This document shows positions 1 through 64,000 of a DNA stretch of 64,000 nt, one piece after another. The position numbers and the translations under genes were made by a program. Source of the DNA: Pararhizobium sp. YC-54 (GTDB taxonomy: Bacteria > Pseudomonadota > Alphaproteobacteria > Rhizobiales > Rhizobiaceae); assembly GCF_025847205.1 (NCBI RefSeq), contig NZ_JAOYTH010000018.1, forward strand, positions 1 to 64,000. Reading direction: 5' to 3'. The notes under the pieces are model-generated. The model was given only the letters and a program-made list of their open reading frames with translations. It was not told where the DNA came from and did no database searches. Every line of letters starts with the position of its first letter. The stretch's first letter is position 1.

Positions 1-114
1 TTCCCACTGATCATCCCTGAGAACCTCACCGTCCATCGCCAACCTCCAAAAGTCAGCGTTGAATCTGATTTGCTCCTCAAACGGAATCCTTAATCGTTAA
101 TTCGTCACTACAGC

Positions 115-381
115 CTAGAGCACTTTATCTTTAAACGGAAGTGATTCCGTTGGCTCAAAACGGCCGTTCCACACGAAGGATGGCGCCGAGCGATACCGAC
201 CCATCGGTCAAGCCATCCGACACAGTGGAAGGCCGTTTTCAGCCAACCCGAAGGGCCGTTCGGCCATGACCGGCGGCTGCCGTCTCGACCGCAGCTTCTG
301 CTGCGCTCTTCGCCAACCGCCTTGGTTCTGGCCGAAATTCCTTCCGGCAGAATGCTTTCGTTTAAAGATAAAGTGCTCTAG
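115..381. repeat. 267-bp element bounded by perfect 23-bp inverted repeats (MITE-like)
   Basis: The arms at 115-137 and 359-381 are exact reverse complements. Each begins CTAGAGCACTTTATC and continues to TTTAAACG. CTAG at each outer end is itself a palindrome, so it could be either the repeat tip or a short target duplication. Just inside the left arm, AACGGAA-GTGA-TTCCGTT forms another small hairpin (134-151). The interior has only a short minus-strand reading frame resembling no family I know, and no transposase. It fits a non-autonomous miniature inverted-repeat element or rhizobial intergenic repeat. It ends 9 bases before the start codon of the next gene. The first 114 bases of the window show no gene. 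Confidence 0.75.
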
Positions 382-390
382 GTACGAAGG

Positions 391-1293
391 ATGTTCAAAC
401 TCGCCCATATTTCCGACATTCATCTCGGCCCCCTGCCCGACCTTTCCTTCCGTGAACTTGCATCAAAACGCATTACCGGCTTCGTCAACTGGCATCGCAA
501 CCGGCGCAATCATCTCGTCGGCAATACGCTGAACCTGTTGATGGACGAAATCGAGCGGATCGATCCGGATCATCTGGCGATCACCGGCGATCTCGTCAAC
601 CTCGCCTCCTCGCGTGAAATCGAGATCATGACCGAGTGGCTGCGGGAGGCCGGAGAGCCGGAAAACATCTCCATCGTCCCCGGCAATCACGATGCCTATG
701 TGCCGGGCGCCTATGAGAAGACCACCCGGGCCTGGTATCCCTATATGCGCGGCGAGCACGGACCGGCGGAATGGAACGGGGATTTCCACTGCTATCCGTA
801 TCTGCGGGTGCGCGGCCCCGTGGCGCTGATCGGCTGCTCGACGGCCGTTGCCACGCCTCCCTTCGCCGCCAGCGGCTATTTCGGCAGCCGCCAGGCGCGC
901 GAGACCGTCAACCTTTTGCGGGCCGCCGGCGAAGCTGGCCTGTTCCGGGTGGTGATGATCCACCACCCGCCGATCCGGGGCGCGACATCGCTGCACAAGC
1001 GCATGCTCGGCATCCGCCGGTTTGCGGCGACGATTTCCGCCGGCGGCGCCGAACTGGTGCTGCACGGGCATACCCACCTGAACACGGTCTATTCCCTCAA
1101 AGGCCAGGTCAAACCGGTCCCGGTCATCGGCATCGCATCGGCGTCGCAGGGGCGCGGCGGCAAAAAGCCGCCAGCCGGCTTCAACCTGTTTTTTATCTCC
1201 GGCAGCCCGGGACAGTGGAACGTGATCCGCGAGCGCTTTGAACTGACGATGGACGGCCGCTCGGTCACACTGGTCGAAACCACGCGGCTCTGA
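391..1293 (+). CDS. Calcineurin-like metallophosphoesterase
   Basis: A 300-residue cytoplasmic hydrolase of the calcineurin-like phosphoesterase superfamily, which uses a di-metal centre to cleave phosphomonoesters or phosphodiesters. All the metal-binding blocks are present in order: D9-I-H11 (SDIHLG), GD67LVN, GN99H100DAY, a HHPP block near residue 191, and HGHTH near residue 230. There is no signal peptide or membrane segment. The closest general type is the cyclic-nucleotide phosphodiesterase/YkuE-like group, but the substrate cannot be read from sequence. The adenylate-cyclase-domain gene 2.4 kb downstream makes a cyclic-nucleotide substrate conceivable, but only as inference. The start has AAGG directly against the ATG, so the ribosome site is poor. 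The upstream DNA is the inverted-repeat element. Confidence 0.85.
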   Translation: MFKLAHISDIHLGPLPDLSFRELASKRITGFVNWHRNRRNHLVGNTLNLLMDEIERIDPDHLAITGDLVNLASSREIEIMTEWLREAGEPENISIVPGNHDAYVPGAYEKTTRAWYPYMRGEHGPAEWNGDFHCYPYLRVRGPVALIGCSTAVATPPFAASGYFGSRQARETVNLLRAAGEAGLFRVVMIHHPPIRGATSLHKRMLGIRRFAATISAGGAELVLHGHTHLNTVYSLKGQVKPVPVIGIASASQGRGGKKPPAGFNLFFISGSPGQWNVIRERFELTMDGRSVTLVETTRL

Positions 1294-1434
1294 TTGCCCA
1301 CTCGCTACTCGCCAAGGAAGGAAAAAACGCTATGCTCCGGAAATAATCGGCGCTCGCCATCCGTCCTATAGCGCTGACCGCAAGACGGGAGCGAAATCCG
1401 GCTTGCCGGTCTCAGTTTCAGCCAGGAGATGACC

Positions 1435-1986
1435 ATGATCCACAGCAAGTCCGCAATGATTGCCTTGTTCTCAGCCGCCTCTTTCTTCGCGCCCGGCCAG
1501 GCGGCCTGGGCTGCCGGCGAGGACACGACCAGTCCGCCGGAAAAGACCAAGACCTCCACCGAATGCACGGACGGCAAGATCTGGGACAAGGACAAGAAGG
1601 AATGCGTCGATGCCAAGAAGAGCGGGCTTGACGACGACATCCTGTTCAAGGCGGCCCGCGAACTGGCCTATGCCGGCCAATACGAAAATTCGCTTCACGT
1701 CCTTGACGCCGTCAAGGACCAGAACAGCGCCCGCATCCTCAACTATCGCGGCTATTCCAACCGCAAGGCCGGACGCATGGAACTCGGCATGAGCTACTAC
1801 AAGCGTGCCTTGCAGGCGGACGAAAACTACATCCTTGCCCGCTCCTACATGGGCCAGGCGCTTCTCGAACAAGGCAAGGTCGAGGAAGCCAAGGTACAGC
1901 TGATCGAGATCCGCGACCGCGGCGGCGAAAACAGCTGGGCCTATCGCTCCCTTTTCGAATCGCTGGGTGGCGTCCGCCACTATTGA
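1435..1986 (+). CDS. Secreted tetratricopeptide-repeat protein
   Basis: A 183-residue protein with an N-terminal signal peptide (hydrophobic stretch ending near AAWAAG), a short charged linker containing a C-x12-C pair (TECTDGKIWDKDKKEC), and then two to three TPR helices (RGYSNRKAGRMELGMSYYKRAL and the following repeat). It is probably periplasmic and mediates protein-protein contacts. An ATG six bases earlier also exists, but AGGAG at 1423-1427 spaces correctly only to the ATG used here. It is a stand-alone gene between the phosphoesterase and the ECF sigma locus. No enzymatic motif is seen, and the partner is unknown. Confidence 0.75.
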   Translation: MIHSKSAMIALFSAASFFAPGQAAWAAGEDTTSPPEKTKTSTECTDGKIWDKDKKECVDAKKSGLDDDILFKAARELAYAGQYENSLHVLDAVKDQNSARILNYRGYSNRKAGRMELGMSYYKRALQADENYILARSYMGQALLEQGKVEEAKVQLIEIRDRGGENSWAYRSLFESLGGVRHY

Positions 1987-2180
1987 TGACGATCAGGCTG
2001 GGCTCGCCTTGTGGTTGTCCGGCCTGTAATTTGCTCTTGAGAAACCGTCTGAAGCTGCAAAATATGTGCGTCCACCCGGCTGCCGACTTGCAGACCATGG
2101 GTCAAATGTTTCATATCAACCGGCGTATATTTCGACCGGACGAATAAAATCGCGATCCGGAACGTTTCTTTGGAAGAGCA

Positions 2181-2699
2181 ATGCGTCCAGCGGCAGACTC
2201 GAACGAATTCAGACGGGACCTGGTCAGTGTTCTGCCCAAGTTGCGCCGTTTCGCAATGACACTGACGCGCAATGCAGCCGATGCCGATGACCTGGTTCAG
2301 GAGGTTTGCGAGCGTGCGATCACCCGTAACCACCTGTGGAACGGTGAAGGACGGCTTGAGAGCTGGATATACGCGATGACACGCAACCTTTGGATCGATG
2401 AAATCAGAAAGCGCCGGGTGCGCACCGGCAGCGGCACGGTCGATGCCTCCGAGCAGGATGAACTTTCGATCGAAGCATCCGGCGAAAAGGCTGTTTATGC
2501 CAATCAGCTGCAGAAAATGATCCTCTCCATGCCGGAAGGGCTGGCGAGCGTTTTCCTTTTGGTCAATGTCGAGGGACACAGCTACCGGGAAGCCGCCGAT
2601 ATACTGAAGATACCGATCGGCACGGTGATGAGCAGGCTTTCGACCGCACGCATGCGTCTGGCCGCAATGATTACAGAGACGACGGAAAGGAGGGCCTGA
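2181..2699 (+). CDS. RNA polymerase ECF-family sigma factor
   Basis: A 172-residue group IV (extracytoplasmic function) sigma factor. Region 2 is recognisable from DADDLVQEVCERAI and the following SWIYAMTRNLWIDEIRKRR. Region 4 contains the helix-turn-helix YREAADILKIPIGTVMSRLSTAR. There is no region 1.1 or 3, as expected for ECFs. The gene is followed within 3 bases by a membrane anti-sigma gene, the standard layout for a signal-responsive sigma/anti-sigma pair. The upstream 194 bases hold no convincing copy of an ECF promoter, so autoregulation is not shown. It is of the general type of rhizobial RpoE-like factors, but which paralogue cannot be said. Confidence 0.88.
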   Translation: MRPAADSNEFRRDLVSVLPKLRRFAMTLTRNAADADDLVQEVCERAITRNHLWNGEGRLESWIYAMTRNLWIDEIRKRRVRTGSGTVDASEQDELSIEASGEKAVYANQLQKMILSMPEGLASVFLLVNVEGHSYREAADILKIPIGTVMSRLSTARMRLAAMITETTERRA

Positions 2700-2702
2700 A
2701 CG

Positions 2703-3536
2703 TTGCAAAGCACGAAGGGGCTCCCGCTCGACGTTCGCCTGTCGGCCTATATCGACGGCGAAGTCAACGAAGCGGAACGCAAGGAACTGGAGCAACTGGT
2801 GGCGCGCGACGAGGAGGCGCGGCTGTTGCTTGACATGCTGCAGGCCGGAAATTCCTTCGGTAACAAGGCGTTCGAGGAGTTTCTGCACGATCCTGTTCCA
2901 TTGTCGCTGGTGCGCCGGATCAAGCAGGGACCGGGCGTCAATCCCAAGGCCGAACGCGTCGTCGCCGCGGCGCCGCGCCAGGCAAGGCTGCGGCTCTGGC
3001 CGCGGGCACTGGCTGCCTCGGTCGCGTTGCTGCTGATCGGCGGCTCGACCGGTTTCATCATCGGCAAGACCGGCAATGACGGCGCACGGCCAATGAACAT
3101 GGCGGCCGCCCGCACATGGCTCGACGATATCGCCGATTATCACCGCATTTATTCCCGCCAGACGGCGGAACATCTGGTGGAGGTTCCAGCCTCCGGCGAC
3201 GGCAAGATCGAGAGCTGGCTGGCCTCGAGCGTCGGCATCAATTTCTCGCTGCCGAACCTCAGCGGCAGCGGCCTGACCTTCGAAGGCGCCCGCCTGCTGG
3301 TCGCGGCCGGCAAACCGGTGGCACAACTGATGTACAAGAACGAGGCTGGCGACGTCTTCGCAATCTGTTTTCTGAAGAGCAAGCCCGGCACCACGGACGG
3401 AAAGATGACGGAAAGCATGCGCGACGACATCGCGATGATTTCCTGGCAGAAGGCCGGTGCGTCCTATGTTGTCGTCGGCCCATCGGCCGATGCCAATCTG
3501 CACCAGCTTGCCACTGCCGTCTCGACGGCGATCTGA
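2703..3536 (+). CDS. Membrane-anchored anti-sigma factor
   Basis: A 277-residue protein with a cytoplasmic N-terminal domain of the anti-sigma type (LSAYIDGEVNEAERKELEQL), one transmembrane helix at about residues 102-121 (ALAASVALLLIGGSTGFIIG), and a periplasmic C-terminal half. It should sequester the sigma factor encoded just upstream and release it on an envelope or redox signal. The zinc-ligand cysteines of the usual H-x3-C-x2-C anti-sigma motif are absent (ARDEEARLLL stands where C-x2-C would be), so this is a zinc-free variant. The start is TTG, chosen because AAGGAGG at 2687-2693 lies nine bases upstream. The gap to the sigma stop is 3 bases, so the two are co-translated. Confidence 0.8.
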   Translation: MQSTKGLPLDVRLSAYIDGEVNEAERKELEQLVARDEEARLLLDMLQAGNSFGNKAFEEFLHDPVPLSLVRRIKQGPGVNPKAERVVAAAPRQARLRLWPRALAASVALLLIGGSTGFIIGKTGNDGARPMNMAAARTWLDDIADYHRIYSRQTAEHLVEVPASGDGKIESWLASSVGINFSLPNLSGSGLTFEGARLLVAAGKPVAQLMYKNEAGDVFAICFLKSKPGTTDGKMTESMRDDIAMISWQKAGASYVVVGPSADANLHQLATAVSTAI

Positions 3537-3723
3537 AGTCCGGCGCCATCCACAGCACCATCAGCGGCGCGCATGCGGGGCGCTTGCCATAGCGCAGCTC
3601 CCCCCGGAGAGAGCAGGGTTTCGCGCTTGCTACGTCGGCGGATCGGGTCCATTATCCGCCGAAGTCGGAGCCACCGCACGCTCAAGAGAGCCCGTTGAAG
3701 CATGGCTCCCAAGGCCTGCGGCG

Positions 3724-6700
3724 ATGAACTGCGTTCAATGCGGTTATGAAATCTTGCCCGGATTTACCTTTTGCCCGAACTGCGGAGCAAAGCAGCCGAA
3801 ACCCTGCCCAAAATGCAGTTATCTCTGCCTCCCGGACTTTGCCTTCTGCCCGCAATGCGGCGCTGATATGGCCGCCCAGCCGGGGGAAAAAACGCGACAG
3901 TCCCGTCCCGACCCGCCACCGGTCGCAGCCCCGGTTGCGGAGCCCGCGCGAGAGCCGGCGGGAACCGTTCAGACCGCCGATGCCGACCGGCGCACCGTTA
4001 CCGTGCTCTTCGCCGATCTTTGCAATTTCACCACCCTCAGTGAGCAGACCGACCCGGAACTGCTCCAGACACTCCAAAATGAGCTGTTCGAGGAATTGAC
4101 CAGCGCGGTGACGGCCTTTGGCGGGTTTGTCGACAAATTCATCGGCGACGCCCTGCTTGCCCTGTTCGGCGCGCCGCAGGCGCATGAAGACGACCCGGAG
4201 CGGGCCTTGCACAGCGCACTGGAAATGATCCATCGGCTGACGCCTATCGCTGAACGCTGGCGCAACCGCATCAGCCTGCCGCTCGCGCTTCATATCGGCG
4301 TGAACACCGGACCGGTGGTTGCCGGGGGGCTGGGTGCAAGCGGCATCAAGGCCTATTCGGTGACCGGCGATACCGTCAATATCGCACAGCGCCTGCAATC
4401 GATGGCGGAACCGGGCGACATCCTCGTCGGGCCTGTAACCCACCGCTTCGCCCGGCATGCCTTTTCCTTCAGTTCGCTCGGTACGCTGCCGCTGCGCGGC
4501 AAGACCGAGGGCGTGCTGGTGCACCGGTTGACGGGCCGTATCGAGGCAGCCGCCAGTCCGCGCGGGCTATCCGCACTCGGCTTCAGCGCGCCGATGGTCG
4601 GCCGCGACGCGGAACTCGGCAGCATGCTGCGCCGCCTCGATGCCGCCTGTGCCGGCGTCACGCAGCTTGTGCGTCTGACTGGAGAGGCGGGCGCGGGCAA
4701 GACGCGCCTCGTCAATGAATTCCTTGACCGGGTACGGAACGAACCCCGTTTTGCCGGTGTTGTGGTCCGTCAGGCGGCATGCTCGTCCTTCGGCGAGCCG
4801 TCATACGGCGCACTCGCCGCGATCGTCCGCTGCGCCTATGAGATTGGCACAAACGACCCCGCCGACGACGCACGCCGGCAGCTCTCCAAGGGCCTCGATG
4901 CGCTTGACCTGACACCCGCGGACAGGGAACGGCTGGTTCCGCTCTTCCTTTATATTCTCGGCTTCGGCGATCCCGGCGGTGCGCTCAAACATGTCGAGCC
5001 CGAGCAATTGAGGCGGCAGATTTTCTATGCCATCCGCACCATCCTCGAGCGCAGGCTGGAGCGGGCGCCGCTGCTTCTGGTGATCGAAGACCTGCATTGG
5101 GCCGACGCCGCCTCTCTGGAAACATTGCGATTTGCGATGGACCGGCTGGAGCGCAACCGGCTGATGCTGCTCACCACCCATCGTCCCGCATTCGAAACCG
5201 ACAGGCTGAATTCTGCCAAGGCCGGCCTGACGATGCTGCGCCTTTCTCCCCTTTCCACTGCCGAGGGGCATGGCCTGCTTTCCGCCCTGTTCGGCGCCGA
5301 CGGGCTGCCGGCAAGGCTGCGCGACCGGATCCTCGAACGTGCCGGCGGAAACCCGCTCTTTATCGAGGAGATCGTGCGCAGCCTGATCGAAAGCGGCAGG
5401 TTGCAGCGCAACGGCGCCCGCTGGGACGTGACCGCCGAGGCGGTCACCGCCGACATTCCGCTCAACATTCAGGCGATCATGCTGGCAAGGATCGACCGGC
5501 TGCCGCCGCGTATGCGCAAGCTTGCCCAGACGGCGGCGGTCATCGGCACGCGCTTCGACACATCGGTCCTCGAAGCCGTCTTTCCTGGATCGGCCGGGAT
5601 AGAAACAGATCTGGATCAGCTGTGCGAGGCGGAAATCATCGAAGAGGTGGCCGGCACGACCCCGGCCTCGCCGGTCTCCTACGGCTTTCGCCAGACGATG
5701 CTCCATGAGCTGGTCTACGACAACCTGCTCCTGAAACGGCGCATCGAATTGCATGGGCTCATCGGTGAAACCCTCGAACGGCGATATGGCGCAGATCCAG
5801 ACCGGCTCGAAGATCTCGCCTTGCTCGGCCATCACTTCGGCCGTTCCGCCCAAAAACCGAAGGGAGCCGGCTATCTGATGGCCGCCGGCGACCGCGCCCG
5901 CATGGCCTATGCCAATGACGACGCGATCCGCTTCTACCGCGAGGCGCTCGACGCGCTCGACGATCGCCGCGACGGCGCCTGGCTTGTGCCATGCGAGCGG
6001 ATTGCCGATCTTTGCGGACCGACCGGCCAACGCGACAGAGCGATGGAATTTTACGGCACGGTCCTCAAGGCGTACCAGGACGCGAACGATAAAACGGCAG
6101 CGGCGCGGATATTGCGCAAACTTGGCCGGCTGCTCTTCGATTCCGGCAATCGCGAAGCGGCGCGCAGCCGCTTTGCCGAGGCTGCGGCATTGCTGGAAGA
6201 CGCGAGTGCCCCGATCGAACAGGCGCATCTGTTGCAGGAACAGGGTCATCTCGCCTTCCGCACCGGTGACTATGCCGGTGCCATCAAATGGGCCGACAAA
6301 GCCTTGCACTGCGCCGCACAGCCAGCGCTGCAGGAGGATGGCGGGGAGACGGCAAACGAAGCCACCCTGGCGATCGCGCAGGCGCTCAATACCAAGGGAA
6401 CGGCGCTCGCACGGCTCGGAAACACAAGGGAGGCCGTCGCCGAGGTCGAGCGTAGCGTCGAGGCAGCGCTCCGCTGCGGGCAGCTCAATGCCGCCTGTCG
6501 CGGCTATACCAATCTCGGCGTGCTCTACACGATCATCGATCCGGCGCTCGCCATCAAGATTTGCGCACGCGGCTACGAGATGGCCAGACGGATCGGCGAT
6601 TTCGGCTACCAGGCCCGGCTGCTAACGAATATCGCCGTCGCCTACTGCACCTTCACCGATCGGTGCGCACGGGAGGGCATGCCAGCGGTTCACAAGGCGC

Positions 6701-7005
6701 TGGCGATCGACCGGGCGCTCGACCAGCGGGACCATCTGCCGGTGCCGCTGCTGGTCCTTGCACAGATCTACCAGTGCCACGGCCAGCCGGATCTCGCCCG
6801 GCGCCATTATCTTGAGGCGCTCGACGCCGCTCGCGACACCGGAGAGGCGCAATTGCTGTTTCCGTGCTACGATGGGCTGGCAACGCTCAGCCTCGACGAC
6901 AACGACATGGACGAGGCGGAACGCTATTTCGATTTGGCGCAGGATATCTGTGCCCGGCACGATATCGACCCCAAGACATTGATAATACTGCCGTTTCTTG
7001 ATTAA
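3724..7005 (+). CDS. Zinc-ribbon, class III adenylate cyclase, AAA ATPase and TPR multidomain protein
   Basis: A 1093-residue signalling protein. Residues 3-45 form a double zinc ribbon (C3-x2-C6, C17-x2-C20, C28-x2-C31, C42-x2-C45). Residues 88-270 are a class III nucleotide cyclase domain with the catalytic set intact: metal-binding D98 and D142, adenine-selecting K138, and transition-state N219 and R223 in VNIAQR. Residues 290-700 are an AAA_16-type ATPase with Walker A GEAGAGKT (320-327) and Walker B LLVIEDLHWAD (451-461). The C-terminal part is a run of TPR-like helices. The protein is predicted to make cAMP under control of ATP and a protein ligand. Upstream in-frame ATGs exist, but the zinc ribbon starts here and the family begins this way. 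The thioredoxin-like gene follows 15 bases later. Confidence 0.85.
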   Translation: MNCVQCGYEILPGFTFCPNCGAKQPKPCPKCSYLCLPDFAFCPQCGADMAAQPGEKTRQSRPDPPPVAAPVAEPAREPAGTVQTADADRRTVTVLFADLCNFTTLSEQTDPELLQTLQNELFEELTSAVTAFGGFVDKFIGDALLALFGAPQAHEDDPERALHSALEMIHRLTPIAERWRNRISLPLALHIGVNTGPVVAGGLGASGIKAYSVTGDTVNIAQRLQSMAEPGDILVGPVTHRFARHAFSFSSLGTLPLRGKTEGVLVHRLTGRIEAAASPRGLSALGFSAPMVGRDAELGSMLRRLDAACAGVTQLVRLTGEAGAGKTRLVNEFLDRVRNEPRFAGVVVRQAACSSFGEPSYGALAAIVRCAYEIGTNDPADDARRQLSKGLDALDLTPADRERLVPLFLYILGFGDPGGALKHVEPEQLRRQIFYAIRTILERRLERAPLLLVIEDLHWADAASLETLRFAMDRLERNRLMLLTTHRPAFETDRLNSAKAGLTMLRLSPLSTAEGHGLLSALFGADGLPARLRDRILERAGGNPLFIEEIVRSLIESGRLQRNGARWDVTAEAVTADIPLNIQAIMLARIDRLPPRMRKLAQTAAVIGTRFDTSVLEAVFPGSAGIETDLDQLCEAEIIEEVAGTTPASPVSYGFRQTMLHELVYDNLLLKRRIELHGLIGETLERRYGADPDRLEDLALLGHHFGRSAQKPKGAGYLMAAGDRARMAYANDDAIRFYREALDALDDRRDGAWLVPCERIADLCGPTGQRDRAMEFYGTVLKAYQDANDKTAAARILRKLGRLLFDSGNREAARSRFAEAAALLEDASAPIEQAHLLQEQGHLAFRTGDYAGAIKWADKALHCAAQPALQEDGGETANEATLAIAQALNTKGTALARLGNTREAVAEVERSVEAALRCGQLNAACRGYTNLGVLYTIIDPALAIKICARGYEMARRIGDFGYQARLLTNIAVAYCTFTDRCAREGMPAVHKALAIDRALDQRDHLPVPLLVLAQIYQCHGQPDLARRHYLEALDAARDTGEAQLLFPCYDGLATLSLDDNDMDEAERYFDLAQDICARHDIDPKTLIILPFLD

Positions 7006-7020
7006 CGGAGGAAATCAGCA

Positions 7021-7701
7021 ATGGAACAGCACGACAACCAAAGCCCGTTGAGGCCCGGCGACCGCGCACCGAATGTGGTGCTTGACGCAATCACCCGTGG
7101 CGGCACGATCGCCATAGACGACTTTCGTGGCCACAAACCCGTCCTTGTGGGACTGTTTCGCGGCCTGCACTGCCCGTTCTGCCGCCGCCAGATCGCGGCG
7201 ATGGCGGAACTGGAGACGCCGCTCCACGACCAGGGCATCGACAGCCTGACGATCGTCAATACGCCGACCGAACGCGCACGGCTTTATTTCCGCTATCATC
7301 CGATACCCAATCTGCTCGCAGCATCCGATCCGGATCGGGTTTCGCACCGCGCCTTCGGCCTTCCCAATCTCGAATTCACCGAAGACGAAGACAACTGGCC
7401 GTACAAGGTCGGCATGCCCACGATGAAGAGCATGCGCGTTGACGTGCCCGGCGAACTGCCCGAGCCAATGGATCCGATGGCCGCGTCCGAATTTCTCGAC
7501 AAGCTGGACGGATACGAACAGACAGATGAAGACCGCCAGATGATGGCCGACGGATACGGCCAGCTGACGGGCGAGTTCCTTCTCGACAAAGACGGCATCG
7601 TCCGCTGGTGCTTCACCGAAGTCCCCGGCGACGGGAGCCGGCTCTTCTCCAGCCCGAGCCGGCAGGAGCTGATGTCCGCCGCCGCGCAGCTTCCCGCATA
7701 A
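7021..7701 (+). CDS. Thioredoxin-fold / AhpC-TSA-like redoxin
   Basis: A 226-residue cytoplasmic protein of the peroxiredoxin/thioredoxin-like superfamily. Residues 10-20 (LRPGDRAPNVVL) are the family's entry strand, and C51-P-F-C54 (RGLHCPFCRRQ) is a thioredoxin-type CxxC in the redox position. It likely reduces a disulfide or peroxide, but no partner is identifiable. AGGAGG-like bases (GGAGGAA, 7005-7012) precede the ATG. It lies 15 bases after the cyclase stop, so the two are very probably co-transcribed, and the operon ends at a strong hairpin. A redox input to, or output from, the cyclase is inference from the linkage only. Confidence 0.75.
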   Translation: MEQHDNQSPLRPGDRAPNVVLDAITRGGTIAIDDFRGHKPVLVGLFRGLHCPFCRRQIAAMAELETPLHDQGIDSLTIVNTPTERARLYFRYHPIPNLLAASDPDRVSHRAFGLPNLEFTEDEDNWPYKVGMPTMKSMRVDVPGELPEPMDPMAASEFLDKLDGYEQTDEDRQMMADGYGQLTGEFLLDKDGIVRWCFTEVPGDGSRLFSSPSRQELMSAAAQLPA

Positions 7702-7720
7702 GGGAAGCCTCCACGGCACA

Positions 7721-7749
7721 ATTTCGCGCGCCCGAGGGGCGCGCGAAAT
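7721..7749. terminator. Bidirectional terminator between redoxin and leuA
   Basis: A perfect 13-bp stem (7721-7733 with 7737-7749) closed by a 3-base GAG loop, GC-rich inside and A/T-rich at both feet. It sits 2 bases after the hairpin edge to the leuA stop and can serve both convergent genes. Confidence 0.85.
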
Positions 7750-7750
7750 A

Positions 7751-9460
7751 TTACAGCGCCTTCAGCTCCAGCACCCGGTTCGCAGCCGAAACGATGGCTT
7801 CAAGGGAGGCGGCGACGATATTGGTATTGATGCCGACGCCGAACAGTTTTCCGCCGGGATATTCGACCTCGACATAGGCGATAGCAGCGGCGTTCGAGCC
7901 GTGCTGCAGCGAGTGCTCCGAGTAGTCGGCAACCGACATGTCGACGCCGAGATAGATCGACAGCGCGTTGATGAAGCCGTCGATCGGGCCTGTCCCCTTG
8001 CCTTCGATCCGCCTGGTTTCGCCATTGTCGGTGATTTCGGCGGCAACCACGCGCACGCCCTTGTGTTCACCGACCGGATAGGTGTGATGATCGACAAAGC
8101 GGATGCGCGCATCCGGCTGATCGACATAACGCTCGATGAAGCGGGCATGGATCGCCTTCGACGGCAGCTCCTTGCCGAATTCGTCGGTGATGCGCTGGAT
8201 ATCCTCGCGAAACTCCACCTGCAGGTTGCGCGGCAGGTTGATGCCGTAATCCTCCTGCAGGATATAGGCGATGCCGCCCTTGCCCGACTGCGAATTGATG
8301 CGGATGATCGCCTCGTAGGAGCGGCCGACATCCTGCGGATCGATCGGCAGATAGGGCACTTCCCAGAGCGGCTTGTTGGCAACCTTGATCGCCTTCATGC
8401 CCTTGTTGATGGCGTCCTGGTGCGAGCCGGAAAACGCCGTATAGACCAGCTCGCCGACGTAAGGGTGGCGCTCGGGAATGACCATCTGGTTGGAATATTC
8501 GTAGACTTCCTTGATCCGCTCGATATCGGAGCAATCCAGGCCGGGATCGACGCCTTGCGTGAACATGTTCAGCGCCAAAGTCACCACGTCGACATTGCCG
8601 GTGCGCTCGCCATTGCCAAACAGCGTGCCTTCGACACGGTCGGCGCCGGCCATCAGGCCGAGTTCCGTCGCAGCAATGCCCGTGCCGCGGTCATTGTGAG
8701 GATGCAGCGAGATGATCAGGTTTTCGCGATTGTCGAGATTGCGGCACATCCACTCGATCTGGTCGGCATAGACATTCGGCGTTGCCATTTCCACCGTCGA
8801 GGGCAGGTTCAGGATCAACTTGTTGTCCGGCGTCGGCTGGATGATTTCGGACACGGCGTTGCAGATTTCCAGCGCCACTTCCAGCTCGGTGCCGGTAAAG
8901 CTTTCCGGCGAGTATTCGAACCGGAAGCCGCCGCCGGCCTTGGCTGCCATGTCGGCAATCATCTTGGCAGCGTCGGTTGCGATCTGCTTGATGCCCTTGA
9001 CGTCCTTGGCAAATACCACGCGGCGCTGCAATTCGCTGGTGGAGTTGTAGAAATGCACGATCGGCCTGTTGGCGCCCTTGAGCGATTCGAATGTGCGGGT
9101 AATCAGCTCGGGCCGGCACTGGACCAGCACCTGCAAGGAAACATCGGCTGGAACATTGCCTTCTTCGACGCACCAGCGGGCAAAGTCGAAATCGGTCTGC
9201 GACGCCGACGGAAAGCCGATCTCGATTTCCTTGAAGCCCATGTCCAGCAGCAGCTGGAACATACGGGCCTTGCGATCGTGACCCATCGGGTCGACCAACG
9301 ACTGGTTGCCGTCACGCAGGTCGACCGAACACCAGATCGGCGCCTTGGTGATGGTCTTGCCCGGCCAGGTGCGGTCGGGAATGTTGATCTGCGGATAAGG
9401 CTGATACTTGACCGCGGCGTCGGGCATGCCTTGCTTGACGGTGTGGGACTTCATGATCAT
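7751..9460 (-). CDS. leuA: 2-isopropylmalate synthase
   Basis: A 569-residue enzyme that condenses acetyl-CoA with 2-oxoisovalerate in the first committed step of leucine synthesis. The DRE-TIM metallolyase signature is clear: DLRDGNQ at residues 47-53, a catalytic barrel, and the metal motif HPHND at 253-257, followed by the C-terminal LeuA dimerisation/leucine-binding domain that provides feedback inhibition. The length matches the long (yeast/actinobacterial-type) LeuA group rather than the E. coli form. Two nearby ATGs (9460 and 9454) are possible, and the ribosome site is weak. Expression is probably controlled by the leader peptide and hairpins upstream. Confidence 0.95.
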   Translation of the reverse strand: MIMKSHTVKQGMPDAAVKYQPYPQINIPDRTWPGKTITKAPIWCSVDLRDGNQSLVDPMGHDRKARMFQLLLDMGFKEIEIGFPSASQTDFDFARWCVEEGNVPADVSLQVLVQCRPELITRTFESLKGANRPIVHFYNSTSELQRRVVFAKDVKGIKQIATDAAKMIADMAAKAGGGFRFEYSPESFTGTELEVALEICNAVSEIIQPTPDNKLILNLPSTVEMATPNVYADQIEWMCRNLDNRENLIISLHPHNDRGTGIAATELGLMAGADRVEGTLFGNGERTGNVDVVTLALNMFTQGVDPGLDCSDIERIKEVYEYSNQMVIPERHPYVGELVYTAFSGSHQDAINKGMKAIKVANKPLWEVPYLPIDPQDVGRSYEAIIRINSQSGKGGIAYILQEDYGINLPRNLQVEFREDIQRITDEFGKELPSKAIHARFIERYVDQPDARIRFVDHHTYPVGEHKGVRVVAAEITDNGETRRIEGKGTGPIDGFINALSIYLGVDMSVADYSEHSLQHGSNAAAIAYVEVEYPGGKLFGVGINTNIVAASLEAIVSAANRVLELKAL

Positions 9461-9545
9461 TGCGGCTTCTCTTCATCTGTGAGGCGCATAATCCGCATGC
9501 AATAACCGATCGACGGTCGCATTGCGACGGCAAAATGCTGGCTCT

Positions 9546-9633
9546 CGGGTTCTTTTCGTAACTGGAATTCAAAGGATGCAAGGAGCTGGGGCCGGTGGGC
9601 TTTCGGCCACCGGGCGCTCCTTCAAAGAACCCG
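9546..9633 (-). promoter_or_regulatory. Candidate leucine attenuator hairpins before leuA
   Basis: Downstream of the leucine leader ORF, a large GC-rich hairpin spans 9582-9620 (GGAGC pairs with GCTCC, CCGGTGG with CCACCGG). It is enclosed by a 10-bp helix between 9624-9633 and 9546-9555 (AAAGAACCCG with CGGGTTCTTT). The outer helix overlaps the last codons and stop of the leader, so ribosome position could decide whether it forms. The tract after the hairpin is only moderately U-rich, so which structure terminates transcription is not settled. Confidence 0.55.
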
Positions 9634-9741
9634 GCAACCGCGTGTAAGGCCGAGAAGAAGAAGCGAGGCGCGCGAACGGTCCGCGATGGCGATCTGCCCG
9701 CGGGTAGCCTGTTCGACGATGATGGCGCCTGTGTTCGACAT
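9622..9741 (-). CDS. leuL: Leucine leader peptide (leuL)
   Basis: A 39-codon frame beginning MSNTGAIIVEQ and ending SLLLLGLTRGCRVL, with four consecutive leucine codons plus two more. It lies 160 bases before leuA and its stop overlaps the putative attenuator helix. Clustered regulatory codons ahead of a leucine biosynthetic gene are the hallmark of ribosome-mediated attenuation. The promoter ends 6 bases before the ATG, so the transcript is apparently leaderless. It is long for a leader peptide (typical 14-30), so an internal start cannot be excluded, although no other in-frame ATG lies between. Confidence 0.75.
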   Translation of the reverse strand: MSNTGAIIVEQATRGQIAIADRSRASLLLLGLTRGCRVL

Positions 9742-9747
9742 GCGGCT

Positions 9748-9776
9748 TGTATAGCCGCAGGCGAACGCAAGGGCAA
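9748..9776 (-). promoter_or_regulatory. Promoter of leuL-leuA
   Basis: On the minus strand, TTGCCC (9776-9771) and TATACA (9753-9748) are separated by 17 bases, and the A of the leader ATG follows 6 bases later. This geometry places the transcription start at or next to the start codon. Confidence 0.6.
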
Positions 9777-9853
9777 GGGCGGTGTTTGGAAAAAGGCAAG
9801 GACAGAAGCTTCGATCCGATTGAGAATACGCCACCTGCGGTTACAATACCCGC

Positions 9854-10042
9854 ATGAGCGAAATCCCAATTAGCATCGCTAAGGATAAGTTTGCCGAGCT
9901 TGCTCGCCGTGCCGAAGCCGGAGAGACGATGACGATTACCCGCTTTGGCAAACCGGTCATGGACCTCGTTCCATTGAAGCCAAGCCTCGATTTCAACCTT
10001 CCCGAAGAGGCGTTGACAACATCGCCGACGCCAAAGCGCTAG
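9854..10042 (+). CDS. Orphan Phd/YefM-family antitoxin
   Basis: A 62-residue protein with the Phd/YefM N-terminal DNA-binding fold (ISIAKDKFAELARRAEAGETMTITRFGKPVMDLVPL), followed by a short tail. Such antitoxins normally pair with a PIN or RelE toxin overlapping their 3' end. Here the frame is followed directly by a terminator and then clpP on the other strand, so no toxin is present. It is either a solitary regulator/antitoxin acting on another locus or the remnant of a lost pair. The start lies within the region upstream of the leuL promoter on the opposite strand. Confidence 0.7.
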   Translation: MSEIPISIAKDKFAELARRAEAGETMTITRFGKPVMDLVPLKPSLDFNLPEEALTTSPTPKR

Positions 10043-10059
10043 GCGCAATCTCGTAAACA

Positions 10060-10088
10060 AAACCCCGCCGGGCGACCAGCGGGGTTTT
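10060..10088. terminator. Terminator between orphan antitoxin and clpP
   Basis: AAACCCCGC (10060-10068) pairs with GCGGGGTTT (10079-10087) around a 10-base loop, with T-rich sequence on the plus side and A-rich on the other. It can act in both directions. Confidence 0.8.
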
Positions 10089-10110
10089 GTGTTTCGACTA
10101 TCTGAAAGCC

Positions 10111-10692
10111 TCAGATATCGGCAGCCGACGTGACGATCCGCGACACAAGGCCGTAAGCCTTGGCTTCGTCGGCAGACAGCCAGTAGTCGCGGTCGGTGTC
10201 CTTGGCGATCTTTTCGACCGGCTGGCCGGTGGCTTCTGAGAAGATCCTGTTCAGGCGCTCGTTCATCTTGATGATTTCGCGGGCCTGAATCTCGATGTCG
10301 GACGCCATGCCGCGGGTGCCGCCGGAGGGTTGATGCAGCAGGAAGCGCGTGTTCGGCAGGCAAATGCGCCGTTCCTTCGGAGCCGATACGTAGATCAGCG
10401 CGCCGGCGGAGGCGACCCAGCCGGTGCCGATCATCCAGACCTTCGGCTTGATGAACTTGATCATGTCATGGACCGAGTCACCGGATTCGACATGCCCGCC
10501 CGGCGAGCTGACGAAGATGCGGATATCGTCGTCGCTGGCTGCGGCAAGCGCCACGAGCTGCGAGCAGACCTTCTGCGCCAGTTCCTGATTGATCGGGCCG
10601 TAGATGAAAATCGAGCGCGACTTGAAAAGGTTCGCCTCGGTCTCCTTGCCCAACGGCAATTCCTTTGCCTTGTCGTCGTCTTCTTCGTTCAT
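10111..10692 (-). CDS. clpP: ATP-dependent Clp protease proteolytic subunit (ClpP paralogue)
   Basis: A 193-residue serine peptidase of family S14. The catalytic triad can be read as S95 (WVASAGALI), H120 (FLLHQPSGG) and D169 ([13 protein letters not shown]). The acidic N-terminus and the AS-A-G active-site variant (classical ClpP has AS-M-G) suggest a secondary ClpP isoform of the kind several rhizobia carry alongside the main clpP-clpX locus. No clpX or clpA is adjacent, so it probably works with chaperones encoded elsewhere. An upstream ATG nine codons earlier is less likely: GGGAGAG precedes the chosen start at proper spacing. Confidence 0.88.
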
Positions 10693-10876
10693 GCGAACTC
10701 TCCCGCGAAATAAAATCAAATGTCCTGCCGCTGTCAGATAAGGCGACTCGACTGTGAAAACAATGCAACAAAAGCGGATGCCGATGAAAGCGCAATCAGC
10801 AAGACCCTGTGGCTATGGTAAAGATGAGAGCTAAGGCAATTGCCGTATAGACAGAGCGACGCCGCCACATAAGATG

Positions 10877-10937
10877 CGGATGTCACGAATTTGCATCCGG
10901 CGGGGCTGCCTCCCACATCCCCGCCTTTCAGTGGGGA
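10877..10937 (+). promoter_or_regulatory. Structured 5' leader of hupE with possible pseudoknot over the ribosome site
   Basis: Two adjacent perfect hairpins: CGGATG (10877-10882) with CATCCG (10894-10899), and GCGGGG (10900-10905) with CCCCGC (10919-10924). The 13-base loop of the second contains CCCAC (10912-10916), which is complementary to GTGGG (10931-10935). That GTGGGGA stretch is the ribosome-binding site of the next gene, so an H-type pseudoknot would hide it. No B12 box or other riboswitch class that I know is recognisable. Confidence 0.5.
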
Positions 10938-10942
10938 CCACA

Positions 10943-11521
10943 ATGAAAAGACGCCTTCTTCTTACCGCTGCAGCGTTCGCCGCTTCGACCGCACCAGCCT
11001 TCGCCCATCTTGATCCCGCCGGGCACGGGTCGCTTGTGGCAGGCTTTACCCATCCGCTGTCGGGACTGGACCATATCCTCGTCATGATCGCCGTCGGCCT
11101 CTGGGCAGCCCAGACCGGCGGACGCGCGTTGTGGGCAGTCCCTGCAGCCTTCATCGGCACCATGGCCTTCGGTTTTGTGCTGGCGATGGCCGGCGTCCAC
11201 CTGCCCTTTGTCGAGCCGGCCATTCTCGCCTCCGTCGTCGCTCTTGGCCTTCTGGTTGCCATGGCCGTTCGCATGGAAACCGCCGCCTGCGCCGCAGTCG
11301 TCGGCGTCTTTGCGCTTTTCCACGGCTATGCCCATGGCGGCGAGCTGGGTGCGGCCCATGCCTTGCCCTTCAGCACCGGCTTCGTCGTCGCAACCGCTCT
11401 GCTGCATGCCGCCGGTATCGGTCTTGGGCTCGCTATCGGCCGCCTGTCGTCCGGCCGGACCCTTTCGCGCCTTCTCGGCGGCATTACCGCATTTGCCGGG
11501 CTGGCGCTGATCTTCAACTGA
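10943..11521 (+). CDS. hupE: HupE/UreJ-family metal permease
   Basis: A 192-residue inner-membrane protein: a signal-like first helix (RRLLLTAAAFAASTAPAFA), then the family signature H-P-x-S-G-L-D-H (FTHPLSGLDHILVM) and about five more transmembrane helices, with a second histidine motif (FALFHGYAHGGELGAAH). HupE/UreJ proteins import nickel (or cobalt) for hydrogenase or urease. No such enzyme gene is nearby, so the metal's destination is unknown. The start was chosen at the ATG after GGGGA; the frame is open further upstream, but that part would run through the hairpin leader and lacks a signal-peptide shape. It ends at a shared terminator facing queF. Confidence 0.85.
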   Translation: MKRRLLLTAAAFAASTAPAFAHLDPAGHGSLVAGFTHPLSGLDHILVMIAVGLWAAQTGGRALWAVPAAFIGTMAFGFVLAMAGVHLPFVEPAILASVVALGLLVAMAVRMETAACAAVVGVFALFHGYAHGGELGAAHALPFSTGFVVATALLHAAGIGLGLAIGRLSSGRTLSRLLGGITAFAGLALIFN

Positions 11522-11537
11522 TCGCCCTTGCATCAAC

Positions 11538-11570
11538 GAAAAACGGCGGGCTCAACACCCGCCGTTTTTC
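11538..11570. terminator. Bidirectional terminator between hupE and queF
   Basis: A 13-bp perfect stem (11538-11550 with 11558-11570), loop CTCAACA, with five A/T bases at each foot. It serves both convergent genes. Confidence 0.88.
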
Positions 11571-11573
11571 ATT

Positions 11574-12038
11574 TCAGCCGCGCCCGCGATAGGGCTGCAC
11601 GCCCTGATCCGGCAGCCACAGCCCCTCCGGCGGAGCGCCCGTCTGCCAGAAGACATCGATCGGAATGCCGCCGCGCGGATACCAGTAGGCGCCGATCCGC
11701 AGCCATTTCGGGGCCAGCAGCTCGACCAGCCGCTTGGCGATATCGAGCGTGCAATCCTCATGGAAGGCACCATGATTGCGGAACGAATGCAGATAGAGTT
11801 TCAGCGACTTGGATTCGACCAGCCAGCCATCCGGGACATAGTCGATGACGATATGGGCGAAATCCGGCTGGCCGGTCATCGGGCAAAGCGAGGTGAATTC
11901 CGGCGCCGTGAAGCGGACGACGAAATCGGTACCGGCATGACTGGTCGGAACGCGTTCGAGCACCGCCTCTTCAGGGCTTTTGGGCGCCGTTACGTTCTGT
12001 CCGAGTTGCGACAGGCCGGAAACGTCTGTTGTTGTCAT
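11574..12038 (-). CDS. queF: NADPH-dependent 7-cyano-7-deazaguanine reductase
   Basis: A 154-residue tunnelling-fold enzyme that reduces the nitrile preQ0 to preQ1 in queuosine (tRNA wobble base) synthesis. The catalytic cysteine is C52 in [13 protein letters not shown] with D59. The NADPH signature ESKSLK is at 75-80, and H93-E94 follows. The size is that of the short, type I (unimodular) QueF. Its ATG overlaps the stop of the upstream cation exporter by four bases, so it is translationally coupled to it. No other queuosine gene is nearby. Confidence 0.93.
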
Positions 12039-12958
12039 GATCTCAATCCTTCGATGACTTTGACGCGAATACCGTGGGCCTTTTCGCCCTCGGGCTCGAC
12101 GTGGATGGTAATTTTGGCCCCCGCATGAACCTCCCGGATGGCATCTTCAAGGCGGTCGCAGATATCATGCGCATCGCCGACCGGCATGGCAGCCGGAACG
12201 ACCATATGGAAATCGACGAAGATCGCCGGCCCCGCCTCGCGCGTCTTTAAGTCGTGCACGCCGAGCGAACCGGTCGCGTTGGCCGCAATCGCCTGCTTGA
12301 TCGCCTCCTCCTCCTCGGCTGGAATGGCCTTGTCCATCAACCCGGCGATCGAGCGCGCGATAACCTTCCAGCCCTGATAGAGAATGTTGCAGGCAACGAC
12401 CACCGCAAGCAGCGGATCAAGGACCGCATAACCGGTGAGAATGGCCAGAACCAGCCCGGCCAGGACGCCGACGGACGTGATGACATCGGAGAGGATATGG
12501 TGACCGTCGGCGGTCAATGCCGGCGAGCGCAAAGCCCGCCCGGCACGGATCAGGATATAGGCCCAGATTCCATTGATAACGCCCGCCACAAGGTTGATTG
12601 CCAGACCGAGCGCCGGTGTTTCCGGCAAGCGTGGCGCCAGGATGGCCGGTATCGCCTCGGCGGCGATCAAAAGGGCCGCGACGACGATCAGCACGCCCTC
12701 GGTGACGGCTGAAAGATACTCGGCCTTGTAGTGGCCGAAGGGGTGGCCGGCGTCTGCGGGTTTGGCGGCATAACCGACGACAACGAAGGCGACGATGGCG
12801 GCAACGACGTTGACGATCGATTCCAGGCCGTCCGACAGCAGCGCGACCGAGCCCGTCACCCACCAGGCAAGCATCTTCAGCCCCAGCACGGCGATTGCCA
12901 GCGGAATACCCCAGAACGCCAGGCGCTGCACCTTCTTTTTCCGAATTTCAGTCGCCAT
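12035..12958 (-). CDS. Cation diffusion facilitator (CDF) metal exporter
   Basis: A 307-residue inner-membrane antiporter with six predicted helices and a C-terminal cytoplasmic ferredoxin-like domain. Transport-site ligands are visible in helix 2 ([11 protein letters not shown]) and helix 5 ([11 protein letters not shown], an H-x3-D motif), and a histidine-containing loop [10 protein letters not shown] follows helix 2. CDF proteins expel Zn, Fe, Co or Mn in exchange for protons. The helix 2 S-D-x2-E variant, in place of H-x3-D, fits iron- or manganese-type members better than the ZnCdCo type, but this is inference. It is co-transcribed with queF (4-base overlap). Confidence 0.87.
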
Positions 12959-12980
12959 CGCTGGTCCTCATTTCCCATAA

Positions 12981-13016
12981 AAAGAACCGCCGCGCCATGT
13001 CGGGCGCGGCGGTTTT
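12981..13016 (-). terminator. Terminator of trpE(G)
   Basis: AACCGCCGCGCC (12985-12996) pairs with GGCGCGGCGGTT (13003-13014). On the minus strand the stem is followed by a U-rich tract (A run 12978-12983 on the plus strand). It lies between trpE(G) and the CDF gene. Confidence 0.85.
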
Positions 13017-13036
13017 CGACCTGCGTCCATCGTCGC

Positions 13037-15226
13037 TCAGGCGGCCTTGATCTTCGCCCGTGTGGCCAGATGCGCCACAACATTCTCGATCATCCGCATG
13101 CCGGCGTCACCGCCCAGCGTCATGATCGATTCCGGGTGGAACTGCACGGCGGCAATCGGTTCCTTGGTATGCTCGATGCCCATGATCGTGCCGTCGTCGC
13201 TTTCGGCCGTGATCATGAAATCGCGCGGCAGGGTCGAGGGGTCGGCAAAGATCGAGTGATAGCGGCCGACAGTGACTTCCTTGCCGAGGCCGGAAAAGAC
13301 GATGCCGGGCTCGAGCACGCGGATGCGCGAAGGCTTGCCGTGCATCGGCACAGCAAGCTGGCGCAGGTCGCCGCCATAGGCTTCGGCCAGCGCCTGCAGC
13401 CCAAGGCAGACGCCGAAGATCGGCAGATCATGGGCACGCGCCTTCTTGATCGTCGCCTTGCAATCGAAATCCTTCGGCATGCCGGGACCGGGCGACAGGA
13501 CCACCAAGTCGGGTTTCACCCGGTCGAAAATCTCGTCGGCAACCGGCGAGCGCACGGTCGTGACCGTTGCGCCCGTCTGGCGGAAATAATTGGCCAGCGT
13601 GTGGACGAAACTGTCCTCGTGATCGACCAGCAGGATGTTGACGCCGGTACCGACCGGTGCGACATCGCGGCTGGTGCCGCTTCTGTTGGCGGATTTTGCG
13701 TCGCGGATCGCTGCGATCATGGCGGATGCCTTCAGTTCGGTTTCGGCTTCTTCTTCTTCCGGGTTGCTGTCGTTGAGCAATGTCGCGCCGGCCCGCACTT
13801 CGGCAATGCCGTCCTTGATGCGGATGGTACGCAGCGTCAGACCGGTGTTCATGTCGCCGTTGAAGCCGACCATGCCGATCGCACCACCATACCAGAGCCG
13901 GGCGCTCTTTTCATGGCTTTCGATGAAGCGCATCGCCCACAGCTTTGGTGCGCCGGTGACGGTGACAGCCCAGGCATGCGACAGGAAACCGTCAAAGGCG
14001 TCCATGTCGTCGCGCAGGCGCCCCTCGATATGATCGACCGTGTGGATCAGCCGTGAATACATCTCGATCTGACGGCGGCCGATGACCTTGACGGAACCGG
14101 GCACGCAGACCCTGGACTTGTCGTTGCGGTCGACGTCCGAGCACATGGTGAGTTCGGATTCGTCCTTCTTGGAGTTCAACAGCTTGAGGATCTGTTCGCT
14201 GTCGGCGATCGGATCGTCGCCGCGCTTGATCGTGCCGGAAATCGGGCAGGTCTCGATGCGGCGGCCGGAGACGCGCACGAACATTTCCGGCGAGGCGCCG
14301 ACCAGATATTCCTGATTGCCGAGATTGATGAAGAAGGAATAAGGCGACGGATTGATCGCCTTCAGCCGGTTTGAAATCTCCGATGGCTTGCTTTCGCAGC
14401 GCTCGAAGAATTTTTGGCCCGGAACGACTTCGAACAGATCGCCGCGGCGGAAACTTTCCTTCGCCTTGGTGACGAGTTCGGCATACTCGCCCGGACGGTG
14501 GTCGCCATGCGGCGGGATGCTATCGACAGTCTGGAACGGTTCCGGGGCGATGTCGCCGGCCTTGCCTCGCGTCGTTTCGCCATCCTTGGCGAAATCATAG
14601 CGATCGATCCAGGCCTTGGCGGCATAGTGATCGACGACGAGGATTTCGTCGGGCAGGAACAGCACCATGTCGCGCTGGTCGTCGGGACGCTTCAGCTTCA
14701 GTTCGATCGCATCGAACTGAAAGGCCAGATCGTAGCCGAAGGCGCCATAGAGGCCGAGATTGGCATCTTCCTGGGAATAGAAGAGATTGGTGACGGCGCG
14801 CAGAACGGTGAAGACGGTCGGCATCTTCGAGCGCTCTTCTTCGGTGAACACCCGGTCCGGCATGTTGATAGTGAGATCAAGACGGCGGGTCGTGGCAGCG
14901 CCGAGCGTGATATCGGCAACACCGGCAAGGTGCGCCGCGACCATCGCCAAAAGCGCTTCGCCGCGCTCGTTATAGGCTTCGATCCACAGCGCGCGGCCGA
15001 AGGAGGAGATGGCGAGCGGCGGGTCGATGATCGCCGTATCCCAGCGCGTATAGCGGCCCGGATATTCGTAGTTGGAAGAGAAGACAGCGCCCCGGCGTTC
15101 GTCGAGCCTGTCGACATAGCTGGAGATCGCTTCGCCATAAGGGGCCTCGCGCCGCCGGCGGGTGACGGAAATGCCGCCCTTGGTGGTATAGGCTTCCGCA
15201 CCGTCTGCAAGAATTGTCGTCGCCAT
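13037..15226 (-). CDS. trpE(G): Fused anthranilate synthase, TrpE-TrpG
   Basis: A 729-residue fusion that converts chorismate and glutamine to anthranilate, the first step of tryptophan synthesis. The N-terminal two thirds are the chorismate-binding TrpE domain (GTIKRGDDP, a DRNDKSRVC block and [16 protein letters not shown]). The C-terminal third, from about residue 530, is a class I glutamine amidotransferase with the nucleophile in [15 protein letters not shown] and the histidine-glutamate pair in VQFHPES. The single-chain fusion is typical of Rhizobiaceae. The gene is preceded by trpL and its attenuator and followed by its own terminator; the rest of the trp genes are elsewhere. Confidence 0.96.
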
Positions 15227-15268
15227 TTGTCGCTCCGTTCAGGCCCATCATTCCTGCGGCCCGAATAC

Positions 15269-15300
15269 AAAAAAGCCGCCTCGAAACTTCCGGGCGGCTT
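15269..15300 (-). terminator. trp attenuator terminator
   Basis: On the minus strand, AAGCCGCC (15300-15293) pairs with GGCGGCTT (15280-15273), followed by a U run (15274-15269). It lies between the trpL stop and the trpE(G) start, exactly where the attenuator is known in Sinorhizobium meliloti. Confidence 0.88.
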
Positions 15301-15335
15301 ATCGTCTCAATCACGCATGACTGGTCAAGGCCGCT

Positions 15336-15380
15336 TTAGCGAGCCCACCACCAGATTGCAATGTTGCGTGCCTGTGTCAT
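15336..15380 (-). CDS. trpL: Tryptophan leader peptide (peTrpL type)
   Basis: Fourteen codons, MTQARNIAIWWWAR, with three consecutive tryptophans. The S. meliloti leader peptide is known as [14 protein letters not shown], so length and C-terminus match almost exactly. Ribosome stalling at the Trp codons prevents the terminator at 15269-15300 and permits trpE(G) transcription. In S. meliloti the released small RNA (rnTrpL) and the peptide are also reported to act in trans on other mRNAs; whether that holds here is inference. The promoter position implies a leaderless transcript, also as in S. meliloti. Confidence 0.93.
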   Translation of the reverse strand: MTQARNIAIWWWAR

Positions 15381-15387
15381 GGCGGAA

Positions 15388-15416
15388 TTGTTAGCGTGAG
15401 ACAGAGGATTGTGCAA
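15388..15416 (-). promoter_or_regulatory. Promoter of trpL-trpE(G)
   Basis: On the minus strand, TTGCAC (15416-15411), a 17-base spacer, and TAACAA (15393-15388). The trpL ATG begins 7 bases after the -10 element, so transcription should start at the start codon. Confidence 0.75.
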
Positions 15417-15468
15417 GCGGGCGCCGGCGGAAAAATGGAGGCACGTTTCCGCCGCACGCTTCGGCACG

Positions 15469-16212
15469 CTATGCCGGCAGCCGTGCCGACATATGCGCCT
15501 GCACGCCCTTCGGATCGGCCGCGAATGCCGTTGCAACAGTGCGGGTCAGTTCGCCGGGGAAAACCTCCTCGAGGCCGGTCTCGACGGCATCGAGCGTTTC
15601 GCTGACGACATCCAGCGGCTGCAGGCGCGGTTCCGGCAGGCTGCGGCCCATGTCGGTCTCAACCTGCACCGGCATCGTCACAACCACCTGCGTGCCCTGG
15701 CTCAGCAATTCCGCCCGGATGGAACGGCTGGCAGCGAGACCCGCCGCCTTCGACGCCGAATAGGTTCCGGCCGAAGGCAGCGTCACCAGCGACAGGAAGG
15801 ACAGGACGTTGACGATGCTGCTCCGGGAAGCCTTGGCAAGGACCGGCGCGAACGCCTTCGACAGCGACAGGACGCCAAAATAGTTCACGTCCATTTCCTG
15901 CCGGGCAATCGAAATGTCCGGGGCGGAGATAACCCCCTGCCCGCCGGCAAAACCGGCATTGTTGATCAAAAGCGTGACGTCGGTTGCCACCCTGGCGGCG
16001 TCGGCGACATCGGCAGCGTTGGTCACGTCAAGCTTGAGCGGCACAAGGCGGGCGGGATCGAGCGCGACGAGATCGGTCAGCGAAGCCGGATCGCGCGCGC
16101 CGAGATAGACTTTCCTTGCACCACGGCGCAGCAGCTCGGTTGCAAATTCGCGGCCGATACCGCGATTGGCGCCGGTCACCAGCGCAACGGCATTTTCGAT
16201 TTTCTGGGACAT
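15469..16212 (-). CDS. Short-chain dehydrogenase/reductase (SDR)
   Basis: A 247-residue classical SDR: cofactor motif TGANRGIG (13-20), NNAG (84-87), and the catalytic Y151-x3-K155 (TYSASKAA) with an upstream serine near 138. It is probably an NAD(P)H-dependent reductase or dehydrogenase; the substrate is unknown. The start is preceded by AAGAAGGAAG. Sixty-six bases upstream lies the end of a MarR-type regulator, and the intervening DNA holds that regulator's terminator and a perfect palindrome also found (with one change) before the regulator itself, so the SDR is most likely repressed by it. Confidence 0.88.
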   Translation of the reverse strand: MSQKIENAVALVTGANRGIGREFATELLRRGARKVYLGARDPASLTDLVALDPARLVPLKLDVTNAADVADAARVATDVTLLINNAGFAGGQGVISAPDISIARQEMDVNYFGVLSLSKAFAPVLAKASRSSIVNVLSFLSLVTLPSAGTYSASKAAGLAASRSIRAELLSQGTQVVVTMPVQVETDMGRSLPEPRLQPLDVVSETLDAVETGLEEVFPGELTRTVATAFAADPKGVQAHMSARLPA

Positions 16213-16231
16213 GATGTTCTTCCTTCTTAAG

Positions 16232-16243
16232 GTGCATATGCAC
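16232..16243. promoter_or_regulatory. Predicted MarR operator before the SDR gene
   Basis: The perfect palindrome GTGCATATGCAC lies 20 bases upstream of the SDR start. Its near-copy GTGCATATACAC lies before the MarR gene, which supports a shared operator. Confidence 0.7.
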
Positions 16244-16258
16244 TTCAATGATTGATAA

Positions 16259-16281
16259 AAAAGCCGGAACAGTCCGGCTCC
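16259..16281 (-). terminator. Terminator of the MarR-type gene
   Basis: AGCCGGA (16262-16268) pairs with TCCGGCT (16273-16279), loop ACAG. On the minus strand six U residues follow. It separates regulator and SDR transcripts. Confidence 0.8.
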
Positions 16282-16288
16282 TTCCTGA

Positions 16289-16723
16289 TCAGGCGGCCTT
16301 GCCGGATGGGATGGCGAGAAGCATCTGGCGCAGGCCGTCAGCGCGCTCGGCTCCGACAAGCTCCACGTATTCCGCCTGCGCGGCGTGCCAGCATTCGGCG
16401 CCTTCCAACAGCTTCTGCTGTCCCTTGGCCGACAGCGCCAACAAAAGCTTGCGCGAGCCCTTGCCTTCCGGTTCGCTGACCACGTAGCCGTCGCGCTCCA
16501 GCGGCTTCAAGGCGCGCACCAGAGTGGTCCGGTCCATGACCATCGCTTCGGCTATATCTGCCATGCCGGCCTTTCCCGCTTCGGCGATATAGACCAGCAA
16601 TGAAAACTGCGCCGCCGTGATCCCTGCCCGCGCATAATGCCGTTCGTAAAGCTGCGACACGAAGCGCGCAGCCTGGCGAATGGCGAAACAGTTGCAGGCG
16701 GTGATGGACGATTGCGGTTTCAT
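16289..16723 (-). CDS. MarR-family transcriptional regulator
   Basis: A 144-residue winged-helix regulator. The recognition helix region is ADIAEAMVMDRTTLVRALKPLERDGYV, followed by the wing (SEPEGKGSRKLLLALSAKG) and a C-terminal dimerisation helix. Dimers of this family bind short palindromes and are released by phenolic or oxidant ligands. The palindrome 14 bases upstream and its twin before the adjacent SDR gene indicate autorepression plus SDR control. A start 13 codons earlier would lie inside the operator and lacks a ribosome site. Confidence 0.87.
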   Translation of the reverse strand: MKPQSSITACNCFAIRQAARFVSQLYERHYARAGITAAQFSLLVYIAEAGKAGMADIAEAMVMDRTTLVRALKPLERDGYVVSEPEGKGSRKLLLALSAKGQQKLLEGAECWHAAQAEYVELVGAERADGLRQMLLAIPSGKAA

Positions 16724-16738
16724 GAAGCCTAGATATAT

Positions 16739-16750
16739 GTGCATATACAC
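16739..16750. promoter_or_regulatory. Predicted MarR operator before its own gene
   Basis: GTGCATATACAC differs by one base from the perfect palindrome before the SDR gene. It sits 16 bases upstream of the MarR start codon, in a position to block transcription or elongation. Confidence 0.65.
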
Positions 16751-16802
16751 TTTGTCAATCAAAAAGAAAGCGGCCCTTCGAGCCGCCTTCTGAATGCAGA
16801 AA

Positions 16803-18926
16803 TCAGAACGTCGCTTTTGCCGTCACCAGGAACGTCCGTCCACGCCCGGTATCGACGGTGATGCTCGGCGATGTGCTGAGCGCCGGCGTGTATTCCTTGT
16901 CAAAGACGTTGAGCACGCTGGCAGTCAGCTCGAAGCCGTTCTCGAACTTGTAGTTGGTGAAGATATCGACCAGTTCGTAACCTTCCTGGTAGGGCGATTG
17001 ACCCGGTGCGACATTGATTTCGCCGATATAGCTTTCGCTGACGGCATAGAGCCGGCCGCCGATCGTCAGGCGATGATCTTCGAGGAAGCGGGCACCGAGT
17101 GTCGCCGTGAAGATGTCATCCGGCAGATAGCTCTGGGCACCAAAGCCGTTCACCTGCGAAGGCAGATCGGATTCCGTATGCGTGTAGGAAACGTTTGCGA
17201 AAACGAAACCGGCATCATAGGCACCTTCCAGCTCGATACCCTGCACCTTCGTGGTCCCGGGAACATTGGCGAAATGTGTGCCGCCGACGAAGTTTGCCGT
17301 GATGTAGTTATCGACATCATTGTTGAAATAGTCGGCCCTGAAGCGGAAGCTGTCGCCGGCGGTCAGCAGGTCATCGACCTTGACATTGGCGCCGACTTCC
17401 CAGCCCTTGGAGATTTCCGGCTCAAGGAACGGATTGGGGAAGAAGAATTGCGGCGCGCCGCCGCCCGGATGCGTTCCGCCGACGAACGTCTCGTTGACGG
17501 TCGGGCCGCGCGACGTTTCGGCGTATTTCACATAGGGCTGCAGCCAATCCACAGGGTTGAGCGCGAAGGTCACGCTGGGATTGATCCGGCCATCCGAGCT
17601 GTCAACCGAATAGGGACCAGCCGGCATGCCAAGCGGGTTGCCGGCGGAAACCTGGCCATCTCCCTTCAGATCGAAGCGATCGTAGCGCAGCCCAAGGGTC
17701 AGGTCGGCGATGCCATAGGTCAGCTTCGTCGAGTTGAAGACGCTCGTCGTCGCGCTCTTGCCGCTGCCGTTGACGCCGGAACTGGGAGCCAGCCGGCTGT
17801 TCACCACATCATAATCGTCGGAGAAATACTCAACCCCGTAGTTCGAGGTGACGGCGACCGCACCGAGATCGAAGTTGGATGTGTTGGAGACGTCAAACCC
17901 GAAACCCTTGTCGTCGATGACACGGCCCGCAGCCGAACCGCCACCGGGGATGACCGGGCTTTTGTCATATTTCATCTTGATGTCGTTGTAGTAAACGTTG
18001 GCGCGGAAATCGATCAGATCGTTGCCCGGCGTATAGGCATAATTGGCGCTATAGGTCTGCGCCGTGATCGACTGATCGTAGGAATTGGCAATGAAATCAT
18101 TGTTGTAGAGAATGCCGCTGAGCTTCAGCGAATGCTCGTCGTTCGGCGTGATCTCGGTCTTGAAGATGCCGGAGACCAGATCGGATTCGGTATAGGGAAC
18201 AACCTCGCCATTGCCGTTCTTGTAGTTGCCGGGGTCCTTCTTGCTGATGCCGCCGAGGAAGGCAATGCTGTCATTGACCCGATACGCGCCAAGTGCGGCT
18301 TCCGACCAGCCGGATCGATTGCTGCCGAAGGACGCCGTGGCAAAGCCGCCATAGGTCTTGCCGTCGGTCAAGAGGTCTTCGATGTTATAGGTCCGCAGAT
18401 TGGCAGCGCCAGCCAGCGCCCCTGCCCCGCCGACGCCGGACACCGCGCCGCGCGAAATGTCGATACCGGCGAGGAAAGCCGGATCGATATAGGCAAAGCC
18501 CTGGGCCTCATGACCTGTGAACCGGAAATTCTGGCGCACACCGTCAATCATCATGTTGACGCGGCCGGACCCTTCGAGACCACGAATGTTGACGGCAAGA
18601 CCCGGGTTCTGCGGGTTGTCACGGGTGAATGTCCCCGGCGTCGCGCGCAGGGCATCGTCGATATTCCTGTTGCCGAACTGCTCGATTTCGTCTGCCGTTA
18701 TGGTGCTGGTGGCAGCCGGTGTCGAGTACGGATCGCGACCCGTCTTGCTGCTGGTCGCGGTGATGGTCTGCAGATAGGTCGTCTCACCGGCCGCTGCGGT
18801 TTCCTCGGCTTTCTTCTTCAGTGCGGCCAACTCCTCTGGAGTCTGCGCGAAGACATGGCCTGCTGGAGAAAGCGTCAAAAACGCCGCGCACGCCAAAAGA
18901 GCCGCGCAGTGGTGCCGGGTAATCAT
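16803..18926 (-). CDS. hmuR: TonB-dependent haem/haemoglobin receptor
   Basis: A 707-residue outer-membrane receptor with a signal peptide (HHCAALLACAAFLTLSPAGHVFA), a TonB box/plug domain (ITATSSKTGRDPY... NIRGLEGSGRVNMMIDGVRQN), and a 22-strand barrel ending in the C-terminal signature GRTFLVTAKATF with terminal F. It belongs to the haemoglobin/transferrin/lactoferrin receptor group (ShmR/HmuR in rhizobia), which takes up haem using TonB energy. The haem ABC transporter genes hmuTUV are not in the window. Control by iron (RirA/Irr) is known for such genes, but no clear iron box was found upstream. Confidence 0.88.
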   Translation of the reverse strand: MITRHHCAALLACAAFLTLSPAGHVFAQTPEELAALKKKAEETAAAGETTYLQTITATSSKTGRDPYSTPAATSTITADEIEQFGNRNIDDALRATPGTFTRDNPQNPGLAVNIRGLEGSGRVNMMIDGVRQNFRFTGHEAQGFAYIDPAFLAGIDISRGAVSGVGGAGALAGAANLRTYNIEDLLTDGKTYGGFATASFGSNRSGWSEAALGAYRVNDSIAFLGGISKKDPGNYKNGNGEVVPYTESDLVSGIFKTEITPNDEHSLKLSGILYNNDFIANSYDQSITAQTYSANYAYTPGNDLIDFRANVYYNDIKMKYDKSPVIPGGGSAAGRVIDDKGFGFDVSNTSNFDLGAVAVTSNYGVEYFSDDYDVVNSRLAPSSGVNGSGKSATTSVFNSTKLTYGIADLTLGLRYDRFDLKGDGQVSAGNPLGMPAGPYSVDSSDGRINPSVTFALNPVDWLQPYVKYAETSRGPTVNETFVGGTHPGGGAPQFFFPNPFLEPEISKGWEVGANVKVDDLLTAGDSFRFRADYFNNDVDNYITANFVGGTHFANVPGTTKVQGIELEGAYDAGFVFANVSYTHTESDLPSQVNGFGAQSYLPDDIFTATLGARFLEDHRLTIGGRLYAVSESYIGEINVAPGQSPYQEGYELVDIFTNYKFENGFELTASVLNVFDKEYTPALSTSPSITVDTGRGRTFLVTAKATF

Positions 18927-19043
18927 GGATCAATCCTTTTAAGAGTTCACCGGGCTGGCTGCTGAGGCACTTTGCTCAAGGGGCTGGCTGGGCATGGGCG
19001 ACGAAACGTCGGTCGGCAGCGGGAAAACTGTCTGTTCCCATCG

Positions 19044-19070
19044 GCTATAAAACATGAGCGTAAGTGTCAA
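19044..19070 (-). promoter_or_regulatory. Candidate promoter of the haem receptor gene
   Basis: On the minus strand a perfect TTGACA (19070-19065) is followed by TATAGC (19049-19044) at a 15-base spacer, about 120 bases before the start. The rest of the intergenic region (18927-19225) holds no other recognisable element. Confidence 0.45.
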
Positions 19071-19225
19071 CAAATAAATATCACACTTTTGCAAAACAAC
19101 CGCCGTCCGTCCCGCGCCGTGCCGAAATCGCCACGATCTTCAGGCAATGGCTGCAATGCAACGATCATCGCGCCAATGCGTTGTGGAACGTGATCCTGCC
19201 GTCTCGGCAGAAACGGAGCCTATTC

Positions 19226-20059
19226 ATGCTGTCTCGAATCATCTTTCTGCTGATGTCCACTATCCTCCTGTCCAGCGCCAGCCTCCCCGAAAAGGGCCCA
19301 ATTCCGAAAACGAAACCGGCAACGGCCGAAGCCCAGAAACCATCACAAAAGACCGGGACTACGAAGGAGAATGCCAAAGCAGCGCAAGAGCCTTCATCCG
19401 CGAAGATCGAGAAACAGGGGCCGGCGATGGAGGACACAAAGCCGTCCGTGGAAACGCCGCAGGCAAAGCCCGAGCCCGTGCTGACGATCAAGCCGGAAGA
19501 TATGAAAGAATACGCAACCTGTCTCTCCGCTTTGAAAAACATGGGCGCGACTTTTCGCGAGGAAAAGCGGATCGATGACGGCAAGGGTTGCGGCGTCGAC
19601 AAGCCACTGACACTTGAGAAAGTACTCCCCGGGATCACCCTGAAGCCCGAAGGCAAGATGCGCTGCGAAGCGGCGCTGGAACTTGTGCGATGGACCAAGG
19701 ATGCGGTTTTGCCAGCGGCTAAGGCTGCGCTCGAAAGCGAAGGGCCGCTCACCGCTATCAACCAGGCATCGAGTTATGTTTGCCGTTTGCGCAACAATGC
19801 GGCGATCGGAAAAATCTCCGAACACGCCCGGGGCAACGCCATCGACATTGCCTCCTTCACCTTCAAGAGCGGAAAATCGATCGAAATCCAGCCGCGTGAC
19901 GAGGATTCGACATTGACCGGTGCATTCCAGCGTGCGGTGACGGCGACCGGCTGCCTCTATTTCGAAACCGTGCTCGACCCCGGCAGCGACGAAGCGCATG
20001 AACAGCATCTGCATTTCGACGTGATCGAGCGCAAGGGCGGATACCGCTACTGCCGGTAG
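19226..20059 (+). CDS. Extensin-like secreted protein
   Basis: A 277-residue protein: signal peptide (LSRIIFLLMSTILLSSAS), a low-complexity linker rich in Pro, Lys and Glu (about residues 20-95), then an extensin-like C-terminal domain with paired cysteines (YATCLSALKNMGA, GCGVDKPLTL, YVCRLRNN, the GNAIDIASFTF block, HLHFDV, and a final YRYCR). These domains resemble peptidoglycan-active DD-peptidase folds in overall pattern (the H-x-H near the end), so a cell-wall role is plausible. The start is chosen by CGGAG and by the signal peptide. An open frame extends upstream but has no signal sequence. Confidence 0.78.
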   Translation: MLSRIIFLLMSTILLSSASLPEKGPIPKTKPATAEAQKPSQKTGTTKENAKAAQEPSSAKIEKQGPAMEDTKPSVETPQAKPEPVLTIKPEDMKEYATCLSALKNMGATFREEKRIDDGKGCGVDKPLTLEKVLPGITLKPEGKMRCEAALELVRWTKDAVLPAAKAALESEGPLTAINQASSYVCRLRNNAAIGKISEHARGNAIDIASFTFKSGKSIEIQPRDEDSTLTGAFQRAVTATGCLYFETVLDPGSDEAHEQHLHFDVIERKGGYRYCR

Positions 20060-20183
20060 CATGATCGGCAAGCTTGCCGGACCGTTTGCCGATAAGCAGT
20101 CCCGCATCTTGTCCAAGGCCCGGCCACGCCCCATCTGCTCAGAACATCCGGCCCACCACGGCTACCGTTCAAAGGATTTCGCC

Positions 20184-20693
20184 ATGCCCGTTTCCATGTT
20201 CAAATTGTCGGTTCCCGTCTTCATCCGCGGGCTCAACGTTCTGGCCGCCCTCCTCGACAAGGCCGAGTCTCACGCGGCACAGAAAAAGATGCCGCTGGAA
20301 GACCTGTTCAACGCCCGCCTCGCGCCGGACATGCTGCCGCTTTCCGGCCAGATCCAGCGGGTCAGCGATACCGCGAAAAACACCATTGGCCGGTTGACCG
20401 GCGTCGCGGCACCGAGTTTCCCCGACGAGGAAAAGACGTTTGCCGAACTGCGCGAACGCATCGCCAAGACGATCACCTATCTGGAGACCGTCAAACCGTC
20501 CGATCTTCAGGGCAGCGATGAGAGAGAGATCACGGTGACCTTCGGCAAGCTGAGTTTTACCTTTGCCGGCGACGACTACATGCTGAAATTCGCTTTGCCG
20601 AATTTCTTCTTCCATGTCACCACGGCCCACGACATCCTGCGCAACCAGGGCGTGGCTATCGGCAAGATCGATTTTCTCGGTCCTTATGGCTAA
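20184..20693 (+). CDS. DUF1993 family protein
   Basis: A 169-residue cytoplasmic protein with the pattern of the DUF1993 family: N-terminal VFIRGLNVLAALLDKAESHA, central LAPDMLPLSGQIQRVSDTAKN, and a C-terminal FFFHVTTAHDILRNQGVAIGK. The family is predicted to be a four-helix, DinB-like fold, with the C-terminal histidine suggesting metal or substrate binding. No function is established. AAAGGA precedes the ATG. It follows the extensin-like gene on the same strand after 124 bases; it may be co-transcribed or separate. Confidence 0.75.
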   Translation: MPVSMFKLSVPVFIRGLNVLAALLDKAESHAAQKKMPLEDLFNARLAPDMLPLSGQIQRVSDTAKNTIGRLTGVAAPSFPDEEKTFAELRERIAKTITYLETVKPSDLQGSDEREITVTFGKLSFTFAGDDYMLKFALPNFFFHVTTAHDILRNQGVAIGKIDFLGPYG

Positions 20694-20747
20694 GCAGGGA
20701 AGGCCCGGAGAATCGCCGCACAACGCCACGATCCTTCGGAGAGGCCC

Positions 20748-22427
20748 CTAGAAAAGCCCCTCGATAAGCCCGCCCTCATTGAGGAAAATCTTCTCCGAGG
20801 ACGGGACCCGTGGCAGGCCCGGCATGGTCATGATCTCGCCGGTGATGACGACGATGAAGCCGGCACCGGCCGATAGCCGCACCTCACGGATGGGCACGGT
20901 ATGACCGGTCGGCGCGCCGCGCAGGTTCGGGTCGGTCGAAAACGAATATTGCGTCTTGGCCATGCAGATCGGCAGATGGCCGTAGCCCTGCTTTTCCCAT
21001 GTATGCAGCTGATCGCGCACGGTCTTGTCCGCGATCACCTCACCGGCATGATAAATGTCCTTGGCGATGGTTTCGATCTTGTGGAACAGCGACATGTCGT
21101 CGGGATAGAGCGGCGAGAACTGCGAACGACCGTTTTCGGCCAGCGCCACGACCTTGCGGGCAAGATCCTCGATACCGGCGGATCCTTCCGCCCAATGCTT
21201 GCACAGGATCGCCTCGGCGCCGAGCGTGGCGACGTAGTCCTTGATCGCCGTGATCTCCGCTTCGGTGTCCAGCGTGAAATGATTGATCGCCACCACCACC
21301 GGCACGCCGAATTTCTTGACGTTCTGGACATGGCGGCCGAGATTGGCGCAGCCCTTCTTCACGGCTTCGACATTCTCGTGGCCGAGATCTTCCTTCTTCA
21401 CGCCGCCGTTCATCTTCATGGCGCGGGCTGTTGCGACAATCACCGCGGCATCCGGCTTCAGGCCCGCTTTGCGGCACTTGATGTCGAAGAATTTTTCGGC
21501 GCCGAGGTCAGCACCGAATCCGGCTTCGGTAACGACATAATCGGCAAGCTTCAGCGCCGTCGTCGTCGCGATGACGGAATTGCAGCCATGGGCGATGTTG
21601 GCGAACGGGCCGCCATGGACGAAGGCCGGGTTGTTTTCCAGCGTCTGCACGAGGTTCGGCTGCATCGCATCCTTGAGGAGCACGGCCATTGCGCCGTCCG
21701 CCTTGATATCGCGGGCAAAGACGGGCGTCTTGTCGCGCCGATAGGCGATAATGATGTCACCGAGGCGCTTTTCCAGGTCCTTGAGATCGATGGACAGGCA
21801 GAGGATGGCCATCACCTCCGAGGCGACGGTGATATCGAAACCGGTCTCGCGCGGGTAACCGTTGGCGACGCCGCCGAGCGAGCCGACGATGTGGCGCAGC
21901 GCGCGGTCGTTCATGTCCATCACGCGACGCCAGGCAATGCGGCGGACATCGATGTTCTGTTCGTTACCCCAGTAAATGTGGTTGTCGATCAGCGCCGACA
22001 AAAGGTTGTGGGCGGAGGTGATGGCATGGAAATCGCCGGTGAAATGGAGGTTGATATCCTCCATCGGCACCACCTGCGCATAACCGCCGCCGGCGGCACC
22101 CCCCTTGACGCCGAAACAGGGGCCGAGCGACGCCTCGCGAATGCACACAATTGCCTTCTTGCCGATACGGTTGAGCCCGTCGCCAAGGCCGACCGTGGTT
22201 GTCGTTTTGCCCTCGCCGGCCGGCGTCGGATTGATCGCCGTCACCAGGATCAGCCGGCCATTCGCCCTGTCCTTTTGCCGGGCGATGAAATCGGCGCTGA
22301 TCTTTGCCTTGTCATGGCCGTAGGGAAGCAGATGTTCGGGTGGAATACCGAGCTTTGCACCGATTTCGAGAATCGGCTTTTTCGTCGCTGCGCGGGCAAT
22401 TTCGATGTCGGACTTCACGTCGGCCAT
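20748..22427 (-). CDS. fhs: Formate-tetrahydrofolate ligase
   Basis: A 559-residue cytoplasmic ligase that makes 10-formyl-THF from formate, THF and ATP, feeding purine and one-carbon metabolism. The ATP loop is TPAGEGKTT (68-76). Other family blocks are present: [38 protein letters not shown] sequence in the middle, and [11 protein letters not shown] near the C-terminus. GGAGAG lies just upstream of the chosen ATG; an ATG 14 codons earlier has no ribosome site. The gene stands alone, and its upstream 170 bases contain the terminator of the operon before it. Confidence 0.96.
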
Positions 22428-22550
22428 ATGGTGTCTCTCCCCTTCCACCGTTTTTTGGTCTGAGGGCATATGAGCGTGAACCGAAGGCGCTTTCCATCCT
22501 TTTGTTTGCGGGAAAGCGCGAAAATTCGGTGATTTCCGGAAAAATGGAAG

Positions 22551-22581
22551 AAAAAGACGGAAGAACAGGGTCCTTCCGTCT
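22551..22581 (-). terminator. Terminator of the AAA+/DUF2333 operon
   Basis: GACGGAAG (22556-22563) pairs with CTTCCGTC (22573-22580). On the minus strand the stem is followed by UUUUU (A run 22551-22555). It lies 18 bases after the last gene of the operon. Confidence 0.85.
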
Positions 22582-22598
22582 GGAAAGCAGTGAAAGGC

Positions 22599-23726
22599 TC
22601 AGCGCGCCAGGATATCGCGCATTTCGACAAGGTTTGAGCGAACCCTGAGCACATAGAAGCCGAGTGTCGCCAGATGCGTCGGCATGATCCAGCCATCTTC
22701 CTGGCCGTTGGAGATGATCAGCGGTTGGATGCGCAAGGCCGCACGCATCTGCTTGATGCTTTCATTCCAGATCGGCGCCAGACCGCGCTGGGTGATGATC
22801 CCGTCAAAGTCGGCGCCGGCGGCCGCCAGCACGCCGTAGTAGCCGTAGAGCTGGCCATAGGCGAACCAGAACCGGTCGTCTGCCCGCGTATCGAACCAGC
22901 CGCCGTTGAAATTCTCCGAACGTTCACGCAGCATCGCGGATGTGCTGCCGATCGAACTTGAAACGCGATCCATGAATTCCAGGAAATTGTCGGCGCGGGC
23001 GTCGAAGGTTGCCGCGCATGTCGCAAGTTGATCGTTGAAGGCGCGCAGATCCACCATGCCAGCACGATATTGCGTCGGCGTCGGCGTCAGAAAGCCAAAG
23101 GGCGACAGGCCGAAATACCAGTTGGTTTCCTCGTACTGCATCTTGCTGCGCACGCTCTGCAGCAAAGGATTGATACCGGATGTCCCGCGCATGCGCACCA
23201 GCGAATCGACAAGCTCAACCGTTGTCCGGCGCACCGCTTCGTTGACGCCGCGCTGGAACGACGCCTTGTTGTCGAGCCATGGCGTGCGATCCCAATCCAT
23301 CCCGAACAAGCCGGCCTTGTAGAGGACCATCGACGAGATCCAGGCGTTCTGGTTGACATTGTAGTCGATCAGATCGGCGGTGACATCAACGATGGCCGAA
23401 CGCTCGCAGGCATTGGCCGGCGCCGTCTGGCCGGCTGCGACCTTGATCGGCAGGCCAGCATCGTTCTTGCGCTCGGCAAGATTGTAGCGGTTGGGATAGT
23501 CCGGGTCGAAATTGGTCCAGACCTGCGTCTGCCAGATGAAATAGCCGTAGAGTGCGATGAGGGCGACAAGGGCAATCCCGATTGGCCCCTTGATGATCCA
23601 GGCGCGTCCCCTGTACCAGTTTGCGATGGTAAGGAACGGAAAAAGGATCCAGGCAATCACAAGGCCAATGCCCCGGCCGATCGCTGCAAACACACGCTGG
23701 AAAAACGCGACGATCGGATCAAGCAT
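22599..23726 (-). CDS. DUF2333 family membrane-anchored protein
   Basis: A 375-residue protein with an amphipathic N-terminus and two hydrophobic segments near residues 17-36 and 48-66 (GPIGIALVALIALYGYFIW), followed by a large domain with a cysteine pair (ACERS, ATCAATF) and many aromatic residues. It matches the DUF2333 pattern: GLSPFGFLTPTPTQY, NFNGGWFDTRADDRFW, GYYGVLAAAG. The large domain is probably periplasmic. No function is known. It is the last gene of the operon, overlaps the preceding gene by 8 bases, and is followed by the terminator. Confidence 0.75.
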   Translation of the reverse strand: MLDPIVAFFQRVFAAIGRGIGLVIAWILFPFLTIANWYRGRAWIIKGPIGIALVALIALYGYFIWQTQVWTNFDPDYPNRYNLAERKNDAGLPIKVAAGQTAPANACERSAIVDVTADLIDYNVNQNAWISSMVLYKAGLFGMDWDRTPWLDNKASFQRGVNEAVRRTTVELVDSLVRMRGTSGINPLLQSVRSKMQYEETNWYFGLSPFGFLTPTPTQYRAGMVDLRAFNDQLATCAATFDARADNFLEFMDRVSSSIGSTSAMLRERSENFNGGWFDTRADDRFWFAYGQLYGYYGVLAAAGADFDGIITQRGLAPIWNESIKQMRAALRIQPLIISNGQEDGWIMPTHLATLGFYVLRVRSNLVEMRDILAR

Positions 23727-25020
23727 TGGTTTTATCCTCCTTCAGCCCATAAAGGCGTTTTCGAAACGCGACCTTGTCCTTGAGATATGTGCCGGTCAGC
23801 GTTGCCACAACATATTCCCTGAACTTTTCGCTGTAATGTTCATAGGCCGCATAAAACCCCTGCTTGTCAAAGACGAAGCGGGAGACGAAATCGCTTCGGC
23901 AGAGCTGCGAAATCAGCCGGTTGGTGAGCCATTGATCGGGATGTTCGGGTGCCGCGCGAACCAGCAAAAAGCGGTTTGCCGGAGCAACGTCCTGCATCCT
24001 GATGCTGCCTGACGCCGAAACCGTGCGGATCATCGTCTGCAGGAACGGATAGGTGCCATCCGAGGCGACCAGTGCCGAATTGCGATGCATCCAGGTCTGC
24101 AGCCAGATGGAATCGATCGCGCTCAAATCCGTGGTCGGGTCCGCCTGGTTGACAAGTCCGCGCAGGATCATGTCGGCGCGGTGCTGATAGAGCCCGGATT
24201 CCTGCACCCAGGACGCCTGCGGCAATTGCAGCCGGTTGGTCGAAGCGAGGAACTCGTAGATGCGCTGATGGTCCGAGAGACTGATATAACTCACCTGCCA
24301 GGGCCGCGAGCGGCGAAACCCCGGCACGGACGGATCGCAGATGACCGTCGTCGTCTTCTCATCCAGAAAGACATAGACGCCGCCGAAATGATTTGCCCAG
24401 AAGGCATCGTGGCGAAACACCAGCTGATCGGGAACCAGGGCATTCTCGCGGATATCGCCGGTGAGCTTGGCAAGCTCGACCATCCGGTTGAGCAGCGCAT
24501 CGTCGGCCCAGGCCGTCGGAACCGACTTCAACCGGTCGACAAGGGAGCGCAACTCGGCTGCCTTGCCGAGCATGTCTTCGGCAGACAGCACGCGAAAGCG
24601 AACCTCGTTGATCGACAGGAGGTCGTCGATGTCGTTGACGACCGACACGGAATCCTCGATCTCGCCGTAGAGCGCGTCCTTGATCGTCACCGCATTGATC
24701 GCACGCCTGTTGGCGCCGAAAAACTCGTGCATCAGCGCTGCGGTATTGGAAAAGCTGGTGTGGACGACCGGAAGCTCCTCCTGATCGGGCGTCATGATGA
24801 TGAAGCGGCGGTTGACGCGGTTCGGGTCAAGGTAATCGCGGTCGCCGAGCTCGTCGGCGATCTCGGGCGAAAAGCCGGTCATGTCGATCTGGAAGGACGG
24901 CAGCGCCGTCGGCCGCAGGCCAAAGCCCTGGAGCGCCTTGTTATAACGCGCGATCAGATGCGGCTCGGAGATTTCGAGCAGGCGCCCATAGATCAGTTCA
25001 GCTTCGAGGAGGCGTTTCAT
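23719..25020 (-). CDS. DUF6638-like protein of the AAA+ operon
   Basis: A 433-residue soluble protein with no signal peptide or clear enzyme motif. I recall rhizobial proteins of this size and sequence (LLEAELIYGRLLEISEPHLIARYNKAL) being placed in DUF6638, but I cannot verify the number. It has a mixed alpha/beta content and several tryptophan/histidine-rich stretches (IWLQTWMHRN, HDAFWANHFGGVYVFLD). Its position, translationally coupled to the DUF2333 gene and behind the AAA+ ATPase, suggests a component of one complex. A toxin-antitoxin pair lies immediately upstream, the toxin stop being only 21 bases away. Confidence 0.6.
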   Translation of the reverse strand: MKRLLEAELIYGRLLEISEPHLIARYNKALQGFGLRPTALPSFQIDMTGFSPEIADELGDRDYLDPNRVNRRFIIMTPDQEELPVVHTSFSNTAALMHEFFGANRRAINAVTIKDALYGEIEDSVSVVNDIDDLLSINEVRFRVLSAEDMLGKAAELRSLVDRLKSVPTAWADDALLNRMVELAKLTGDIRENALVPDQLVFRHDAFWANHFGGVYVFLDEKTTTVICDPSVPGFRRSRPWQVSYISLSDHQRIYEFLASTNRLQLPQASWVQESGLYQHRADMILRGLVNQADPTTDLSAIDSIWLQTWMHRNSALVASDGTYPFLQTMIRTVSASGSIRMQDVAPANRFLLVRAAPEHPDQWLTNRLISQLCRSDFVSRFVFDKQGFYAAYEHYSEKFREYVVATLTGTYLKDKVAFRKRLYGLKEDKTNA

Positions 25021-25041
25021 GCGGCGCAGACCGTGGGCTGA

Positions 25042-25311
25042 TCATCTGTATATTTCACGTCGATGCCCGATCTCGACAATGAGCACGATAAGCTGCTTAT
25101 CGCGCAGTTCGCACAAAACCCGGAAGTCGCCGACCCTGTATCGCCAGAGATGGCCGAGCGCGCCTCCTTGCAGCGGTTTTCCCAGCAAACGCGGATTATC
25201 GAGCGCTGCAACGCGCTTGCGCAAATACTCTCGAATCCGAACAGCATCAGAGCGCCCCATCTTTTCAAGCTGCCGGAGTGCATCACCCGTCAGCTCAATC
25301 GTCCAGGCCAA
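25042..25311 (-). CDS. RelE/ParE-type toxin
   Basis: An 89-residue small basic protein with the RelE-fold pattern: [50 protein letters not shown] and the C-terminal [11 protein letters not shown]. Such toxins are ribosome-dependent mRNA interferases or gyrase poisons. No ATG is available at the right place. The TTG at 25311 overlaps the 3' end of the antitoxin gene by 17 bases, typical of such pairs, and gives the expected N-terminus. It is inserted within the AAA+ operon between the ATPase and the DUF6638-like gene. Confidence 0.85.
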
Positions 25312-25528
25312 GTTTCCGCTCAACTTCTTCCAGAGTGTAGGTGCGTGTCTCCCCGCGCGCCAATCTTTCCAGTACCTGTTCCGCCAGATAAATATCTTCG
25401 AGGTCCTCGAGATGCTCCTCGATTGCCTGGCGGATGTAGAACGTCGCCGTTCGCCCGGTGCGGGCCGCGAGCGCCTGCAATCGTTCATAAGTCTCGTCAG
25501 GAAGACGAATTGCTGTTTGCTTGGCCAT
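25295..25528 (-). CDS. Ribbon-helix-helix antitoxin
   Basis: A 77-residue protein with an N-terminal RHH DNA-binding domain ([43 protein letters not shown]) and an acidic C-terminal tail that would neutralise the toxin encoded just downstream. GGGAAAA-type purines precede the ATG. A partial palindrome (GGATAC..GTATACC) sits about 17 bases upstream and is the likely autoregulatory operator. Confidence 0.87.
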
Positions 25529-25544
25529 GACAATTTTCCCTGTG

Positions 25545-25559
25545 GGATACGTGTATACC
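25545..25559. promoter_or_regulatory. Predicted operator of the RelE-type toxin-antitoxin pair
   Basis: GGATAC (25545-25550) and GTATACC (25553-25559) form a near-palindrome 17 bases before the antitoxin start, where RHH antitoxins usually bind. Confidence 0.5.
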
Positions 25560-25615
25560 TTATAGCATCGCTATGGCTTCATTGCTACAACAGGCACGAG
25601 ATCGCTGAATTTCAC

Positions 25616-27532
25616 TTACCCCTGCCACCGCCCGTCCGCTTTCATCGCTTCGATCTCCCGGACCGCCTTCTCCCGCTGGCGTTCGCGGCGGATGATGTCG
25701 GTGACCGCGGCATCGTCGGATTTGTCGGTATAGCGGAACTCGCTGTCGGCGTAGCGGTTGATCTCCTGCATGACCATCTCAAGCGTGATCGGCCCACGCA
25801 GGGTTTCGATCATCGCTTTCTTTTCGTCATAGGTCTTGTGCATGAAAGCGTCCGGTGTCGCGAACCAGTCGTCGGGCAGGTCCACGTCCATCGCGCGCAT
25901 CTTGATCGCATCGGTGATGTTCTTGATCGCCCGGCCGGTAAAGCGCGGCTCGGCCTCCTTGATCATGTGCAGATAGGAGCCGACATCGGCCAGCGTTTCG
26001 ATCTTGCCCTCTTCCTTCTCGTGGCGTTCCCACACCGCCAGCAGCCCCTCTTCCTTGGGGCGCGCATGCTCCGCGTAGGATTGCGAAACGGCTTTCTTGA
26101 TTTCCTGGCCGGCAAGCAGCTGGTGTTCGCCAAGCGGGATCTTGTGGTTCTTGCCAACCAGCATGGCGAAGATGTCGATGTAGTCCCCTTCCGACTGCGG
26201 CCCATCGACCAGCCAGCGGGCGCCGGCGCGCTGGCGCAGCGCGTCATCGACGTTTTCGGGATAGTTGGAGAACATGCCGAAGGTGCAGTTGCCACGGATC
26301 ACAGTCGATGCACCGGCAAAGCTCTCCATCAGCACCGCCGTCACCTCGTGCTGGCCGGCCGACGCGCGGTCGTCCGAGCGCTTGGCCGCGACCTGATCGA
26401 CATCATCGATGGTGCCGAAGCCGATTGCCTTGGGGTTGACGACGTTGTTGACGAAGGCCTTGCAGTTCTGTCCTGATTTTCCCTGATAGGAGGAAATCTG
26501 GTCGACGCCGAAATTCTCGTAGTGGAAGGCGTAGCCGGCAATCTGACAGTAATCGTTGAGCAGACCGGCCAGCATCTGGATCAGAATGGTCTTGCCGGTG
26601 CCGGGCATGCCGTCGCCAATGAAGGTGAAGAGAAAACCGCCCAACTCGACGAACGGGTTCATCTGCCGCTCGAAATCATAGGCCATCAGCATTTTGGCCA
26701 GTTTCAGCGCCTGATACTTGGCAATGTGGTTGCCGATGATCTCTTCGGGCTTCTTGAAGGTCATGACCAACGGCTTGCGCTTCTGTCCGGGCGCGACATC
26801 GAACCCATCAAGCGTAAAATCGTCCTGATCCAGCCGGATATGAACATTCTCAAAGCTGGCAAGCCCGGTGAACCGGGCCTTGCGGCCGATCAATCCCTCA
26901 ATGGCAAGCCGTGCAAAAGCCCGCGCCCGGCTGGTCAGGGCCGCATCGTCGGGAGCCCCGGCGATCGTCCTGTCGAGTGCCGAGATCATGCCCTTCAGCG
27001 CATCCTGCGGCGTATCGAACAGGAAGTCAGGCTCCGTTCCATCCTCGACCGGTTCGCCTTCCCCGGCGAGCGTCGCGCCAAGATAGGCCGCGAAGGTGAA
27101 GGCGGCGATATAGGCCGACGCCGATAGCAAAGCCTTGAACTGTGTGGCGTCCTCGCCGGAAAGCGGCGCAGTTGCATTGCGCGATTGCAGGCCTTCAAGA
27201 TTGGTCTGGCGGGCAAAGACATCGGCGACGGCAAGCGCCACCTGGACGCCCCGCCGGGAACGATAGAGCAGCGCGTGCTGGGCAGGCGAAAAGAGAGGAT
27301 CAGAAGCGCGGACCGACTGAATGGTCTTGGTCAGCTCCACTTCACGCGTGCGCCGCTGTCCACCGGTCGAAACCGTGGAGACGAAACGGCGCCCGGTACC
27401 GGCCAGCGCCGTTCCCGCCGACGGATCGTCGGCTTCAAGGATGATCAGCCGGGTAACAAAGCCCTGCGCTACCGCAAGATGCTTGGCGATGTCGTCCTCG
27501 TGCAATGTCGTCAAACCCGTGTTCAGTGACAT
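25616..27532 (-). CDS. AAA+ ATPase of the uncharacterised operon
   Basis: A 638-residue protein. Residues 1-290 are an unassigned N-terminal region with one hydrophobic stretch near 133-155 (KALLSASAYIAAFTFAAYLGATLAG). A AAA+ core follows, with Walker A GDGMPGTGKT (306-315), Walker B GFGTIDDVD (371-379), a sensor-1 asparagine in FSNYPE near 423 and an arginine-finger-like RQRAGARW near 433-440. The C-terminus is charged and helical (RRERQREKAVREIEAM). It is probably a hexameric remodelling ATPase acting on a partner from its own operon. It follows the previous gene after 3 bases, so the two are tightly coupled. Family name not known to me. Confidence 0.78.
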   Translation of the reverse strand: MSLNTGLTTLHEDDIAKHLAVAQGFVTRLIILEADDPSAGTALAGTGRRFVSTVSTGGQRRTREVELTKTIQSVRASDPLFSPAQHALLYRSRRGVQVALAVADVFARQTNLEGLQSRNATAPLSGEDATQFKALLSASAYIAAFTFAAYLGATLAGEGEPVEDGTEPDFLFDTPQDALKGMISALDRTIAGAPDDAALTSRARAFARLAIEGLIGRKARFTGLASFENVHIRLDQDDFTLDGFDVAPGQKRKPLVMTFKKPEEIIGNHIAKYQALKLAKMLMAYDFERQMNPFVELGGFLFTFIGDGMPGTGKTILIQMLAGLLNDYCQIAGYAFHYENFGVDQISSYQGKSGQNCKAFVNNVVNPKAIGFGTIDDVDQVAAKRSDDRASAGQHEVTAVLMESFAGASTVIRGNCTFGMFSNYPENVDDALRQRAGARWLVDGPQSEGDYIDIFAMLVGKNHKIPLGEHQLLAGQEIKKAVSQSYAEHARPKEEGLLAVWERHEKEEGKIETLADVGSYLHMIKEAEPRFTGRAIKNITDAIKMRAMDVDLPDDWFATPDAFMHKTYDEKKAMIETLRGPITLEMVMQEINRYADSEFRYTDKSDDAAVTDIIRRERQREKAVREIEAMKADGRWQG

Positions 27533-27535
27533 TGT

Positions 27536-28684
27536 CTATACCTCGCTGATGACCTGGTTTCCGGAAATCACGTGCACCTTGTAGTCGCCGAAGATCGCCG
27601 CCGCATCGCCGGCCGCATAGAGCGCCTGATAGGCGTCGTGCGGCACCAGCGCATGCTTCTCGTAGGAACTCACGCCCATGCGCGTCGCTTCGAGATTGTC
27701 GGTATCGATATGGAATTCTTCCGATGCCGGCGTCGATGAAAAGAAACCGCGCTGGGCGGGTCGCTCCGCTTTGGAGAAAACCTCCTGCACGGTCCAGGTC
27801 AGAAGCCAGGCGTTTTCCGTCTTGCGGACCTTGGAGAGGATATCGTTGATCTTGGCATTGTTCTCGGTAATCCCGGCCGAATAGAACGGCCCGAGCACGA
27901 TGCGGCGCAACTGCTTGGGATGCAGTTCCTCGAAATCCTTGTCGAGATTGGTGGCGATCGTTACCGGCGTCAGCGAATAGGCGCTGTTCTTCAAGGCAAA
28001 ATCATCAAAACGGCTGGCAAGATCCGGATTGAGCAATCCGCCGATCGGCAGCGGAATATCCGTATCGGGATTGAGCTTGCCGTCCGGTGTCACCAAAAGG
28101 TCGATGATCTTTTTCGACGAATCCTCAATGGTCGCCATATAGACCATCGGCAGCGTGCTTGCGCCGTCAAAGGCGCCCCAGCAGACAACGTAATAGGGCC
28201 GCATGGTTTTCGGGTTGACGCCGACGCGGATCGTCTCGGGCATGATGAAGGGCGAAAAGATATCACCCTTGCCGATCTGCTCGAGATAGAGCCGCTCAGC
28301 CATGCGTGACTGCAATTCGGTTGGAAACGCCTTCTGCCGCAGGATGAAATCGGCCATTTCCTGACGCAGAGCGTCTGCGACCGGAATCCCGGCAAGCCGC
28401 TTTTCAGCCGATTGCCGGTCGTTTTCCAGCTCCAGCACATTCTGGAACACCGGAAAGCCGCTTTCGGCCCGCGAGATGCGGAACTGCTCGATGAAGCCGA
28501 TGCGGTTTTCCCAGCAGGAGAACGATGATTTCAGCCGCGACAGGTACGGAACGATGACCTCGCCCACCACCGTATCCCGGTAGAGCGGCGCGTTGCGGTC
28601 ACTGAGAAAAATTTCAAGCCCGCCCAGCGCTGCCCGGATCGAGGCGAAATACTGGCCGACGGCACCTTCGGATGCGGCGTTCAT
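27536..28684 (-). CDS. Conserved operon protein of unknown function (382 aa)
   Basis: A soluble 382-residue protein with no signal peptide, membrane helix or recognisable catalytic motif. The N-terminal half is helical (LRQEMADFILRQKAFPTEL); the C-terminal half looks alpha/beta. It ends 3 bases before the AAA+ ATPase start, so stoichiometric expression and physical association with the ATPase are likely. Upstream, a 149-bp inverted-repeat element separates it from the coiled-coil gene. I do not recognise the family. Confidence 0.6.
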   Translation of the reverse strand: MNAASEGAVGQYFASIRAALGGLEIFLSDRNAPLYRDTVVGEVIVPYLSRLKSSFSCWENRIGFIEQFRISRAESGFPVFQNVLELENDRQSAEKRLAGIPVADALRQEMADFILRQKAFPTELQSRMAERLYLEQIGKGDIFSPFIMPETIRVGVNPKTMRPYYVVCWGAFDGASTLPMVYMATIEDSSKKIIDLLVTPDGKLNPDTDIPLPIGGLLNPDLASRFDDFALKNSAYSLTPVTIATNLDKDFEELHPKQLRRIVLGPFYSAGITENNAKINDILSKVRKTENAWLLTWTVQEVFSKAERPAQRGFFSSTPASEEFHIDTDNLEATRMGVSSYEKHALVPHDAYQALYAAGDAAAIFGDYKVHVISGNQVISEV

Positions 28685-28711
28685 GATCGGTTGCTCGGAA
28701 TATGAGGACGC

Positions 28712-28860
28712 TTACCCCCCTCTGTCGGCGATGCCGACATCTCCCCCTCAAGGGGGGAGATTATTCTTTTCCCGGTCAGCTTTAGTAAGGCCAGCACCAA
28801 AGCCCGCGGCCGATCTCCCCCCTTGAGGGGGGGATGTCCCGGAGGGACAGAGGGGGGTAA
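28712..28860. repeat. 149-bp inverted-repeat element within the AAA+ operon
   Basis: Perfect 15-bp terminal inverted repeats (TTACCCCCCTCTGTC at 28712-28726 and its complement at 28846-28860) enclose further hairpins: GTCGGC-GAT-GCCGAC (28725-28739), ATCTCCCCC..GGGGGAGAT (28739-28761) and a matching copy near the right end. It has the C/G-tract mosaic appearance of rhizobial intergenic repeats. It fills most of the 202-base gap between the coiled-coil gene and the next operon gene. Confidence 0.8.
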
Positions 28861-28886
28861 CCCTCGGCAGACTGAAAGAGCCTCCA

Positions 28887-29975
28887 TCACGACTTCACGT
28901 AATTCGCCGAATTGTGCTTGTCCATGACAGCCTGGAACCGCCGGGCAAACGCATCGTCGGCGAGCTTCTTGCGGCGCTGGATGTCCTGGGTGGAGAGCAT
29001 GTTCTTCTCGTGCATTTCCAGGAGATCGCCGATGTGGCGCTGCGAGGCCGAGCCGATGCCGGCCATGGTTTCCTCGGCTGCCGTATCGACCTGACTGCCA
29101 AGCGTGTTGATCTTGTGGGCGACATCCTGCTGAGCCGCGGTCTTCAGCGAATCCTCCAGTGCCTTGTAAAGCACGATGCGCTGTTCGGTATCGATCGTCA
29201 GCTTGTTGATCAGCGTGTTCTGGGCGGCGATCTGATTGTTCAGCGAATCGACGAAGGTCTGGAACATCGAGGTATAGCGCTCGTATGTCTGGCTCTCGGC
29301 CAACAGTTCCTGCTCCTTCGCCTGCTTCTCGTTATACTCGGTCGCCAGAACCGAGCGTTCGCCCTCAAGCTGCGTGCGGGAAATCTGGTCGGTGGAGGCG
29401 GCGATCTTGTTTTCGATGTCCATCAGCATCGGGTTCAGTTCCTCGATCCGCTTCTGGGTTTCCTGCAGGTTCGCAATCGTACCCTTGCGGCGCTCGATCA
29501 CCTGCAACAGGCTTGCCTCGGACGTCTTGTAGCGCTGTTCGAGAACGCTCTTCTGTTCCTTCAGGATGCCGACGATCGTATCGGATTTCGCCAAAAGTTC
29601 CTGCAGATTGCCGGCAAGCGACATGTTGCGGACGCGGTCGGTGCGCATGCGCTGGGCGCTCTGCTTGGAGAAGATGCCGATGAATTTCTCGTAGCCGGTA
29701 TAGCTCTTCATGCTCTCGAACTCGGCGCCGAAAACATTGGTCGCGTCTTCCAGGCCGATGATCAGGTCAGCAATATTGCCTTCCATCACCTTCTGCTGGT
29801 TGATGACGTCCTGGATGCGGGCATTCTCGATGTCGAAATTTGCATCGCCCAGCTTGGTGTCGGATTTGGCAAACTGGTCGAGCACGACGGCCGACTGGTT
29901 CATCTTGCCGCGCATCTGTTCGACGATGCTGCGGGTTTTCTCGATTTCGCTCTCAAAATTCTGAAGTGTCGCCAT
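28887..29975 (-). CDS. Long coiled-coil protein, first gene of the AAA+ operon
   Basis: A 362-residue, almost entirely helical protein (FESEIEKTRSIVEQMRGKMN, repeated QE/KL heptads, LETQKRIEELNPMLMDIENK) with no signal peptide or membrane segment. In shape it resembles TelA/toxic-anion-resistance proteins, but the similarity is of architecture only. It may be a scaffold or the substrate of the AAA+ ATPase. It is the promoter-proximal gene of the operon, and a good promoter lies about 70 bases upstream. The TelA-like reading is uncertain. Confidence 0.6.
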   Translation of the reverse strand: MATLQNFESEIEKTRSIVEQMRGKMNQSAVVLDQFAKSDTKLGDANFDIENARIQDVINQQKVMEGNIADLIIGLEDATNVFGAEFESMKSYTGYEKFIGIFSKQSAQRMRTDRVRNMSLAGNLQELLAKSDTIVGILKEQKSVLEQRYKTSEASLLQVIERRKGTIANLQETQKRIEELNPMLMDIENKIAASTDQISRTQLEGERSVLATEYNEKQAKEQELLAESQTYERYTSMFQTFVDSLNNQIAAQNTLINKLTIDTEQRIVLYKALEDSLKTAAQQDVAHKINTLGSQVDTAAEETMAGIGSASQRHIGDLLEMHEKNMLSTQDIQRRKKLADDAFARRFQAVMDKHNSANYVKS

Positions 29976-30046
29976 CGTTTCTTCCCCCTGTTGCTCCGGT
30001 GCAGACGCGCCGCGCAGCTTAATTATTCAATCGTGACATCAGCTTA

Positions 30047-30075
30047 TATAATGGGAGCGGCAAATTGAAGCACAA
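30047..30075 (-). promoter_or_regulatory. Candidate promoter of the AAA+ operon
   Basis: On the minus strand, TTGTGC (30075-30070) and TTATAT (30052-30047) with a 17-base spacer, about 70 bases before the coiled-coil gene. Confidence 0.5.
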
Positions 30076-30140
30076 GTGCCCAACCGCCGATTTTCAATCG
30101 CGCCGGCCTTCGACGGGCCCACTGCCGGGCGAAGGTGCAT

Positions 30141-30539
30141 CTATTTCGCGGCGACCGACTTCAGATAAGCAATGACATCTTTGATATCCTGCGGTTTCTT
30201 CAGGCCGGGAAACGCCATCTTCGTGCCGGGCACCATCGCCTTCGGGCTGAGAAGATATTCGGAAAGCGCATCCTCGCTCCAGACCTTGCCGTCCTCGCCA
30301 AAGGCTTTCATGGCACTTGAGTAGCTATAGCCTGCAAAGGCTCCGACCGGACGGCCAATGACGCCCATCAGGCTCGGGCCAACCCGGTTCACGGGCTCCG
30401 ACGCAGCGTGACAAACGCCGCATTTCCTGAAGACCTGCGCGCCAGCCTCCGCATCGCCCGCGGCCCGTGCAAGACCTGCTCCAAGACAGAGGAAAAGGCT
30501 GAGTGAAACGAAACGCAGAGACATGAAACGCAAAGACAT
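30141..30539 (-). CDS. Class I c-type cytochrome
   Basis: A 132-residue exported cytochrome: signal peptide (RFVSLSLFLCLGAGLARA), covalent haem site C-G-V-C-H, and the distal methionine in PGTKMAFPGLKKPQD, a layout like mitochondrial cytochrome c. It would carry electrons in the periplasm to a terminal oxidase. Several in-frame ATGs exist: the one used here has GGAAAAG upstream, while one 13 codons earlier (30578) and one five codons later (30524) are possible. The gene lies 71 bases after thymidine kinase on the same strand. Confidence 0.85.
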   Translation of the reverse strand: MSLRFMSLRFVSLSLFLCLGAGLARAAGDAEAGAQVFRKCGVCHAASEPVNRVGPSLMGVIGRPVGAFAGYSYSSAMKAFGEDGKVWSEDALSEYLLSPKAMVPGTKMAFPGLKKPQDIKDVIAYLKSVAAK

Positions 30540-30610
30540 GGAAGCTTTTCCGAACATGGACAGGATCGCCGTCATCATGGCACGGCGCGGCCACAAGGCG
30601 ATAGTCCGCC

Positions 30611-31192
30611 TCAGGCTTCGTTCATGATGTCTTCCCAGTGGCGGCGGCAATAGACGACGTATTTCTCGTTGCCGCCGACATCGACCTGGGCACCCTCGCG
30701 CACGACGTTGCCGGCGGCATCCATCCGCGCCACCATCGTTGCCTTGCGGCCGCAATGGCAGATCGTGCGGACTTCCCGCATCTCGTCGGCAATGGCGAGC
30801 AGCGCCATTGAGCCTGGAAAGAGCTTTCCCTGAAAATCCGTGCGCAAGCCGTAGGCCATCACCGGAATGCCGATCCGGTCGGCGACACGGGCAAGCTGCC
30901 AGACCTGATCTTCGCCGAGGAACTGCGCCTCGTCGACGAAGACGCAGGCGATCGGCTCTTCGGCATGCAGCCGCGCAACCAGGCAATAGAGGTCGTCGGC
31001 ATGGGTAAACGCGATGCCGTCGTCGCTCAGGCCGATGCGCGAGGACACCCGCCCCTTGCCCGCCCGGTCGTCAAAGGCCGCAATCAGGATCACCGTGCGC
31101 ATGCCGCGTTCGCGGTAGTTGTACGACGCCTGCAGGAGCATGGTCGATTTTCCGGCGTTCATGGTGGCGTAGCTGAAATACAGTTTTGCCAT
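30611..31192 (-). CDS. tdk: Thymidine kinase
   Basis: A 193-residue type II thymidine kinase that salvages thymidine to dTMP. P-loop ATMNAGKST (residues 9-17), Walker B CVFVDEAQFL, the lasso/thymidine loop GLRTDFQGKLFPGS, and a zinc site made of the CHCG and YCRRH cysteines/histidine. GAGGA precedes the ATG. The upstream 31193-31433 interval separates it from the divergent choXWV genes. Confidence 0.94.
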   Translation of the reverse strand: MAKLYFSYATMNAGKSTMLLQASYNYRERGMRTVILIAAFDDRAGKGRVSSRIGLSDDGIAFTHADDLYCLVARLHAEEPIACVFVDEAQFLGEDQVWQLARVADRIGIPVMAYGLRTDFQGKLFPGSMALLAIADEMREVRTICHCGRKATMVARMDAAGNVVREGAQVDVGGNEKYVVYCRRHWEDIMNEA

Positions 31193-31433
31193 GGCGTCCT
31201 CTTCTGTATGCTGTTGATTGTTCATGAACAGACCGGGCGAGGAAGACCAGACCGCGGGCGCAAAAGTCACAGAAAATCGACGGCAAACGCCAGAACATGA
31301 GCAATGCGACATATCGCGTCGTTTTACGCGGGCGTGTCCGGCGAATGTCGCAATACACTTGGAGGCAACACCAGGGCGCTTGAATCGGCGGACATTTGGT
31401 GATTGGCTGAATCATAAAAGGCAGGGGAAGAAG

Positions 31434-32384
31434 ATGATGACCAGATTGACATTGAAATTCATGCTGAGCGCAGCCGTATCGTTGAGCGCACTGACATCCG
31501 CCTATGCGGCAGAGCCCGAAAGCTGTGGCACCGTCCGGTTTGCCGATGTCGGCTGGACGGATATCACCGCAACGACGGCGACGGTTGCGTCGATCCTGAA
31601 AGGCCTCGGATATGAGACCGATATCAAGGTTCTTTCCGTTCCGGTCACCTATCAGTCGCTGAAGAACAAGGACATCGATGTCTTCCTCGGCAACTGGATG
31701 CCGACCCAGGAAAACGACGTTCGCCCCTTCCTCGACGACAAGTCGGTCGAATCCTTCGGTCCCAATCTTGAGGGCGCCAAGTACACGCTGGCGACCAATG
31801 CCAAGGGTGCTGAACTCGGCATCAAGGACTTCAAGGACATCGCCGCCCACAAGGATGCGCTCGAAGGCAAGATCTACGGCATCGAGCCCGGCAATGACGG
31901 CAACCGCCTGATCATCGACATGGCGGATAAGGACACTTTCGGGCTCAAGGGCTTCGAGGTGGTCGAATCCTCCGAACAGGGCATGCTCGCCCAGGTCGCC
32001 CGTGCTGAAAAAGACGGTACTCCGGTGGTCTTCCTCGGCTGGGAACCGCATCCGATGAACGCCAATTTCAAGCTGACCTATCTTTCCGGCGGCGATGATG
32101 TCTTCGGCCCGAATTTCGGCGGCGCGACGGTCTTCACCAACGTGCGTGCGGGCTACACCACCGAATGCCCGAATGTCGGCAAGCTGATCACCAACCTGAA
32201 ATTCTCGCTTCCGATGGAAAATGAGATCATGGGCAAGATCCTCAACGACGGCAAGGATCCGGAAGCGGCTGCGAACGAGTGGCTGAAGGCCAACCCGACG
32301 GCAATCGATCCGTGGCTTGCAGGCGTCACCACCAAGGATGGCAGTGACGGCCTGGCTGCAGTGAAGACCGCGCTCGGTCTCTGA
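31434..32384 (+). CDS. choX: Choline ABC transporter, periplasmic binding protein
   Basis: A 316-residue exported binding protein (signal peptide TRLTLKFMLSAAVSLSALTSAYAA) of the glycine-betaine/choline type. The tryptophan-rich ligand sites (FADVGWTDITATT, GNWMPTQEND, FLGWEPHPMN) form an aromatic cage for the quaternary ammonium head group. Rhizobial ChoX binds choline for conversion to betaine, an osmoprotectant and carbon source. GGCAGGGGAAG precedes the start. It is followed by an intercistronic hairpin and then the permease and ATPase genes. Confidence 0.9.
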   Translation: MMTRLTLKFMLSAAVSLSALTSAYAAEPESCGTVRFADVGWTDITATTATVASILKGLGYETDIKVLSVPVTYQSLKNKDIDVFLGNWMPTQENDVRPFLDDKSVESFGPNLEGAKYTLATNAKGAELGIKDFKDIAAHKDALEGKIYGIEPGNDGNRLIIDMADKDTFGLKGFEVVESSEQGMLAQVARAEKDGTPVVFLGWEPHPMNANFKLTYLSGGDDVFGPNFGGATVFTNVRAGYTTECPNVGKLITNLKFSLPMENEIMGKILNDGKDPEAAANEWLKANPTAIDPWLAGVTTKDGSDGLAAVKTALGL

Positions 32385-32394
32385 CCGGCATATG

Positions 32395-32422
32395 AAGGCG
32401 GGGCTCGGTCCCCGCCTTTTTT
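32395..32422 (+). terminator. Intercistronic hairpin between choX and choW
   Basis: AAGGCGGGG (32395-32403) pairs with CCCCGCCTT (32410-32418) and runs into T6, which is a full intrinsic-terminator shape inside the operon. It likely raises the binding protein relative to the membrane parts by partial termination or 3'-end protection. Confidence 0.8.
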
Positions 32423-32480
32423 AAGCGCGGCTCTCGCGCTTCCGCTCCTATCATCGGCACCAAGAACCAGGCGATTTTCC

Positions 32481-33332
32481 GTGGAATGGCTAACCAATCC
32501 TGATCGACGCATACCCATCGGCGGCTGGGCGAAGAGTTTCTTCACCTGGCTTACCACCAATTTCACCGGCTTTTTCGACCAAGTGTCGGCGATCCTTGCG
32601 GGCGTCGTCAATGTGATCCTGTGGGTGCTGCAGACACCGCATCCGCTGATCGTGGTCGCGGTCGTCGCAGGGCTTTCCTATTGGTTTCGCCGTTCGGTCG
32701 GTATCACGCTGTTCACGCTGCTGGGCCTGCTCCTGATCATCAATCTCGGCTACTGGAAAGCAACCACCGAGACGCTGGCGCTGGTTCTGGCCGCCAGTTT
32801 CGTGTCGATGGCCGTCGGCATTCCGCTGGGGATCGCCGCCGCCCGGCGCGCCTGGGTCTACGCAGTGATGCGACCGATCCTCGACCTGATGCAGACCATC
32901 CCGACTTTCGTCTACCTGATCCCTGCCCTCGTGCTGTTCGGTCTCGGCATGGTTCCCGGCCTGATCGCCACCGTGATCTTCGCCATCCCGGCGCCGATCC
33001 GGCTGACCCGCCTCGGCATCATCTCGACTCCGCCGTCGCTGGTCGAAGCGGCCGTCTCGTTCGGTGCCACACCGTCGCAGGTGCTGCGCAAGATCGAGCT
33101 GCCGTTTGCCACGCCGCAGATCATGGCCGGCCTTACCCAGACCATCATGCTGTCGCTGTCGATGGTGGTCATCTCGGCGCTGGTCGGCGCGGCCGGTCTC
33201 GGCGTGCCGGTCGTGCGGGCGCTCAACACCGTCAACATTGCCATGGGCTTTGAATCCGGCCTCTGCATCGTCATTCTCGCGATCATTCTCGACCGCCTGT
33301 TCCGTTCGTCCGATGAAGGAGAAGGCGCATGA
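32481..33332 (+). CDS. choW: Choline ABC transporter, permease
   Basis: A 283-residue inner-membrane permease of the OpuAB/ProW type with about seven transmembrane helices and the EAA loop (EAAVSFGATPSQVLRKIELPFATPQI) that contacts the ATPase. The start is GTG (GTG-GAA-TGG); no ATG fits the N-terminus. Its stop overlaps the start of choV by four bases. Confidence 0.93.
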   Translation: MEWLTNPDRRIPIGGWAKSFFTWLTTNFTGFFDQVSAILAGVVNVILWVLQTPHPLIVVAVVAGLSYWFRRSVGITLFTLLGLLLIINLGYWKATTETLALVLAASFVSMAVGIPLGIAAARRAWVYAVMRPILDLMQTIPTFVYLIPALVLFGLGMVPGLIATVIFAIPAPIRLTRLGIISTPPSLVEAAVSFGATPSQVLRKIELPFATPQIMAGLTQTIMLSLSMVVISALVGAAGLGVPVVRALNTVNIAMGFESGLCIVILAIILDRLFRSSDEGEGA

Positions 33333-34378
33333 CCGATGCCGTCGTTTTCAAGAATGTCGACATCATCTTCGGCAACAAGCCGGAGGCGGCCATCGCCATG
33401 ATCGACCAGGGCAAGACCCGCGACGAGATCGGCGCGGCCACCGGCCTGGTGCTCGGTGTCGCCGATGCGTCGCTGACCATCACCGAGGGCGAAATTCTCG
33501 TGCTGATGGGACTGTCGGGCTCGGGCAAGTCGACCCTTCTGCGCGCCGTCAACGGCCTGGCGCCGGTGGTGCGCGGCGAAGTGCAGGTCAAAACCCGGCA
33601 CGGCCTGATCAATCCATACAAGACCAGTGCCAAGTCGTTGCGCGACTTCCGCATGCACGATGTCTCCATGGTGTTCCAGCAGTTCGCGCTTTTGCCCTGG
33701 CGCACGGTGGAAGACAATGTCGGCTTCGGGCTGGAACTTGCCGGCGTGGCCGACAAGGAACGCAAGGACCGCGTTGCCGAACAGCTGGAACTGGTGAACC
33801 TGACGAAATGGGCCGGCCGGCAGGTCAAGGAGCTTTCGGGCGGCATGCAGCAGCGCGTCGGCTTGGCCAGAGCCTTTGCCACCGGCGCACCGATCCTTTT
33901 GATGGACGAGCCGTTCTCGGCCCTCGATCCCCTGATCCGGACGCGCTTGCAGGATGAACTGCTGGAGTTCCAGCGCCGCCTGAAGAAGACCATCCTGTTC
34001 GTCAGCCATGATCTCGACGAGGCGTTCCGCATCGGCAATCGCATCGCCATCATGGAAGGCGGCCGCATCATCCAGTGCGGCACGCCGCAAGACATCGTCA
34101 AGAATCCGGCCAACCAGTATGTTGCCGATTTCGTCCAGCACATGAACCCGATCACCATGCTGACGGCGATGGATGTCATGAGCCGGGGTATCAACCGCGG
34201 CGACGGTCCTGCCGGCGTCTCGGCAACGGCCAAGCCGACAACGCCGCTCATCGACATCCTGGACGCGATGTCGCGCCAGCCGGGCAGCATCGGCGTCGTC
34301 GACAACGGCGCAATCGTTGGCACGATCAATGCGCAGAACGTCGTGGAAGGCCTGACGCGGCACCGCAACAGAAGTTGA
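33329..34378 (+). CDS. choV: Choline ABC transporter, ATP-binding protein
   Basis: A 349-residue ABC ATPase of the ProV/OpuAA type: Walker A GLSGSGKST, Q-loop VFQQFALLPWRT, signature LSGGMQQRV, Walker B PILLMDEPFSALDP and H-loop FVSHDLDEAF. The C-terminal part (after about 270) is a single CBS-like half (DILDAMSRQPGSIGVVDNGAIVGTI), which in relatives senses ionic strength or ligand. It overlaps choW by four bases and ends before a strong terminator. Confidence 0.94.
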   Translation: MTDAVVFKNVDIIFGNKPEAAIAMIDQGKTRDEIGAATGLVLGVADASLTITEGEILVLMGLSGSGKSTLLRAVNGLAPVVRGEVQVKTRHGLINPYKTSAKSLRDFRMHDVSMVFQQFALLPWRTVEDNVGFGLELAGVADKERKDRVAEQLELVNLTKWAGRQVKELSGGMQQRVGLARAFATGAPILLMDEPFSALDPLIRTRLQDELLEFQRRLKKTILFVSHDLDEAFRIGNRIAIMEGGRIIQCGTPQDIVKNPANQYVADFVQHMNPITMLTAMDVMSRGINRGDGPAGVSATAKPTTPLIDILDAMSRQPGSIGVVDNGAIVGTINAQNVVEGLTRHRNRS

Positions 34379-34406
34379 CTATTGTAATCAAGATAGCATT
34401 ATGAAA

Positions 34407-34437
34407 GGCGCCCGGACAGCAACGTCCGGGCGTTTTT
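34407..34437 (+). terminator. Terminator of choXWV
   Basis: CGCCCGGAC (34409-34417) pairs with GTCCGGGCG (34424-34432), followed by T5. Confidence 0.88.
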
Positions 34438-34462
34438 GGCATTGATGAGACGAGGCGATCCG

Positions 34463-35206
34463 ATGGCCGACAAACCTTCCGTCCTGCGCGAAACCGACGA
34501 CGAGGCGCGCAAACTGGCCCGCGTGTCGCTGCGCTCGGCGCGCAGCGCTTCGCTTGCGGTCGTCGAACCGGCAAGCGAAGGCTTCCCGTTCGTCAGCCGC
34601 GTGCTCACCGGCATCGATACCGACGGAACGCCGATCATCCTGATCTCGGCATTATCGACCCACACGCAGGCCCTGTCCGCCGACCGCCGGTGCTCGCTCC
34701 TGACCGGGGAGATCGGCAAGGGTGATCCGCTCGCCCATGCCCGGCTGACCGTCCAGTGCGAGGCGGAAAGGGTAGACCGCGACAGTGCTGCCCATACGCG
34801 CATCCGCGACCGCTTCATCCGCCGCCATCCGAAAGCCCAGCTCTATGTCGATTTCCCGGATTTTGCCTTTTTTCGGCTGACACCGCTCAGGGCCAGCCTC
34901 AATGGCGGTTTCGGCCGAGCCTATGTGCTCTCGGGCGAGGATCTGATGATCCGCTCGCCGGCGATCGCCGACCTCGCCGCGAAGGAAGCCAGCGCGATCG
35001 AACATATGAACACCGACCATTCTGATGCAGCCAGCAAATATGCAAACACCTATTGCAACGCAAAGGGCACCGGATGGCGAATCTGTGGCCTTGATGCCGG
35101 TGGGATAGATTTGGCCTCTGGCGACCAGTTGAAGCGGCTGGAATATGAGACACCCCTACAATTTGAGTGGGAGTTGCGTGCAACACTGGTAAAACTTTAC
35201 GGTTAA
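34463..35206 (+). CDS. hugZ: HugZ-family haem utilisation protein
   Basis: A 247-residue protein with an N-terminal split-barrel flavin/pyridoxamine-oxidase-like domain (ARKLARVSLRSARSASLAVVEP) and a C-terminal DUF2470 domain carrying the HMNTDHSDA motif with its histidines. In Helicobacter and Campylobacter HugZ binds and degrades haem; rhizobial homologues are assigned to the same family. It is not linked to the haem receptor 15 kb away. The ATG with GAGG upstream was preferred to earlier in-frame TTG and ATG codons that lie against the choV terminator. Confidence 0.82.
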   Translation: MADKPSVLRETDDEARKLARVSLRSARSASLAVVEPASEGFPFVSRVLTGIDTDGTPIILISALSTHTQALSADRRCSLLTGEIGKGDPLAHARLTVQCEAERVDRDSAAHTRIRDRFIRRHPKAQLYVDFPDFAFFRLTPLRASLNGGFGRAYVLSGEDLMIRSPAIADLAAKEASAIEHMNTDHSDAASKYANTYCNAKGTGWRICGLDAGGIDLASGDQLKRLEYETPLQFEWELRATLVKLYG

Positions 35207-35253
35207 TACCCCCGGTTATACCCCGAATTCTTGCCCTAGGCGGTTGTCCTTTT

Positions 35254-35269
35254 ATTCATCACGTCTAAT
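35254..35269 (-). promoter_or_regulatory. Predicted NolR operator before nolR
   Basis: The minus strand reads ATTAG, nine bases, AT, which matches the NolR consensus (A/T)TTAG-N9-A(T/A) as I recall it. It lies about 57-72 bases before the nolR start and would allow autorepression, as known for S. meliloti nolR. Confidence 0.6.
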
Positions 35270-35325
35270 TATCTAGCATTCACATTCATAACCAAGCGTG
35301 ATGTGAACTTCGCATGGAGTACGGA

Positions 35326-35670
35326 ATGCAAACGATCTCTCCTCAGAAACACGACAAGGCTGAAATAGCTGCGGAGTTTCTGTCGGCCATGGCCAATCCA
35401 AAGCGCCTGCTGATCCTCAGTTCACTTGTGAACCAGGAAATGGCAGTCGGCGCCTTGGCAAACCAGGTCGGCCTCAGCCAGTCTGCCCTGTCGCAACATC
35501 TCTCGAAACTGCGTGCCCAAAATCTCGTGACCACCCGTAGAGATGCCCAGACAATCTATTATTCAAGCTCTTCGGAAGCAGTTCTTAAAGTTCTGAAAAC
35601 ACTGACGGAAATCTACGGCGACGAATCCAGCGCGATTTTTGAAAAGATCGCGCAGCGCCGTACCGCCTGA
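35326..35670 (+). CDS. nolR: ArsR-family regulator NolR
   Basis: A 114-residue winged-helix repressor. The sequence AEIAAEFLSAMANPKRLLIL and QSALSQHLSKLRAQNLV, followed by TRRDAQTIYYSSSS, is nearly identical to Sinorhizobium NolR as I remember it. NolR controls nodulation genes and global adaptation functions in rhizobia; it lacks the metal-binding cysteines of ArsR/SmtB. GGAG at 35316-35319 supports the ATG used here; an ATG four codons earlier is also possible. A predicted NolR site lies upstream. Presence of nolR does not by itself prove a symbiotic organism. Confidence 0.87.
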   Translation: MQTISPQKHDKAEIAAEFLSAMANPKRLLILSSLVNQEMAVGALANQVGLSQSALSQHLSKLRAQNLVTTRRDAQTIYYSSSSEAVLKVLKTLTEIYGDESSAIFEKIAQRRTA

Positions 35671-35719
35671 TACGGATCGGGCCGCTTGCCGGCCCCATCC
35701 CGTCTCGTCCGCAGGTTTG

Positions 35720-35747
35720 CAATCTGGAGGTGTTTACCTCCAGATTG
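35720..35747 (+). terminator. Hairpin after nolR
   Basis: A perfect 12-bp stem (CAATCTGGAGGT with ACCTCCAGATTG) and GTTT loop, 50 bases after the nolR stop. The following tract is only weakly T-rich, so it may terminate or protect the transcript. Confidence 0.55.
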
Positions 35748-35812
35748 TTGGCCGCGGCGATTGCTATTTGACGTTTACGCGCCTTTGAGACTTGGCGTGC
35801 AGTATCTGCGCC

Positions 35813-36880
35813 ATGAACGCCACAGTCAAAGAACCGTCTCCAAAGACACCCCTCAACTGGGCTGTGCTCGGGACCGGTTCCATCGCCACGGCCTTTGCCG
35901 AAGATATCCGGCTAACGGATAACGCCAAGCTTGTTGCCGTTTGCTCGCGAACACTTGAGGCTGCAACCGCCTTTTCGAACCGCTTCGGCGGGCTTCGTGT
36001 CATTCCCACTATCGATGCCTTGGCCGGCGATCCGCTGATCGACGCTGTCTATCTTGCGACGCCGAACACCGCCCATTTCGATCAGGCCCGGATGCTGCTC
36101 AGCGCCGGAAAACCTGTGCTGATCGAAAAGCCGCTCGTAACGACGGCGGTCCAGGCGCAGGCGCTTGCCGAACTTGCCGAGCAGAGGCCAACCTTTGCGA
36201 TGGAAGGTCTCTGGACAGCCTTCCTGCCGGCGATCGGCCAGGTGCGGCAGCTTCTGGCCGGCAAGGCAATCGGCGCGATCACCGGTATCCGTGCCGAACT
36301 CGCCTATGAAAGAACCTTTGACGGCAACAACCGCTTTTTCTCGAAAGGCGGCGGCTCGCTGCTCGATCTGGGGGTTTACCCGATCGCGCTGGCGCTGGCG
36401 CTGTTCGGCTCGCCGCGGACGGGAACGGGGCGCTGGTCAGCCGCGCCAACGGGCGTCGATATGTCGGCGGATATCACGCTCGGCTATGACGGTTTCCAAG
36501 CAAAACTGTCCTGCGGCTTCGATCGCAACGGGGCCAACCGCTTCATCATCGAAGGCGAAACCGGCTGTCTGGTGATCGATTCTCCGTTTCTGCGGGCAAG
36601 CCGGGTCATCCTGACGAGAAACCGGATTGTCCATCACCTCGCGGTGCCGTCCGGCTCCAGCCGCCTGTCGCGCATCGCCGGAAAGGTTGCCGGCCGCCTG
36701 CCCCTGCCCGGCCTCACGGTCTACCGGCATGATTTTCCCGGCAATGGGCTGCAGTTCGAGATCGCGGCGGCGAGCCAAGCCATTCTGGAAGGGCAACACC
36801 GGCAATCGCGGATGCCGCTTCGTGCCAGCGCCGAGGCACTCGGCATCATCGAGAGCATCCGGGCACTGCCGCCGTCATAG
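35813..36880 (+). CDS. Gfo/Idh/MocA-family oxidoreductase
   Basis: A 355-residue NAD(P)-dependent dehydrogenase. Rossmann motif VLGTGSIA near the N-terminus, the family's EKP loop (VLIEKPLVTTA), and a C-terminal beta-sheet domain with GGGSLLDLGVYPIALAL. It is most like the dimeric dihydrodiol-dehydrogenase-type members, which oxidise sugars or inositols. The substrate is unknown. The ribosome site is weak; a TTG start seven codons earlier is possible. Its last six bases overlap the end of the convergent dehydrogenase gene. Confidence 0.85.
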   Translation: MNATVKEPSPKTPLNWAVLGTGSIATAFAEDIRLTDNAKLVAVCSRTLEAATAFSNRFGGLRVIPTIDALAGDPLIDAVYLATPNTAHFDQARMLLSAGKPVLIEKPLVTTAVQAQALAELAEQRPTFAMEGLWTAFLPAIGQVRQLLAGKAIGAITGIRAELAYERTFDGNNRFFSKGGGSLLDLGVYPIALALALFGSPRTGTGRWSAAPTGVDMSADITLGYDGFQAKLSCGFDRNGANRFIIEGETGCLVIDSPFLRASRVILTRNRIVHHLAVPSGSSRLSRIAGKVAGRLPLPGLTVYRHDFPGNGLQFEIAAASQAILEGQHRQSRMPLRASAEALGIIESIRALPPS

Positions 36881-38020
36881 CTCAGCCGGCGTATGATCCC
36901 GCTTGCCGGCGTTAAGCGCCAGCACGATATCCGTCAGATGCAATGCGGTCTCGCCGGAAAAAAACGGCCGGGTGCCGGCCTTGATCGCATCGGCCTGCGC
37001 TGCAATCCCGCGAACAAAGTCGATTTGCGACGGATAGGCCGGCAGAACGTTCTTCTGCGCGGCCTGCGGGTAAGCCACCGGCTTGCCGGCTGTGAGGCGA
37101 AACGGAAATTTCCGCTGGAACTGCCACTCGACGCGATCAATCAGCCGATGCAGGAGCGGCCGCCTGCTGCCGGCCAGTTCGACATGGATCGGCGAACGAT
37201 TGTCCCAGAGGTCGCGCACGACGATCGTGCCCTTGTCGCCGACGATCGTCAGCGACCGGTCCCTGGGCGCTGCCAGACCGCTGGTCAAGCGGGCGACGAG
37301 CCCCGACCGGAAGGTCAGGCAGCCAACGGAAAAATCCGGTCCGAGGCTAAGGCTTTCGGTTCCCGGCCCCTTGTCGGGAAACGTCAGCGCGGAAAAAGCC
37401 GCGACATTGGAGACCGGCCCGAACAGCGATACCAGCCAGCTCGTGGCATAGCCGGCATGCTCCAGCGTGCAGCCGATTTCGAACTCGTGGACAGCCGGCC
37501 ATTTCGCGCCTGAGCGGCTGCGCCATTGCTGCCATTTATCGCGAAAGACCAGCCCGTCCTCCATCTCGGCATAGGCCAAGCGCGGTGTGCCGATGATGCC
37601 GGAGTCGAGGATATCGGCGCAGTGGCCACAGGCATCGCTGAGCGCGTTGGCCGGCGCGCCCGCCAGGATCAGGCCTCGCCCGGTGGCAAGGACCACCAGT
37701 TCCCGCGCCTCCTCCACCGTCATTGCCAGCGGCTTCTCGCAATAGACGTGCTTGCCCGCCGAAAGCGCCGCGCGGTTGATGGCATGATGACTTTCCGGCG
37801 GCGTCAGGTTGACGACGATGCCGACGGCTTCGTCCGCGAGCATTTCCGCCTGCGATGCATAGGCGCGAACCTTCCAGTAGTCGCAAAACTGCTGCAGCCG
37901 CGCGGGATCGACGTCCCAGACACCAGCCAGCCGCAATTGCGGATGATTGGCCAGTGTCGTCATATAATAATCGGCAACGAACCCCGTGCCGATAAAGGCA
38001 ATTCCCATCCGGTTGCTCAT
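36875..38020 (-). CDS. Gfo/Idh/MocA-family oxidoreductase coupled to GH9 cellulase
   Basis: A 381-residue dehydrogenase with FIGTGFVA near the N-terminus, the catalytic CEKPLAMTVEEAREL loop, and a central beta-sheet domain (WPAVHEFEIGCTLEHAGY). Members oxidise or epimerise sugars with NAD(P). Its ATG overlaps the stop of the upstream GH9 gene by four bases, so the two are translationally coupled. It is distinct in sequence from the convergent family member next to it. The natural substrate is unknown, but a sugar released by the glycosidase is a reasonable guess. Confidence 0.87.
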   Translation of the reverse strand: MSNRMGIAFIGTGFVADYYMTTLANHPQLRLAGVWDVDPARLQQFCDYWKVRAYASQAEMLADEAVGIVVNLTPPESHHAINRAALSAGKHVYCEKPLAMTVEEARELVVLATGRGLILAGAPANALSDACGHCADILDSGIIGTPRLAYAEMEDGLVFRDKWQQWRSRSGAKWPAVHEFEIGCTLEHAGYATSWLVSLFGPVSNVAAFSALTFPDKGPGTESLSLGPDFSVGCLTFRSGLVARLTSGLAAPRDRSLTIVGDKGTIVVRDLWDNRSPIHVELAGSRRPLLHRLIDRVEWQFQRKFPFRLTAGKPVAYPQAAQKNVLPAYPSQIDFVRGIAAQADAIKAGTRPFFSGETALHLTDIVLALNAGKRDHTPAEL

Positions 38021-40284
38021 CGCGCATCCGCCAGGAAAGATGCGACATAGACGAGCGGCGCATTCCAGTTGATCGTCATTTCGTTGGTGCCCCAGGCCAT
38101 GATGTCGTCGATATAGCAGGTCTGCGGCCGGCAGCCCTTGAGACGTGCGCGCGCCACGTCGTCGACCAGCGTCGAATTCGGCCCGCCGGCCAGCGTGCCG
38201 GCCGGCGGATTGGGCAGTGTGTTGTCGACCTGATGGGCATACCAGCGGCTATGCTGGTTATGGGCAAAGACGCTGCCATATCCGGTGACGTAGGACATGT
38301 TCATCGCGTTGCGCCCGAATATGTAGTCCATGCCTTCACGCACGCCGTTCAGAAACGGCCGCTCGCCGGTGAGGTCATAGCCTGCGGAAACGACGATCAG
38401 GTTTTGCAGAATAAGCTGGTTCGATCCCCAGTCGTAGCGATTATCGGCCGGGCGGTAGATCTGCCCGAACGGCTCCTTCGCCTGCAGGGCGAGGAAGCGC
38501 CTCGCGGCCGATACGACCGACGTCATGACCATCGCCTTGTCGTCTTTCGCAAGATTGACGCCGTAGAGCGCCAGATCGAGACGGCCAAGACCCGCGACGC
38601 TGCGCCAATCGAAGGCACCGGCGGCGGAAAAGACAGGCCCTGCCCAATGGGGCGAGGATTTCAGCGCCGCAAGATAAAGGGTTTTCCCCGTGGTGATATA
38701 AAGCTCGGCCGCCGCCCAATAGGCTTCATCGGAAATATCGTTGTCGCCATAGTCGCCACCGCCTTGCAACCCATCCGAGCCCGGTGCGAAGAGCACAGGA
38801 TTGGTGGCGGCGGACAGCCAGGCCTTTTGGCCGGCGGCGAGCAACCGCTGTGCAAAGTCTCTGTCGTAAGGTGCAAACAGCCGGGCGCCTTGCGCGGCCA
38901 CGGCAGCCAGGTTGAGGGTTGCCGCCGTCGATGGGCGATGCAGGGCGCGCAGGTACGGATCGAGATGCGGCAGCATCGGCACCTCGGTCCATTTCGTATC
39001 GTGAACCTTGTGATGCACCATGCCGGCCAGCAGCTGGCCGTCCGGCACCATCATCTTCATCAGGAATTCAAGTTCCCAGCGCGCCTCGTCAAGGATATCG
39101 GGAATGCCATTGCCGTTTTCAGGGATGCGCGACAGGCTGTCGCTCAACACCGGCGATGCAGCACCGCCGTAAACCAGCCCGCGTTCGAACGTGCCGAGCA
39201 GCTGCGCCACGGCGATGCCGCCATTGACCACATACTTGCCCTGATCGCCGGCGTCGTACCATCCCCCCGAGACATCGAGGGTGTAGTTGCACGTCCAGTC
39301 CTTGCCATAGAGTTTAGCGGCCACTTTGCCGGTCAGGCAGGTCACCTTGGTATCGCCCTGGTTGGGGCTTTCCTGCACATGTCCAGCCGGTCTCGCATAG
39401 GCTTGGCCGACGATATCGCCCTTGATCTCAATGCCGCTGCGCTGCGGATAGAACCAGGACAGCGCGTCGACGCGCAATTTGCCGTAGACGTCGTGGCCGA
39501 CGGAAAACGGGAGGCTCTTCCTCTCGCCGACGATCAGCCGATACCCCTTACCGGCCGTCGCAAAGGCCGAAAAATCGGCGATCTGGGTGTCGGCGCCGAC
39601 CGTGGGATCAAATCCGGCTGGTGCCGCCATTCCTTCGCCGACCGCCACACCGGCTGCATCCTCCAGCTTGAACGGCAATGGATCCGCTGCATCCGACAGG
39701 ATTGTCGCCCGCTTCGGTCCATCGAGAAAATAGCCGGCCTGATTGATCAAGGGCGGCAGGGCGTACATCGCCTGTTGCGCCGCCACCTCGATCCTGTCGG
39801 GCTTGGCCTCGTTAATCGCCACGTCATCCAGGCAAAACCGCCAGGGCTTTTTAGCCCCGCCCAACTGGAAGATGATCTGGGCCGGTTCGTTCTCGGTTGC
39901 CGTGAAGACGGCCGAGAACTCCGCCTTCCCGGCCTTGGTTTCGGCATTGAACGTGGCCTGTGGCGTCCACGGTTCGGCATTGCGCTGGATTCTGACCGGG
40001 AATTTGTGCATGTCCCTGGCTTCGAGCGCCATTGTCAGGCGATAGGATGTGCCGGGTTCAAACTGCAGGTCGTTGACACCGAGCAACCGGTCCCAGGTGG
40101 TTCCGCCGGCCTCGACATCCGCGCATAACTTGCCGCGTTCGCGCGACAGCGAAACGCCGCCGGTCGCCCAAAAACCGTCCCGGCCTGCCTCAAAGGCACC
40201 ATCGGCAATCATGCCGGCCGCGCCTGCCTGGGCTGGAAGGCTGACGAAAAGCGCAAACACCAGGCCGGCTGCAAGTTTTGGCAA
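38017..40284 (-). CDS. Glycoside hydrolase family 9 endoglucanase (cellulase)
   Basis: A 755-residue exported enzyme. Signal peptide (LPKLAAGLVFALFVSLPAQA), a carbohydrate-binding-module-like beta domain (about 35-190), an Ig-like cellulase N-terminal domain (about 195-290, ALPPLINQAGYF), and a GH9 catalytic domain. The catalytic acid/base region is GGWYDAGDQGKYV, and the second site is the NE block near the end (WGTNEMTINWNAPLVYV). It would cut cellulose or related beta-1,4-glucans. A TTG start with AGGA upstream gives a normal signal peptide; another TTG 32 codons earlier would not. The 3' end overlaps the dehydrogenase start. Confidence 0.87.
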   Translation of the reverse strand: MPKLAAGLVFALFVSLPAQAGAAGMIADGAFEAGRDGFWATGGVSLSRERGKLCADVEAGGTTWDRLLGVNDLQFEPGTSYRLTMALEARDMHKFPVRIQRNAEPWTPQATFNAETKAGKAEFSAVFTATENEPAQIIFQLGGAKKPWRFCLDDVAINEAKPDRIEVAAQQAMYALPPLINQAGYFLDGPKRATILSDAADPLPFKLEDAAGVAVGEGMAAPAGFDPTVGADTQIADFSAFATAGKGYRLIVGERKSLPFSVGHDVYGKLRVDALSWFYPQRSGIEIKGDIVGQAYARPAGHVQESPNQGDTKVTCLTGKVAAKLYGKDWTCNYTLDVSGGWYDAGDQGKYVVNGGIAVAQLLGTFERGLVYGGAASPVLSDSLSRIPENGNGIPDILDEARWELEFLMKMMVPDGQLLAGMVHHKVHDTKWTEVPMLPHLDPYLRALHRPSTAATLNLAAVAAQGARLFAPYDRDFAQRLLAAGQKAWLSAATNPVLFAPGSDGLQGGGDYGDNDISDEAYWAAAELYITTGKTLYLAALKSSPHWAGPVFSAAGAFDWRSVAGLGRLDLALYGVNLAKDDKAMVMTSVVSAARRFLALQAKEPFGQIYRPADNRYDWGSNQLILQNLIVVSAGYDLTGERPFLNGVREGMDYIFGRNAMNMSYVTGYGSVFAHNQHSRWYAHQVDNTLPNPPAGTLAGGPNSTLVDDVARARLKGCRPQTCYIDDIMAWGTNEMTINWNAPLVYVASFLADAR

Positions 40285-40550
40285 GGTCTCTATCCTGAGC
40301 CCGTGTTTCGGGAAAGCGGCGCCACTCTGCTGCAAACAGGTTAACCTTCGGAAAAGATTGGAAGCGAGCCCTGGTTCCAACTGTTCCGGCCGCCCCGAAT
40401 TTGACCTTTTACCGATCTGAAACCATTACAGCCGGTCTCAGGCAACGACTTGACGCTCAAAGGCACCCTGATAGTTTGACCAGCAGATAAGGTTCCGCCG
40501 AAAACCTACTGGATTTGGCCGCCAAAGATAAAAACGACAGGGAGAATACG

Positions 40551-41879
40551 ATGTCGAATCGCCTCAATGCCACGCCCAATGACCTGCGCGCCTTCTGGAT
40601 GCCGTTTACGGCCAACCGGCAGTACAAGAAAGAACCGCGCATGTTCGTCAAGGCGAAGGACATGCATTACACGACCCATGACGGCCGCCAGGTGCTTGAC
40701 GGCACGGCCGGCCTGTGGTGCGTCAATGCCGGACACTGCCGTCCGCTGATCACCGAGGCCATTCGTGAGCAGGCCGGCGAACTCGACTATGCACCGGCCT
40801 TCCAGCTCGGCCATCCGAAGGCTTTCGAACTGGCGAACCGCCTGATCGATATCGCGCCTGAAGGCATGGAGCATGTGCTCTACACCAATTCCGGCTCTGA
40901 ATCGGTCGAGACGGCGCTGAAGGTGGCGCTTGCCTATCACAGGGTGAAGGGCCAGGGCTCGCGCACCCGCCTGATCGGCCGCGAGCGTGGCTATCACGGC
41001 GTCAATTTCGGCGGTATCTCGGTCGGCGGTATCGTCTCCAACCGCAAGATGTTCGGCACGCTCTTGTCCGGCGTCGACCACATGCCGCACACCCATCTGC
41101 CGGAAAAGAACGCTTTCACCAAGGGCGAGCCGGAACATGGCGGTGATATCGCTTCCGAACTGGAACGGATCGTCACGTTGCATGATGCCTCGACCATCGC
41201 TGCCGTCATCGTCGAGCCGGTCGCAGGCTCCACCGGCGTTCTGATCCCGCCGAAGGGCTATCTGCAGAAGCTGCGCGATATCTGCACCAAGCACGGCATC
41301 CTGTTGATCTTCGACGAAGTCATCACCGGTTACGGCCGCCTCGGCACGCCGTTCGCGGCGCAATATTTCGACGTCAAGCCGGACATGATCGTCACCGCCA
41401 AGGGCCTGACCAACGGCGTCATCCCGATGGGCGCGGTGTTCGTCACCTCGGAAATCCACGATGCGTTCATGAGCGGTCCGGAGCACATGATCGAGTTCTT
41501 CCACGGCTATACCTATTCCGGCAACCCGATCGCCTGTGCTGCAGCACTCGGCACGCTCGACACCTATCGCGACGAAGGCCTTTTGACCCGCGGCGCGGAG
41601 CTTGCCTCCTACTGGGGCGATGCGCTGCATTCGCTGCGCGACTGCCCGCATGTGATCGATATCCGCAACATCGGCCTGATCGGCGCGATCGAGCTGGCGC
41701 CGATTGCCGGCGAACCGACCAAGCGCGCCTTCTCGGCCTTCCTGAAGGCCTATGAAAGCGGCTACCTGATCCGCACCACCGGCGACATCATCGCCCTTTC
41801 GCCGCCGCTGATCATCACCAAGGCGCAGATCGACGAACTGATCGATGGCATTCGCAAGGTACTGCAAAACAACATTTGA
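40551..41879 (+). CDS. Omega-amino acid (beta-alanine)-pyruvate aminotransferase
   Basis: A 442-residue class III PLP aminotransferase. PLP lysine in TAKGLTNGV, cofactor aspartate in [11 protein letters not shown], and phosphate-binding [11 protein letters not shown]. It moves the amino group of beta-alanine or other omega-amino acids to pyruvate. AGGGAGA precedes the ATG. It lies divergent from the GH9 operon with a 266-base shared upstream region and ends at a terminator. Confidence 0.9.
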
Positions 41880-41909
41880 CCAGACAAGATTCAGTCGTGA
41901 ACGATACCC

Positions 41910-41944
41910 AAACGGGGCCAGGGCAAATGTCCCGGCCCCGTTTG
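41910..41944 (+). terminator. Terminator of the aminotransferase gene
   Basis: AAACGGGGCC...GGG (from 41910) pairs with CCC-GGCCCCGTTT (to 41943). The rest of the interval to 42162 shows no gene. Confidence 0.82.
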
Positions 41945-42162
41945 GCGTAGTATTTGAATATATATTTTGCATCCTGCCTAAAAAATCGCCTTGCGGAATC
42001 GTAGTGAGCTTCATAGACGAGAAGCATGGAACCGATCCGTTCAAAGAAGACGGGCGGCCTACCGGACTTGGGGTTGCGCGACGACTGGCAGGTTTTCCCC
42101 GTCCAGCCCGGCAACCGAAGCGCTGGCACTGCGGGGAACCAACCCACCCAAGGAGAAAAAAG

Positions 42163-43269
42163 ATGAACTTCAAGACATTGACGGGCGCCACGCTTGCCGC
42201 CTCGCTGGCCTTTGCGCCGCTGGCCCATGCAGAGATCCTGATCGGCCTGATCGCGCCTTTGACCGGCCCCGTCGCCGCTTACGGCGACCAGGTCAAGAAC
42301 GGCGCCCAGGTTGCCGTCGACCAGATCAACAAGAACGGCGGCATTCTCGGCGAACAGGTTGTGCTGAAGCTGGCCGACGACGCCGGCGAACCCAAGCAGG
42401 GTGTTTCGGCAGCAAACCAGATCGTTGGCGAAGGTATTCGCTTTGTTGTCGGTCCGGTCACCTCCGGTGTTGCCATGCCGGCATCCGACGTTCTGGTCGA
42501 AAACGGCATCCTGATGGTCACCCCGACCGCGACCACGCCGGACCTGACCAAGCGTGGCCTTGCCACTATCCTGCGCACCTGCGGCCGTGACGACCAGCAG
42601 GCCGAAGTTGCGGCAGCCTATGTCCTGAAGCAGTTCAAGGACAAGCGCATCGGCATCCTCAACGACAAGGGCGCCTACGGCAAGGGCCTCGCCGACGCTT
42701 TCAAGGCAACGCTGAACGCCGGCGGCGTCACCGAAGTCTTCAACGATTCCCTGACACCGGGCGACAAGGACCTGAGCGCGCTCACCACCCGTCTCAAGGC
42801 CGAAAAGGTCGATGTGCTCTATTTCGGCGGCTACCACCCGGAAGCCGGTCTTCTGGTGCGCCAGCTACATGACATCTCCGCTCCGATCCAGATCATCGGT
42901 GGCGACGGCCTTTCCAACACCGAATTCTGGGCCATCGGCGCGGATGCCGGTGCTGGCACAATCTTCACCAACGCCTCGGACGCACTGAAGAACGACGCCT
43001 CGAAGTCTGCCGTCGCAGCCCTTCAGGCTGCCAACATCCCGCCGGAAGCCTTCACGCTCAACGCCTATGCAGCCGTTGAAGTGATCAAGGCCGGCATCGA
43101 GAAGGCTGGCAGCGCCGAAGACGCTGCAGCCGTTGCGGCTGCCCTGAAGACCGGTGAGCCGATCAAGACCGCCATCGGCGACGTCACCTACGGCGAAACC
43201 GGCGACCTCACCTCGCAGAGTTTCTCGCTCTACAAGTGGGAAAACGGCAAGATCGTCGCTGCCGAATAA
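42163..43269 (+). CDS. Branched-chain amino acid-type ABC transporter binding protein
   Basis: A 368-residue exported protein (signal peptide [21 protein letters not shown]) of the LivJ/LivK type I periplasmic-binding fold: [37 protein letters not shown], the ligand region [13 protein letters not shown], and [13 protein letters not shown]. It would present a branched-chain or other amino acid to a membrane permease. No livHMGF genes are adjacent, so it is an orphan receptor, or works with a permease elsewhere. AAGGAG precedes the ATG, and a UUCG-loop terminator follows. Confidence 0.9.
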
Positions 43270-43287
43270 GCAGCTTGACCAATGACG

Positions 43288-43317
43288 GATCGGGCGCTTC
43301 GGCGCCCGATTTCATTT
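43288..43317 (+). terminator. Terminator of the amino-acid-binding protein gene
   Basis: ATCGGGCGC (43289-43297), TTCG tetraloop, GCGCCCGAT (43302-43310), then a T-rich tail. Confidence 0.88.
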
Positions 43318-43465
43318 TGACGGCCCGATTTCATTTGCCGGACTGACATCGCCGGCGCCATCCACAGGCTGAAACAGCGATTTTGTACATCCGGGTTGTG
43401 CAATGACGGCGATCAGCCACTATGCTCTGGCGAGCCCAGACAAGCATCAAAAAGGCAGGAACCCC

Positions 43466-45163
43466 GTGAGCGAAAAACTTGAAAAGCTGATCGATCAGGG
43501 CACCGGCCGCATTCCCGCCGATATCGTGCTCAAGGGCGGCCGTTTCTTCGATCTGGTCACCGGCGATCTCGTCCCCTCTGATATCGCCATCTGCGGCGAT
43601 CGCATTGTCGGCACCTATGGCAATTATGCAGGCACCACCGAAATCGACATCAGCGGCAAGATCGTCGTGCCCGGCTTCATCGACACGCATCTGCATATCG
43701 AATCCTCGCTGGTTACCCCGCATGAATTCGACCGCTGCGTCCTGCCCTACGGCGTCACCACCGTGATCTGCGATCCGCATGAGATCGCCAATGTGCTGGG
43801 CACCGAAGGCATCCAGTTCTTTCTCGATTCTGCCCGCGAAACCATCATGGACATCCGCGTGCAGCTCTCAAGCTGCGTGCCCGCGACCCATCTGGAAACC
43901 TCCGGCGCCAACCTGCCGATCGAGAAGCTTTTGCCGTTCCGCGACCACGAGAAAGTTATCGGCCTGGCGGAATTCATGAACTTTCCGGGCGTCGTCCACA
44001 AGGATCCCATCTGCCTTGCCAAGCTTGACGCCTTTCAAGACGGTCACATCGACGGACATGCGCCGCTCTTGAGCGGTCTCGACCTCAATGGTTATCTTTC
44101 CACCGGCATCCGCACCGACCACGAATGCACGACGGCAGCGGAAGCACTCGAGAAGATTCGCAAGGGCATGCACATCCTGGTGCGCGAAGGCTCTGTCTCC
44201 AAGGATCTGCACGCGCTGATGCCGATCCTGACGGAACGCCTGTCGCCGTTCCTTGCGCTGTGCACCGATGACCGCAATCCGCTTGATATTGCTGAGCAGG
44301 GGCATCTCGACTACATGATCCGCGAGGCAATCGCGCAAGGGGTCGAGCCGCTGGCCGTCTACCGCGCCGCCTCGATCTCGGCCGCCCGCGCCTTCGGGCT
44401 ACGCGACCGCGGTCTGGTCGCACCCGGCTGGCGCGCCGATCTGCTTGTCATCGACAGCCTGGAAAACTGCAAGGCAGAGGCGGTGTTTGCCGGCGGACGC
44501 CTCGTCAATGACGCGCTGTTTGCCGCCCGCCGCCCGGTCGCCCCCGTCGGCCTTGACAGCGTCAAGGCAGGCCACATCAATGCCGCCGATTTCGGCGTGC
44601 CCTATGCCGAGGAAGAAACCTCGGTTATCGGCGTGCTTCCCGGCAAGATCATCACCGAACACCGCCGCTACAAGCTGCCGGCATCCGGCAATCAGGCCGG
44701 CGTCGATCTTGGCCGCGACATCATCAAGGTCGCCGTCATCGAACGCCATGGCGTCAACGGCAACCATGCCAATGGTTTCGTCCAGGGTTTTGGGTTGAGG
44801 AAGGGCGCGATTGCCTCCACCGTCGGCCATGACAGCCACAATATCTGCGTCGTCGGCGTCAACGAGGACGACATGGCATTGGCCGCAAACCGGCTCGGCC
44901 AGATCAAGGGTGGCTTCGTCGTCGTCGAGGACGGCAAGGTGACGGGAGAAATCTCGCTCCCCGTCGCCGGCCTGATGAGCCTAGAACCCTATGAAAGCGT
45001 GCGCGACACGCTGCATCATCTGCGTCAGGCAGCCTTTGCGCTGGGCGCAACGCTGCAGGAGCCATTCCTGCAACTGGCTTTCCTGCCTCTGCCGGTCATC
45101 CCGCACCTGAAGATTTCGGACATGGGACTGGTCGATGTCGACAAGTTTGCGCTAATCGGGTGA
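43466..45163 (+). CDS. ade: Adenine deaminase
   Basis: A 565-residue metal-dependent amidohydrolase that converts adenine to hypoxanthine in purine salvage. The metal motif DTHLHIE is at residues 73-79, and a second conserved histidine lies in [11 protein letters not shown]. The C-terminal adenine-deaminase domain ([39 protein letters not shown]) distinguishes it from other amidohydrolases. The GTG start is supported by GCAGGA five bases upstream; an ATG 21 codons earlier lacks a ribosome site. Hypoxanthine could be oxidised by the xanthine dehydrogenase encoded 15 kb downstream. Confidence 0.93.
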
Positions 45164-45222
45164 AAATATTGTCTTGGAATGACCTTCCGCTCCGCTTAAA
45201 TTAGGAACGACAGGAGGTCGGC

Positions 45223-45423
45223 ATGACCAAGTTGGAACAGATCGAAAAGTCCGTCTCGGAACTCGGACCGGAGGAGTTACGTGCTTTTGCCGCGTGGTTC
45301 GACGAGCTCCAAGCAGAGCGCTGGGATATCCAGTTCGAACAGGATGCCAAAAGCGGTGCCCTGGATGCGTTGGCGGACGATGCCCTTGCTGAATTCAAGG
45401 CCGGCAGGTCCCGCAACCTTTGA
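45223..45423 (+). CDS. Putative antitoxin of a ParE-like pair
   Basis: A 66-residue acidic protein (KLEQIEKSVSELGPEELRAFAAWFDELQAERWD) with no recognised DNA-binding motif. ACAGGAGG precedes the ATG. Its stop overlaps the start of a ParE/RelE-like gene by three bases. The small size, acidity and coupling suggest it neutralises that toxin, but its family is not one I can name. Confidence 0.6.
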   Translation: MTKLEQIEKSVSELGPEELRAFAAWFDELQAERWDIQFEQDAKSGALDALADDALAEFKAGRSRNL

Positions 45424-45674
45424 AACACCATGCCACCTCATCCTTCTGGCAGGCCTATGACGCATTGCCGGATCATGTTCGGGAATTGGCGGACCGCAAT
45501 TTCGAAAAACTCAAAGCAGATCCCAAACATCCTTCCCTGCATTTCAAGCAAGCCGGCCGTTTCTGGTCAGTCAGAATTGGTTCATCATGGCGCGCGCTGG
45601 CGGTACGTCAAAGCGATGACATGGTTTGGTTCTGGATCGGCTCGCACGCGGCATACGACAAGCTGCTAAGGTGA
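45420..45674 (+). CDS. RelE/ParE-superfamily toxin-like protein
   Basis: An 84-residue basic protein (SFWQAYDALPDHVRELADRNFEKL, FKQAGRFWSVRIGSSWRALAVRQSDDMVWFWIGSHAAYDKLL) whose end pattern (I-G-S-H-A-x-Y-D) matches RelE/ParE toxins. It starts at TTG, overlapping the preceding stop. The 3' end overlaps the convergent alpha-glucosidase gene by nine bases. Toxicity is not demonstrable from sequence. Confidence 0.72.
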   Translation: MKHHATSSFWQAYDALPDHVRELADRNFEKLKADPKHPSLHFKQAGRFWSVRIGSSWRALAVRQSDDMVWFWIGSHAAYDKLLR

Positions 45675-47309
45675 AATCCGTCCGCAAAACACGTCCATCG
45701 ACTCAAGCACGATCTCGCCACCCTCGATCTTCGGCGCAAACCCCGGCATCGGCACAATGCCGGAAATGACCACACCCTTCGGCAAATCAACGGTCTGCGG
45801 GCCACGGTGCAAGTTGAAGATGAACAGCAGCTTCTCGCCGCCCTTCTCGCGCGTGAAAGCCAGAATGTCCTGATTGGTTTCGAGGAATGTCATAGTGCCG
45901 TCGAGCAACGGCGCATGCGCCTTTCTGAAAACCAGCGTCTGCCGGTAGTGGTCGAGGACAGAACCGTCGCCCTGCTGGTCAACGGCAAGGGGAAGATGCT
46001 CTTCCGGCACCGGCAGCCACGGCTTGGCGCTGGAGAACCCGGCATGGCCGGCATTCTTTTCCCAGACCATCGGCGTGCGGCATCCATCGCGCCCCTTGAA
46101 GGCCGGCCAGAAACGGATGCCGTAGGGGTCGCGCAGGTCTTCAAGCTGTAGCTCCGCCTCCGGCAAGGCCAGTTCCTCGCCCTGATACAGACAGATCGAG
46201 CCGCGCAGTGCCGCCAGAACCGAAATCGCCAGCTTGGCAACCCGCCCACGCTCGCCAGCCGTCTGGGTAAACCGGCTGATATGGCGGGTGACATCGTGGT
46301 TGGAAAAGGCCCAGCACACCCAGCCATCGGTGACGGCATCCTGAAACGCCTGAACGCAGCGGCGGATATGGGTGGCGGTGAAATCCGGCCCCAGAAGGTC
46401 GAACGTATAGCACATATGCAGCTTGTCGCCGCCACCGGTATAGGCAGCCACCGTCTTCAGCGAGCGAGCGCCGTCGCCGACTTCGCCCACCGAAGCGCGA
46501 TCGGCGAACGCGTCGAGCAGCGCGCGAAAACGCTGCAGGAAGCCGATATTTTCCGGCTGCGTCTTGTCGTAGAGATGGTTCTGCATACCGTAGGGATTGA
46601 CGTCGGGCGCATCGAGACCGATCGCGTCTTCGTCGTAGACCAGCGGCGGGTTGTCGCGCAGTTCCTTGTCATGGAAATAGAAATTCACCGTATCGAGCCG
46701 GAAGCCATCGACGCCGCGCTTCAGCCAGAAGCGCACGGTGTCCAGCAGCGCTTGCTGCACATCGGGATTGTGGAAGTTGAGGTCCGGCTGGGAGCCCAAA
46801 AAATTGTGCATGTAATACTGCTTGCGCACGCCGTCCCATTCCCAGCCCGGCCCGCCGAAAATCGACATCCAGTTGTTCGGCGCCGTTCCGTCGGGTTTCG
46901 GATCAGCCCACACGTACCAGTCGGTCTTCGGATTGGTGCGATCCGAGCGGCTTTCCTTGAACCAGGGGTGCTGGTCGGATGTGTGCGAGATCACCTGGTC
47001 GATGATGACCCGGATGCCAAGCTGATGCGCCGTCTTCAGCAAGGCGTCGAAATCGGCAAGCGTGCCGAACATCGGATCGACATCGCAATAGTCCGAAACG
47101 TCATAGCCCATATCGGCCATCGGCGAGGTGAAGAACGGCGACAGCCAGATGGCATCGACGCCGAGGCTGGCAATATGCGGCAGTCGCTGCGTCACCCCGT
47201 TGAGGTCGCCGAGGCCATCTCCCGTGGTGTCCTGGAAAGAGCGCGGATAGACCTGATAGATCACCGCGCCGCGCCACCAGTCGGGATTGGACTTCAAGGG
47301 AGATGCCAT
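45666..47309 (-). CDS. GH13 alpha-glucosidase
   Basis: A 547-residue cytoplasmic GH13 enzyme that hydrolyses alpha-1,4 (or alpha-1,6) glucosides. The N-terminal WWRGAVIYQVYPRSFQDT is typical. The conserved regions are DQVISHTSDQHPWF, the nucleophile aspartate in GFRLDTVNF, the acid/base glutamate in ASVGEVGD and the stabilising NHD (FSNHDVTRH). The pattern is closer to oligo-1,6-glucosidase/AglA than to amylase. The first good ATG follows GGAG. No sugar transporter genes are adjacent; a KDG kinase gene is divergent. Confidence 0.9.
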   Translation of the reverse strand: MASPLKSNPDWWRGAVIYQVYPRSFQDTTGDGLGDLNGVTQRLPHIASLGVDAIWLSPFFTSPMADMGYDVSDYCDVDPMFGTLADFDALLKTAHQLGIRVIIDQVISHTSDQHPWFKESRSDRTNPKTDWYVWADPKPDGTAPNNWMSIFGGPGWEWDGVRKQYYMHNFLGSQPDLNFHNPDVQQALLDTVRFWLKRGVDGFRLDTVNFYFHDKELRDNPPLVYDEDAIGLDAPDVNPYGMQNHLYDKTQPENIGFLQRFRALLDAFADRASVGEVGDGARSLKTVAAYTGGGDKLHMCYTFDLLGPDFTATHIRRCVQAFQDAVTDGWVCWAFSNHDVTRHISRFTQTAGERGRVAKLAISVLAALRGSICLYQGEELALPEAELQLEDLRDPYGIRFWPAFKGRDGCRTPMVWEKNAGHAGFSSAKPWLPVPEEHLPLAVDQQGDGSVLDHYRQTLVFRKAHAPLLDGTMTFLETNQDILAFTREKGGEKLLFIFNLHRGPQTVDLPKGVVISGIVPMPGFAPKIEGGEIVLESMDVFCGRISP

Positions 47310-47633
47310 CAAAAAACTCCGCCGTCGCAGGGATATGGCGAAAGATGTATCGTTGCTGCAGGTGCGAGTAAACGGCCTTCTCAACGCTTTTGCCGCGATA
47401 CCCCGCCGGTAGCCTGACGGTCATCGCCATTGCGCCTTTCTGCTGGGGGAGAACTTCGAAGATCGGCTCGATGGGCAATTGACGCGGCTCGGCCTGCATT
47501 CAGGGACTGATGCTCCCGCCGCATCGAAATTCGCGTCCGCCGCCGGAACGCATAACGACGGCATCGGCTTGCCTTCGGCGCTGGTAAGCCGTATCTCCGC
47601 TTTCGCAAGGGCGTGAAGAGCGGGGAGAATTTC
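47310..47633. other. 324-base intergenic region between alpha-glucosidase and KDG kinase
   Basis: Divergent upstream region of the two genes. I see no convincing protein-coding frame, no strong hairpin and no consensus promoter that I can defend. The GGGGAGAA before the KDG kinase start is its ribosome-binding site. Confidence 0.5.
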
Positions 47634-48554
47634 ATGGCAGGCAGGCTGCTTTCGATCGGCGAATGCATGGTGGAACTGATGCAGGCCGAGGGCGACCTGC
47701 TGCGCAAGGGCTATGCCGGCGACACCTTCAACACCGCCTATTACGCCCGGCTCTTCCTGCCCAAGGACTGGTCGGTCGATTATCTGACCGCCGTCGGCAC
47801 CGACACGGTTTCCGGCGAGATGCTGGCCTTCATCGAAAAGACCGGCGTCGGCACCGGCTCCATCCGCCGCGTCGAGGGCCGGTCGCCCGGGCTCTACATG
47901 ATCCACCTGAAGGACGGCGAACGCAGCTTTTCCTACTGGCGCTCGGTCTCGGCGGCAAAGACGCTGGCAGACGATGCGGGCCATCTGCGCGCCGCCATCG
48001 AAGCCTCGGATGTGATCGTCTTTTCCGGCATTACGCTCGCCATTCTGGCGCCGTCCGCCGTCGAAACGCTGCTTTCCGAACTGCGCCGCGCCAAGGCGGC
48101 AGGCAAGCTCGTCGTCTTCGATCCCAACATCCGGCAGCGCCTCTGGGATGACAAGGCCTATATGCTTGATACGATCTCGGCTGGAGCCCGCGCATCCAGC
48201 CTCGTCATGCCGAGCTTCGACGACGAACAGGTGCATTTCGGCGATGCCGATATTGCGGCGACGATCGCCCGCTATCGCGGTCTTGGCGTTGAAAAGATCG
48301 TGGTGAAGGATGGACCAAAAGGCGTGACGTTGAGCTTTGGCGACGCGCCGCTTCAGTTTGTGCCCTCCGCCAAGGTCGAAAAGATCGTCGATACCACCAG
48401 CGCCGGCGACAGCTTCAACGGTGCTTTCCTTGCCCGCTTCGCGGTCGATGGCGACGCCATCACAGCGGCTGGGTTTGCGGCGAAAACAGCCGCGGCAGTC
48501 ATTCAGCATCACGGTGCACTTGTTGCGAAAGACACGTTGGAGCGTACCGTATAA
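47634..48554 (+). CDS. kdgK: 2-dehydro-3-deoxygluconokinase
   Basis: A 306-residue PfkB-family kinase that phosphorylates KDG, the intermediate of uronate and Entner-Doudoroff-type catabolism. N-terminal GRLLSIGECMVELMQ, the KDG-kinase pattern YAGDTFNTAYYARLF and the catalytic C-terminal motif D-T-T-S-A-G-D-S-F-N (aspartate base) are present. GGGGAGAA precedes the ATG; a GTG seven codons earlier is less likely. Other uronate genes are not nearby. Confidence 0.9.
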   Translation: MAGRLLSIGECMVELMQAEGDLLRKGYAGDTFNTAYYARLFLPKDWSVDYLTAVGTDTVSGEMLAFIEKTGVGTGSIRRVEGRSPGLYMIHLKDGERSFSYWRSVSAAKTLADDAGHLRAAIEASDVIVFSGITLAILAPSAVETLLSELRRAKAAGKLVVFDPNIRQRLWDDKAYMLDTISAGARASSLVMPSFDDEQVHFGDADIAATIARYRGLGVEKIVVKDGPKGVTLSFGDAPLQFVPSAKVEKIVDTTSAGDSFNGAFLARFAVDGDAITAAGFAAKTAAAVIQHHGALVAKDTLERTV

Positions 48555-48584
48555 ATATTGCAAATTCGGGGTTTCAGCCTTATC

Positions 48585-48602
48585 TTGGTCAAGCTTAGCC
48601 AA
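48585..48602. promoter_or_regulatory. Predicted operator of the Phd-PIN pair
   Basis: The near-palindrome TTGGTCAAGCTTAGCCAA (two mismatched pairs around AAGCTT) lies 10 bases before the antitoxin start. Confidence 0.55.
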
Positions 48603-48612
48603 GGAGGTTGCG

Positions 48613-48867
48613 ATGACGACCGTCAACATGCTGGAAGCAAAGACGCGCCTTTCTCAACTTGTCAGCGCCGTTGAAAGCGGCGCGGAAGACGAGATCATCA
48701 TCGCGCGCGACGGCAAACCGGCAGCAAGGCTGGTTCCGCTGGCGCAAAGCGAAAAAAAGGGAATGCGGCTGGGCCTGCTTCAGGGCCAGTTTCCACCGAT
48801 GTCGCTGGAAGATTTCAATGCTCTTGATGAAGAGGTCGCCAGGCTTTTCGGATTGAAGGACGAATGA
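48613..48867 (+). CDS. Phd/YefM-type antitoxin
   Basis: An 84-residue protein with the Phd N-terminal DNA-binding fold (VNMLEAKTRLSQLVSAVESG and IIARDGKPAARLVPL) and an acidic C-terminal tail. AAGGAGG precedes the ATG. It overlaps the PIN toxin start by four bases. A palindrome directly upstream is the likely operator. Confidence 0.88.
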   Translation: MTTVNMLEAKTRLSQLVSAVESGAEDEIIIARDGKPAARLVPLAQSEKKGMRLGLLQGQFPPMSLEDFNALDEEVARLFGLKDE

Positions 48868-49253
48868 ACCTTCTTCTGGATACGCATGTGGCGATATGGG
48901 CAATTTCCTCTCCGGAAATGCTGTCTCCCAGAGTTGCAGCCATCCTCAAGGATCCGGACAATCAGACTTACATTTCTGCGGCCAGCATCTGGGAAATTTC
49001 GATCAAGTACCTGGTCGGCAGAGACAAGGCGATACCGTTCAGCGGGTACGAGGCCATTCGTCACTTCACCAACGCCGGCAGCCGCATCCTGGACATAAGC
49101 GCCGAACATGCAGCAGCAACCGAGCGTGTGGTGACGCCACACGCCGACCCGTTCGACCGCTTGCTGATCGCGCAAGCCATCACCGAACCGTTGATTCTGG
49201 TTACCCGCGACAGCAATATCGCAGCCTATAGCCCGACCTTCATCACCTGGTAG
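48864..49253 (+). CDS. PIN-domain toxin (VapC-like)
   Basis: A 129-residue PIN nuclease: the acidic residues are in LLDTHVAIW, ISAASIWEIS, HADPFDRLLIAQA and TRDSN. Members cut specific tRNAs or rRNA when free of antitoxin. It is translationally coupled to the Phd-type antitoxin. Seventeen bases separate its stop from the convergent der gene. Confidence 0.9.
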   Translation: MNLLLDTHVAIWAISSPEMLSPRVAAILKDPDNQTYISAASIWEISIKYLVGRDKAIPFSGYEAIRHFTNAGSRILDISAEHAAATERVVTPHADPFDRLLIAQAITEPLILVTRDSNIAAYSPTFITW

Positions 49254-49270
49254 CAGAAACGTCGGCTAAA

Positions 49271-50689
49271 CTACCGCCTCTTCCTGTTCTCGAACGGGTT
49301 TTCCGACGCCCTCAAATGGATGCGGATCGGCACGCCCGGCAGCTGGAAATCATTGCGCAGGCCGTTGGTCAGATAGCGGATATAGCTTTCCGGCACAGAG
49401 TCAGGCCGCGTGCAGGAGATCATGAAACCCGGCGGGCGGGCCTTCACCTGGGTCATGTATTTCAGCTTCAGGCGGCGGCCGGAAACGGCCGGCGGCGGAT
49501 GCTGAATCTGCTGCGATTCCAGCCATTTGTTGAGTTTGGCGGTGGAGATGCGGCGGTTCCAGGTCTTGTCGGTGTCGATGATCGACTGCATCAGCTTGTC
49601 GAGACCGTAGCCGGTCTGGCCGGAGATCGGCACGGCGCGGATGCCGCGCACCTGCGGCAGCAGGCGTTCGGTCTTTTCGCGCAGATCGGCAAGCAGCGCC
49701 TGGGTATCCTCGACCAGATCCCATTTGTTGAAGGCAAGGATCGCCGCGCGGCCTTCGCGGGCAACGAGATCGACCAGCTGGAGGTCCTGCTTTTCGAACG
49801 GGATGGTCGCGTCGAAGACGATGACGACCGCTTCGGCAAAGCGGATGGAGCGCAGACTATCGGCGACCGAAAGCTTTTCGAGCTTCTCCTGGACGCGCGC
49901 CTTCTTGCGCATGCCGGCGGTGTCGAACATCTTGATGGTGCGGCCGCGCCAGTCCCACTCGACGGAAATGCTGTCGCGGGTGATGCCGGCCTCGGGGCCC
50001 GTCAGAAGCCGGTCTTCGCCGAGGAAGCGGTTGATCAGCGTCGATTTACCGGCATTCGGGCGGCCGATGATCGCCACGCGCAAAGGCTTGGTCTCGTCAT
50101 ATTCCGGCTCGAAGTCTTCGTCTTCGAGGGTCTCATCGCCGCGCAGATCGACATTCGTCTCGGGCTCATCGATCTCCGGCGGGAAGGCGCGGTCCTCGCC
50201 GAGCGCAGCGACGATGGCGTCGCGCAGGTCGATCATGCCCTGGCCGTGTTCGGCCGAGATGGCGACAGGCTCGCCGAGCCCCAGCGTAAAGGCGTCGTAA
50301 TAGCCGCCATCGGAGCCCTTGGCTTCGGACTTGTTGGCAACCAGCACCACCGGCTTGCCGCGGCGGCGCAGCATTTCGCCGAGCGTCTCGTCGGCGGGCG
50401 TCAGGCCATGCTTGGCATCGACGACGAACAGCGTCAGGTCGGCCTCGTCGATGGCGGCTTCCGTCTGCAGCCACATGCGGCCTTGCAGCGTTTCCGGTCC
50501 CGATTGCTCAAGACCAGCCGTGTCGACGATGGTGAAGCGCAGGTCGACAAGCTTGGCGTCGCCCGGACGCCGGTCACGGGTGACACCCGGCGTATCGTCG
50601 ACGAGCGCCAGCTTCTTGCCAACCAGACGGTTGAACAGCGTCGACTTTCCGACATTGGGGCGCCCAACGATGGCGACGGTGAAGTTCAT
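49271..50689 (-). CDS. der: Ribosome-assembly GTPase Der (EngA)
   Basis: A 472-residue essential GTPase of 50S ribosome maturation with two tandem G domains: first P-loop GRPNVGKST at residue 9, second GRPNAGKST near 213, each with DTAG and NKxD/NKWD motifs. A C-terminal KH-like domain ([27 protein letters not shown]) follows. It stands downstream of the YfgM-like gene on the same strand; the usual bamB between them in many proteobacteria is missing. Confidence 0.97.
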
Positions 50690-50706
50690 CGAATAATCCT
50701 GTCCTT

Positions 50707-50733
50707 AGAGCATCCGCAGTGGGTCATGCTCCA
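50707..50733. repeat. Short GAGCAT inverted repeat between the YfgM-like gene and der
   Basis: GAGCAT (50708-50713) and ATGCTC (50727-50732) form a hairpin, in a form often seen in rhizobial intergenic repeats. No terminator-like T run follows. Confidence 0.5.
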
Positions 50734-50756
50734 ATGTTGTTTTCGTGGGCGTCCGC

Positions 50757-51428
50757 TCAGGACGCCTTTCCGCTGGCGGTAATCAGATCGAGCAGCATCT
50801 GGGCGCGGTTTGCCAGATTGCGCGGTGTCTCGGCATCATCGGCGATCTGCTGGAACCAGGTCTTGGCCTTGGCCATATCGCCGGCCTTGTAGGCGGCAAG
50901 CCCAAGCGCTTCGCGGGCCGAATGCCGCATGCCGTTGGCAGGAACCGCAAGCTGCTCGGCCTCGGCCGAAACCTGCTCATAGGTGCCGGTATCGACCAGA
51001 AGATAGGCGGCACGCATGCGGGCAGCATCGCGCATCGCCTGCGGCAAGCTGGCATCCTTGGAGATGTCGGAGAAGGCCTTGACGGCCGCAGCCGTATCGC
51101 CCTTCTGTGCCTCAAGGGTTGCAGCCCGCATCTTCGCCAGCACCGGATAGGCGCCATAGCCGTCCTTCTCGAGCGTGGCGAGAGCAGCCAGCGCTTCATC
51201 GGTCTTGTTTTCCCGCGAAAGCGTCAAGGCTGCCAGGAACTCGTCGCCCGACTGCGAGGCCGACGTCTCGTGCCAGTATTCGTAGCCGACCTTGCCGATC
51301 GTGCCGACAACGATCAGAATGGCGATCCCGATAATGACGCTGCCGAACCGCGTCCAAACGGCCTTCACCTGTTCGGAGCGCAGTTCTTCGTTGACTTCGC
51401 GGATAAAGCTGTCGTCCTGGTTCGCCAT
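50757..51428 (-). CDS. YfgM-like tetratricopeptide membrane protein
   Basis: A 223-residue protein with an N-terminal cytoplasmic segment (FIREVNEELRSEQVKAVWTRF), one transmembrane helix (GSVIIGIAILIVVGTIGKVGYEY), and periplasmic TPR-like repeats (EALAALATLEKDGYGAYPVLAKM). It resembles YfgM, the SecYEG-associated protein that helps periplasmic chaperones hand over exported proteins. In Escherichia coli yfgM lies just upstream of bamB-der; here it directly precedes der, so the neighbourhood supports the call. An ATG 11 codons earlier is possible. Confidence 0.8.
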   Translation of the reverse strand: MANQDDSFIREVNEELRSEQVKAVWTRFGSVIIGIAILIVVGTIGKVGYEYWHETSASQSGDEFLAALTLSRENKTDEALAALATLEKDGYGAYPVLAKMRAATLEAQKGDTAAAVKAFSDISKDASLPQAMRDAARMRAAYLLVDTGTYEQVSAEAEQLAVPANGMRHSAREALGLAAYKAGDMAKAKTWFQQIADDAETPRNLANRAQMLLDLITASGKAS

Positions 51429-51557
51429 TCCTAAGTTCCGGTTTCCCGGCCTTCCCTGCAAAGATGGATGTAAAGATTTCCGCGCTTCTACCGTATTTTG
51501 AAGCCGTTGTAAGGGGGCAGCGCGATTTAGCCCCGATTAGCACCGTTTAACCGCCGT

Positions 51558-52145
51558 TCAGCCCATCACAATCGGCGCAGCGCCGATCAGCAGTTCATGC
51601 AGTTTCCAAATGAACAGGCCATAGGCAACCACTCCGATCACCACCGCCAGCAGATCGTAGGACGACGAGCGGAAGACCGGCAACACCAGTTCTCCGGCCC
51701 GCTGCCGCCGCTTCAGCGAGATGCGCATGACGACCGCCCAGGCGAGAAACGAGCCGAACAGCAGCACTGACGACGTCTCACCATTGGCGAGCAGATGGGC
51801 GAGCGCCCAGATCTTGATCGACAGGATCTGCGGATGCTTGACCGCAACGGCGATGCGGCCAGCCGGCAGGAAACCGGCGGCAAGACAGATGAAGGCGATC
51901 AGCATCAAAAGCAGTGCAATATGCTTCAGGAAGACTGGCGGATTATAGAGCATGCCGGTCGTCGCCCTCGCCTCGCCGAAGCCGTAGATGATCAGGCCGA
52001 GGCCGATCAAGCTGATGACCGCGTAAAGCCCCATCCAGGTGCCCTTGCCCTGACGCTCGATGATCGAGGCCCGAAACCCCGGTGCCACGACGCGCACGAG
52101 GTGCATGCCGAGAAAGACGACGATCCCCAGAACCAGCAATGCCAT
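51558..52145 (-). CDS. NnrU-family membrane protein
   Basis: A 195-residue inner-membrane protein with five or six helices and the family pattern of short histidine motifs (FLGMHLVRV, FLKHIALLLM, VKHPQIL, WALAHLLANGETSS, KLHELL). NnrU proteins were found near nitrite/nitric-oxide reduction genes and are homologous to carotenoid isomerase Z-ISO; the enzymatic role is unproven. AGGTGG six bases before the ATG at 52145 is better than the GTG three codons earlier. No denitrification genes are present in the window. Confidence 0.85.
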   Translation of the reverse strand: MALLVLGIVVFLGMHLVRVVAPGFRASIIERQGKGTWMGLYAVISLIGLGLIIYGFGEARATTGMLYNPPVFLKHIALLLMLIAFICLAAGFLPAGRIAVAVKHPQILSIKIWALAHLLANGETSSVLLFGSFLAWAVVMRISLKRRQRAGELVLPVFRSSSYDLLAVVIGVVAYGLFIWKLHELLIGAAPIVMG

Positions 52146-52251
52146 GATATCCACCTGTGTTGTTTGAGATTTCTACCTCTTCGCATAGCCGGATCGCGCC
52201 AAACTTTCCAGAGCGATCAAAGGATTGCCGCATTCTTGAGGCAGGGGTCCC

Positions 52252-52300
52252 ATACCAGGGATCGATGATAGGAGCCCATCCTATCATCGATCCCTGGTAT
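52252..52300. repeat. Perfect 22-bp inverted repeat with 5-base spacer
   Basis: The arms 52252-52273 and 52279-52300 are exact reverse complements (starting ATACCAGGGATCGATG), separated by GCCCA. It lies between NnrU and the polysaccharide deacetylase, 33 bases upstream of the deacetylase start. Neither side has a T run. Confidence 0.8.
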
Positions 52301-52332
52301 AAAATCCCGCATTTGCCGCCCAAGGTTTTCGC

Positions 52333-53340
52333 ATGCCCAGATTGTCCGCCTCCTCCGGCCTTGCTTTCGCATTGGCCCTTGCTCCCGCTGTTGCCCACGC
52401 CGTCGAGCCTCCTGCTCCGGCAGAACGCAAGCAGCTCGTCATCATCTCCTTCGATGGCGCGCACGACAACAGGCTTTGGGACAAGAGCCTGGACATGGCC
52501 AAGCGGACAGGCGCGCATTTCACCTATTTCCTCTCCTGCACGTTCCTGATGACACGGGCCGAGGGCGGCAAGGCCTATCAAGCACCGGGCCACAAGGCCG
52601 GACGGTCCAATGTCGGTTTTGCCCAGAGCCGGGAAGAGATCCAGGCCCGCGTCCGCCACATCTGGCAGGCGCATCAGGACGGTCACGACATCGGCAGCCA
52701 TGCCTGCGGCCATTTTGACGGCAAAGGCTGGACTGCTGCCAACTGGAAACAGGAATTCACCGCATTCAATACAGCGCTCGCCAATGCCTGGAGCGCCGGC
52801 GGCATCGCCGGCGAGCAGCCGGAAGGCTGGGCCGATTTCGCCGCGAATGACATCAAGGGTTTTCGCGCGCCCTATCTGTCGTTGAGCGACGGACTGCTGC
52901 CGGCCCTGAAGCAAGCTGGCTTCACCTACGACGCCAGCCTCGTCACCAAGGGACCAGGCTGGCCGACTGACGCGGTTGGATTGCCGCGCTTCGGACTGCC
53001 GCTCATTCCCGAAGGCCCGCAGCAGCGCCGCGTCATCGGCATGGACTATAACCTGTTCGTTCGCCATTCCATGGGCATCGAGAACCGCAAGGACAGCGCT
53101 ACCTTCGAAGAGCGCACGCTCGACGCCTACCGCAAAGCCTTCCAGAAGGAATACGGCGGCAATCGCATTCCCCTGCAACTGGGTTTTCATTTCGTCGAAA
53201 TGAACGGCGGCGCCTATTGGCGGGCGCTCGACCGGTTCCTGACCGAGACCTGCGACAAGCCGGATGTCGCCTGCGTCAGCTATGCTCAGGCGCTGCCGAT
53301 GATCCAGAACGAAAAGAAGGCGGATCGCTCCGCCTTCTGA
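52333..53340 (+). CDS. Polysaccharide deacetylase-family protein
   Basis: A 335-residue exported protein (signal peptide RLSASSGLAFALALAPAVAHA). The NodB-homology domain is visible: motif 1 SFDGAHDN (an atypical form of TFDDG), motif 2 H-x3-H in IGSHACGHFDG, and motif 3 GFRAPYLSLSDGL. Members remove acetyl groups from chitin, peptidoglycan or other polysaccharides. The altered motif 1 (D-G-A-H-D) could change metal binding. The last bases of the gene form a terminator hairpin. No substrate is assignable. Confidence 0.85.
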   Translation: MPRLSASSGLAFALALAPAVAHAVEPPAPAERKQLVIISFDGAHDNRLWDKSLDMAKRTGAHFTYFLSCTFLMTRAEGGKAYQAPGHKAGRSNVGFAQSREEIQARVRHIWQAHQDGHDIGSHACGHFDGKGWTAANWKQEFTAFNTALANAWSAGGIAGEQPEGWADFAANDIKGFRAPYLSLSDGLLPALKQAGFTYDASLVTKGPGWPTDAVGLPRFGLPLIPEGPQQRRVIGMDYNLFVRHSMGIENRKDSATFEERTLDAYRKAFQKEYGGNRIPLQLGFHFVEMNGGAYWRALDRFLTETCDKPDVACVSYAQALPMIQNEKKADRSAF

Positions 53341-53345
53341 ATTTC
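53315..53345 (+). terminator. Terminator overlapping the deacetylase stop
   Basis: A 10-bp stem (53315-53324 with 53329-53338), loop TCGC, followed by a T-containing tract. The stem lies in the last codons of the gene. Confidence 0.65.
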
Positions 53346-53363
53346 TTTCCGCGAATTTTGCAC

Positions 53364-54641
53364 TTAGGGCGTGTCGGCTGCGAGCTCACCGTCCGTTTCC
53401 TCGCGAGCGAGATAACGCTGATCGATCTCAGGCAAGGGCGTATCGTCGATCGCAGCTTCGAAGGCTTTCAGGCGCTTGTGGATCGATAGCAGCTCGATGA
53501 TCGTCGACCAGTAGTTCACCAGGTATTGGAACGAATTGCTGACCTCGCCGAAAGCCGTGGCAATCTGCTGCCAGATGCCCATCGTGATTTTCCCCAGCAC
53601 GATTGTCGGGATAAGGATGAAGTTCAGGAAAATCGCATCAAGCTGGCCGTAGGAAAAACGCGCCACATTGAAATAGGCATAGTGCCAGTACATGCGGAAA
53701 TAGTTGCGGCGCACGTTGTCGTAGAGTTCCCTGACGGTGACCGGCTGTGCACGGTCAGCATGATCTTCACCATAGACAAGCTCCTTGCGGTAGGCTGCCT
53801 CGACGCGCTGGTTTCGGAAGTTCAGTCCGGGCAGCTTGATGCCGGCGAATGCCAGAAGCGCCGTGCCGAAGAGCGACCACACGATCGCAAGCCAGAACAA
53901 TGCGTGGGGAACGGCGCCGAGGATCGGCAGATCGGAAACATGCTCCGACATGGCGAAGAGCAGCGGCAGGAAAACCACCAGCGTCATCACCGAATTGATC
54001 AAGGTGACGCCAAGGCCTTCAAGGATATTGGCGAAACGCATCGTATCTTCCTGAACACGCTGCGATGCCCCTTCGATATGGCGCAGCTTGTCCCATTTCG
54101 AGATATAGAAATCGTTCATCGCGGTACGCCAGCGAAAGACGTAGTGGTTGGTGAAAAAAGCTGTGACAACGTTCAGGGCGACGCTGACGAAGCCAATTTC
54201 TAGGAAGCGCAGTTGCAGGCTATAGAGCTGATCGACAGTCACTCCCGGCTTTCTCGAAAGCGCATCTTGAAACAGGTCGAAGAACGGGCCGCGCCAATTG
54301 TTAATCGCGACAGACGTCTGCACCGAGAAATACGCGACGAAAATGATGAACGCCGATCCCCAGATCGACCAGTTGGCCCAAGGATGATCACGGGCGACAA
54401 TCTTCCAGGCTCCCCCGAAGATCAGAACAAAGATGGTGAAGTAGAGATAAAACCAGAGATTGTCGGGGGTGAAGAAGTACGCAAGCCCGATCGGCGCCTT
54501 CTCCCCCGGAGCCAGCGGTGGCAAACCGATGGCAGCACCAATCTGTGGGCCGACCGAATACCACACCAGAATACAGATCACTGTCCATATCGCGCCAGAC
54601 GTGAAAAACAGCTTCGGATTGGGAAAAAAGGAATGGAACAA
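53364..54641 (-). CDS. bacA: Peptide transporter BacA/SbmA
   Basis: A 425-residue inner-membrane protein of the SbmA/BacA family (eight helices). The conserved core is clear: LFFTSGAIWTVICILVWYSVG, WRTAMNDFYISKWDKLRHIEGASQRVQEDTMRF, YWHYAYFNVARFSYGQLDAIF and LVNYWSTIIELLSIHKRL. In rhizobia BacA imports antimicrobial peptides and is needed for bacteroid survival in legume nodules; in Escherichia coli SbmA imports microcins and bleomycin. The start is either GTG at 54650 or the TTG used here (M-F-H-S-F-F-P-N-P), which resembles the rhizobial BacA N-terminus as I recall it. Confidence 0.9.
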   Translation of the reverse strand: MFHSFFPNPKLFFTSGAIWTVICILVWYSVGPQIGAAIGLPPLAPGEKAPIGLAYFFTPDNLWFYLYFTIFVLIFGGAWKIVARDHPWANWSIWGSAFIIFVAYFSVQTSVAINNWRGPFFDLFQDALSRKPGVTVDQLYSLQLRFLEIGFVSVALNVVTAFFTNHYVFRWRTAMNDFYISKWDKLRHIEGASQRVQEDTMRFANILEGLGVTLINSVMTLVVFLPLLFAMSEHVSDLPILGAVPHALFWLAIVWSLFGTALLAFAGIKLPGLNFRNQRVEAAYRKELVYGEDHADRAQPVTVRELYDNVRRNYFRMYWHYAYFNVARFSYGQLDAIFLNFILIPTIVLGKITMGIWQQIATAFGEVSNSFQYLVNYWSTIIELLSIHKRLKAFEAAIDDTPLPEIDQRYLAREETDGELAADTP

Positions 54642-54763
54642 GGCGGGCACTCACGTTTCTTGAGGGCATAGACGCCCTGCTTCGATGCGCCGAACCTAGG
54701 GCAAAAGCCCTCACCTGCCAATCACGTCAAGCTAATGTTACCGTTATTTAATCACGAGGCCGG

Positions 54764-55963
54764 TCAGGCCACCGCAGCAGCAACGATGCGGCGCATTTCC
54801 ACCCCGATCAACACGGCGCAAAACAGGAGAACGCCCGCCGCCAGCAGCGTCGGCCCATTGAAACTGCCGCTACCCTGTGCCAGCCAGCCGGCAACCAGCG
54901 GGCCGACGATCTGGCCGACGCCGAAGGCGGCGGTCATGAAGGCGAGCGCCTTGCGCGGGCTTTCCGGCGCCAACGCCCGGCCGATCTGCAGGCCATAGGC
55001 GGTGATCATGATGAACGTCAGCCCGAGCATCAGGCCACCGATAACCGGTGCGTAGGGTGACGGCAGGGCAACGACGAGGATGAGACCGGCAGCCTCGACC
55101 AGCAGACCCGCCAGATAGACCCCGACGATCCCGAGCCGCGGCACGGCAGCGCGCCAGAGATGAACCGAGACGGCGGCGGCAAGGCCGGTGATCAGCCAGG
55201 CGAGGAACTCGACCGTATGATCGGTGGCGCCTTGCCGTGCCATGGCAACGAGGAAGGTCGCGGTGATGACATAGCCGAAGCCGAACAGGCCGTAGGTCAG
55301 CGTCACGACGAAGAGCGGCCTGGTCCAGATCAACGGCTTTTCCCGCTCCGTGCTCTTTCCCCCTGCAGGGCTTGACGGCAAGAGGGCGGCGGCGGCGACG
55401 GTGCCGAGGCAGGCGATGATGGCGCCGCCGAACCACGCCGCCTGCCAGCCTGCAAAGGTACCAAACCCACCGGAAGGCAATAGAAAGACCATCAGCGACG
55501 ACACAGCAATACCGATGCCCACGCCGCCGAAATGAACGGACTGCACATGCGGATTGCCGGCGGCGAGCCCTCGGCTGAGCACGATCGCCGAGGTAAAGAT
55601 CATCGTGAAGGCGCTGGCGACACCGGCCAGGAACCGGATGACGGAAAACAGCAACAGCGACGACGTCAGCCCCATGGCAAGGAGCAAAAGCGTGGTCGCG
55701 GCAAGCGCCGACAGACTGATCAGCCGCTCGCGCCCGGCCGCCCAACCATAGCCGGCAGCGACCGCGCCGGCGAGATAACCGACGAAATTGGCCGACGCGA
55801 TCAGCCCGGCATCGGCGGGCGAAAGCCCAAGACCTGTCATCATGCCGGGCAGGATCGGCGTATAGGAAAACCGCCCGAAGCCCATCGCAACTGCCATGGC
55901 GACGGCGCCGGCGAAGGCCGTGGGGGCAAGGCTCGGGCTCAACGGGCGGTCCATCGTCGTCAT
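54764..55963 (-). CDS. YbfB/YjiJ-type MFS transporter
   Basis: A 399-residue major-facilitator protein with twelve predicted helices. The family pattern AMGFGRFSYTPILPGMM in helix 1 and the GFGYVITATFLVAM region in the middle are typical of the YbfB/YjiJ family. The transported molecule is unknown. The ATG at 55963 was chosen; an ATG three codons later and one 14 codons earlier are also in frame. None has a good ribosome site. Confidence 0.82.
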   Translation of the reverse strand: MTTMDRPLSPSLAPTAFAGAVAMAVAMGFGRFSYTPILPGMMTGLGLSPADAGLIASANFVGYLAGAVAAGYGWAAGRERLISLSALAATTLLLLAMGLTSSLLLFSVIRFLAGVASAFTMIFTSAIVLSRGLAAGNPHVQSVHFGGVGIGIAVSSLMVFLLPSGGFGTFAGWQAAWFGGAIIACLGTVAAAALLPSSPAGGKSTEREKPLIWTRPLFVVTLTYGLFGFGYVITATFLVAMARQGATDHTVEFLAWLITGLAAAVSVHLWRAAVPRLGIVGVYLAGLLVEAAGLILVVALPSPYAPVIGGLMLGLTFIMITAYGLQIGRALAPESPRKALAFMTAAFGVGQIVGPLVAGWLAQGSGSFNGPTLLAAGVLLFCAVLIGVEMRRIVAAAVA

Positions 55964-56062
55964 TCGATAGTTATCGCAATGCAGCATGACGGCGACAAGC
56001 GACAAAAATTGATGGTCTCGTTCAGCGGTGTGAATGCAAGAACAGCCTCATTGAGGCATGGC

Positions 56063-56812
56063 TTAGCCCGGCAGGGTCACGACCAGCGGTCCGCTCCGCG
56101 TGACGATCACTGTGTGCTCGTACTGGACGGTCATTGCCCGCGGTTCGCTGTAAAGCGTCCATTCGTCATCGCCGCCTTCTGCCCATTGCGCACCCAGCGA
56201 CAGGAAGGGCTCGACGGTGAACACCATGCCTTCGGTCATCCGCCGCTTTTCGTGCTTGTCCGGCCAGGTGGCGATCTCGGTCGGCTCCTCGTGCAGCGAG
56301 CGCCCGACACCGTGGCTGGCGAGGTTGGTGATCAGCGTGTAGCGGTTCTTCCTGGCAAAACTGCCAATGGCATTGCCGATTGAAGCCAGCGGTTTGCCGG
56401 CCTTTACCTCGTTCAGCCCCACCCACATGGCGCGCTTGCCATCGCGGCAGAGACGCTCGATCTGCGGCTTGACCGGCGGGACGGCAAAGGACGATCCGGT
56501 ATCGGCAAACAACCCGTTCTTCTCGGCGGAAACATCGATATTGACGAGATCGCCGGCCTGGATGATGCGTGGGCCGGGAATGCCGTGGGCGACTTCCTCG
56601 TTGACGCTGATGCAGGTGGCGCCGGGGAAATTATAGCTGAGCTCCGGTGCGGAACGGGCGCCGGCATCCTCCAGAACCTTGCGGCCGATCGCGTCGAGTT
56701 CCGCCGTGGTGATGCCTGGCTCGAGTGCTGCCGCCATGATCTGGATCGTGTTGGCGCAGATCCGGCCGATTTCCTTCAGCCGCTCCAGGTCTTCGTCATT
56801 GTTGAGTGTCAT
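56063..56812 (-). CDS. map: Type I methionine aminopeptidase
   Basis: A 249-residue enzyme that removes N-terminal methionine from nascent proteins. The five metal ligands are visible: the aspartates in NIDVSAEKNGLFADTG, the histidine in HGVGRSLHEEP, and the glutamates in FTVEPFLS and QYEHTVIV. It lacks the N-terminal zinc-finger extension of some type I members. It has no neighbour in the protein-synthesis group (such as rpsB or an rplM neighbour), so it may be a paralogue of the essential map gene. Confidence 0.92.
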   Translation of the reverse strand: MTLNNDEDLERLKEIGRICANTIQIMAAALEPGITTAELDAIGRKVLEDAGARSAPELSYNFPGATCISVNEEVAHGIPGPRIIQAGDLVNIDVSAEKNGLFADTGSSFAVPPVKPQIERLCRDGKRAMWVGLNEVKAGKPLASIGNAIGSFARKNRYTLITNLASHGVGRSLHEEPTEIATWPDKHEKRRMTEGMVFTVEPFLSLGAQWAEGGDDEWTLYSEPRAMTVQYEHTVIVTRSGPLVVTLPG

Positions 56813-56890
56813 CGTCTCTCGCTTTCGGCTGTTTATGTAACGCGCCGAAAGCGGCCAATCCAGACATCGGCTATAGGAAAATCGCTGGGG

Positions 56891-57949
56891 TCAGACGGTT
56901 TTTGCCTGTTTTTTCTCATCTGCCAGCGCCGCACGCACGAGCGGCGCCACTTTCGTGCCGTAGAGTTCGATGCCGCGCAGGATCTGGTCATGCGGCATCA
57001 GGCCGATCGCCATCTGCAGAAGGAAACGATCGTTGTTGAATATCTTCTGGTGCCGGATGATTTTTTCCGCGACCGTATCGGGATCGCCGAGAAAGAGATT
57101 GCCGTTCGGCCCGATCGACTGGTTGAAATGCGCCCGGTTGGTCGGACCCCAGCCGCGCTCGCGGCCGATGCGGTTCATCACCTCGGCCTGCGGGCCGTAA
57201 AACTGGTCGCCGGCCTTTTCATTGGTGTCGGCAATGAAGCCATGGACATTGATGCTGGTTTTCAGCTTGGACGCATCCTGTCCGGCGCGGCGCGCGGCTT
57301 CGCGGTAGAGGTCGAACAGCGGTGCATAGCGCGCCGGCTCGCCGCCGATGATCGCCAGCGCCACCGGCAGACCGAGCGCCCCCGCCCGCGCCACCGATTG
57401 CGGCGTGCCACCGACCGCGATCCAGAGCGGCAGCGGATCGTTCACCGGCCGCGGATAGACGCTGCGGCCATTGATCGGCGCGCGCTTTTCGCCTGACCAG
57501 GTCACGATCTCGCCATCGCGGATGGCTAGAAGCAGATCCAGTTTTTCCGAAAACAGCTGGTCGTAATCTTCGAGATCATAGCCGAACAGCGGGAAGGATT
57601 CGATGAAGGAGCCCCGCCCGGCCATGATTTCGGCACGGCCGTTCGAGATCAGGTCGAGCGTCGCAAACTGCTGGAAGACCCGGACGGGATCGTCCGAGCT
57701 CAGCACCGTGACAGCACTCGTCAGCTTGATGTTTTTCGTGCGTGCCGCCGCAGCAGCCAGGATCATTGCCGGGGCAGACGCGACATAATCCGGCCGGTGA
57801 TGTTCGCCCAGACCGAAAACATCAAGCCCGACCTGATCGGCCAGTTCGATTTCCTCGATCAGATGGCGCACCCGCTCCTCGCCCTCCTTACCGCGCCCCT
57901 GCGGCGCCTCCGGGTGAACGTCGCCGAAGGTGTAAAGACCGAGTTCCAT
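56891..57949 (-). CDS. LLM-class flavin-dependent oxidoreductase
   Basis: A 352-residue bacterial luciferase-like monooxygenase fold: GLYTFGDVHPEAP at the start, ADQVGLDVFGLGEHHRPDYVASAPAM, AGRGSFIESFPLFGYDLEDYD and the C-terminal GDPDTVAEKI. Such enzymes use reduced flavin to oxidise a variety of compounds. It is well conserved in rhizobia as far as I recall; the substrate is unknown. It lies 78 bases before (downstream in transcription of) the map gene; the two run in the same direction and may be co-transcribed. Confidence 0.87.
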   Translation of the reverse strand: MELGLYTFGDVHPEAPQGRGKEGEERVRHLIEEIELADQVGLDVFGLGEHHRPDYVASAPAMILAAAAARTKNIKLTSAVTVLSSDDPVRVFQQFATLDLISNGRAEIMAGRGSFIESFPLFGYDLEDYDQLFSEKLDLLLAIRDGEIVTWSGEKRAPINGRSVYPRPVNDPLPLWIAVGGTPQSVARAGALGLPVALAIIGGEPARYAPLFDLYREAARRAGQDASKLKTSINVHGFIADTNEKAGDQFYGPQAEVMNRIGRERGWGPTNRAHFNQSIGPNGNLFLGDPDTVAEKIIRHQKIFNNDRFLLQMAIGLMPHDQILRGIELYGTKVAPLVRAALADEKKQAKTV

Positions 57950-58065
57950 GCGATTCCTGCCTGTTTACGAAGCCCGGAAGGGGCAAAGTTGGTGTGGCCT
58001 CACACATAACCATCTGTGCGCATGACAGACAGCACGGAAGACGAAACAGTGTGTTTCCAGAAGGG

Positions 58066-58488
58066 TCAGGTTTCCCATGGATTGAGCAGACGCACCCCGG
58101 TGCCCATGAAATCCCGGGCATTGCGGGTAACCACCGTCAGGTCGTAGTGAAGTGCGGTGGCCGCGATAATAGCATCCCGCTCTGGCCGCTTATTTGGAAC
58201 ATGCAATCCGGCACAAAGAAGAGCCACCGCATCATGAAATACGAGAATGCGGTCCCTGAAAACCCTCGGAATATAGTCTGATATCCAAGCTTTTACTCGC
58301 ACAGCCTGTCGCTGATCACGACGTCTCAACGACAGATAGCCGACCTCCAACTCCATAATCGTGATGACTGAAAGGTAAAGCTCTTCTGTATCGACGTTCT
58401 GCACCCAATCCTTCACCGACGGATGACATTTGCCCTTGGCAGCCTTCCGAAACTCCGAAATTACATTCGTGTCAAGAATATACTTCAC
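58066..58488 (-). CDS. PIN-domain toxin (VapC-like)
   Basis: A 140-residue PIN nuclease with the acidic residues in ILDTNVISEF, VITIMELEVGYL, PERDAIIAATAL and TRNARDF. It overlaps its antitoxin by four bases. It is different in sequence from the PIN toxin at 48.9 kb, so it is a separate pair. No host target can be read from sequence. Confidence 0.9.
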   Translation of the reverse strand: MKYILDTNVISEFRKAAKGKCHPSVKDWVQNVDTEELYLSVITIMELEVGYLSLRRRDQRQAVRVKAWISDYIPRVFRDRILVFHDAVALLCAGLHVPNKRPERDAIIAATALHYDLTVVTRNARDFMGTGVRLLNPWET

Positions 58489-58793
58489 GAGAAATCTGGG
58501 ACCTTAAGACCCCAGTCTCCCTTCATTTCGGGAAACTCGAAATCGTCATCAATTTCCTCCAATCCCGGCATAGCAAGAAGTTCGAGGATATTTTTCTTTG
58601 GGCTTTGACGAGAGGCTTCCGCGTCCGCGAGATTATCGGTTCTGTCACTTGTCAGCTTCCGGTACTCGTCAATCGACAAAAGCACATGCGCCGGCCGGCC
58701 TCGGTCGGTAATGAACACAGGTCCGTCAGCGGCAGCCTTCTTGGCTCGGCCTGTGTCCTGATTGAATTCCCGGCTGGAAAATGTGGTGCTCAT
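58485..58793 (-). CDS. Phd/YefM-type antitoxin
   Basis: A 102-residue protein: Phd-type DNA-binding N-terminus (TTFSSREFNQDTGRAKKAAADGPVFITDRGRPAHVLLSIDEYRKL) and an acidic C-terminal region (EEIDDDFEFPEMKGD) that would bind the toxin. GGAG lies upstream of the ATG. An ATG eight codons earlier overlaps the putative operator and is less likely. Confidence 0.87.
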   Translation of the reverse strand: MSTTFSSREFNQDTGRAKKAAADGPVFITDRGRPAHVLLSIDEYRKLTSDRTDNLADAEASRQSPKKNILELLAMPGLEEIDDDFEFPEMKGDWGLKVPDFS

Positions 58794-58809
58794 CGGCGCT
58801 CCATCAATT

Positions 58810-58827
58810 TGTAGCAACGTTACTACA
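58810..58827. promoter_or_regulatory. Predicted operator of the second PIN pair
   Basis: TGTAGCAACGTTACTACA is an 18-bp palindrome except for one symmetric mismatch, located 17 bases before the antitoxin ATG. Phd-type antitoxins usually bind such sites to repress their own operon. Confidence 0.68.
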
Positions 58828-58851
58828 TTTGATGCCCTGGCACAAATCTTT

Positions 58852-60345
58852 CTACCCGTCGCTCAGCGTCCGCTTCACCGCATTGCGCCAGCCTTTCAGC
58901 TTTCCGGCGCGTGTCTTTTCGTCCATCGCCGGCTCGAACCGCTGGTCGCGGGCCCAGGATTTGGCAAAATCCTTCTGGTTCGGCCAGACCCCTGCCCGGC
59001 TGCCGGCAAGCCAGGCGACGCCGAGGGCCGTGGTCTCCAGAATAGTGGGCCGGTCCACCGGTGCATCGAGCAGGTCGGACAGGCGCTGCATCGTCCAGTC
59101 GGAAGCGACCATGCCGCCGTCGACACGCAGCACAGTTTCCTTGCCGTCGCTCTTCCAGTCCTTGTGCATGGCATCGAGCAGATCGCGCGTCTGGTAGCAG
59201 ACAGCCTCAAGCGCTGCGCGGGCGAACTCGGCCGGACCGGTGTTGCGGGTCATGCCGAAAATGGCGCCGCGCGCATCCGGATCCCAGTGCGGTGCACCAA
59301 GGCCGGTAAAGGCGGGCACCAGATAGACCTCCTGCGACGGATCGGCGCTTGCGGCAAGCGTGCCGGTATCGGGGGCCGCCTTGATGACCTTCAATCCATC
59401 CCGCAGCCACTGCACGGCGGCACCGGCAACGAAGATCGAGCCTTCCAAAGCGTAGGTGGTTTCACCGGCAAGCCGGTAGGCGATGGTCGTCAACAGCCGG
59501 TTCTTCGAGCGGACGATATCCTTGCCGGTATTCAAAAGCGCAAAGCAGCCGGTGCCATAGGTGGATTTCATCATGCCCGGCTGGAAGCAGGCCTGGCCGA
59601 TGGTGGCGGCCTGCTGGTCGCCGGCAACACCGAGGATCGGGATTTCGGCCCCGAAGACCGACATGTCCGTTACGCCGAAATCCGCGGCGCAGTCGAGAAC
59701 CTCAGGCAGCATGGCCTCGGGAACGCGCAGGATTTCAAGGAGTTCGCGATCCCACTCATTGGTGGCGATATTGAACATCAGCGTGCGCGAGGCATTGGTC
59801 GCATCCGTCACGAAGGATCTGCCGCCGGTCAGCCGCCAGATCAGGAACGTGTCGATCGTGCCGAAGCAGAGCTCGCCCTTGCCCCCACGCGCCCGCGCGC
59901 CCTTGACGTTGGCGAGCATCCAGGACAGCTTGGTACCGGAAAAATAAGGATCGAGCAGCAGGCCGGTCTTCCTGGTAAAGGTCTTTTCGAGCCCCTGGCG
60001 CTTCAGCTTGTCGCAGTAGGAGGCGGTGCGGCGGTCCTGCCAGACGATGGCATTGTGGATCGCCTTGCCGCTGTCGCGCTCCCAGACGACGACCGTCTCG
60101 CGCTGGTTGGTGATGCCGATCGCCGAGAGGTCACCGGCCTTGATACCGGCCTTGCTGATGGCTTCCCTAATCGCCCAGAGGACGGTATCCCAGATTTCCT
60201 CGGGATCATGTTCGACCCAGCCGGATTTGGGGAAATGCTGCTTGAATTCCTTCTGCCCGGACCCGGCGATTTTCTGGTCCTTGTCAAAGACGATCGCACG
60301 GCTCGATGTCGTGCCCTGATCGATTGCGAGAATATAGCCGCTCAC
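58852..60345 (-). CDS. glpK: Glycerol kinase
   Basis: A 497-residue FGGY-family kinase that phosphorylates glycerol to glycerol 3-phosphate. It has [16 protein letters not shown] at the start, the active-site arginine/glutamate pair in [41 protein letters not shown], and [11 protein letters not shown]. The upstream 224 bases are shared with the divergent xdhA and contain three ACG repeats at 11-base spacing that resemble DeoR-type operator half sites. No glpD or glpF is nearby. Confidence 0.96.
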
Positions 60346-60423
60346 CTTGCCCCTCCCTGCTTTTCTTCTGCCCGCGGGTTCTCCTCAAGAGCGCGAGCCA
60401 TTTCAAAAACTTCAATACGATAC

Positions 60424-60452
60424 AAAAACGAATGTCAAACGAAAACAAAACG
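60424..60452. promoter_or_regulatory. Three phased AAACG repeats between glpK and xdhA
   Basis: AAACG ends at 60430, 60441 and 60452, one helical turn (11 bases) apart, in an A-rich stretch. This could be the operator for a GlpR/DeoR-like regulator, but neither the regulator nor the target gene can be decided from sequence. Confidence 0.4.
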
Positions 60453-60569
60453 CAAGCAAACGGGCCGTTGCGTCGCGCGAAAAAGCCGGGCGGCCATGGC
60501 AGAAACACAATTGTCACGGTGCCGGTTTTGGGCATAGTTTCAAGGTTCGAAATGAAAAGAAGAGACAGC

Positions 60570-62045
60570 ATGACACAGTCCGCCGGCAGCATCCGTTTTA
60601 TCCTGAATGACCGGGAGATTGCGCTCACCGCCGTGCATCCGACCGCGACGCTGCTTGATTTTCTGCGCCTCGAACGGCGGCTGACCGGCACCAAGGAAGG
60701 CTGTGCAGAAGGGGACTGCGGTGCCTGCACCGTTCTGGTCGGGCGGCTGTCGGGCGGTGAACTCGTCTATGAAAGCGTCAACGCGTGCATCCGTTTCACC
60801 GGCTCGCTGAACGCCACCCATGTCGTCACCGTCGAGCATCTGGCGGCGAGCGGCGGAACATTGCACCCGGTTCAGCAGGCAATGGTCGATTATCACGGTT
60901 CGCAGTGCGGTTTCTGCACCCCCGGCTTCGTCATGTCGCTCTATGGCCTCTGGCTGTCGAAGGACAATCCCGGCCGGGCCGATATCGAAAAGGCGCTGCA
61001 AGGCAATCTCTGTCGATGCACGGGCTACGAGCCGATCGTGAAAGCGGCGGAAGCCGTAGCACAGGCAAGGCCCGATGCGGTGTTCGACCCGATCGTCAAA
61101 GTCCGTAAGGATATCATTGCCAAGCTGACGGCGATCCGCTCGACGCAGACGATCCGCATGACAAGCGGTGACGCCACCCTGATCGTGCCCGGCACGGCTA
61201 CCGATCTTGCCGATGCGCTGGCGGACAATCCGCAGGCGACCATGGTTGCGGGCTGTACCGATGTCGGCCTCTGGGTCACCAAGCAGATGCGGGACCTGAA
61301 CCCGGTTATCTTTATCAATGGTCTGGAAGACCTCCAGTTCATCCGCGAAACGGATGATGGCATCATCATCGGCGCAGGCGTCACCTACTCGGCCGCCTTC
61401 GATCTGATGTCCGCGCGCTACCCCGCCTTCGGCCGCCTGCTCGATCGCCTTGGCGGCGAGCAGGTCCGCAACATGGGCACGATCGGCGGCAATGTCGCCA
61501 ATGGCTCGCCGATCGGCGACACGCCGCCGCCGCTGATTGTGCTTGGCGCCAGCGTGACACTGCGATCAAAGGCCGGACAGCGCACCGTGCCGCTTGAGGC
61601 CTATTTCATCGATTATGGCCGTCAGGACCGCAGACCCGGCGAATTCGTCGAGAGCGTTTTCGTGCCGAACCTGCCCAAGGGCGATCATTTCGCCGTCTAC
61701 AAGATTTCCAAGCGCCGCGATGAGGACATCTCCGCGCTCTGCGGCGCCTTCCGCATAGCGTTCGCGAGCGACAACACGGTTGCCTCCGCCCGGATCGCGT
61801 TCGGTGGCATGGCCGGGACGCCGAAACGGGCAACGAATGTCGAGGCGGCGCTGGTGGGCAAGCTCTGGACCGAAGAGACGGTGAAAGCGGCGCAGGCCGC
61901 ATTCGAACAGGATTACCAGCCGCTCACCGACTGGCGGGCGACGGCCGCCTATCGCATGCTGGCGGCGAAGAACCTGTTGTTGCGGTTTTTCCTGGAGACA
62001 TCGGGCGAAAAAGCGGAACTTGTCCGGTTCGAGGTGACGGCATGA
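60570..62045 (+). CDS. xdhA: Xanthine dehydrogenase small subunit (FeS/FAD)
   Basis: A 491-residue subunit with an N-terminal plant-type [2Fe-2S] domain (EGCAEGDCGACTVL), a second [2Fe-2S] domain (SQCGFCTPGF and NLCRCTGYEPI), and an FAD-binding domain (GCTDVGLWVTKQMRDL; the GGEQVRNMGTIGGNVANGSPIGDTPP loop). It oxidises hypoxanthine/xanthine to urate together with XdhB. The ATG at 60570 follows AGAAGAG; an ATG six codons earlier is also possible. A repeat element separates it from xdhB. Hypoxanthine could come from the adenine deaminase in this window. Confidence 0.95.
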   Translation: MTQSAGSIRFILNDREIALTAVHPTATLLDFLRLERRLTGTKEGCAEGDCGACTVLVGRLSGGELVYESVNACIRFTGSLNATHVVTVEHLAASGGTLHPVQQAMVDYHGSQCGFCTPGFVMSLYGLWLSKDNPGRADIEKALQGNLCRCTGYEPIVKAAEAVAQARPDAVFDPIVKVRKDIIAKLTAIRSTQTIRMTSGDATLIVPGTATDLADALADNPQATMVAGCTDVGLWVTKQMRDLNPVIFINGLEDLQFIRETDDGIIIGAGVTYSAAFDLMSARYPAFGRLLDRLGGEQVRNMGTIGGNVANGSPIGDTPPPLIVLGASVTLRSKAGQRTVPLEAYFIDYGRQDRRPGEFVESVFVPNLPKGDHFAVYKISKRRDEDISALCGAFRIAFASDNTVASARIAFGGMAGTPKRATNVEAALVGKLWTEETVKAAQAAFEQDYQPLTDWRATAAYRMLAAKNLLLRFFLETSGEKAELVRFEVTA

Positions 62046-62065
62046 GCGGCCGGGCGGGCTTTCCT

Positions 62066-62190
62066 CTTCTCCCCTGCGGGGAGAAGTGCCGAGTGAAACG
62101 AGGCGATGAGGGGGTCTTACGGCAAACTCCAGCCTGCGTGGCTCCCCCTCATCCGGCCCTGCGGGCCACCTTCTCCTCGCTGGGGAGAAG
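62066..62190. repeat. Inverted-repeat element between xdhA and xdhB
   Basis: The left part has a CTTCTCCCC-TGC-GGGGAGAAG hairpin (62066-62086) and GATGAGGGGG (62105-62114); the right part has CCCCCTCATC (62144-62153) and another CTTCTCC..GGGGAGAAG hairpin ending at 62190. The two halves can fold on each other. It resembles the common rhizobial intergenic mosaic repeats. It lies within the operon yet leaves both genes intact. Confidence 0.72.
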
Positions 62191-62214
62191 AGAACGAAGC
62201 GAAGGAGCCTGCTG

Positions 62215-64000
62215 ATGGACAAGTCCACCTTCGAGGAACGCAAGACGATTGCCGGGCCGATGCATTCGGCGCTGCGCCACGACAGCGCCCACAAGCACGT
62301 GTCGGGCACCGCCGACTATATCGATGACATTCCGGAACCGGCAGGAACATTGCACGGCGCCTTGGGCATGACCGACCGTGCCCATGCGGAAATCGTTTCC
62401 ATGGATCTGTCGGAGGTCGAGGCGACGCCCGGCGTCGTCTGCGTCCTGACGGCAAAGGACATGCCGCACTCCAACGATATCAGCCCGAGCCATCTCGACG
62501 ACGAGCCGGTGCTGGCCGATGGCCTGGTACAGTTCCACGGCCAGCCGGCATTTGCCGTGATTGCGCAGACGCGTGACATTGCCCGGCGCGCCGCCCGCAA
62601 GGCGAAGATCACCTATCGCGACCTGCCGCATCACACGGATATTCTCGATGCGCTGGAAAACGGTGCCGAGGTCGTCACCAAGCCGCTGACATTGTCGCGT
62701 GGCGATGCCGAGGCGGAACTGGAGCTTTCACCGCGCCGCCTCACCGGCCGGATGCGGATCGGCGGGCAGGAACATTTCTACCTCGAAAGCCATATCGCCA
62801 TGGCCATCCCGGGCGAGGACGACGAAATCACCGTCTGGTCTTCGACCCAGCATCCGAGCGAAATACAGCACATGGTCGGCCATGTGCTTGGCGTTCCCTC
62901 CAATGCCGTCACCGTGCAGGTCCGGCGAATGGGCGGCGGTTTCGGCGGCAAGGAGACGCAGGGCAACCAGTTTGCGGCGCTCGCCGCCGTTGCTGCCAAG
63001 AGGCTCAACCGCGCCGTCAAGTTCCGGCCGGACCGCGACGAGGACATGACCGCGACCGGCAAACGGCACGATTTCCTCGTCGATTACGATGTCGGCTTCG
63101 ACGATGACGGCCGCATCCATGCGGTCAAGGCCAATTACGCGGCGCGCTGCGGCTATTCCTCGGACCTGTCCGGCCCGGTCACCGACCGCGCGCTGTTCCA
63201 TGCCGACAGCTCCTATTTCTATCCGCATGTGAAACTGACCTCGCAGCCCTTGAAGACCCACACCGTCTCCAACACCGCCTATCGCGGTTTCGGCGGACCG
63301 CAGGGCATGATCGGCGGCGAGCGGATCATCGAGGAGATCGCCTATGCGCTGGGCAAGGACCCGCTCGATATCCGCAAACTGAATTTTTACGGCGAGAAAG
63401 GTTCCGGCCGAGACCTCACGCCCTATCACCAGCATGTCGAAGACAACATAATCCAGCGCATCGTTGCGGAACTGGAGACAAGCGCCGACTATCAGGCGCG
63501 GCGCAAGTCGGTCATCGATTTCAACAAAACGAGCCGCATCATCCGCAAGGGCATTGCGCTGACGCCGGTGAAATTCGGTATCTCCTTCACCATGACCGCC
63601 TTCAACCAGGCGGGTGCGCTGGTGCATGTCTATCAGGACGGATCGATCCACCTGAACCATGGCGGCACGGAAATGGGCCAGGGCCTCTACACCAAGGTGG
63701 CGCAGGTTCTGGCGGACAGTTTTCAGGTCGACATCACCAACGTCAAGATCACCGCCACCACGACCGGCAAGGTGCCGAACACCTCGGCCACCGCCGCCTC
63801 CTCCGGCTCCGACTTGAACGGCATGGCCGCCCATGACGCAGCCCGCCAGATTAAGGAACGCTTGGTCGATTTTGCCGCCGAGCGCTGGCAGACAGAGCGG
63901 GAAAACATCGCCTTCGTGCCGAACCACGTGAAGATCGGCGACGAGCTTGTCCCCTTCCCGACCTTCATCAGCCAAGCCTATTTCGCCCGCGTGCAGCTGT
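62215..64000 (+). CDS. xdhB: Xanthine dehydrogenase large subunit (molybdopterin), truncated by the window
   Basis: The N-terminal 595 residues of the Mo-cofactor subunit that performs the purine hydroxylation. Seen so far: the entry HKHVSGTADYIDDIPEP, the molybdopterin-binding GGGFGGKET, the block TAYRGFGGPQGMIGGERI and a glycine-rich GGTEMGQGLYTKVAQV motif. The normal length is about 770-790 residues, so the C-terminal quarter including the catalytic glutamate lies beyond the end of the window. GAAGGAG precedes the ATG. Confidence 0.95.
   Translation, partial: MDKSTFEERKTIAGPMHSALRHDSAHKHVSGTADYIDDIPEPAGTLHGALGMTDRAHAEIVSMDLSEVEATPGVVCVLTAKDMPHSNDISPSHLDDEPVLADGLVQFHGQPAFAVIAQTRDIARRAARKAKITYRDLPHHTDILDALENGAEVVTKPLTLSRGDAEAELELSPRRLTGRMRIGGQEHFYLESHIAMAIPGEDDEITVWSSTQHPSEIQHMVGHVLGVPSNAVTVQVRRMGGGFGGKETQGNQFAALAAVAAKRLNRAVKFRPDRDEDMTATGKRHDFLVDYDVGFDDDGRIHAVKANYAARCGYSSDLSGPVTDRALFHADSSYFYPHVKLTSQPLKTHTVSNTAYRGFGGPQGMIGGERIIEEIAYALGKDPLDIRKLNFYGEKGSGRDLTPYHQHVEDNIIQRIVAELETSADYQARRKSVIDFNKTSRIIRKGIALTPVKFGISFTMTAFNQAGALVHVYQDGSIHLNHGGTEMGQGLYTKVAQVLADSFQVDITNVKITATTTGKVPNTSATAASSGSDLNGMAAHDAARQIKERLVDFAAERWQTERENIAFVPNHVKIGDELVPFPTFISQAYFARVQL

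Follow-up and report, generated by a model that had tools for sequence, protein, structure and literature searches.

A conserved gene set around an AAA ATPase, with a four-gene core and an exchangeable membrane protein, extending from Rhizobiaceae to Vibrio

The closest described systems, Vps4 with ESCRT-III and PspA/Snf7 proteins with AAA ATPases, share with the locus reported here a classical AAA gene beside a gene for a mainly helical coiled-coil protein, and likewise a membrane partner nearby, as described in a paper on PSP (PMC11237479). In the window (the whole stretch of 64,000 nucleotides that was analysed, from Pararhizobium sp. YC-54), these genes belong to a set of five, denoted G1 to G5 (Table 1). 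The passages of that paper considered here name neither G2 nor DUF6638, DUF2333 or DUF1523, and G1 differs from the described helical proteins in having no sequence link to PspA or Snf7: neither the window protein nor nine members of its family had a PspA_IM30 or Snf7 match among those listed. The AAA module of G3 finds its nearest types in Cdc48, proteasomal and FtsH-type AAA domains, with which it aligns weakly and only over about residues 285-470, and from which it is set apart by an Asp at the position of the Walker B Glu; no protease domain was found in G3 with Pfam. A literature search, including full-text queries on DUF6638 and DUF2333 that did not turn up the PSP paper, retrieved no published description of the gene set and no described function for G1, G2 or DUF6638, in keeping with the original prediction, which knew of no function for this combination.

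All five minus-strand genes foreseen in that prediction were recovered as ORFs, together with the 3-base spacing of G2 and G3 and the 8-base overlap of G4 and G5. Pfam assigns G3 to the AAA family (PF00004; 2.6e-10, 41.3 bits against a curated cut-off of 21.2), G4 to DUF6638 (2.8e-73, 247.7 bits; cut-off 27) and G5 to DUF2333 (2.4e-15, 56.8 bits; cut-off 22), and gave no match above cut-off for G1 or G2. By simple hydropathy G5 has two hydrophobic segments (residues 12-30 and 42-60), as expected of the two-helix membrane-anchored protein that had been proposed, and none is predicted in G1 to G4. Two Cys of G5 (C107 and C237) are invariant. The genes are under strong purifying selection (omega 0.025-0.068), and among close relatives G1 varies least of the five.

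Table 1. Positions of the genes and associated elements in the window
Feature	Position	Strand	Description
G1	28887-29975	minus	362 aa; helical coiled-coil protein; no Pfam family
G2	27536-28684	minus	382 aa; helical N-terminal part and beta-beta-alpha-alpha-beta-beta region
G3	25616-27532	minus	638 aa; AAA ATPase; Walker A GDGMPGTGKT, Walker B TxDDxD
G4	23719-25020	minus	433 aa; DUF6638 (PF20343); no predicted membrane segment
G5	22599-23726	minus	375 aa; DUF2333 (PF10095); N-terminal hydrophobic segments
RelB-like antitoxin	25295-25528	minus	between G3 and G4
ParE toxin	within 25042-25533	minus	between G3 and G4
Promoter-like element	30076-30044	minus	upstream of G1; CTTGTG ... TTATATAA (CTTGT...TATATA)
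Terminator-like hairpin	22581-22555	minus	after G5; 12 pairs and T-run

The set had been credited with a promoter at one end and a terminator at the other. For the latter there is a terminator-like hairpin with a T-run after G5; the terminator scan as a whole yielded 13 sites, where shuffled sequence gave 9.3 (sd 2.6). The promoter fared less evenly: a consensus scan placed no site upstream of G1 (3 in total against 2.5 by chance), whereas a promoter-like element there is visibly conserved in 9 of 31 aligned relatives, all of the Rhizobium/Sinorhizobium type. The RelB-like/ParE pair is variable cargo lying outside the system; relatives retain the set, mostly without this insert.

Among 80 named relatives picked by similarity of the ATPase, 79 carry all five genes in order, and the remaining one meets a contig end. 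The order G1 to G4 recurs in 28 of 29 loci of a second set, the 29th beginning inside G3 at the end of its contig, and in all of five further loci. (In loci L162-L166 the gene following DUF6638 was checked for DUF2333 only, and in L056 and L059 it was left unnamed.) When 199 genomes were drawn from the order, 29 had all of G1 to G4 and 165 had none, the five exceptions being three cases of short contigs and two G1 remnants; individual counts were 31 for G3, 32 each for G1 and G4, and 29 for G2. In a draw of 111 genomes of the family, G3 was present in 65, G1 in 67 (the extra two degenerate) and DUF2333 in 84, comprising all 65 genomes with G3 and 19 without it; split contigs aside, the G3 system is single-copy in each genome, at a conserved chromosomal locus. 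Thus homologues in related genomes are not scattered but co-occur. Of the proposed five-gene operon, the conserved, co-inherited set survives and the notion of five obligate genes does not: judged from gene order and presence, the real unit is a four-gene core, G1 to G4, plus an exchangeable membrane protein that may be DUF2333, DUF1523 (which takes its place at some loci) or one encoded elsewhere.

The core extends well beyond this order. Megaplasmids of Vibrio carry G1 to G4 together (HMM E-values of 3e-94, 1e-76, 6e-202 and 5e-82, respectively, in V. vulnificus), and DUF2333 is also encoded, at another place, on each of the four Vibrio replicons where G3 occurs. On a 359-kb putative viral contig the order is DUF2333, G1, G2, G3, G4. 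A search of 72,556 plasmid records found G3 in ten, nine of which also have DUF2333, although few independent lineages are represented; G1 to G4 are present on Rhizobium leguminosarum plasmid pRlX5, in whose record DUF2333 is absent. In separate lineages, and not always in the same gene order, DUF2333 accompanies the core, yet it also occurs without it. Because the block is kept or lost together and recurs in Vibrio and on the viral contig, G1 to G4, usually with a membrane protein, probably work as one machine. Four linked families acting as a single genetic unit from Rhizobiaceae to Vibrio are of interest in themselves, and since the full set occurs in strains of Sinorhizobium meliloti (loci L092 and L196), the functions of DUF6638, DUF2333 and DUF1523 are directly testable.

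Natural losses provide a ready test of dependence among the genes. Twenty genomes without G3 keep DUF2333 at the locus beside its usual flank (ProX adjoins it in 19), either alone or, in three genomes, with a G1 remnant; G2, G3 and G4 are absent from the stretch read at the locus in all 20. Genome-wide searches covered G2 and G4 in two of these genomes (G212 and G374), where both are absent, and G3 and G1 in the other 18. In a comparison matched on flanking divergence (FTHFS 80-87%), 29 motor-bearing loci showed identities of 79-90% for G1 and 53-66% for G5, the three motor-less genomes with a remnant 23-30% and 58-61%, and all seven motor-less loci 55-65% for G5. As the sequence of G1 is kept only beside the motor and DUF2333 is kept without it, these identities indicate that G1 is dependent on the motor and DUF2333 is not.

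In alignments of G3, Walker A is conserved as GDGxPGTGKT, as are N423 and DDALRQRAGAR, which we take to be the sensor-1 Asn and the Arg-finger region. The usual catalytic residue of Walker B is Glu; G3 has TIDDVD, with Asp at that position, and so lacks the standard mark of an active AAA ATPase, a difference that concerns activity and not family membership. Two overlapping alignments, one of 22 homologues and one of 10 that includes Vibrio, show both D residues of this pair to be invariant. This lowers any claim of normal ATP hydrolysis; the Asp could mean slow hydrolysis. The motifs had been called intact, which stands for Walker A and the sensor residue and requires qualification for Walker B, its catalytic Glu being replaced by Asp.

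The predicted structure of G1, a weak model (pLDDT 70, pTM 0.51), contains long helices at residues 121-193 and 197-304, and the folds that a search with it retrieved amount to helical background only. TelA proteins are helical, and the family (PF05816) is of a length similar to G1. The view that G1 resembles TelA in shape only agrees with the lack of homology at the profile level: hhalign with six TelA sequences gave a probability of 1.9%, against 0.8% and 0.5% for reversed controls, and PF05816 matched neither the window G1 at E 1 nor nine members at 0.1. The window's own genome has no TelA match, and one genome (G022) has TelA as well as the G1-G4 system, on separate contigs. The tunnelling (T-) fold is defined by the order beta-beta-alpha-alpha-beta-beta, and residues 158-344 of G2 share this order with the T-fold enzymes urate oxidase, PTPS, DHNA and GTP cyclohydrolase I, whose families make up 39 of the 50 structural matches listed; the modelled resemblance is suggestive only. 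A search for solved relatives of G1, G2 and DUF6638 found none.

The reading we prefer, with a probability of roughly 40%, is that G1 to G4 would be the cytoplasmic core of an ATP-driven machine remodelling G1, with G5 as its exchangeable periplasm-facing inner-membrane partner. G3 would form the ring of an AAA motor, G2 and G4 being candidate adaptors or ring partners; the client would be the long helical G1, forming an oligomer or coat near the inner membrane, an assembly that the motor may load or dismantle. DUF2333, or DUF1523, probably the membrane partner in its place elsewhere, would couple this remodelling to the envelope, most likely for envelope maintenance or stress, and the working mode may be like that of Vps4 on ESCRT-III, without membership of that family. 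In favour of this reading, DUF2333 adjoins an ECF sigma/anti-sigma pair in three of five annotated loci inspected outside this operon; the other two lack the pair and count against it. The motor, filament and anchor of the original prediction are to be read in the same sense, as a mechanism that we infer, polymerisation and membrane binding of G1 being putative.

G3 might instead join G2, G4 and G1 in an unfoldase or extraction complex, with G1 as adaptor or tether and DUF2333 or DUF1523, or proteins that these deliver, as client. The weak matches of G3 to Cdc48, proteasomal and FtsH-type domains would suit such a complex, as would the distribution of DUF2333 in the family draw, but DUF2333 is about equally conserved without the motor in the matched comparison, so that its function seems independent of the motor, and we regard this alternative as doubtful. 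Less likely again is a cytoplasmic machine devoid of any envelope role, DUF2333 and DUF1523 being mere neighbours in Rhizobiales. It would account for the absence of predicted membrane segments from G1 to G4, and for cores without an adjoining DUF2333 in Vibrio and on pRlX5; against it, DUF2333 adjoins the core on the viral contig too, where the gene order differs, and shares its replicon in all four Vibrio cases and in most plasmid records with G3, few as their independent lineages are.

Carriage on megaplasmids and a viral contig, and the adjoining toxin-antitoxin and DUF559 cargo, would fit a system of defence or mobile-element conflict, which we nevertheless hold to be improbable given one copy per genome at a conserved chromosomal locus under housekeeping-like selection; moreover, PADLOC (2023 library) gave the five window proteins one weak match, to a TRIP13 model (1.3e-5), via the AAA domain. 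That the genes are chance neighbours sharing one promoter might be argued from the wide gap between G3 and G4, which measures at least 300 bases in 46 of the 80 named relatives and in one case 1.9 kb, yet it is already contradicted by the G1-G4 order common to Alphaproteobacteria, Vibrio and the viral contig, and by joint absence, leaving it a negligible chance. Beyond the preferred remodelling machine, we suggest, with considerable reserve, that the set may represent a bacterial AAA machine, linked to the membrane, of a class not described before. It would combine a motor, a motor-dependent helical client, DUF6638 and a protein that may form a T-fold ring, and would dock on interchangeable periplasm-facing membrane proteins; a large virus and megaplasmids would have acquired it, and it would constitute a bacterial remodelling system arisen apart from ESCRT-III/PspA.

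The predicted five minus-strand ORFs, with 3 bases separating G2 from G3 and an 8-base overlap of G4 and G5, were confirmed; they encode a coiled-coil protein (G1), an unknown protein (G2), an AAA ATPase, here called the motor (G3), a DUF6638 protein (G4) and a DUF2333 membrane protein (G5). Pfam gave no match over its cut-off for G1 or G2, and NCBIfam, PHROGs and PADLOC added only weak matches for G1-G5. Pairwise omega between the window genes and those of three close relatives was 0.025-0.030 for G1, 0.041-0.046 for G2, 0.038-0.059 for G3, 0.051-0.068 for G4 and 0.052-0.060 for G5, the flanking FTHFS gene giving a comparison value of 0.036-0.055. Of the signals proposed for the two ends of the set, the terminator has a counterpart in a terminator-like hairpin, but our promoter scan returned no entry before G1, where the pattern CTTGT...TATATA is nonetheless visibly conserved in 9 of 31 aligned relatives (picked from the 80 named loci described below). 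Between G1 and G2 (28738-28836) lies a C-rich palindromic repeat in two inverted copies (two matches in the window versus 0.06 expected; two were reached in 1 of 100 shuffles).

Features of the gene set in the window
Feature	Position	Strand	Remarks
G1, coiled-coil	28887-29975	-	ORF confirmed
G2	27536-28684	-	ORF confirmed
G3, AAA	25616-27532	-	ORF confirmed; Pfam over cut-off
G4, DUF6638	23719-25020	-	ORF confirmed; Pfam over cut-off
G5, DUF2333	22599-23726	-	ORF confirmed; Pfam over cut-off
Terminator-like hairpin, end of set	22581-22555	-	13 such sites in the whole scan vs 9.3 in shuffles

Comparison across genomes shows a co-inherited four-gene unit, G1-G4, in which G1 depends on the motor, and a membrane partner that is swappable. 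Among 29 neighbourhoods from searches of the order and class, G1-G2-G3-G4 lie on one strand in this order in 28, the 29th (L063) being a contig end that starts inside G3; a wider class search added five loci, all five with the same arrangement. All five genes stand in order in 79 of 80 named genome loci, a set chosen as best by ATPase similarity and therefore biased to Rhizobiaceae, and the 80th is a 5.2-kb contig that ends after G4. The genes mostly co-occur without the toxin-antitoxin insert, a point that the original prediction proposed to check, the window's pair being present in 8/80 named loci and in none of the 29 neighbourhoods. When the same 199 genomes, drawn from the order, were queried with each of the four core proteins, G3 matched in 31, G1 in 32, G4 in 32 and G2 in 29; by genome handle, 29 carry all four and 165 none. 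There are five exceptions. In G321 and G349 (completeness 78% and 58%) G3 and G4 lie on contigs of 6.3 and 4.5 kb; G281, a genome with 97% completeness and 7% contamination, has a partial DUF6638 on a contig of 3.2 kb; and G212 and G374 have a divergent G1 alone. Class-wide the distribution is patchy: G3 occurs in 10 of 387 genomes (8 strong) and DUF6638 in 4 of 192, all four G3-positive. In genome G359 (L054 9555-11475) the ATPase is split into two ORFs of 221 and 426 aa, possibly by a frameshift or assembly error.

The fifth gene is exchangeable, so that the proposed five-gene unit holds for G1-G4 but not for its last member: DUF2333 follows G4 in 21/29 loci and is absent there in 8/29, one of which (L062) is a contig end. 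Five of these eight share a different ORF after G4, identified as DUF1523 in all three scanned (E 4e-55 or better); the single protein tested for hydrophobic segments has two. In a family draw of 111 genomes, G3 was found in 65, G1 in 67 and DUF2333 in 84; every genome with G3 has DUF2333, 19 have DUF2333 without G3, and 27 have none of the three.

These 19 genomes, together with G374, served as natural knock-outs, inspected over 9-19 kb around DUF2333. ProX adjoins DUF2333 in 19/20 (the remaining locus begins at a contig end, with the cytochrome gene visible), TK is present in 11/20 and FTHFS in 8/20; in L178 DUF2333 and TK are on opposite strands. The inspection turned up no G2, G3 or G4; genome-wide, G3 is absent from 20/20 and G1 from 17/20, and G2 and G4 are absent from G212 and G374, the two genomes searched for them. 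Three motor-less loci (L171, L172, L185) retain a G1 remnant. With FTHFS identity to the window as yardstick (best BLAST segment; matched range 80-87%), the 29 of 83 motor-bearing loci in range have G1 at 79-90% (median 83) and DUF2333 at 53-66% (median 58), whereas the three remnant loci (FTHFS 83-85%) have G1 at 23-30% and DUF2333 at 58-61%. DUF2333 stands at 55-65% in all seven motor-less loci in range and at 49-73% in all 20. G1 is thus held in place only with the motor, and DUF2333 is not so constrained. Our reading of this comparison, the strongest evidence on wiring, is that G1 works with the motor, and that DUF2333 performs a separate function on which the motor may draw. The spread of the full set in the order, and the remnants, argue that it was ancestral and then lost, not gained.

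Mechanistically, G1 would assemble at the inner membrane and be handled by the ATP-driven motor, this handling being coupled to the envelope. A site at the envelope is suggested, on a modest basis, by the neighbours and cysteines of DUF2333: an ECF sigma and anti-sigma pair adjoins it in three plasmid loci (records without a G3 match), though not at two further loci, from Vibrio and Photobacterium, and two Cys, compatible with a periplasmic domain, are invariant among 19 aligned sequences of this operon. The proposed mode of working resembles that of Vps4 with ESCRT-III, but by sequence the system falls outside that family. AAA ATPases beside PspA/Snf7 have been described (PMC11237479); the passages on them do not name the other families found here. 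No account of the system came up when open-licence papers were searched for the DUF names and for similar descriptions.

The G3-G4 gap, where the window's toxin-antitoxin pair lies (25042-25533), is a cargo site, measuring at least 300 bases in 46 of the 80 named loci (L064-L143). Among ten gap ORFs scanned from nine loci, five encode DUF559 endonucleases, three have no match, and ParE and an HTH protein account for one each. An IS element also occupies this gap in S. meliloti L196, a 3.7-Mb record labelled pSymB that carries FTHFS and the G1-G5 locus and looks like a chromosome.

G3 occurs in 10 of 72,556 plasmid records, representing few independent lineages. Five are of chromosome-like size (3.5-4.6 Mb; four from Sinorhizobium, one from Shinella); the others are R. 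leguminosarum pRlX5 and four Vibrio records of 0.88-0.94 Mb. V. vulnificus has G1-G4 in order (HMM E 3e-94, 1e-76, 6e-202 and 5e-82) and V. parahaemolyticus CP099927 matches its layout; for the other two Vibrio records the evidence consists of G3 and G1 matches. No DUF2333 is adjacent at the two Vibrio loci examined, but it lies elsewhere on all four Vibrio records, and on 9/10 records overall, the exception being pRlX5. On two Vibrio megaplasmids the gene after G4 is annotated mfd, for transcription-repair coupling factor (L195 12283-15744; L202 11283-14744), and an RpoD-like sigma factor matching sigma-70 regions 1 to 4 follows the block on pRlX5 (L199 12416-14452). A 359-kb contig from a viral collection carries the whole set on one strand in a different order: DUF2333 (Pfam 8e-91) comes first, not last, followed by G1, G2, G3 and G4, with a G2-G3 spacer of about 0.9 kb holding two small ORFs. 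No capsid or terminase gene was recognised in the scanned part, so its viral nature is the collection's call. Nearby genes encode, among others, DnaJ, SmpB, deformylase and a Clp-type ATPase; there is also a weak spanin match, and FliG-middle-domain and FliM-like genes lie upstream of the block (L201 518-1425).
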